IMG/VR virus record: IMGVR_UViG_3300049459_000137
Location: 1-23,716 of that record
Source: a virus
Length of the DNA stretch: 23,716 nucleotides
Reading direction: 5' to 3' (one strand)
The notes below the pieces were generated by a model. That model worked only from the letters and a program-made list of their open reading frames with translations, ran no database searches and was not told where the DNA came from. Below, one piece after another: positions 1 through 23,716 of this stretch. Position numbers and translations under genes: made by a program. Positions within the stretch are counted from its first letter, which is position 1; each line of letters starts with the position of its first letter.

Positions 1-27
1 TGCATCGATATCGCTTTGCAGTCTCAT
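1..27 (-). CDS. Start of an unidentified gene, cut by window edge
   Basis: An ATG at 27 on the minus strand opens a frame that runs off the left edge, so only nine codons are visible (MRLQSDIDA). The start is supported by a good ribosome-binding site: GGAGG lies five bases upstream (plus-strand positions 33-37). The 77 bases between it and the previous stop at 105 are AT-rich and could hold a promoter, but I cannot define convincing -35/-10 boxes. The residues are too few to name a product. It is the next gene downstream after the zinc-ribbon protein and may be either phage or host. Confidence 0.45.
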
Positions 28-104
28 GTCGGCCTCCAGCCAGGCTGAGTTCAAAATAAATAAATACCTCAACTTATTGAATCACGCCAGCCGGCGAGGA
101 TCCC

Positions 105-365
105 CTATGTCCGCACGAGCGAGGCATCCAATAGTTGGTGATTGTTGATATCGACTGGTGTTATCCAAGGAGACTCCTTGTTCTGTACCCGCATCGCCAA
201 ATACGCCCGAGTACGCCCTATATCGAAGCGTTGTTTTCGTAGCAACATTTCTTCAACTACCTGCTTAGGCACCCCGTAATACCCGCACTCAGGACATTCC
301 CTTTCTACAAAATGGCCCACTGAGAAAAGCTGAATATCTCTTGCCCCGCAGATTATGCACGCCAT
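105..365 (-). CDS. Small zinc-ribbon protein of unknown function (86 aa)
   Basis: This is a short protein with two CxxC knuckles at residues 3-6 and 24-27 (CIIC and CPEC), giving a C-x2-C-x17-C-x2-C zinc-ribbon arrangement at the extreme N-terminus. The remaining 60 residues are charged and carry no motif I recognise. The start at 365 is chosen because the cysteine motif begins at once and a GGGAG sequence lies about 11 bases upstream; the frame stays open further upstream to 638 but that part looks non-coding. It follows a truncated adenine-methylase fragment. Com-type zinc-finger regulators are often neighbours of methylase genes in Pseudomonas prophages, but this protein does not look like a standard Com, so that is only a positional hint. 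It could bind nucleic acid. Confidence 0.6.
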   Translation of the reverse strand: MACIICGARDIQLFSVGHFVERECPECGYYGVPKQVVEEMLLRKQRFDIGRTRAYLAMRVQNKESPWITPVDINNHQLLDASLVRT

Positions 366-544
366 TTTCCAGCACTCCCTGTGAATGTTCCTTTCAACTG
401 TAGTCGAGCAATGACTAAGGAATGCCCACAGAAAACAAAATCGCTGAGCCGCTGACGCGGCACCGCCGGTGGCGGGAAGAGCGGGATGAGACGGTCGGCC
501 AGGCGGCGTTTGCCGCCCATCCAAGGGATGATGGGTGTAGACAT
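353..544 (-). pseudogene. N-terminal remnant of a D12-class DNA adenine methylase
   Basis: From the ATG at 544 the first 27 codons (544-464) read STPIIPWMGGKRRLA and then DRLIPLFPP. This is the typical start of phage Dam/D12-class N6-adenine methyltransferases, including the GGKR S-adenosylmethionine-binding motif. After residue 27 the expected YVEPFxG motif is missing and the frame continues as unrelated sequence to a stop at 353. A normal enzyme is about 260-290 aa, so the catalytic DPPY motif and most of the protein are lost. The break at about position 463 looks like a deletion joint. Such methylases commonly sit near the lysis or late-control end of Pseudomonas P2-like prophages and protect phage DNA from restriction. 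The fragment cannot be active. Confidence 0.7.
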
Positions 545-650
545 TGATAGCAAGACCTTTACTGTATGGATAAACAGGCTCTAGGCTCGCCGCGCTTCGT
601 GCACGGAGTAAGAGCCTTGGCTGGACTTGCAGGGGCAATCTGCAGGGACG
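545..650. other. Short non-coding gap upstream of the methylase remnant
   Basis: About 100 bases between the methylase fragment and the hairpin at 651-696. I see only short frames without a ribosome-binding site. It may be the debris of whatever preceded the methylase gene (often a com regulator), but no residue pattern is left that shows this. Confidence 0.4.
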
Positions 651-696
651 GCGACCGGGTTGGATGTTGACGCATCCACCCCGGTCGCTCTTTTTT
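651..696 (+). terminator. Strong hairpin with T-tract, oriented rightwards
   Basis: Positions 651-666 and 673-688 form a stem of 16 pairs with one mismatch (GCGACCGGG at the base, GGATG near the top) around a six-base loop. TCTTTTTT follows on the plus strand at 689-696. This is a textbook intrinsic terminator for transcription running left to right. In the other direction the stem is followed by a mixed sequence (CCGTCCCT), so it is weak as a terminator for the late operon, although it sits exactly at the Rz stop codon and may also act as a 3' end stabiliser. Confidence 0.75.
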
Positions 697-1235
697 CACT
701 TCGGTGTTGAGACTTCTTTGGCGTAGGCCTGACAGGCCGCCAAGGCGATCAATCCTTGGTCGCCGACATCGGTGATGCCGATAATTCGTTGAGCATGCGC
801 TGGGTCAAGTTGGGCTCTTGTGGGGCCATGAACCAAGCCGCCGGTGGTGGCGGCTGGCACTGCACCGTTGTCGCCGGCAGCGGGGACGTCGAGTAGGACT
901 GACAGGCGCAGATCAGCAGTGGCAAGGCGGTCGCGCAGGCGACCTTGATCACGTTGGGCATCGTTCAGGGCTCGGTAATGAGTTTGTTCACTGACGGAAA
1001 GCCGCTGTTCCAGCGCCAGGCGCTTGTCTTGCTCGGCATGCTGCTGCGCGGCCGCCGCCAGCGTTTGTTGATTGCGGATTTCCGCATGCAGGCGAGCTTG
1101 CTGTTCCAGCTGCTGGCCATAGCGCCAGTCCTGGACCTGCCACGCTAACGCAGCGGATCCTCCTGCCAATGCGACCAGCAGGACACCGCTGGCGAGCAGC
1201 CGATACGGCGCAGGGATCAGGTCGACGAGACGCAT
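696..1235 (-). CDS. Rz-like inner-membrane spanin subunit
   Basis: This 179-aa protein begins MRLVDLI and has one N-terminal membrane segment at about residues 12-32, followed by a long Gln/Ala/Arg-rich coiled-coil region. That is the form of an i-spanin (Rz), which spans the periplasm and fuses inner and outer membranes in the last step of lysis. The start at 1235 is preferred over 1259 because GAGGG lies eight bases upstream. The gene overlaps the end of the endolysin by 19 bases, so the two are probably translationally coupled. A lipoprotein reading frame (749-961) is nested within it in another frame, the arrangement known for lambda Rz/Rz1. The family match is by architecture, not by a conserved motif. 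Confidence 0.82.
   Translation of the reverse strand: MRLVDLIPAPYRLLASGVLLVALAGGSAALAWQVQDWRYGQQLEQQARLHAEIRNQQTLAAAAQQHAEQDKRLALEQRLSVSEQTHYRALNDAQRDQGRLRDRLATADLRLSVLLDVPAAGDNGAVPAATTGGLVHGPTRAQLDPAHAQRIIGITDVGDQGLIALAACQAYAKEVSTPK
749..961 (-). CDS. Rz1-like outer-membrane spanin lipoprotein, nested in Rz
   Basis: A 70-aa frame lies wholly inside the Rz gene in a different frame. It has a signal peptide ending in a lipobox (LLICAC, lipidated Cys at residue 20), a short Ser/Thr/Pro-rich stretch, and a PPPPAAW segment. A small, proline-rich lipoprotein nested in Rz is the diagnostic form of Rz1 (o-spanin), which sits in the outer membrane and binds the C-terminus of Rz. Nested spanin pairs are well known, so this is very likely real although easily missed by gene callers. 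I see no strong ribosome-binding site. Confidence 0.8.
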   Translation of the reverse strand: MPNVIKVACATALPLLICACQSYSTSPLPATTVQCQPPPPAAWFMAPQEPNLTQRMLNELSASPMSATKD

Positions 1236-1780
1236 AGCACCGCCCTCGCCCGACCCCATAACTCCATCCGATCCGCCAGCCCATTGAGACCGCCGTTGAT
1301 CTTGCGGGTGATCACTTCGAACTCATCCTGATCGGCCAGCACGTTCAGCTCGCGCACCCACCAGAACCATGCGGCCGACTCGGCAGCCCATTGCGGCAAT
1401 TCCAGCAGCTCAGGTGTGCGCAGCAGTCGCTCATCACCAAACAACGCCAAGCTGCAGCGCAGGTAATTGTTGCGGCCGGTGATCTGGATCAGACCGCGAC
1501 CGCGATAGCGCTGGCCATCCCCGTCTGCTTCCGGCGTGTTGCCCAGTTTCACCGCCAGATTGCCGGTGTCGTACTTGCTCAAGTACTGCTCACCACCCAG
1601 CTCACGGACATACTGCAGCTGACCCGACTCATGGCCCACTTGGGCCAGGAACGCCGCTTGGCGCTTCGGGGTAGTTATTTGCCGGTGCGCCATGGCTGCA
1701 TTGAGGACGGATACAAAAACGCCCGCTTGGCGGCGGGCGTTGGGCATGATGCGTTGCAGTTGTTGTTCGGTGATGGCCAT
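1217..1780 (-). CDS. GH19 (chitinase-like) endolysin
   Basis: This 187-aa protein is a glycoside hydrolase family 19 lysozyme that cleaves the glycan strands of peptidoglycan. The N-terminus carries the GHESG motif with the likely catalytic Glu51 and a second Glu at 60, followed by the family's RYRGRGLIQITGRNNY block near residues 93-108 and a Trp-rich WAAESAAWFWW segment. No signal peptide or membrane segment is present, so it would need a holin to reach the wall; none is visible nearby. The start at 1780 is chosen over 1810 because GGAG lies six bases upstream and the longer version would run through the hairpin at 1796-1817. It directly precedes the spanin genes, completing a lysis cassette. 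Confidence 0.93.
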   Translation of the reverse strand: MAITEQQLQRIMPNARRQAGVFVSVLNAAMAHRQITTPKRQAAFLAQVGHESGQLQYVRELGGEQYLSKYDTGNLAVKLGNTPEADGDGQRYRGRGLIQITGRNNYLRCSLALFGDERLLRTPELLELPQWAAESAAWFWWVRELNVLADQDEFEVITRKINGGLNGLADRMELWGRARAVLCVSST

Positions 1781-1795
1781 ACAAACTCCAGGCAT

Positions 1796-1817
1796 AAAAA
1801 AACCGCACACGGCGGAT
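1796..1817 (-). terminator. Hairpin with seven-base U-tract before the endolysin
   Basis: On the minus strand CCGC-CGTGT-GCGG is followed directly by TTTTTTT (plus positions 1796-1802). It sits between the stop of hub gene D (1839) and the endolysin start (1780). The stem is short (four to five pairs) but the U-tract is ideal. The same loop and stem sequence is found at 2906-2920. Confidence 0.6.
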
Positions 1818-1838
1818 TAGGGATGCGCAACAGCGCGG

Positions 1839-2885
1839 TTACAGGCTCACGACTTTGAGCGGTTTCGTTTGTTTCTTCGGCTTCTTGCCCTTGGCTTTCG
1901 CCTTGCCGTGCTTGCCGCCGTTGCATTCGACGGTGGTCGACCAGCCCGCTTGGGTGTAGACCTGCTCGACCGAATCGGTCAGGTACTCGCCATCGAGGCC
2001 GACCTTGAAGCCCTGGGCAATGATCGGGCGTTCGGCAAACAGATCTGTGCGGCCGGGCATTTCGAAACGCACGCCGGCGCTCGATCGGTTGAACGCGGCC
2101 AAGCGCGCCTTGGCGGCAGACTCGGCGGCGGTTTTGTCGTGGTAGATATGCCGATCGGTATGCACCGCCGGCAGGCCGGTCGGCAGGTCGTCATTCTCCA
2201 GGGACACCACCACCAGCTTTCCGGTTTTCTTGTCCTGATGCTTGGCCCCGACCGACTTGTGTGTGTTGCGATCCTCAAGATTGAACTGCCAGCGGCTGAC
2301 GTCGCTGCGCGTCAGGGTGATCGCGCCGAAGGCCTTGCCGCTGGCGGTCTGTCCGCCTTGACGCGGCATCACCAACAACTTGCCGTCCGCGACCTTGGCC
2401 GTGCAGTCGTACTGCTTAGCCAGGCGCGTGACGAAATTGAAGTCGGATTCGCCGAGCTGGTCCGCCCGGGCGACCTTCGTCGACACCGAGCACCCCGGCG
2501 CCCAGCCATTGCGCGCAGCGATATCGCCGACGATCTTCGACAACGGCACCTCCTCCCAGCTTCCGCTACGGATGGTCTTGCCACTGCCGCGCATGTCGCT
2601 GGCCTTGCCCTTGATCACGATCGTATCCGGCGGCCCGGACACCGTGACCGAATCGACCACGTAGCGGCCCAGGCGGGCCAGCCCCGTCTCGGCATAGCCC
2701 AGGTAGACCTCGATCCCGATGCCGCGCCGGGGCAACGTCACCAGCCCGTCACGGTCATCAATGCGCAGTTCGAACGTGTCCGAATCCATGCCCGGCTTGT
2801 CGGTGGTACTGAGCTGAATCAGCCGATCATTGATCAGGCCGGTGATATCGGCACCATCGGCCACGATGCGAAATATGGGGGTCAT
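1839..2885 (-). CDS. D: Tail hub/late-control protein D, left module
   Basis: This 348-aa protein matches the P2 gpD (phage late control D) family, which forms the baseplate hub at the tube tip and binds the spike. Family traits are the N-terminal F-R-I-V-x-D-G-x-D-I-T segment, the beta-rich DTFELRIDD stretch, and the later SDFNFVTRLAKQYDCTAKV segment near residues 158-176. The C-terminus carries an unusual Lys/Gly/Ala-rich basic tail (GKAKAKGKKPKKQ). The start at 2885 is used because the longer frame would begin upstream of a hairpin/U-tract (2897-2920). It is the last structural gene of the left module, and a second, diverged D lies at 14200-15309. Confidence 0.9.
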   Translation of the reverse strand: MTPIFRIVADGADITGLINDRLIQLSTTDKPGMDSDTFELRIDDRDGLVTLPRRGIGIEVYLGYAETGLARLGRYVVDSVTVSGPPDTIVIKGKASDMRGSGKTIRSGSWEEVPLSKIVGDIAARNGWAPGCSVSTKVARADQLGESDFNFVTRLAKQYDCTAKVADGKLLVMPRQGGQTASGKAFGAITLTRSDVSRWQFNLEDRNTHKSVGAKHQDKKTGKLVVVSLENDDLPTGLPAVHTDRHIYHDKTAAESAAKARLAAFNRSSAGVRFEMPGRTDLFAERPIIAQGFKVGLDGEYLTDSVEQVYTQAGWSTTVECNGGKHGKAKAKGKKPKKQTKPLKVVSL

Positions 2886-2896
2886 GGATTTTTTCC

Positions 2897-2920
2897 AAAA
2901 GAAAACCCGCACACGGCGGG
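2897..2920 (-). terminator. Hairpin with U-tract between X and D
   Basis: On the minus strand CCCGC-CGTGT-GCGGG is followed by TTTTCTTTT, ending 12 bases before the D start codon. It matches an intrinsic terminator in form, with a five-pair GC stem, and shares its stem-loop with the element at 1803-1815. As D has no other obvious promoter, it probably acts as an attenuator or a processed 3' end rather than a full stop. Confidence 0.55.
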
Positions 2921-2936
2921 TCAAGGGACAGACATG

Positions 2937-2956
2937 GCGCGTTACGCGTAACGCGC
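2937..2956. repeat. Perfect 20-bp palindrome
   Basis: Ten bases (GCGCGTTACG) are followed at once by their exact reverse complement. It lies between gene X and the hairpin upstream of D. The central GTTACGCGTAA is repeated at 8926-8936, again next to a terminator-like hairpin. It could be a protein-binding site or an RNA hairpin, although a palindrome without a loop favours a DNA-level role. Confidence 0.6.
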
Positions 2957-2985
2957 GGATTCGCCGGCGGGCACTGCGGACGGCG

Positions 2986-3192
2986 TCAATCCCACAGGGT
3001 GACTTGCTCCTGAGCAGGGGCCGCGAGATCCGGCAACAGGATCACCACGCCGTCACGGTACGGTTGCGGCTCATCGGCCAGCCCCTGATTGGCATCGAGC
3101 ACCGCCTCCACGCTGCCGTTGAGGTGGCCATAGAAGTTATGGCAGATGGTGTCGAGCAGATCCCCGTCAGACGTTCTGCATGTCGTCGCCAT
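2986..3192 (-). CDS. X: Tail protein X, left module
   Basis: A 68-aa protein of the P2 gpX family, a LysM-like small tail protein. Visible traits are D-x-L-D-x-I-C-x-x-F-Y-G at residues 12-22, and the Y-R-D-G-V-V-I-L-L-P-D-L end typical of the family. It is thought to act at the tail tip with U and D. The start at 3192 (MATTC) is preferred to a TTG at 3201, with GGAG about ten bases upstream. It overlaps the end of U by 26 bases. The right-module counterpart is at 15297-15503. Confidence 0.88.
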   Translation of the reverse strand: MATTCRTSDGDLLDTICHNFYGHLNGSVEAVLDANQGLADEPQPYRDGVVILLPDLAAPAQEQVTLWD

Positions 3193-4027
3193 AGTGCCCA
3201 AACTCCAGAGTGAACCCTTGTTTACGCGGGATCCCGCCTTGCATCAGCGAGCTTTGTTCTTCCTCGATGCTTTTCAGGCACCAGGTGCCCAGCACGTCGC
3301 CATAACCCGTGGTCAGGGTCAGCGGCTTGAGCTGGGCGCCCAGCGTGCGCAGCGTGTCGAGCTGTTTCAGGCCGCCCTTGAAGCCGGGGAAAATCGCGCC
3401 CTTGAGCGTGATTTTTTCGTCCCCCATGCCCACGCCTTGCTGCGCCGGTCGCCGCGACAGGCGCTCCTGGGAGGCCCAGCGGAATTCGGTCGAGCGCCGC
3501 AATTCGTCAAAGGCCGCCGTGTCGAGGTTGAAGAAATACGGCTGCGCCTTGGGATCTTGCGGCTGGATGATCAGCAGGTGCGGGAACGGTTTCACCGCCT
3601 CCGGTGCCGGCGTCTGGTCCGTGGCAAACGCCCCCGTGGGCACAATGTTGGCCAGCGCCGGGCTGACCTTGCCGGCGATCTTGCCGATCGCCGTCGCCGC
3701 CTTGCCCGCCTGCTCCTTCAGCACGCCCATGCGTTCATCAATTTGCGACAGCGCCCGGGTGGCCGTGCCGTACATGGCCACCACTTTCCCGACCTGGGCC
3801 TGAGCGGCATTCACCCCACGCATGACGCGCTGAAGCTGGGCGCCGACCGCCGGCCCGACAAAGGGCAGCCCCTCCAGCTCGGACGCGGCGCCGGTGATTT
3901 CCCCGATCGCACCATTCACTGGCCCCAACATTCCGTCCAGGCTGCGCCGCCCGGTTTCCCCGGCCGAGGCCAGGAAACCCAGCCCCGACTGTAATCGCTG
4001 CAATGCGGTCTTGTTTTGATCAGACAT
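3167..4027 (-). CDS. U: Tail protein U with N-terminal extension, left module
   Basis: This 286-aa protein has a P2 gpU-type domain in its C-terminal half (about residues 150-286). It includes F-R-W-A-S-Q-E-R, G-D-E-K-I-T-L-K-G, the G-Y-G-D-V-L-G-T-W segment and a final F-T-L-E-F-G-H-Y-G-D-D. The first 150 residues are an Ala/Gly-rich helical extension. gpU caps or terminates the tail tube in P2-like phages; usual length is about 130-160 aa. In the right-module paralogue (15503-16384) the same type of domain is N-terminal and the helical extension C-terminal, the reverse order. GGGAGGG lies close upstream of the ATG at 4027, and the gene follows tape measure T by 12 bases. Confidence 0.85.
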   Translation of the reverse strand: MSDQNKTALQRLQSGLGFLASAGETGRRSLDGMLGPVNGAIGEITGAASELEGLPFVGPAVGAQLQRVMRGVNAAQAQVGKVVAMYGTATRALSQIDERMGVLKEQAGKAATAIGKIAGKVSPALANIVPTGAFATDQTPAPEAVKPFPHLLIIQPQDPKAQPYFFNLDTAAFDELRRSTEFRWASQERLSRRPAQQGVGMGDEKITLKGAIFPGFKGGLKQLDTLRTLGAQLKPLTLTTGYGDVLGTWCLKSIEEEQSSLMQGGIPRKQGFTLEFGHYGDDMQNV

Positions 4028-4039
4028 ATGCCCTCCCGA

Positions 4040-6700
4040 TTAAACGTGCGGCGCGTCAAACAGTCGAGCGCTCCCCACCTGCTTGGCCATGTCGCGATAG
4101 TACTGATCGAGCTGCGGCTTGATCTGCGCAAAAAGCTGATTGCCATCCTTCACGTCGCCGTTGACCGTCAGCGAGAACGGCGCCTGAATCGCTACGTTCG
4201 ACTCGACCTTGGGCGCTTCCGCTTTCGCCGCCATCGGCTTGACCAGTGCCCCGGCCGCCGCGTCCGCGCTGGCCGCCGGCAACATCATGGCTTTCGCCGC
4301 CATTCCCGGCTGCGGCGGCGGATCTTCCAGGCCCGAGCGAATGACCTTGGGCCGGCGCAACTCGGCGCCCGGGAAACGCACCTTGTTGGCAAAGTGCGGC
4401 AGCAGCATGGCGTCTTTCGATTCGAGGTCGCGCGGGTCATACGACACTGGCGGCGGGGCTGGCACGATCGGCGCAGCGGCCGCCGACGTGGCGGCGACAC
4501 TCGCTCCCGGTCCGGCGCCGGGGTTGGTCAGCATCAGCGGCCCGGTGCTCGACGGCGCAAACGACTGCGCAATCCCGCCCAGCACCGGCGGGATGTCCTT
4601 GCCGGCATTGGCCATCATCAGCGGCCCGGCGGCCGGCAGACGCTTCAGGTCGTCGGGCGTACCGAACGCCGCCTTGCCCAGATAGCCGCCCAAAACGTCG
4701 CCGCCCATGTTGCCGAGAACACCGCCGACAAGGCCGCCAATGGCCGTACCAATGACCGGCAACAGCAGGGTGCCCAACGCGGCACCAGCAGCAGCGCCGG
4801 ACAACGTGCCCGCCAAGCCACCAGCGGCCGCACCATAACCTTCGGCTTTATCGTCCTGCGTTTCGGCGTTCTGATAGGTGTCGACGGCCTTGATACCAGC
4901 CTCCACCACCGCGAACACCGTCGCCCCTTTCACTACATTCCCGACACCACCGCCGCCACGACCACGACCACGACCACCCTTACCGCCCTTCTTGCCCTTC
5001 TTCCCATCGCCATCGAGGTCGCCGGCATCCAGACCGCCACCGCCGCCCATGGCCCCCATGTTGGTCACGATCACCTTCTGCGGGATGTTCGGATTACCCA
5101 TCAGCGAGCCGCGCCCGATGTTGAGCAAGCCCTTGGCGATCTTGAAGGTACTCATGGCGCTCTGAAAGGCGATCACCGCTGCCACGGCCGCGCCGATGCC
5201 GGTCACCACCTTGGGCGATTCGTCCGACAGCTTGCTCAGCCCTTTGGTGACGTAGGTCAGCCCGTCGGCCACCTTGTCGGTGACCGGGCGGAATGCGTCG
5301 CCGATCGCGCGCATGGCGTCGTCCATGCCCTGAGCCATTTCCGACCACTTCTGCGCCGACGACTGCCGGCGCTCCTCCAGGTTCTTGTCCAGGATCCCGG
5401 TGGCATTGGCCGAGTCCTTTTTCAGACTGGCATACAGCTCCTTGTTCTGCATGAACGCCGTCAGCGCGCCCTTGACCTGCATGTCGGCGAACAGGTCGCC
5501 GGTGCGCAAGGCTTGCTCCAGGGACGCGATCATGGCCTTGGCCTTTTCCGGGTCCGCCTCCTGGCTGATCTTGGCCGTGGCTTCTGCCATGGCGGCGGCC
5601 TTCTTCGGATCGGTCGCCGCGATGTATTTTTGCGCCAGCTCAAAGCTGGATTCCAACGTGGATTTGCCGTTCTGCAGCCCGGTATTCATCGACGCCTGAT
5701 AATCGATCCCGGCCTTTTTGTAGGCCGTCACCGTGTCACCCGAGCCGATCTTTTCCATCCAGTTTTTCAGGTTGTTGGCCGCCTCATCGGAACCGCCAGC
5801 GGTTTTCATTTGCACCTGAAGCATGGCGCCCAGTTGCGACACCGAATCCATCCCGGTGATGCCCAGCTTGCCCATCCCGGCCAGCAACTCGGGAAACCAC
5901 CGCGCCATGTCGGCCGCTTCGAAACTGCCCGCCTGCCCTTGGTAGGCGATCGCCTCCAGGGCCTTTTGCATCATGGCCGGGTCGGTGATCTTGGCGTTCT
6001 GCCCCAGGGCGTTGATCATCTTGGCCGTTTCGCCACCGTCAGAGCCTTGGCCCACGGCGAACTTGGCGGCGGTCGGCGCGTAAGACAACGCCTTGTCCAA
6101 TTCCATGCCGGCGCCCACCAGGGCGTTGACCACTTCGGCCACGTCGTTACGCGCCATACCCGTGTCCCGCGACGTGCCGATAATCTTCTTCGACATCTGC
6201 GCTTCTTCGGGCTTGTTGGCAATGTTCGACTTGATCGCAATGTCGCGAATGATCGCGCCATAGTCCGCGCTGACCTTGGTCGGAATCGCCATCGCCGCCG
6301 TGGCGGCCACCGCTTGGCCGACACTGCTTTTGAGCTTCTGCTTGCCTTCGTCGAGTTGCTGGTGACCTTTGGCCTTCAGCTCGGCCTTGTGCGCCGCCTG
6401 GCCCATGGCCGAGTAGGCCTTGGTCAGATTGCGCACTTCCACGCCTTCTTTCTTCAGGCTGTTCAGGTTGCTTTCGAGTTGCTTTTGCAACGCCGAGGCG
6501 CCCTTTTCGCCCGCCATGTGCGCCCGGCGCCATTCGTCGCGCAGGCGCATGGTGTCGCCAATGGTCTTTTCCAGCACCCGGGCTTTTTTGCCGGTTGCCT
6601 CCAGCCGCTGGATGCGACTGGTGACGTCCTTGAACGCCGAGCCCACCGTGGAGCTGACCGCCCCGCCAATGACCAGGCCGAGCGCGAGTTTGTTCGCCAT
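4040..6700 (-). CDS. T: Tape measure protein T, left module (886 aa)
   Basis: This is the tail-length ruler of the left tail module, of the TP901/PhageMin_Tail family. The N-terminal 130 residues are coiled-coil-rich. The conserved core includes GSFEAADMARWFPEL near residue 260 and GGSDEAANNLKNW just after. This core aligns by eye with the right-module T. Hydrophobic Gly/Ala segments near 500-530 and 600-680 may form membrane-inserting helices. An odd low-complexity insert at about 550-583 has a Gly run, a DLDGDG loop of EF-hand/dockerin type, then alternating Gly/Lys and Gly/Arg. The C-terminal 150 residues are Pro/Ala-rich. AGGG lies eight bases upstream of the ATG. At about 1.5 angstroms per residue it would set a tube near 130 nm, much like its paralogue. 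Confidence 0.92.
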   Translation of the reverse strand: MANKLALGLVIGGAVSSTVGSAFKDVTSRIQRLEATGKKARVLEKTIGDTMRLRDEWRRAHMAGEKGASALQKQLESNLNSLKKEGVEVRNLTKAYSAMGQAAHKAELKAKGHQQLDEGKQKLKSSVGQAVAATAAMAIPTKVSADYGAIIRDIAIKSNIANKPEEAQMSKKIIGTSRDTGMARNDVAEVVNALVGAGMELDKALSYAPTAAKFAVGQGSDGGETAKMINALGQNAKITDPAMMQKALEAIAYQGQAGSFEAADMARWFPELLAGMGKLGITGMDSVSQLGAMLQVQMKTAGGSDEAANNLKNWMEKIGSGDTVTAYKKAGIDYQASMNTGLQNGKSTLESSFELAQKYIAATDPKKAAAMAEATAKISQEADPEKAKAMIASLEQALRTGDLFADMQVKGALTAFMQNKELYASLKKDSANATGILDKNLEERRQSSAQKWSEMAQGMDDAMRAIGDAFRPVTDKVADGLTYVTKGLSKLSDESPKVVTGIGAAVAAVIAFQSAMSTFKIAKGLLNIGRGSLMGNPNIPQKVIVTNMGAMGGGGGLDAGDLDGDGKKGKKGGKGGRGRGRGGGGVGNVVKGATVFAVVEAGIKAVDTYQNAETQDDKAEGYGAAAGGLAGTLSGAAAGAALGTLLLPVIGTAIGGLVGGVLGNMGGDVLGGYLGKAAFGTPDDLKRLPAAGPLMMANAGKDIPPVLGGIAQSFAPSSTGPLMLTNPGAGPGASVAATSAAAAPIVPAPPPVSYDPRDLESKDAMLLPHFANKVRFPGAELRRPKVIRSGLEDPPPQPGMAAKAMMLPAASADAAAGALVKPMAAKAEAPKVESNVAIQAPFSLTVNGDVKDGNQLFAQIKPQLDQYYRDMAKQVGSARLFDAPHV

Positions 6701-6736
6701 GTGCGTGCCCTATACGTCGGGGAGTTCAAAGGCGGC

Positions 6737-6913
6737 TCAATCCGTGAGCCACCACAGCATCTGATCGAAGGGCAGCGCCTCAATCTCGGCCGCCGAGAAA
6801 CCGGTCTCTTTGGCCAAGCGTTGAGCCGTGTCCCGCAGCGTGACGGCGTTAAACGTCGTCTTCTTCGACCAGGCGAAAATAGCCCGCCGAAAGACGGTTG
6901 TAGTCCTTGTATT
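6737..6913 (-). CDS. E': E' extension of tail assembly chaperone (frameshift product), left module
   Basis: This open stretch encodes a GpE-type sequence ending in ALPFDQMLWWLTD, in the second frame of the E/E' pair. It lies exactly where P2 places E', between E and T. Between its upstream in-frame stop (6914-6916) and the conserved TLRDTAQRLAKETG part there is no ATG, GTG or TTG in frame, so it almost certainly has to be reached from E by ribosomal frameshifting. Its frame is +1 (equivalently -2) relative to E, unlike the -1 shift of P2. The overlap available for the shift is 6849-6913. The E stop reads GTT TAA C, which could slip to TTT AAC in the manner of the RF2 site. The exact slip position is unknown. 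Confidence 0.75.
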   Translation of the reverse strand, partial: NTRTTTVFRRAIFAWSKKTTFNAVTLRDTAQRLAKETGFSAAEIEALPFDQMLWWLTD

Positions 6914-7169
6914 TCAAGGTCAGCAGGTCCGCTTCGGTCAATCCGGTCATGCTGCCGAACAACGACAGCTCCTGTTTTTCATAGTCACCGTTGCCGGCGA
7001 CCTTGGACGCGCGCCAGTCCTTGACGCTGGGCGCGCGCATGGTCACCACGTCGGTCAACACATTGCTGATCAGGGTTGGGTATTTGAGCGTTACGGTCAC
7101 GCCCTCATCGCTCAGCTTCAGCCACTTCGGCAAGGTCGGGGCGGTGGTGTCTTGAGTTACTTGAGTCAT
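6849..7169 (-). CDS. E: Tail assembly chaperone E, left module
   Basis: A 106-aa protein of the P2 gpE/Mu gp41-like tail assembly family, sitting between tube and tape measure genes as expected. The central part (VTLKYP, then MRAPSVKDW and FGSMTGLTEADLLTLKYKDY) is typical. With its frameshifted form it coats the tape measure before tube polymerisation and is absent from the virion. AAGGA lies ten bases upstream of the ATG, and the tube gene stop is 14 bases away. It ends EEDDV at a TAA that overlaps the E' frame. Confidence 0.87.
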   Translation of the reverse strand: MTQVTQDTTAPTLPKWLKLSDEGVTVTLKYPTLISNVLTDVVTMRAPSVKDWRASKVAGNGDYEKQELSLFGSMTGLTEADLLTLKYKDYNRLSAGYFRLVEEDDV

Positions 7170-7182
7170 GTTCTATGAGTCC

Positions 7183-7686
7183 TTAGAGGCCGAGGGCCGA
7201 ACGTTCTTCCGCCAGTTGATCGACGCCGTCGACCACCTGAATCATGTTGAGTGGGTCGATCTCGTACATCACGCGCCCGTCGATTTCGAGCTTGTAATAA
7301 ATGGCCTTGATCGCGTGCTTGATTTCCGCCTTGTCGCCCGGCTTCCAGTCGCCCATGTCGACCTCTTTGATGCCACCGCGCAGGGTGACCACCACCGGCG
7401 TGATCGCGCCTTTCAGGCCCTTGAAGGCGCCTCGAAAGACGATGGTGCAAGCGGTCTGATCGGCCAGCCCGAAGTACTTCAGCGCCTCACGGCGCACGCC
7501 GTTGGTGGTAAAGGCCGCTTCCAGCTTTTCCAGGCCCATGCCCATTTCGATCGGGGCGGACATGCCGCCGCCCTGATAGTCGTCGGTCTTTTGCGTCAGC
7601 TTGGGCAGCGACAGGGTGGGCACGTCGCCGGCGAAACTCACACCGTCGACAAAGGCGTTCATGTTGGAGAGAACTTGAGGAATCAT
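7183..7686 (-). CDS. FII: Major tail tube protein FII, left module
   Basis: This 167-aa protein matches the P2 FII contractile tail tube family: the MIPQVLSNMNAFVDG start, the P-x-L-S-L-P-K-L segment, and the central D-Y-Q-G-G-G-M-S-A-P-I-E-M-G-M-G region. The end has the usual DPLNMIQVVDGVD. It polymerises as hexameric rings inside the sheath. Length agrees with P2 FII (about 170 aa). AAGGGG stands nine bases upstream of the ATG, 12 bases after the sheath stop. The right module has its own tube protein at 20093-20617 with the same fold features but low visible identity. Confidence 0.94.
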   Translation of the reverse strand: MIPQVLSNMNAFVDGVSFAGDVPTLSLPKLTQKTDDYQGGGMSAPIEMGMGLEKLEAAFTTNGVRREALKYFGLADQTACTIVFRGAFKGLKGAITPVVVTLRGGIKEVDMGDWKPGDKAEIKHAIKAIYYKLEIDGRVMYEIDPLNMIQVVDGVDQLAEERSALGL

Positions 7687-7698
7687 CGTGCGAGCCCC

Positions 7699-8865
7699 TT
7701 AGGCGGATTCAAGAACTTCGGTCAACCATTCGTTGGTGACTTCAATGAGGAAATTCGGGTTTTCGGCCGGCGGCACGTCGGTGAAGCGGATGCGCCAGAA
7801 CACTTTGCCCTGCTCGATTTGGCTGGCCGTGTTCCGCTCCTTGTCCGCGTAGACCTCGAAGTTGATCACCGCGCCGGCGTTCTTCTGGTCGCGCATGAAC
7901 GCCTGAAGGCCCTCGGTCACGTCCTGCACGTAGGTCTTGGTGATCGAGCGGTCGACCGCCCACTTGTGCCCCGCCTGGATCGCATCCATGAGGATGTCGC
8001 AGGTCCGCACCCGGGTGACGAACGCCCATTTCGGATCGCTGGACAGCGTGCGGTTACCCCACAGGCGATACCCGCCGTCACGAATGATCGTGGCGATGTT
8101 TGCGTTGTTCAGCAGGTTGGCTCGGCAGGTTTCGTCGCCGTCCAGGTACTCGATCGGGCGCGTGGTGCCGGTGATGCCGACAAACTCTTTGTTCGACGGC
8201 GATGCCCAGTAACCGTACGTGGCGTCGGTCCAGGCAAACAGGCCCGCCACCCACGCCGAGCCCGGCGCATCGATGGTTGCGCTCAATACCGAGTCCCAGT
8301 ACTTGACGCCGGGATCGACCATGTACAGACGCTTGCTGCCGAACTCCAGGGCGTAGGCCAAGGCCGCTTCATCGGTGGTGTTCGGGCCGTCGATGATGGC
8401 GATCGCACGCAACTTGGCGGCCAGGGCATCCATGGCGGTGGCCACGGCTTGGGTGGCCGAGTGCTTCGGGGTGATCAGCAGTTTCGGCTGGGCGTTGTGC
8501 TTGCTCTTGCCATCGAGCAGCGCTTGCAGGCCGGTACGGTGACCATCGGCCAGCACCCCGCCAATGATGGCGGATGTTTGCAGCGCGGCGTCTTCCAGCT
8601 TAGGGACGCCGATCGCGACGATCACCGCTTTGGCGCGCACATAGATCGCCTGGGCGGCCTTGGTGATCGCCGAGTCAGGGCCGAACGCGGCAATGGCTTC
8701 GCGCTCGGACGTGAGCAACACCAGCTCGCCGGCCTTGGCCGTACCGCCGCCGAGAATGCCTGGGGTGAAGGTGTCGCACAGGCCGATGATCGACGACGAC
8801 GGCAGCGAAATAGTCCGTGCGCCGTTGTCGATCAACGAAGTGGTGACGCCGTGAAAGAAACTCAT
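7699..8865 (-). CDS. FI: Tail sheath protein FI, left module
   Basis: This 388-aa protein is a P2 FI-type contractile sheath. It starts MSFFHGVTTSLIDNG, has the early IIGLCDTF segment, a central W-A-S-P-S-N-K-E-F-V-G-I-T-G-T block, and the NNANIATIIRDGGYRLWGNRTL segment that is the family hallmark (residues roughly 255-280). Its length is close to P2 FI (396 aa). The start at 8865 is chosen because a GGAG lies 12 bases upstream, and an upstream in-frame start (8898) would lie in a hairpin. It is the first gene of the second tail module, separated from fibre chaperone G by two terminator-like hairpins. Confidence 0.95.
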   Translation of the reverse strand: MSFFHGVTTSLIDNGARTISLPSSSIIGLCDTFTPGILGGGTAKAGELVLLTSEREAIAAFGPDSAITKAAQAIYVRAKAVIVAIGVPKLEDAALQTSAIIGGVLADGHRTGLQALLDGKSKHNAQPKLLITPKHSATQAVATAMDALAAKLRAIAIIDGPNTTDEAALAYALEFGSKRLYMVDPGVKYWDSVLSATIDAPGSAWVAGLFAWTDATYGYWASPSNKEFVGITGTTRPIEYLDGDETCRANLLNNANIATIIRDGGYRLWGNRTLSSDPKWAFVTRVRTCDILMDAIQAGHKWAVDRSITKTYVQDVTEGLQAFMRDQKNAGAVINFEVYADKERNTASQIEQGKVFWRIRFTDVPPAENPNFLIEVTNEWLTEVLESA

Positions 8866-8886
8866 AAGGCTCAATCTCCAGAAACG

Positions 8887-8910
8887 AAAAAGCCCCACAT
8901 AAGCGAGGCT
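8887..8910 (-). terminator. Hairpin with U-tract upstream of the left sheath gene
   Basis: On the minus strand AGCCTCGC-TTAT-GTGGGGCT forms an eight-pair stem with two G-U pairs and is followed by TTTTCG. It lies 21 bases upstream of the FI start codon and would stop or attenuate transcription coming from the fibre genes. Confidence 0.6.
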
Positions 8911-8925
8911 GTCAGGGATGTTCGT

Positions 8926-8936
8926 GTTACGCGTAA
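8926..8936. repeat. Second copy of the GTTACGCGTAA palindromic motif
   Basis: The 11 bases GTTACGCGTAA (palindromic TTACGCGTAA core) repeat the centre of the 20-bp palindrome at 2937-2956. In both places the motif is followed, on the minus strand, by a hairpin with a U-tract and then by the start of a tail gene. Confidence 0.45.
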
Positions 8937-8945
8937 TGGAAAAGA

Positions 8946-8972
8946 AAACGCCCCGTCAGTGCGGGGCGTTTA
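8946..8972. terminator. Bidirectional terminator after fibre chaperone G
   Basis: A ten-pair perfect stem (8946-8955 with 8962-8971; AAACGCCCCG) encloses a six-base loop. On the minus strand the stem ends in a T-rich run (GTTTTCTTTT); on the plus strand TTTATTT follows. The stop codon of G (8970-8972) overlaps the stem base. This is the best terminator for the whole right-hand late operon and marks the seam between the two tail modules. Confidence 0.8.
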
Positions 8973-9527
8973 TTTGGGTTGGTCGGCGATCCAACTCGGC
9001 GACACCGGTCGGTCTTTTTGATCCGGGAACTGCCCGGCTTCCGGCCAGTTGCGCAGAGCCTGTCGATAGGCATACAGCTCCGCGCGTTGATCGGCGCTTA
9101 GCGGGTAATCAGGCATGACCAGATAATCGGTGCTCGCAATTTGCGCATTGCGCCACGCTCGCTCTCCCGCTTGCGCCGCTGCAATCTGCGCCACCGCATC
9201 CAGAACCCAGTCCCCACCAGCCCACACATAGAACTGACCTGGCCAGCGCTTGGCGGTCAGTCCTTCAGGCAGATCGCCAAGCGCGGAATACTCCTCCGCG
9301 ACGCCTGGTTCTTCCGTGCGGAAAACCATGCCGCGATAGTCGGCCAATTGTTGCGGCTTCTCCTCGACCAGCACCCATACGTGGCCAGCCTCGGGCTGGC
9401 TCAGAGGCTTTTCCAGCTGGACGGTATTGCCCGGCAGATACTGGCCAAATCCCGGGACCTCGGGAAAATCTGGAAACTCAAACGGCCCGGTCAGGATGCC
9501 GAGCGGGTCGAACACATAGATATTCAT
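8970..9527 (-). CDS. G: Tail fibre assembly chaperone G
   Basis: This 185-aa protein lies directly after the fibre gene and fits the tail-fibre assembly (Tfa/gpG) group: an N-terminal beta-rich part beginning MNIYVFDP, a TAKRWPGQFYVW segment, and a C-terminal helical chaperone-type region with ALRNWPEAGQFP near the end. Such proteins help trimerise the fibre and may remain attached to its tip. The start at 9527 is selected because GAGG lies just upstream; the two preceding codons are in frame but need a GTG. Fibre and chaperone usually co-vary, so this gene belongs with H. It ends inside the terminator at 8946-8972. Confidence 0.85.
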   Translation of the reverse strand: MNIYVFDPLGILTGPFEFPDFPEVPGFGQYLPGNTVQLEKPLSQPEAGHVWVLVEEKPQQLADYRGMVFRTEEPGVAEEYSALGDLPEGLTAKRWPGQFYVWAGGDWVLDAVAQIAAAQAGERAWRNAQIASTDYLVMPDYPLSADQRAELYAYRQALRNWPEAGQFPDQKDRPVSPSWIADQPK

Positions 9528-9534
9528 TAGCACC

Positions 9535-10767
9535 TCAGATCACTTTAATTCGGCCCGGATAGGCAATGTTTTTCGGGACCGTCTCAGCGCCGCCAGCGGC
9601 GCCAGTGCTGCCACCAGTCGGGGTAGCATAGGTGATGCTCCCGCCGCCCATCGCCTGCGTGCCGTAGCCTGCAGAAGGTGCATAGTGGGCGTGACTCTTG
9701 AAATCATCGAGCCGATAGCTGCCCGCAGGACGGCCCGGATCAATCCCGGCAGACTCGTCAAGGGGGCGGAAGAATTTACCGCGCGCATCTGGACCACGGA
9801 ACGTGGTCGCACCATCGCCCGAGGTCCAACCGCCCTCCATACCCCCACGAGCGGCTTCCGTAGTCAGCATTCCCGACTGCTGAGCGTGGTCCCACAACCA
9901 TGGCCAATCGGCACGAATAAATAGGGCATTGCCCAACGGAGCGTTACCCCCCGGATTCAATACGGTCGTCGTTTCAAACACGGGCCGGCCGAGTGCCGTA
10001 CCGTCTAAGCGCGCAATCGGTATCCAGCTGCCCTTGCCATCACTGCGCAAATGCCAATAATCCCCGGCCCCCATCAGGACCAGGAACGAATAGCCGGCCG
10101 CATTCAGATGGGTATGGAACTTGATTTTGTTGCTACCGGCCGCCTTGATCACCAACCGGTTGATGGTGTTATCGACCCGTCGCACCACCACACCACGAAC
10201 ACCCAGCGCCGAGTTGGCGTCGGGCAGCTCAACCGTCAACGCCCCTGCGCTGGCATCAATCAGGACAAGCCCCAACTCGTTTGCCACCAAGGACTTTGAT
10301 GTGTTGACCTCCACTAAAGGGAATTGGCCCACGCCGTTAATCAAGTCGATTGTTTCGGTTTTGGTGAAGGCGTCGGCGATCCCATAACTGAGCAGCGTTG
10401 TTGGATTGCTCCCGCCTATGACTAATCCTTTGGCGTTGACGGATACCTTCGTGAATGAACCGGCCGCGACTCCGCTATCAGCCAAAGCCAGTGTGATCTC
10501 AGTATCTGCACTGCCATCGTAGGTACCCGACCCTGTTGCCGCACCCTTGAATTTCAGCGTTCGAGCTGTCTTCAGTTGGAGTGCCTTGCCGACAGCGTTC
10601 GTACCAGCAATGACCTTATCAATCTGATCCCTCAGCCATTTTGTCCGACTTGCCAGCTGTTTAGCTTGCAAGTTGTCGATGCCTTCCGCCCCCCCTAATA
10701 CAGGGTCGGATGTCTCAAGCTGGTAGATGCCTTCCGGCCATTCATTGATTTCGGGTAGATCGGCCAT
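9535..10767 (-). CDS. H: Tail fibre protein H
   Basis: This 410-aa protein is the receptor-binding fibre. Residues 1-60 (ending LRDQID) are the type of N-terminal segment that attaches to the baseplate. The middle holds Gly/Ser/Thr/Asn-rich beta repeats. The C-terminal third has a collar-like FRGPDARGKFFRPLD motif at about 325-340, then RLDDFKSHAH and a Gly-rich terminus, as in Pseudomonas R-tailocin and P2-like fibres. It is shorter than P2 H (669 aa). Start and upstream stop overlap as TAATG. Codon use is somewhat less GC-rich than in the left module. Only this one fibre gene serves both tail modules in the window. Confidence 0.92.
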   Translation of the reverse strand: MADLPEINEWPEGIYQLETSDPVLGGAEGIDNLQAKQLASRTKWLRDQIDKVIAGTNAVGKALQLKTARTLKFKGAATGSGTYDGSADTEITLALADSGVAAGSFTKVSVNAKGLVIGGSNPTTLLSYGIADAFTKTETIDLINGVGQFPLVEVNTSKSLVANELGLVLIDASAGALTVELPDANSALGVRGVVVRRVDNTINRLVIKAAGSNKIKFHTHLNAAGYSFLVLMGAGDYWHLRSDGKGSWIPIARLDGTALGRPVFETTTVLNPGGNAPLGNALFIRADWPWLWDHAQQSGMLTTEAARGGMEGGWTSGDGATTFRGPDARGKFFRPLDESAGIDPGRPAGSYRLDDFKSHAHYAPSAGYGTQAMGGGSITYATPTGGSTGAAGGAETVPKNIAYPGRIKVI

Positions 10768-11348
10768 TAGCTGCTCCCATGGTTGTATTGGCCATCGCGA
10801 CGCGCTACGCCGTTATGCCGTATGGGGACTGACTGATAGTCGAGTGTCACCAGGCGGCAGCGTGTAGGAGCGACAGATAGAAGAAGGCGGCGCAGGAGCG
10901 CGGCCTGATCATTGGTAATGACGCGTTGAAGAAAGACCCGGTAAAGCGGCCAGGCGGAAGAGTCGCCATGGACGTAAGCGCCATTTCTCGTGATTGACCC
11001 ATCGTGTATTCGATTGCTCAAGCCTTCCTGGAGCGTTACCTCACCAAAGCCCAGCAAGCGAATGACCTCGCGAATAGCCCAAGGCGTACCTTTATAGCGA
11101 TGCAACTGGGCGGCGTTCTTGATCAGATTGCGCTTGGCTTCCTCTGATTCAGCCAGTAGCCAGGCTGCCTCATCGAGCAGAGAGAACTGATCTGCGAGGT
11201 GGGGTAGCAACTGGGGCTTAACCAGGTCAACCAGGTAAACCAACATGGCGTTGAGATCGAGCCCTTCCAACGTCTCATCGAGCAGCTCGCAAAGCACCGC
11301 GAAGCGCTCGTCGCTAGCCAATGCCGGTGGTAATTGCTGACTAGCCAT
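10767..11348 (-). CDS. I: Baseplate wedge protein I
   Basis: A 193-aa protein of the P2 gpI tail family, part of the baseplate wedge that links J to the fibre. The central run KRNLIKNAAQLHRYKGTPWAIR is the recognisable family core (near residue 75-95), and it ends in a variable segment before the fibre gene. The start at 11348 is chosen because it overlaps the J stop by eight bases; a longer start at 11399 would overlap J much more. It ends in the H start (TAATG). Confidence 0.92.
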   Translation of the reverse strand: MASQQLPPALASDERFAVLCELLDETLEGLDLNAMLVYLVDLVKPQLLPHLADQFSLLDEAAWLLAESEEAKRNLIKNAAQLHRYKGTPWAIREVIRLLGFGEVTLQEGLSNRIHDGSITRNGAYVHGDSSAWPLYRVFLQRVITNDQAALLRRLLLSVAPTRCRLVTLDYQSVPIRHNGVARRDGQYNHGSS

Positions 11349-12465
11349 AGACCACCCCGGCATCCTCAAGCTGGATCGAGGTGCAGTTCGCCCATTCATT
11401 CCCCATCAGCTCAACCGGCGCAACGCCTACAAATCCCAGGTCCGCCCGATAAACGCCATTCACCTGCAGCAATGCGGTCAGTTGCTCCTGGACCAGATCG
11501 CGACCGAGACCTGCACGTCGCTCAACGGCATACTTCTCGGCTGCCGCTTTGGCAGCCTTCATGGCCTCAACACGATCTGCCGTGTCGTAAAAAGTGATGC
11601 GTGCCTTGATTTCGTAGGCGACCTCGGTGGGCGCATACGCGTGAACGGTGTCGCAAAGCGGACGCAGCTTTTCGCCGCTGACCTGGCTTTTGACCCGTTG
11701 AAGCAGATCGTCTGAAGGCAATCCGGTAATGGTCAGCGGGAACAGCGCCACATGGCCATTCGGCTGGCCTTCGTCAGGCCCATGCACGGCGACATCAATG
11801 ATTGACTGGTGTACGGCCAGAGCGTGGTAGCGATAGGCTCCCCGGCTGCCGGCGTTGCTGAAAGCTTCAGGTGCCAAGATGATCCGCTCTCGGTAGCGGT
11901 CGTCCTCCTCATCCTCAGCACCCTCCACTGTGACGTTGATATTGGTTGCGACCAGTCCCTCTGCGGGTGAGTTACCAATGCTGCCGATCTGGCCAACAGC
12001 CCAACCATTGCCCAGCTCTCCGACCGTCAAGCACGTGGCCGTCATGCTGACCTGAGTCTGTCCGGCCAGAATGATGGCGTCTTGGTCAGTTAGAAAAGCC
12101 AGTTTGGCGTCTTGGGTGCTGACGCGAGTGCCGGCACGAATCAGCAATGGTTGCTGCACTGCGGCCGGCATGGTGAAACGCAATGTGCAACGCGCAGGGA
12201 CCGCCAATAGCCGAGGGGTGGCGACCAGTTCGCCCAGGTAATCAAGAATCGGAGCCTTGGCGTAACGCACCAGGAGCTGCTCGCCAGCACTTTGTATGGC
12301 CATCTGCAGACGAGTCTCTGAATAGGCGACCTGGTCTATAAACAGTCGCTCTACCTGCGCGGGATACAGTGTTTTCCCTGTCTTGCCTTCATATCGAGCA
12401 ATTAGGCTGGCTTCGTTGGCCGCTGGATCAATCTTGACGAATACCGGTTTAGGCAGCTCGCGCAT
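11341..12465 (-). CDS. J: Baseplate wedge protein J
   Basis: This 374-aa protein is a P2 gpJ/baseplate J-like protein, a main wedge component. Visible traits are the early Q-V-E-R-L-F-I-D-Q-V-A-Y-S-E-T region, the ILDYLGELV segment near residue 75, and D-D-R-Y-R-E-R-I near residue 190 followed by SNAGSRGAYRYHA, the family signature. The gene overlaps W by 17 bases and I by 8, so W, J and I are translated as a block. Confidence 0.95.
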   Translation of the reverse strand: MRELPKPVFVKIDPAANEASLIARYEGKTGKTLYPAQVERLFIDQVAYSETRLQMAIQSAGEQLLVRYAKAPILDYLGELVATPRLLAVPARCTLRFTMPAAVQQPLLIRAGTRVSTQDAKLAFLTDQDAIILAGQTQVSMTATCLTVGELGNGWAVGQIGSIGNSPAEGLVATNINVTVEGAEDEEDDRYRERIILAPEAFSNAGSRGAYRYHALAVHQSIIDVAVHGPDEGQPNGHVALFPLTITGLPSDDLLQRVKSQVSGEKLRPLCDTVHAYAPTEVAYEIKARITFYDTADRVEAMKAAKAAAEKYAVERRAGLGRDLVQEQLTALLQVNGVYRADLGFVGVAPVELMGNEWANCTSIQLEDAGVVYG

Positions 12466-12826
12466 AAGGCACCTCGGTCAACTGGGCGACACCGTCCGCG
12501 ACACGCCACTGCACGCGCACAACGATGCGCGAGTCCTCAACGAGCACTAGCACCTGAACGACCGAGACTCGGGTTTCCCACCGACGGATAGCGTCGACCG
12601 CTTCACGCACCAAGTGCGGGGTCACTCGGTTGACAGGCCAGTCGATATACAGATGAATGTCGCTGCCAAACTCTGGACGATGGGCGTCACTGCCTTTGGG
12701 TGTGGTCAGGATGATTCGGATGGCTTGGTCGATATCGCGCAGCCCCTCGACAACCGCCCCGGATGTACCGAGGGCGGGTTGCCAGTAGGCGGCAGTGATG
12801 CTGGTGAAAGGAGTGGGCGTCGTCAT
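12449..12826 (-). CDS. W: Baseplate protein W (gp25-like)
   Basis: A 125-aa protein of the GPW/gp25 family, the lysozyme-like fold protein of the baseplate wedge that starts sheath attachment. Key residues seen are DAHRPEFGSDI near residue 45-55 followed by LYIDWP, and the R-R-W-E-T-R-V segment near 90. It is normally next to V; here a plus-strand gene (12942-13628) separates them. The ATG at 12826 has only a weak GGG upstream. The 22-base repeat at 12859-12880 lies 33 bases upstream and could carry a promoter. Confidence 0.93.
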   Translation of the reverse strand: MTTPTPFTSITAAYWQPALGTSGAVVEGLRDIDQAIRIILTTPKGSDAHRPEFGSDIHLYIDWPVNRVTPHLVREAVDAIRRWETRVSVVQVLVLVEDSRIVVRVQWRVADGVAQLTEVPYARAA

Positions 12827-12858
12827 GCGCCCATGATGCGAAAACCAGCTGGCACTGG

Positions 12859-12880
12859 CTTTTAATCGAGTTTAAAGAGA
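12859..12880. promoter_or_regulatory. Shared 22-base element, copy A
   Basis: This stretch begins CTTTTAATCGAG and ends TTTAAAGAGA. It is identical over 22 bases to 19640-19661, and the eight bases to the left match with two differences. It contains an imperfect dyad (CTTTTAA, five-base spacer, TTTAAAG; one mismatch per arm). It lies between the minus-strand W start and the plus-strand DUF4145 gene. It could be an operator or promoter for the cargo gene, for W, or for both. Confidence 0.6.
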
Positions 12881-12941
12881 GTGGTATGAAATAACGCGGC
12901 AGGCATTAGTATATAGATAATCGCCAGAATGGAAGACAGTG

Positions 12942-13628
12942 ATGAGTCAGTTCGTACCTCCAGAATACAACAAAGCTAGCTTTAACTGCCCCCATTGCCA
13001 GGCTTTTGCTGGTATGAGTTGGGACGCCCTGAATGCAGGGGTGCGCAGCCCTGTAGGCTTTATGTCCGCACAATGCCACAGTTGCAAGAAAAGAAGCATA
13101 TGGCGTTTGAGAGCGCTTGATAAAGGTGTCTCCCTCGACCTTGCAGCATTCACTGAGGCAGATATGGTTTATCCACTGTCGGTGAACGCGGCGCCCGCCC
13201 ACCCGCTAATGCCAGAGTTGATAAAGGAGGATTTTGAGGAAGCACGCCAAATTGCGTCAATATCGCCTCGGTCAGCCGCTGCACTGCTAAGGCTCTGCCT
13301 AGAAAAGCTCTGTCAGCATCTAACGGGCACAACCAATAAGATTGATACACAGATTGCGGAACTTGTAGAAAAAGGACTACCTCGTAAGATCCAGCAAGCT
13401 TTGGATACGGTCCGAGTTATTGGGAACGAGGCAGTTCATCCTGGAACCCTTGACCTAAAGGATAGCGATACATTCGTCTACCCATTATTTCGCTTGATCA
13501 ATCTCATTGTTGAAGACCAGATCGCCAGCCCTAACGCTATCAATGACCTTTTTGAGTTGCTCCCTGAGGATAAACGCAAGGGGATTGAGCAGAGGGATGC
13601 AAGAAGGAAAGGCGCGGCAAAGAAATGA
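12942..13628 (+). CDS. Zinc-ribbon plus DUF4145 protein, cargo gene between V and W
   Basis: This 228-aa protein runs against the late operon. Residues 16-48 form a zinc ribbon (CPHC ... CHSC). A helical domain at about 95-200 resembles DUF4145: A-A-A-L-L-R-L-C-L-E-K-L near 110 and RVIGNEAVHPG near 165. DUF4145 is linked to the HEPN superfamily and is found in restriction and other defence proteins. The N-x3-H part of the HEPN motif is present, but Gly stands where a catalytic Arg would be expected, so RNase activity is doubtful. GGAAG lies seven bases upstream of the ATG at 12942. The gene ends one base before the V stop, tail to tail. Codon use is more AT-rich than its neighbours, consistent with acquired cargo. 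Confidence 0.85.
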   Translation: MSQFVPPEYNKASFNCPHCQAFAGMSWDALNAGVRSPVGFMSAQCHSCKKRSIWRLRALDKGVSLDLAAFTEADMVYPLSVNAAPAHPLMPELIKEDFEEARQIASISPRSAAALLRLCLEKLCQHLTGTTNKIDTQIAELVEKGLPRKIQQALDTVRVIGNEAVHPGTLDLKDSDTFVYPLFRLINLIVEDQIASPNAINDLFELLPEDKRKGIEQRDARRKGAAKK

Positions 13629-13629
13629 T

Positions 13630-14181
13630 CTAGTGAGAGTGGTGGTTGGAGTTACCACCTGCATCCATCACCGTGCCTGTTATGTTGACATTTCCATCCA
13701 CGCTTAGGTTTCCATTCACCTGTAGGTTGCCATTCAAGGCGACCTGCGGGATATCCAGAGTCGCTGACGGCGCCTTCACCACCACCGGCTCACCGGCTTC
13801 AACCGTGATATTCCGGCCGCACTTCACAAGCAATGCGCCCACACTATCCAACGTCATCACCCCGGCCTTACGATCATATGTTGAGACAGTGCCATCGCTG
13901 TACCGTACATAGTCCGTGTCCTCATCGACCACGGGCGGTGGCTCGGCGGTTGAATAGATCCCGCCCAGGTAAACACCACCTACTCCGTCAGAGTCCAGCA
14001 ACACGGCGACCTGCTCGTTCAGTTCAGGCAGCAACGGCCGACGCTTCGTGCCTTGGGTATTGCGCTGGGGCACATTGAGCCAGTAGCTCTCAACCCCATC
14101 GCGATCATCCAGGCGCACCCGTATGCGGCAAGTTAGGTGATCCACAGCGCTGACTTCCCCATACTCCAGCTCAACACCCAT
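13630..14181 (-). CDS. V: Baseplate spike protein V
   Basis: A 183-aa protein of the P2 gpV family, the membrane-piercing spike at the tail tip. The N-terminal OB-fold part (to about residue 85) includes LPELNEQVAVLLDSDG and GGVYLGGIYS. This is followed by a beta-helix built of short V-x-G-N-L/V-x-V-x-G repeats (ALNGNLQVNGNLSVDGNVNITG). It ends GNSNHHSH, with the H-x-H metal-binding motif that holds iron in P2 and R-pyocin spikes. GGAG lies 11 bases upstream. It is the only spike gene in the window, so both hub proteins (D) would have to use it. Confidence 0.95.
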   Translation of the reverse strand: MGVELEYGEVSAVDHLTCRIRVRLDDRDGVESYWLNVPQRNTQGTKRRPLLPELNEQVAVLLDSDGVGGVYLGGIYSTAEPPPVVDEDTDYVRYSDGTVSTYDRKAGVMTLDSVGALLVKCGRNITVEAGEPVVVKAPSATLDIPQVALNGNLQVNGNLSVDGNVNITGTVMDAGGNSNHHSH

Positions 14182-14199
14182 CAGTTTGATTCTCCATTG

Positions 14200-15309
14200 T
14201 CAGGCCACCACTTCTTGCTGAATGCCGTAAGTTGCCAAAGCCAGGTCCGGCTTGGTGTTCTCCTGGGCCAATGTGATCGAGGGCGCGGAGATGCGGCAGA
14301 CTGATTTGTCCACGGTGTAACCACTCCGAGTCATTCGGTGTTGCGAAGACGTGATCAGGTAATTCCCGCCGAGCTTGCCCGCCGCTACCAAGGTCACCAC
14401 ATTGCCGCTGAGCAGGTTGGGTCGGCCCATAGCGCCCCAACTGCCGGTGGTGCGTTCGCGGTTGGCCTTGGCCAGTTCGGCCTTGGCTTTTGCCTTGGAC
14501 TCTTCGGCCGAGGCACTGCGCTTGCGGCTCTTTTTGGTATCACCACTGGTGGTGGCCTTGCTCACGCTGCTGGGCACTGCGACGGTTTCGCCATTTTCGA
14601 CTTTATAGGCAATCAGCTTTTTCTTCGCGGGCTCCTTGTGCTTCACCTCGATGGCCTGAGGGACGCTCTTGATCTGGTCACGCAAGTTCACGCTGCTTAA
14701 GTCCTGGAGCACCAGAGTGGCTACCGGTGCGCCCTTGGCCAACTCACTGATGGCATGGAAGACCATTCGATCACCGATGACCTTGAAGGCATAGTCGTAC
14801 TCGGCCGCCAAGTTACGCAGAAAGGTCAGATCGGACTCCTGCTGGGTCAACCGGTCGAGCTTGATCGGCTCGATACTGCCAATCAGCTCCAGCCCCTGAC
14901 GTGCCGCGATCTGCTGGGCCACGGCATCCAGAGTGGTGTTTTCATAAGCGTGGTGTTCGGTGGTCCGTAATGCCGCTTTAATGCCGGTGGCCAGCGCATG
15001 AATGGTGATCGTTGAGGGTGGGCAATTCAGCTCGACCTCATCAATCTCAAATCGCCCAAGTACGCGTAGTGGCCCACCCTCCCAGCCAATGGACACGGTC
15101 AAGCTGTCGCCGTGTCCTGGATACCAGGTGTCGCGCCATTTACCCTCGGTGTCCTCCAATTCAACCTCCAGGCTGTCGGCCTGACCGGTGAGGTAGTCGG
15201 AATAGGACAAAGAGAGCAAGTGTTGGCTGACGTTCCGCGTGATATTGCTCTGCTGATAGGCCAGCACGAAGCGCGCTTCTGGTACTTGCGTGGGGATCAT
15301 CGCATCCAT
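14200..15309 (-). CDS. D: Tail hub/late-control protein D, right module
   Basis: This 369-aa protein is the gpD-type hub of the right tail module. Family traits are the LSLSYSDYLTGQADSLEVELED stretch near residues 32-53, RFEIDEVEL near 100, and the QQESDLTFLRNLAAEYDYAFKV block near 175-196 that aligns with the left-module D. An inserted Lys/Ser/Ala-rich charged helix (KKSRKRSASAEESKAKAKAE) lies at about 245-275. The gene starts within the last codons of X (13-base overlap), with GAGG ten bases upstream, and V follows after 18 bases. Confidence 0.92.
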   Translation of the reverse strand: MDAMIPTQVPEARFVLAYQQSNITRNVSQHLLSLSYSDYLTGQADSLEVELEDTEGKWRDTWYPGHGDSLTVSIGWEGGPLRVLGRFEIDEVELNCPPSTITIHALATGIKAALRTTEHHAYENTTLDAVAQQIAARQGLELIGSIEPIKLDRLTQQESDLTFLRNLAAEYDYAFKVIGDRMVFHAISELAKGAPVATLVLQDLSSVNLRDQIKSVPQAIEVKHKEPAKKKLIAYKVENGETVAVPSSVSKATTSGDTKKSRKRSASAEESKAKAKAELAKANRERTTGSWGAMGRPNLLSGNVVTLVAAGKLGGNYLITSSQHRMTRSGYTVDKSVCRISAPSITLAQENTKPDLALATYGIQQEVVA

Positions 15310-15503
15310 GGTGGAAGATCCTCAGCGGTGGCCACAGGCTCAAGGATTGGGATGGCCAAGGTCAAACCCGCCGGCAAAGCAGCGGTGATCGGCACATGCG
15401 TGTTGGCTTCAACGATCGGTAAGTAACGATGAGCATCACCGTAATATCGCCAGGCCAACTGGTCCCAACGCTCACCTTCAGTTGTGACATGCGCGATAAA
15501 CAT
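15297..15503 (-). CDS. X: Tail protein X, right module
   Basis: A 68-aa gpX-family protein with a LysM-like pattern: GERWDQLAWRYYGDAHRY at residues 10-27, VEANTHV near 32, and LPAGLTLAIPIL near 43. It follows U by a TGATG overlap and overlaps D at its end. Its match to the LysM-type consensus is clearer than that of the left-module X. Confidence 0.92.
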   Translation of the reverse strand: MFIAHVTTEGERWDQLAWRYYGDAHRYLPIVEANTHVPITAALPAGLTLAIPILEPVATAEDLPPWMR

Positions 15504-16384
15504 CAGGACTTCCTCGTCAGGACTTGTGCCGCCAGCCCGGCTAACCGGGTCCGGGCGCCATCCATCGTGGTGAGCGCCTGACCAAGCGACGCTTGGGAGG
15601 CGGAGAAACGATCAACGATGTTGCCCAGGTCAACCGGGTTAAGGGCTGATCGAGCGCCCATCACGCTGCCCAACACGTTCTCACCCAGTCGAGACAGATC
15701 GGCCCCATCCTCTAGTAGTCCGGCCACTGACTTCAGCCCTTGCAGCGGCCCAATAGCCCTGGCAGTAACCCCCAGCAATTGCGGGACTTGACCGAGGATC
15801 ATCGAGGCGTTGCCGCTCTTGACCGTCTCATACAAGTTCTGGCCTGCCTTCAAGATGTTCCCGGCCGTTTTTGCATAACCAATCACCGACTGGACGGTAC
15901 TGGGGGTTGGCATCAGCCGCGAGATGAGTCCGGGCTTACCGGCCGCCGCTGCAGATGTACCACTCAAGGCTGAATCGAGCAGCCCCGGCCGGGCGACCTT
16001 ACGAGTGAAAGCCCCGGTGTATTCCTTCAGGCTCAACTGAACCGTGGCTGCCTTGATCTGGCCCACGGCCGTGGTACGGCGGATGGCATTGGAGATGTTG
16101 GTGATGACGTAGGCGCCCAGGTACTCGCCGCTTCCCATCACAAAGGCCAGAGGCTCATGTTTGCTCTTGGCCAGGCGCAGGGTTCGTAACCGTTCCTCGG
16201 GGGCGCCCAGGACCGGGTGCAACTCGATGGTCAGGTTGCACTCATCCAGCCCTTCACCGACCCATTCCAGCAAAGGTTTTCCCTGGATACGTGCGTGCTC
16301 TGCCCAGTCGGCGGATCCGCTTTGCTCCATACCGCTGATGCCACCCGCTACGGTGAATTCGATGTCACCCAGGATTGCAAACAT
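15503..16384 (-). CDS. U: Tail protein U with C-terminal extension, right module
   Basis: A 293-aa protein with a gpU domain in the first 130 residues: MFAILGDIEFTV start, PLLEWVGEGLDE near 37, and FVMGSGEYLGAYVITNI near 81. The last 150 residues form an Ala/Gly-rich, probably helical extension ending in a hydrophobic heptad-like run. This extension is absent from P2 U (159 aa). The left-module U has a comparable extension at the other end. Start overlaps the T stop as TAATG and the end overlaps X as TGATG. Confidence 0.9.
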   Translation of the reverse strand: MFAILGDIEFTVAGGISGMEQSGSADWAEHARIQGKPLLEWVGEGLDECNLTIELHPVLGAPEERLRTLRLAKSKHEPLAFVMGSGEYLGAYVITNISNAIRRTTAVGQIKAATVQLSLKEYTGAFTRKVARPGLLDSALSGTSAAAAGKPGLISRLMPTPSTVQSVIGYAKTAGNILKAGQNLYETVKSGNASMILGQVPQLLGVTARAIGPLQGLKSVAGLLEDGADLSRLGENVLGSVMGARSALNPVDLGNIVDRFSASQASLGQALTTMDGARTRLAGLAAQVLTRKS

Positions 16385-18909
16385 TACGCGATCCCCTCAT
16401 CAGATGGGCCATAGCTACGGCGGCGCTTGTCGTGCGTGTAGCGCTCCATCATCCGCATCCATTCGACATAGCCCGCCTGCAGTCCTTGTTGAACTTGCTG
16501 CTGTATGTCAGCACCACCAGGTACGTTGATTTGAGGTGAAAAAGTGAAGCTCGGCCCGCCGCCCATACCTGAGCCCATTCCAGCAGCGGCGCCTCCAGCG
16601 CTCCCCATCATGCTCGCCCTGGAGACATCGGCCGGGTTCGGTGGTGCAAGATCGACACCCGATTGCGCAGCCATACCGAGTGCGGCTTTTCGCACCAGGT
16701 CTGACTGCGCACTAATACCAATGGCGGCGCCTTCGCTGATGTTCGCGCCATAGCCCATGAACACACGGCTCGGAGACTGGATGCCGAGTGTCTCGGTAAA
16801 CCACCCTTTTACCGAAGTCCCGACACCGACAACAGCTTCTTTGGCAGCACCTAAAGCATTGCTGATGCCATTGACCAAACCATCAATGACCATGCCGCCG
16901 AACTCGGTGAACTTGCCCGGTAGTTCAATTCCGAAGTAACTCATCACCCCGGCAAAGGCTCTGTAGAACATACCGACCGGAGAAAAGTTAACGAGCAAAC
17001 CCAAAATGCCGGAAAGACCACCGCTGAAGCCGGCTTTGATCTCCGTCCACAAGCCGGCGAAGAAGCCTTTGATCGGCTCCCAGTAGCGATAAATCAGATA
17101 AGCCGCCACGGCGATGCCCGTGATCAGCAGACCGATGGGGTTCATCATCAAGGCTCGACCCAGCCAAAGAATCGCCTGGCCAGCGAGGCGCAGACCAAAA
17201 AGCAACTTCCCACCCAGCACCCGGCCAAGCACGGCGCTGCTACGAGCCAGCCAACTCACAGCGCTGGCCCCTTTGCGCATACCATTGATAAAGGGCGCGA
17301 ATTTGCCCATCTGCCACATGCCGCGCAACAAGGTCCACTTCGAGGAAAGTGTCGTAATAGTGGTGCTCATGGCCACGATGGGCGACAGCACCAGATTGGC
17401 CCCATAAGCCACACCGATGAAGGCCATTTTGCCGAGTAAAAGGCCACCGACTAGGCCGATGACGCCTTTGATAAGTTCAGGATTTTCACCGGCCCAAGTG
17501 CCGAATGACTGCATTACCGGTAGGACGGCTTGCGTGACGTCGACGAGGGCCGGTAACAGAGTGCTGCCGATGGTGATACCGATCTCCGAAAGATTGATCG
17601 TCAGCGCTTTGAGCTGCTCCTTCGGGCTTTCCATCCGTTTTTTCCAGTCTGTATCAAGCCCGCCTTTGTCGGCCGCTTCCGTGCTGCCCTTTTGGATACT
17701 GGCAAGTTCCTTTTTGTTGGCCATAGCCGGGCGGACGAATGAGAGAACCTGCTGGTCAGCAAACAACTCCCCCAACTTGTAAGCTTCGTTCAATCGATTG
17801 AGGGCGATCTGCCGCTCTTCGTCGTCCTTGATCGCCATGGCTTTTTGAAATTTACCGGCGGCCTCAGGCCCCTTGCTTCCTACATACTGAGTGATGACTT
17901 CCAGCATCGCCTGGACCGGAGTAAGTCCGTTTCCAACCAGGTTCTTCATTGACGCGGTGAGGTCAATCCCTGCGCCCTCAAAGGACTTTAGAGTGTCCTT
18001 CGCGGTCAGTTTCGAAAGGAAGTTTTTAAAGTTGTTAGCCGCTTCATCGTTGCTACCGGCGCCCTTACGGGCGATTTGTAGCGAGGCACCGATCTCGGCA
18101 ACAGCGCGCTCACCTGTGATCCCCAAGGCCGCAAACTGTGGCGTGAGCTGCGGCAACCATTTAGCCATGTCAGCCAATTCAAACTGACCGCTCTTGCCGG
18201 CAAAGGCCAGCATGTTCATTGAACGTTCAAGCCCGGCGGCGCCAATTCCGAGGTTGTCATTCAGTGCGATGGCCACCGAGCCCAGATCGTCCATGCTGGC
18301 ACGCGTGGCGGTAGCCGTTTTGGCCATCACAGGGGCATAGGCGGCCAGTTCCTTGGCGCTGGAGATCCCGCCAGCGATCAACACCGCTGTGCCTGCGGCA
18401 ACGTCTGCTTGGGTTTGATTCCACTTAAGTGCGGAACCGCGCATTACGTTTCCGAGTTGTGCCTCCTCCGCTGCATCGAAGCCACCCGTGATTGCGATGT
18501 CATTGGTCTGGTCTTTGAAGTCGATAGCCGTACGCATGGACTGGACAACTGGAGCGCCAAGCACCGCTGCCGTTCCTGCGGTTTCCATGGCCTGGCCACG
18601 CAACTCACCTCGTTTGTTTTTAAGGGTTTCACCACGGGCGATGCTGGTGTTGAGACGCTCTTGCTTGACCTTGAGTTGATCAATCGTACGGCCGACCTGG
18701 TCATACTGGCGACGCATGCGCTCGATGCCGGTACCACCGCGAGCCAACGACGCCGCCAGCTCGGTGCCGATGAGCTTCTGTTTGGCCGTCAATCCATCAG
18801 TAGCACGACCAAGCTGCTGCACAGTCGACTTGGCCGAGCCGAATGCGGCACTCAGGCTGCCCGATACAGCGGCCCCGATCTTTAGTCCAACCAGAACTTC
18901 ATTAGCCAT
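16384..18909 (-). CDS. T: Tape measure protein T, right module (841 aa)
   Basis: The tape measure of the right module, PhageMin_Tail family. The start MANEVLVGLKIGAAVS parallels the left T (MANKLALGLVIGGAVS), and the core GQFELADMAKWLPQL followed by NDEAANNFKNFLSKL (about residues 240-300) aligns with it directly. Hydrophobic helices lie near 490-535 and 590-640, likely for channel formation in the target inner membrane. The C-terminus is Gly/Met-rich. The ATG at 18909 has no clear ribosome-binding site, which is notable because the plus-strand membrane-protein gene begins only 19 bases away and may have displaced the original leader. Confidence 0.94.
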   Translation of the reverse strand: MANEVLVGLKIGAAVSGSLSAAFGSAKSTVQQLGRATDGLTAKQKLIGTELAASLARGGTGIERMRRQYDQVGRTIDQLKVKQERLNTSIARGETLKNKRGELRGQAMETAGTAAVLGAPVVQSMRTAIDFKDQTNDIAITGGFDAAEEAQLGNVMRGSALKWNQTQADVAAGTAVLIAGGISSAKELAAYAPVMAKTATATRASMDDLGSVAIALNDNLGIGAAGLERSMNMLAFAGKSGQFELADMAKWLPQLTPQFAALGITGERAVAEIGASLQIARKGAGSNDEAANNFKNFLSKLTAKDTLKSFEGAGIDLTASMKNLVGNGLTPVQAMLEVITQYVGSKGPEAAGKFQKAMAIKDDEERQIALNRLNEAYKLGELFADQQVLSFVRPAMANKKELASIQKGSTEAADKGGLDTDWKKRMESPKEQLKALTINLSEIGITIGSTLLPALVDVTQAVLPVMQSFGTWAGENPELIKGVIGLVGGLLLGKMAFIGVAYGANLVLSPIVAMSTTITTLSSKWTLLRGMWQMGKFAPFINGMRKGASAVSWLARSSAVLGRVLGGKLLFGLRLAGQAILWLGRALMMNPIGLLITGIAVAAYLIYRYWEPIKGFFAGLWTEIKAGFSGGLSGILGLLVNFSPVGMFYRAFAGVMSYFGIELPGKFTEFGGMVIDGLVNGISNALGAAKEAVVGVGTSVKGWFTETLGIQSPSRVFMGYGANISEGAAIGISAQSDLVRKAALGMAAQSGVDLAPPNPADVSRASMMGSAGGAAAGMGSGMGGGPSFTFSPQINVPGGADIQQQVQQGLQAGYVEWMRMMERYTHDKRRRSYGPSDEGIA

Positions 18910-18928
18910 AATTTGCTACGCTGTGAGC

Positions 18929-19189
18929 ATGTTTGAGAAGACCGCTTTACGCACCGCTAAAACCCTCTATGCACTGGTCATCGGCATCGGTGTGATCTGG
19001 CTTGCCTGGCTGTGCCTGACGAACCTGCCAGTGTGGGCGGCGGTTTTGATGTTCTGTCTGGGCTTGCCATTGCTGGCCTTGGTGGCCGCCCCTATTGCAG
19101 CGGGCGGCGCGTTGTTGGCGGGAGTGGTGGTCGGACTGGTGGTAATGATCAGTTCTTCATCTGCTCGGCGAGTTCGATGCGACGATTGA
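18929..19189 (+). CDS. Small membrane protein, cargo gene between E' and T
   Basis: An 86-aa protein on the plus strand with about three closely spaced hydrophobic segments (residues ~11-30, 34-51, 53-74) and a short basic C-terminus (ARRVRCDD). The tail operon has no minus-strand gene in this 239-base gap, whereas P2-like phages have E' and T adjacent, so something has been inserted. Start codons of this gene and T are separated by 19 bases, and its end overlaps the E' end by 41 bases. CATAAT at 18907-18912 could be a -10 box. Small membrane proteins encoded by prophages often change superinfection or entry, but nothing here proves a function. It might instead be a holin-like protein, although its position is unusual. 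Confidence 0.6.
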   Translation: MFEKTALRTAKTLYALVIGIGVIWLAWLCLTNLPVWAAVLMFCLGLPLLALVAAPIAAGGALLAGVVVGLVVMISSSSARRVRCDD

Positions 19190-19316
19190 TCTCGCGCCTG
19201 CATGTTTCCACCCAGCGCCAATAGTCCACCATGTCCAGTCGGACGATCTCAGACGGCTGCATCCTCAGCACGAGCAGCAGCGCTTCGTCCCAGGACTGCA
19301 GCAAGGTCTCCTCCAT
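19149..19316 (-). CDS. E': E' tail assembly chaperone extension, right module
   Basis: This frame encodes a 55-aa GpE-type sequence from the ATG at 19316 (MEETLLQSWDEALLL, then DMVDYWRWVETCRRE). The D-x-V-x-x-W-x-W pattern parallels DQMLWWL in the left E'. The frame is +1/-2 relative to E, the same relation as in the left module. It may be made by frameshifting within the overlap with E (19249-19316 and upstream), with GGA GGA GAC as one candidate region, or by restarting at the ATG, which has only a weak GGGA upstream. The frame is open upstream to a GTG at 19373. Confidence 0.7.
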   Translation of the reverse strand: MEETLLQSWDEALLLVLRMQPSEIVRLDMVDYWRWVETCRREINRRIELAEQMKN

Positions 19317-19563
19317 TGGACATTTCCCGCAACACCTCGGTGGCTGACTTAGAGTCAGCGATATCGAACTCACCGAGGTCCTCCAGTGTGATACCCAGCA
19401 TCTTGGCTACGAGCATGTCTTCCAGACCTGCTTCATCTTTTGTCACTGCCTGAGCGGCGCTGATGTCTTTGCGTTTGAGACGCTTGATAGGCAGCTTCGA
19501 GATCGTCTCGCCGCTGGCACTCTTGAAAGGGAACTTGAGGGTCAAGCTGATTGTTTCGGCCAT
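19249..19563 (-). CDS. E: Tail assembly chaperone E, right module
   Basis: A 104-aa tail assembly protein of the gpE/gp41-like group. It starts MAETISLTLKFPF, has IKRLKRKDISAAQ and a MLGITLEDLGEFDIAD segment (residues ~64-79) typical of the family. The start at 19563 is used rather than 19623 because the longer version begins in unlike sequence; no strong ribosome-binding site is seen. The gene should be next to FII, but a plus-strand gene, a terminator and the 22-base element lie between, so its transcription may need a separate promoter. Confidence 0.85.
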   Translation of the reverse strand: MAETISLTLKFPFKSASGETISKLPIKRLKRKDISAAQAVTKDEAGLEDMLVAKMLGITLEDLGEFDIADSKSATEVLREMSNGGDLAAVLGRSAAARAEDAAV

Positions 19564-19639
19564 CTTTGCTGCTCCAGGTTGTCGGTCTGATCGACTGCTA
19601 TGAACGAGCCCTGAGCATCGCACCTGGTCGTGGCGCTGA

Positions 19640-19661
19640 CTTTTAATCGAGTTTAAAGAGA
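19640..19661. promoter_or_regulatory. Shared 22-base element, copy B
   Basis: Identical over 22 bases to 12859-12880, with TGGCGCTGA directly to the left in place of TGGCACTGG. It stands in the gap between the minus-strand E start (19563) and the plus-strand 104-aa gene (19735). The dyad CTTTTAA-n5-TTTAAAG makes it look like an operator. The rest of the gap (19662-19734) is unlike the other locus. Confidence 0.6.
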
Positions 19662-19734
19662 CTGCGCGTCTCGGAAAATTGCCCTAACATCCCCCATTCA
19701 ACTGCGTTTTTTTAGTCCTAAGGAGTAGGCAAGT

Positions 19735-20049
19735 ATGAGTGACGACAACAAAGAGCTATTTAATCTTCTAGCTCGAAAAACCTTGGAGCTTTTGGTGGAC
19801 GTTTGTCCCGTGCCGGTAAAGATTACCGCTGAGACATTTGAGCTTCCGAAAGGTGAGCGCCAAACATCCGAAAATGGCTTCCTCGGGACAACTACGTTTT
19901 ACAAGAAATCCCAAGATGAGCAGGTTCTTAGCAGCCTGCTTCAGTGGCTTGAAGCCGAAAATTTCATCAGGGAAAAAGGTGGCTATTACGTCGCCACGCT
20001 ACAAACTCTGAAGCTCTACAACGCAGCACCGAATGCGATCACGGAGTAA
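19735..20049 (+). CDS. 104-aa protein of unknown function, cargo gene between FII and E
   Basis: This gene is transcribed against the tail operon. AAGGAG lies eight bases upstream of its ATG and a strong hairpin terminator follows its stop. The product is acidic and mixed alpha/beta. The second half (V-L-S-S-L-L-Q-W-L-E-A-E-N-F-I then a Y-Y-V-A-T-L hairpin) has the look of a winged-helix unit: a helix followed by a beta-wing. No family is recognised. It shares its upstream 22-base element with the DUF4145 gene, and its codon use is more AT-rich than that of the tail genes. It is an independent expression unit and a plausible lysogeny-expressed cargo gene. Confidence 0.8.
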   Translation: MSDDNKELFNLLARKTLELLVDVCPVPVKITAETFELPKGERQTSENGFLGTTTFYKKSQDEQVLSSLLQWLEAENFIREKGGYYVATLQTLKLYNAAPNAITE

Positions 20050-20053
20050 CTAA

Positions 20054-20085
20054 AAAGGCAGTCAACTGGTAAGTTGACTGCCTTT
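20054..20085. terminator. Bidirectional terminator between the 104-aa gene and FII
   Basis: A perfect 14-pair stem (20054-20067 with 20072-20085; AAAGGCAGTCAACT) encloses a GGTA loop. On the minus strand the stem leads into TTTTTAG, on the plus strand into TTTAGTTT. It should end transcription of the 104-aa gene and may also stop late transcription leaving FII, unless the late complex is antiterminated. Confidence 0.85.
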
Positions 20086-20092
20086 AGTTTAT

Positions 20093-20617
20093 TTATGCCT
20101 GCCCGATGTTCTGCCTGTACTTGGAAAGCTGATCCTCACCGCCCACGCGGAAGATGTTGGCCAGGTAATCCAGCAAAACCACCTCTTGCCCATCGAGCAC
20201 CTGTCGAACATACGTCGCCGAAAACGGTGTCTCGTACTTGGTCGGGTCTCGCGGTTTATGACTGCCCAGCTGATACTCCTTGCCGGTGATGGTCATCATC
20301 GTGACCAACGCGATCTCGTCAACCAGGCCGCCGTTGTTGAAGACCTGGACGTTGGAGCGGCACTGCAACTGGACGCTCTTGAATGGCGTGACCAGCTTGA
20401 CTGCGGCGTCGTAGTACATGCTGTTCCAGGTGATCTTGCCTTCCAGCTTATCGAGCCCGTCAGGTAGCTCGATCAGGCCAACCATGCCCAGCCCCTGAAA
20501 GTCACTGGCCACAGTCTTGATCGAGCCCAGGTCGATCTCTTCTGCACGGCCGAAGAAGCTCGCGCCATCCAGATAGATCGCAGCGTTGGAAACGCGGTGT
20601 GCACTAAAGCCTGCCAT
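20093..20617 (-). CDS. FII: Major tail tube protein FII, right module
   Basis: A 174-aa contractile tail tube protein of the FII family. It begins MAGFSAHRVSNAAIYLDG, has the K-T-V-A-S-D-F-Q-G-L-G-M-V-G-L-I-E-L-P central block (about residues 34-52), and the late YVRQVLDGQEVVLLDYLANIF segment. It directly follows the sheath (one stop codon apart, TAAATG), with GGGAG nine bases upstream. Its partner is the sheath at 20618-22042. Confidence 0.93.
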   Translation of the reverse strand: MAGFSAHRVSNAAIYLDGASFFGRAEEIDLGSIKTVASDFQGLGMVGLIELPDGLDKLEGKITWNSMYYDAAVKLVTPFKSVQLQCRSNVQVFNNGGLVDEIALVTMMTITGKEYQLGSHKPRDPTKYETPFSATYVRQVLDGQEVVLLDYLANIFRVGGEDQLSKYRQNIGQA

Positions 20618-22042
20618 TTATGCGGCTCCCAGGTTGACCAGGTATTCCCCGGTGATTTCAGTTTCAAAGGTGCCGCGTTCGAACGGCAACGGCACAGTCA
20701 GCTTGTAGTTGAACAGCGCATGGCCCAGTTCCAGCTCTGTCTGTGGGTTACGTGCTGGGTCATACCAGCACTCGCCGCCGACCAAAGCCCCGTCGATAGT
20801 CAGCTTGCGCAGGAACAAGTTGACGCTTTCCGTGATGCTGGTAATCAACGAGCCAATGATGGGCATATCCACGAACTGCAGTGAGCTGTAACGAATCGAT
20901 TCATCCACCACATCCTTGGTGCGACGAACATTTTCGAAGTTGCGCATGTGCGTCACGGTAGGCCAGGCGGCGGTTCGGTTGCCCCACAAGCGCAGGCCGG
21001 TGCCGAACGAATTGAACACCGTGGTGATGCCATTTTCATTGAGCAGGTTGACCTCGCTGCTCGCGTCATCCACCCGAGCGGTCAATGGTCGCTCCAGGCC
21101 AATCACACCAATCAGCTCTTGGTTGGAGCTGCTCCACCAGTAACCCTTGTCGTTGTCGACTTTGGCACGCAATCCTGCGGCGCGGATCGACAGCGGTTGC
21201 AGACGCTCACCATCAGTTGCAGCGTCGTACACCTTGACGTGCGGATAGCACAGACGTACGCGGTCGCTGCTGGTGTTGAAGTTGATATTGCCTGCTGGAC
21301 CCCGACCGGCGATCACCTGCTGCACCGTGGTGCCAATAGGCGCGTCGAGGTAGGTAACGCCGCCGACCTTGATAGCCTCGGCAGCCAATTCGACACCCAC
21401 CGAGTTCAAGGTACTGAAGCCTGGTGCGATGAAAATCTTCGCAAAGAAACCGAGTGTGTTGTAGCTGTCCTGGAAGGCCTTCAAGCCAGTGCGCCGTCCG
21501 GCAATGGTGACGCCACCGATGATATCGGCAGGCGTGACTTTGCTCGGGTCGGCATGGGTATAGCTGGCCTTCACTTGGCCGTTGGCTGGAATGGCTCCCG
21601 TTGCCAGGCGCTTCACGCGACCGGTGAGCATGGTCACCGTGTAGTCCGTGTCGAGTTCGTACGGGGTATCACCCTCAGCGGACTTCAGATGCAGAAGTTG
21701 TAACGCTCCGTGCTCCAGCTGCAGCAGGTCGTTATCCCCAAACTGTTTCACCTGGTCAGCGACATTGGTGCGGTGAACCGCTGGATCAAGCACGTTGATC
21801 ACCAGCACCGTGCCGGTGCCGAAATCATAGATGCCCTCCAGCGCTTCGGGAATGCTGAAGCCGGTTAGATGCGCACCGAACTGAGCCGCGTCTTTATCGT
21901 TCAAGGACAAGGTCAGCTCATTGACCGGTCCGATAGGCGCGGTGCCGACCAGGGCGATCACCGCTGACTTGACCACCCGAATAGCCCGAGGGCCACGCTC
22001 GACTTCGGTGGTTTCAATGCCGTGCAAATAGTTAGCAGACAT
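20618..22042 (-). CDS. FI: Tail sheath protein FI, right module
   Basis: A 474-aa sheath protein, longer than P2 FI (396 aa) and than its left-module paralogue (388 aa). The N-terminus (ETTEVERGPRAIRVVKSAVIALVGTAP) is typical, and the hallmark NLLNENGITTVFNSFGTGLRLWGNRT lies near residues 330-355. Extra length is in the region between about 90 and 180, which probably forms an outer domain. AGGAG stands nine bases upstream of the ATG. It polymerises around the FII tube and contracts during injection or killing. Confidence 0.95.
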   Translation of the reverse strand: MSANYLHGIETTEVERGPRAIRVVKSAVIALVGTAPIGPVNELTLSLNDKDAAQFGAHLTGFSIPEALEGIYDFGTGTVLVINVLDPAVHRTNVADQVKQFGDNDLLQLEHGALQLLHLKSAEGDTPYELDTDYTVTMLTGRVKRLATGAIPANGQVKASYTHADPSKVTPADIIGGVTIAGRRTGLKAFQDSYNTLGFFAKIFIAPGFSTLNSVGVELAAEAIKVGGVTYLDAPIGTTVQQVIAGRGPAGNINFNTSSDRVRLCYPHVKVYDAATDGERLQPLSIRAAGLRAKVDNDKGYWWSSSNQELIGVIGLERPLTARVDDASSEVNLLNENGITTVFNSFGTGLRLWGNRTAAWPTVTHMRNFENVRRTKDVVDESIRYSSLQFVDMPIIGSLITSITESVNLFLRKLTIDGALVGGECWYDPARNPQTELELGHALFNYKLTVPLPFERGTFETEITGEYLVNLGAA

Positions 22043-22047
22043 GGGCC

Positions 22048-22281
22048 TTACTCCTGTCCAGAATTCTGAGGCGCAACTGCAGTCTTGCTGACAGGTTTCG
22101 CGTCAGGTGGTGCAAGTACCAGGTGCTTGAGTTCCAACAACACCAAGGTGTACTCGTGATCGGCCGGCAGCCCGACGGGTTTGCCTGGGAGCAGTTGCAC
22201 TTCAAGCAATTCGCGGGCTTCGCCTACCCGCAGAGAGGCGGCGCTTGGCGGCCCGGTGTAGATGTAACGGGCAAGCTTCAT
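22048..22281 (-). CDS. Small protein between gp37-like gene and sheath (77 aa)
   Basis: A 77-aa protein starting MKLARYIYTGPPSAASLR, with a likely beta-rich middle and a Pro/Lys-rich end. It overlaps the upstream gene as ATGA, so it is translated with it. In Mu-like order the gene between gp37 and sheath is gp38 (DUF2635), and this one occupies that place, but I do not see clear family residues. It may be a tail completion or accessory protein. Confidence 0.75.
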   Translation of the reverse strand: MKLARYIYTGPPSAASLRVGEARELLEVQLLPGKPVGLPADHEYTLVLLELKHLVLAPPDAKPVSKTAVAPQNSGQE

Positions 22282-22766
22282 TGTGGTTCCTCAAATTGGA
22301 GGTTGGGTGATAACGGCGGACCGCTTGGAAATGGGGCTTGCACCTGCGTGGCCCGTACGGAGAAGTCCTGACCGTACTGCCAGAGCCCACTCATTTGGCC
22401 GATGAACTGCTCAGCAACAGGGCGGCATGCCTGATCGCAATGCGGCGCAAACCAGCCCGTCAGGCAAGTGCGGATCTGGTCGAGGGAACTGATCACCCCG
22501 TCCTTGCCATTGAGTTGACGAAACACCAGGGTCAACCTGATGACAATGTTGCGTGCCTGGAACATCGCATCACCGGCTTCGGACCCACCGAAGGTTGATT
22601 TTCCGTAAGCCAGCAAGATCGCCCCACGCGGATGGTTGAGGCGATAACCCGCTGGATTCTCGGGAAACAGCTCGACCATCAACTCCTTGCCGAACTGACC
22701 CTGCAGTCGGGTACGCATCGCATCGAGTAGCTGTTCGGTTTGGGTTTTGGGCGGGGCTGCGCTCAT
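22278..22766 (-). CDS. Gp37-like tail completion protein
   Basis: A 162-aa protein resembling the Gp37/DUF1834 group of Mu-like phages, which is placed between the head-completion gp36 and the sheath and is thought to take part in tail termination or joining. Visible parts are LLDAMRTRLQGQFG at the start, NPAGYRLNHPRGAILLAY near residues 35-52 and an FSVRATQVQAPFP end. The start at 22766 forms a TGATG coupling with the gp36 stop; an in-frame ATG at 22781 is also possible. The family assignment rests on order and general form. Confidence 0.78.
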   Translation of the reverse strand: MSAAPPKTQTEQLLDAMRTRLQGQFGKELMVELFPENPAGYRLNHPRGAILLAYGKSTFGGSEAGDAMFQARNIVIRLTLVFRQLNGKDGVISSLDQIRTCLTGWFAPHCDQACRPVAEQFIGQMSGLWQYGQDFSVRATQVQAPFPSGPPLSPNLQFEEPQ

Positions 22767-23197
22767 CAGTAGCGCTCCCATAGATCGCTACCGAACTGCT
22801 GTCGGCGTGCGCGGACACGAATCTCACCAGGCTCTGGCGTAGCCTGACCACCGGGCATGCCCAAGGTGACTACGCCATCGCGGATACTTTCCAAGAGCTT
22901 GATGGTGTCCTTGCGACTGTCCTTCACCGCATCGGGCAATGCGCCCTCGGGGCGACGCTGATACAGCCAGTGCCGCGCCAAGTAGACCACTGCATCCCGC
23001 AGTACCGTCGGCACCGGATCGAGCGGCAGGTTGTAGCGGCCCCGAAGGTAGCCATCCACCAACTCTTCCGCTTGACGTACGCCGTCCTCAATGACGCTTT
23101 CATTGGGTAGCTCGGCAGCCGGATCATCGTTGGAGAGCTGAATCAGCGTCATCTCTGGTACGGCGTTGCCGATGTCGGCGCGGGTGCAGTAGCGCAT
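22766..23197 (-). CDS. Gp36-like head-tail protein (DUF1320)
   Basis: A 143-aa protein of the phage gp36/DUF1320 family. Hallmarks are the MRYCTRADIGNAVPEMTLIQLS start, the E-E-L-V-D-G-Y-L-R-G-R-Y-N-L-P-L core (residues ~45-60) and the R-D-A-V-V-Y-L-A-R-H-W-L-Y segment. Such proteins sit at the head-tail interface. The gene lies three bases after the capsid gene. Confidence 0.92.
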   Translation of the reverse strand: MRYCTRADIGNAVPEMTLIQLSNDDPAAELPNESVIEDGVRQAEELVDGYLRGRYNLPLDPVPTVLRDAVVYLARHWLYQRRPEGALPDAVKDSRKDTIKLLESIRDGVVTLGMPGGQATPEPGEIRVRARRQQFGSDLWERY

Positions 23198-23200
23198 AGG

Positions 23201-23716
23201 TCAGCCCACCTTCAGCTCGACCAGGGCTTCTGGGAACAAGCACATGGCGAGTGGGTTGGCCTGGGCTTCCAAATCCCAGCCTTTGCCCAGTTTGCGTTCT
23301 TCAGCCTTGCTGTAGAACGGCTGGCCCAAGGTGTTGACGGTTTCGTTGTAGTTGGCCGGGGCGTTGAACATACGGAAAACGCCACGGGCCACCGGGAACA
23401 CCTGGGCGATATCGGCCGGAATGAAACGCTGGCCGCTGACGGTAACGTCGTATTCGATGAACTCGATGCCACCGAAAGTGAAGCCGGAGCGCATATCTCC
23501 GCCGATACGGTCCTGAGCTTCCTGATAGTGCTCGAAGGCCTTTTTGACGTTTTCATGGCCTGTGAAGGCATCGAACCAATCAGGCCCGCAGAAAGAGCGG
23601 AAGCCCGTGACCATCACACCGCCCAGCTTGGATTCGGCGTGGCGTTTTGCACCCAGGCAAGCCTTGCGAACATCAGTCTCGGCGTTGCTCAAGGCAACAG
23701 TGATTTTTTTCTGTGC
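23201..23716 (-). CDS. Major capsid protein E, C-terminal part, cut by window edge
   Basis: The last 171 codons of a lambda-E-type major capsid protein; the frame is open to the right edge and the 5' part is outside. Family traits are GYDV-like FIEYDVTVSGQRFIP, the VFRMFNAPANY segment and NTLGQPFYSKAEERKLGKGWDLEAQANPL, the usual C-terminal region (Phage_cap_E). A full protein would be about 330-350 aa. Its presence shows that this locus, at least by descent, is a phage and not only a headless tailocin. Confidence 0.92.
   Translation of the reverse strand, partial: AQKKITVALSNAETDVRKACLGAKRHAESKLGGVMVTGFRSFCGPDWFDAFTGHENVKKAFEHYQEAQDRIGGDMRSGFTFGGIEFIEYDVTVSGQRFIPADIAQVFPVARGVFRMFNAPANYNETVNTLGQPFYSKAEERKLGKGWDLEAQANPLAMCLFPEALVELKVG

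Follow-up and report, generated by a model that had tools for sequence, protein, structure and literature searches.

The stretch of viral DNA analysed here (the window, 23,716 nucleotides) carries on its minus strand the late-gene half of a phage resembling Mu and then an R-type tailocin-like module. The minus-strand genes follow the order capsid, gp36, gp37, gp38, FI, FII, E, T, U, X, D, V, W, J, I and H, with plus-strand cargo genes lying between V and W and between FII and E (Table 1). The window is a fragment: the Mor/C gene and the lysis and head sites, which are considered below, fall outside it. An earlier note on this DNA had drawn attention to 22 identical bases, CTTTTAATCGAGTTTAAAGAGA, present at 12859-12880 and again at 19640-19661, each time between plus-strand cargo and the 5' end of a tail gene on the minus strand. 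Both the identity and the placement were confirmed (the ATG of W is at 12826 and that of E at 19563), and 100 dinucleotide-preserving shuffles gave no match. The dyad recognised within the repeat, CTTTTAA-n5-TTTAAAG, is real, with six of its seven pairs formed, and the eight near-identical bases said to adjoin it on the left match at six positions. No third copy was found in the window with up to three mismatches allowed, nor did a motif scan find a site in the tailocin half.

Table 1. Features surrounding the two copies of the repeat in the window; promoter elements are predictions.
Feature	Position	Strand	Remarks
Activator site (22-mer with dyad), predicted W late promoter	12859..12880	-	~-54 to -33
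-10 box CATCAT	12833..12838	-	20 nt downstream of dyad; 6 nt then W ATG
W, baseplate wedge (gp25-like)	12449..12826	-	PF04965 1.9e-12; first gene of the promoter's unit; predicted leaderless
Cargo 1, DUF4145 protein	12942..13628	+	PF13643 3.8e-17; slot between V and W promoter
V, baseplate spike	13630..14181	-	PHROG 9992 5.9e-17; last gene upstream of W slot
E, tail assembly chaperone	19249..19563	-	PF10109 1.3e-13; first gene of E promoter's unit
-10 box GATGCT	19614..19619	-	20 nt downstream of dyad; predicted leader ~45 nt to E start
Activator site (dyad), predicted E late promoter	19640..19661	-	
Cargo 2, function unknown	19735..20049	+	PHROG 2266 3.6e-07; slot between FII and E promoter
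Hairpin, 14 pairs, terminator-like	20054..20085		in the gap where cargo 2 and FII converge
FII, tail tube	20093..20617	-	PF04985 3.3e-41; last gene upstream of E slot

At 8898-10767 of the window, phage gene H leads directly into the tfa and sheath genes of the tailocin. In Pseudomonas sp. Irchel s3h14 (G002; L085-L087), a closely similar Mu-like prophage lies within H, the tail-fibre gene of an R-type tailocin cluster, where matches to tailocin H flank the prophage on both sides and have seven query bases in common (961-967), as a target duplication would give. The contig of the window joins prophage and tailocin via their similar H ends, either by recombination or by an assembly join.

Distribution of the repeat

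Exact matches to the 22-mer occur in 44 viral and nine genome stretches, all nine of the latter from Pseudomonas. Near-complete prophages mostly carry four copies (up to three mismatches), about 6-8 kb apart and in a single orientation, and a reversed-pattern control gave no match in the same prophages. At the same tolerance, four complete Pseudomonas genomes of 6-7 Mb have just 4, 4, 8 and 2 matches, and the whole-genome matches that were mapped (G001, G002 and G003) fall inside Mu-like prophages. The complete relatives are Mu-like transposable Pseudomonas prophages with homologues of MuA, MuB, GemA and Mor/C, the closest annotated phage being Komp_PAO1_1 (Komp). When mapped onto genes, the copies lie upstream of (i) the lysis operon (endolysin), (ii) the head protease region, (iii) tail gene E and (iv) baseplate gene W, and Komp has slightly altered copies at these same four junctions. 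Scatter in unrelated contexts, which the earlier note had named as telling against its proposals, was not seen, since mapped copies are confined to these four junctions of one phage group, one A+T-rich contig excepted. This contig (L021/L096, one of the 44 viral stretches, 34% G+C) has one exact 22-mer at L096:5578-5599 with no nAnnnT hexamer at 20 nt, and was set aside as unrelated or a chance match, being a single copy with no homologous phage gene. An open-access literature search found no account of late promoters for this phage group.

The repeat might be thought of as a recombination boundary that exchanges cargo between phages and slots and is kept for helping cargo spread, in keeping with the fact that cargo is always found against one and the same side of the motif and that each site has a conserved left flank and a variable cargo side. 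This reading, to which we give hardly any credence, is countered by copies of the motif ahead of the lysis operon and at junctions that have no cargo, and by the conservation of the promoter spacing (see below) in phages whose junctions are free of cargo; as a side effect, the motif could still be a place of homologous recombination. The related idea that the repeat is the scar of a common insertion mechanism fails on the same lysis-operon and cargo-free head junctions, and because the motif persists, in diverged form, at the same junctions of enterobacterial phages.

Anatomy of the predicted late promoters

As read along the late-gene direction, the motif is TCTCTTTAAACTCGATTAAAAG. Exactly 20 nt past its end lies an nAnnnT hexamer in 96/96 distinct sites, which share descent and do not represent 96 independent cases, the independent evidence being the four site classes and the other phages. 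The hexamer is CATTAT or a variant of it at W, GATGCT at E, GATCAT at the lysis site and CAGTCT at the head site. The background frequency of nAnnnT is 0.03-0.05, and none of the other offsets between 0 and 59 exceeds 30% in all four classes. Taking the hexamer as a -10 box at -12 to -7, the dyad spans -51 to -33, with its centre at about -42. Between-class identity is 0.88-1.0 over -52 to -33 (the 20-mer core), is low for most of the length of the spacer and regains 1.0 solely at -11 and -7. A conserved dyad block together with an invariant A and T at these two positions is what one expects of an activator site and its -10 box.

On the cargo side of the motif no conserved element was found across sites, which weighs against the possibility that the motif is a promoter/operator for cargo in the lysogen. 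Cargo does start 61-74 bp from the motif in the window, but the -10 box is on the tail-gene side only, and the motif is present both at sites without cargo and at sites with cargo-sized ORFs on the other strand; the shared lysogenic promoter or operator proposed in the earlier note is thus not upheld, and we regard such a role as extremely improbable.

The same spacing is found in enterobacterial phages. Escherichia phage PhiKM and Klebsiella phage KP12 have diverged dyads, e.g. TTTTAAACGCCTTTAATAT, at the same four junctions, which were found by aligning the four gaps (a direct-repeat search of the two phages missed these weaker dyads), and an nAnnnT hexamer lies exactly 20 nt off the dyad in 4/4, other offsets giving fewer than 3/4. 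A similar geometry is known from phage Mu, in which Mor binds a dyad at -51 to -36, centred at -43.5, in the Pm promoter (PMC4287176) and the four late promoters have a related dyad that is bound by C (PMC4287176; also PMC4461284). These four Mu promoters, annotated from mapped starts, align in the same register, ATAA ending 24 nt before TAGACT, CAAACT, TATCCT and TAAGAT, the -10 hexamers having been chosen in this analysis. The Pseudomonas phage sites thus share with Mor/C-activated late promoters a dyad near -43 that overlaps the -35 region, a -10 hexamer at a fixed distance and several copies placed ahead of late operons, along transcription.

We consider it highly probable (about 0.88) that the 22-mer serves as the upstream activator site in Mor/C-activated late promoters reading into the minus-strand tail genes and, judged from sequence, the motif belongs to these late genes (W and E), not to the cargo. 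The regulator site suspected in the earlier note is hence borne out by a conserved dyad with a -10 box at fixed spacing, whereas its suggestion of a restart promoter for the late operon survives only as a promoter: cargo-free phages have the motif too, so no restart is made necessary by an interruption. A single Mor/C-family protein, encoded beside gemA, would bind the dyad at around -51 to -33 as a dimer and make host RNA polymerase start at the weak nAnnnT -10 box 20 nt downstream, so that the four copies would jointly switch on the lysis and packaging unit, the head unit, the tail unit beginning at E and the baseplate unit beginning at W. Binding by the Mor/C protein, activation, timing and cargo expression are all what we infer from DNA sequence.

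Multiple copies that lie in short gaps between genes and all face the same way with respect to transcription are also a feature of the stoperators of mycobacteriophage L5, repeated directional intergenic repressor sites that stop elongation, and a bound repressor might similarly block late transcription in the lysogen. Such silencing sites would have no promoter of their own, whereas every site here has a -10 box at fixed spacing, and they would leave unexplained both the fixed 20 nt and the fit to the mapped late promoters of Mu, which makes this reading very doubtful.

As for the activator, one Mor/C-family protein adjoins GemA in every complete relative. That of Komp matches PF08765 (2.7e-30) and has Mor (1rr7) and C (9l0x) as PDB relatives. 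There are two Mor/C types, only ~38-40% identical, that accompany the same motif, which therefore does not visibly track the protein: either the two types share a single recognition site, or a different factor binds it. That the dyad is an activator site bound by some other phage or host regulator, for which this pairing of one motif with two rather different proteins speaks, is nevertheless unlikely in our judgement, considering that the dyad lies at the same place relative to the -10 box as do the Mor and C sites of Mu and that the PhiKM record annotates as C the protein at the equivalent position beside GemA. The two types alternate at one gene position (Komp CDS0037; counterparts in G018, G007, G028 and G002) in phages that are otherwise similar.

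Cargo slots and the start of W

The gap upstream of the motif is either empty or filled at three of the junctions: (i) 7-18 bp versus 308-1025 bp at W, (ii) 71 bp versus 304-1568 bp at E and (iii) 157-160 bp versus 557-1482 bp at the head site. In cargo-free phages, V is separated from the motif by 7 (G008), 14 (Komp) or 18 bp (G020). The G+C content of filled gaps is 0.45-0.56. The earlier note asked whether the motif always borders reverse-strand cargo; this is nearly always so at W, but in several E and head gaps the longest ORF is on the late-gene strand. With the motif present at empty slots and cargo found on either strand, the motif is independent of cargo. A G+C-rich hairpin runs up to the motif in 16 E-type sites, the TCTTT of the motif then forming its T tail, and where an E slot lacks reverse-strand cargo the site is often adjoined by a terminator hairpin. 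Foreign cargo occupies the slot that extends from the end of one late unit to the next predicted activator site, usually on the opposite strand, and we infer that it uses the unit boundary, where an insert leaves the promoter joined to its genes.

Cargo 1 matches the PADLOC model of the anti-phage defence family PD-T7-4 over essentially its full length (8.6e-77, residues 1-221/228), a system that came from a functional selection in E. coli (PMC9519451). Relatives of cargo 2 occupy the same slot in G021 and G002, and a RES domain is present in the head-slot cargo of G002 and G007. A toxin-like RES protein (PF08808 4.2e-18), whose N-terminus weakly matches HEPN/RES, is found in the head-promoter slot at L077:1484-2752 and in the same slot of G002. 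Five E/W-slot cargo proteins of 187-318 residues (L058:10778-11338, L060:10514-11251, L070:3259-4212, L073:12918-13718 and L078:5734-6516) have no Pfam or PADLOC match and are candidate defence genes. Komp CDS0006 (minus strand, 2.1 kb; L092:5112-7241), which could pass for head-site cargo, was taken as an antisense frame because the plus strand holds two long frames where the protease and the major capsid protein belong; the protease and major capsid genes beneath it are unannotated in the record.

The W site has a further peculiarity, that is, the proximity of the -10 box to the gene. In 16/16 scored Pseudomonas phage W sites, 6 or 7 nt separate the -10 box from the ATG (at two further sites the script scored a GTG at 0 nt, the first it met, which is not where W starts); the distance is 6 nt in PhiKM and KP12. 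In the window, neither the first 50 codons of W nor the in-frame sequence upstream has an alternative ATG, GTG or TTG. An ATG 6-7 nt past the -10 box places the start codon of W at or within 1-2 nt of +1. That W has a leaderless late mRNA, and that defence cargo of transposable phages has standing slots at the upstream edges of shared Mor/C promoters, is a combined proposal to which we would give even odds. In cargo-free phages, read-through from V could be an additional supply of W.

These predictions would describe, from sequence alone, a whole late regulon (activator, site, spacing and four promoters) for Mu-like Pseudomonas phages, one that would explain where cargo can enter without cutting late genes off their promoter. 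The slot beside each site may serve as an anchor for finding unknown defence genes, and a leaderless W, if true, would be a case of conserved natural leaderless translation in a phage structural gene.

Comparison with known systems

Phage Mu, too, has four C-dependent late promoters (Plys, PI, PP and Pmom), with a dyad just upstream of the -35 region, centred within ~2 bp of the position found here, and a weak nAnnnT -10 box, and in both cases there are late promoters upstream of lysis and of the head protease. The differences concern (i) the dyad, which is CTTTAAA-n5-TTAAAAG in the Pseudomonas phages and TTAT-n6-ATAA-like in Mu, (ii) the two tail promoters, at E and W instead of P and mom, (iii) the activator, a single Mor/C protein having been found where Mu has Mor plus C and (iv) the copies of the site, which are far more uniform (20 bases nearly invariant) than in Mu. 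PhiKM and KP12 also encode a Mor/C-family protein beside GemA, but their dyads are diverged and less uniform, their junctions are without cargo and their promoters are unannotated in the records. L5 stoperators are repeated, directional and intergenic as well, while the Pseudomonas phage sites have promoter anatomy instead. Finally, variable cargo at fixed places between conserved phage genes is likewise seen in morons and in the defence hotspots of P2 (PMC9519451), whereas the slots described here are the upstream edge of the shared late promoters predicted for a transposable phage.
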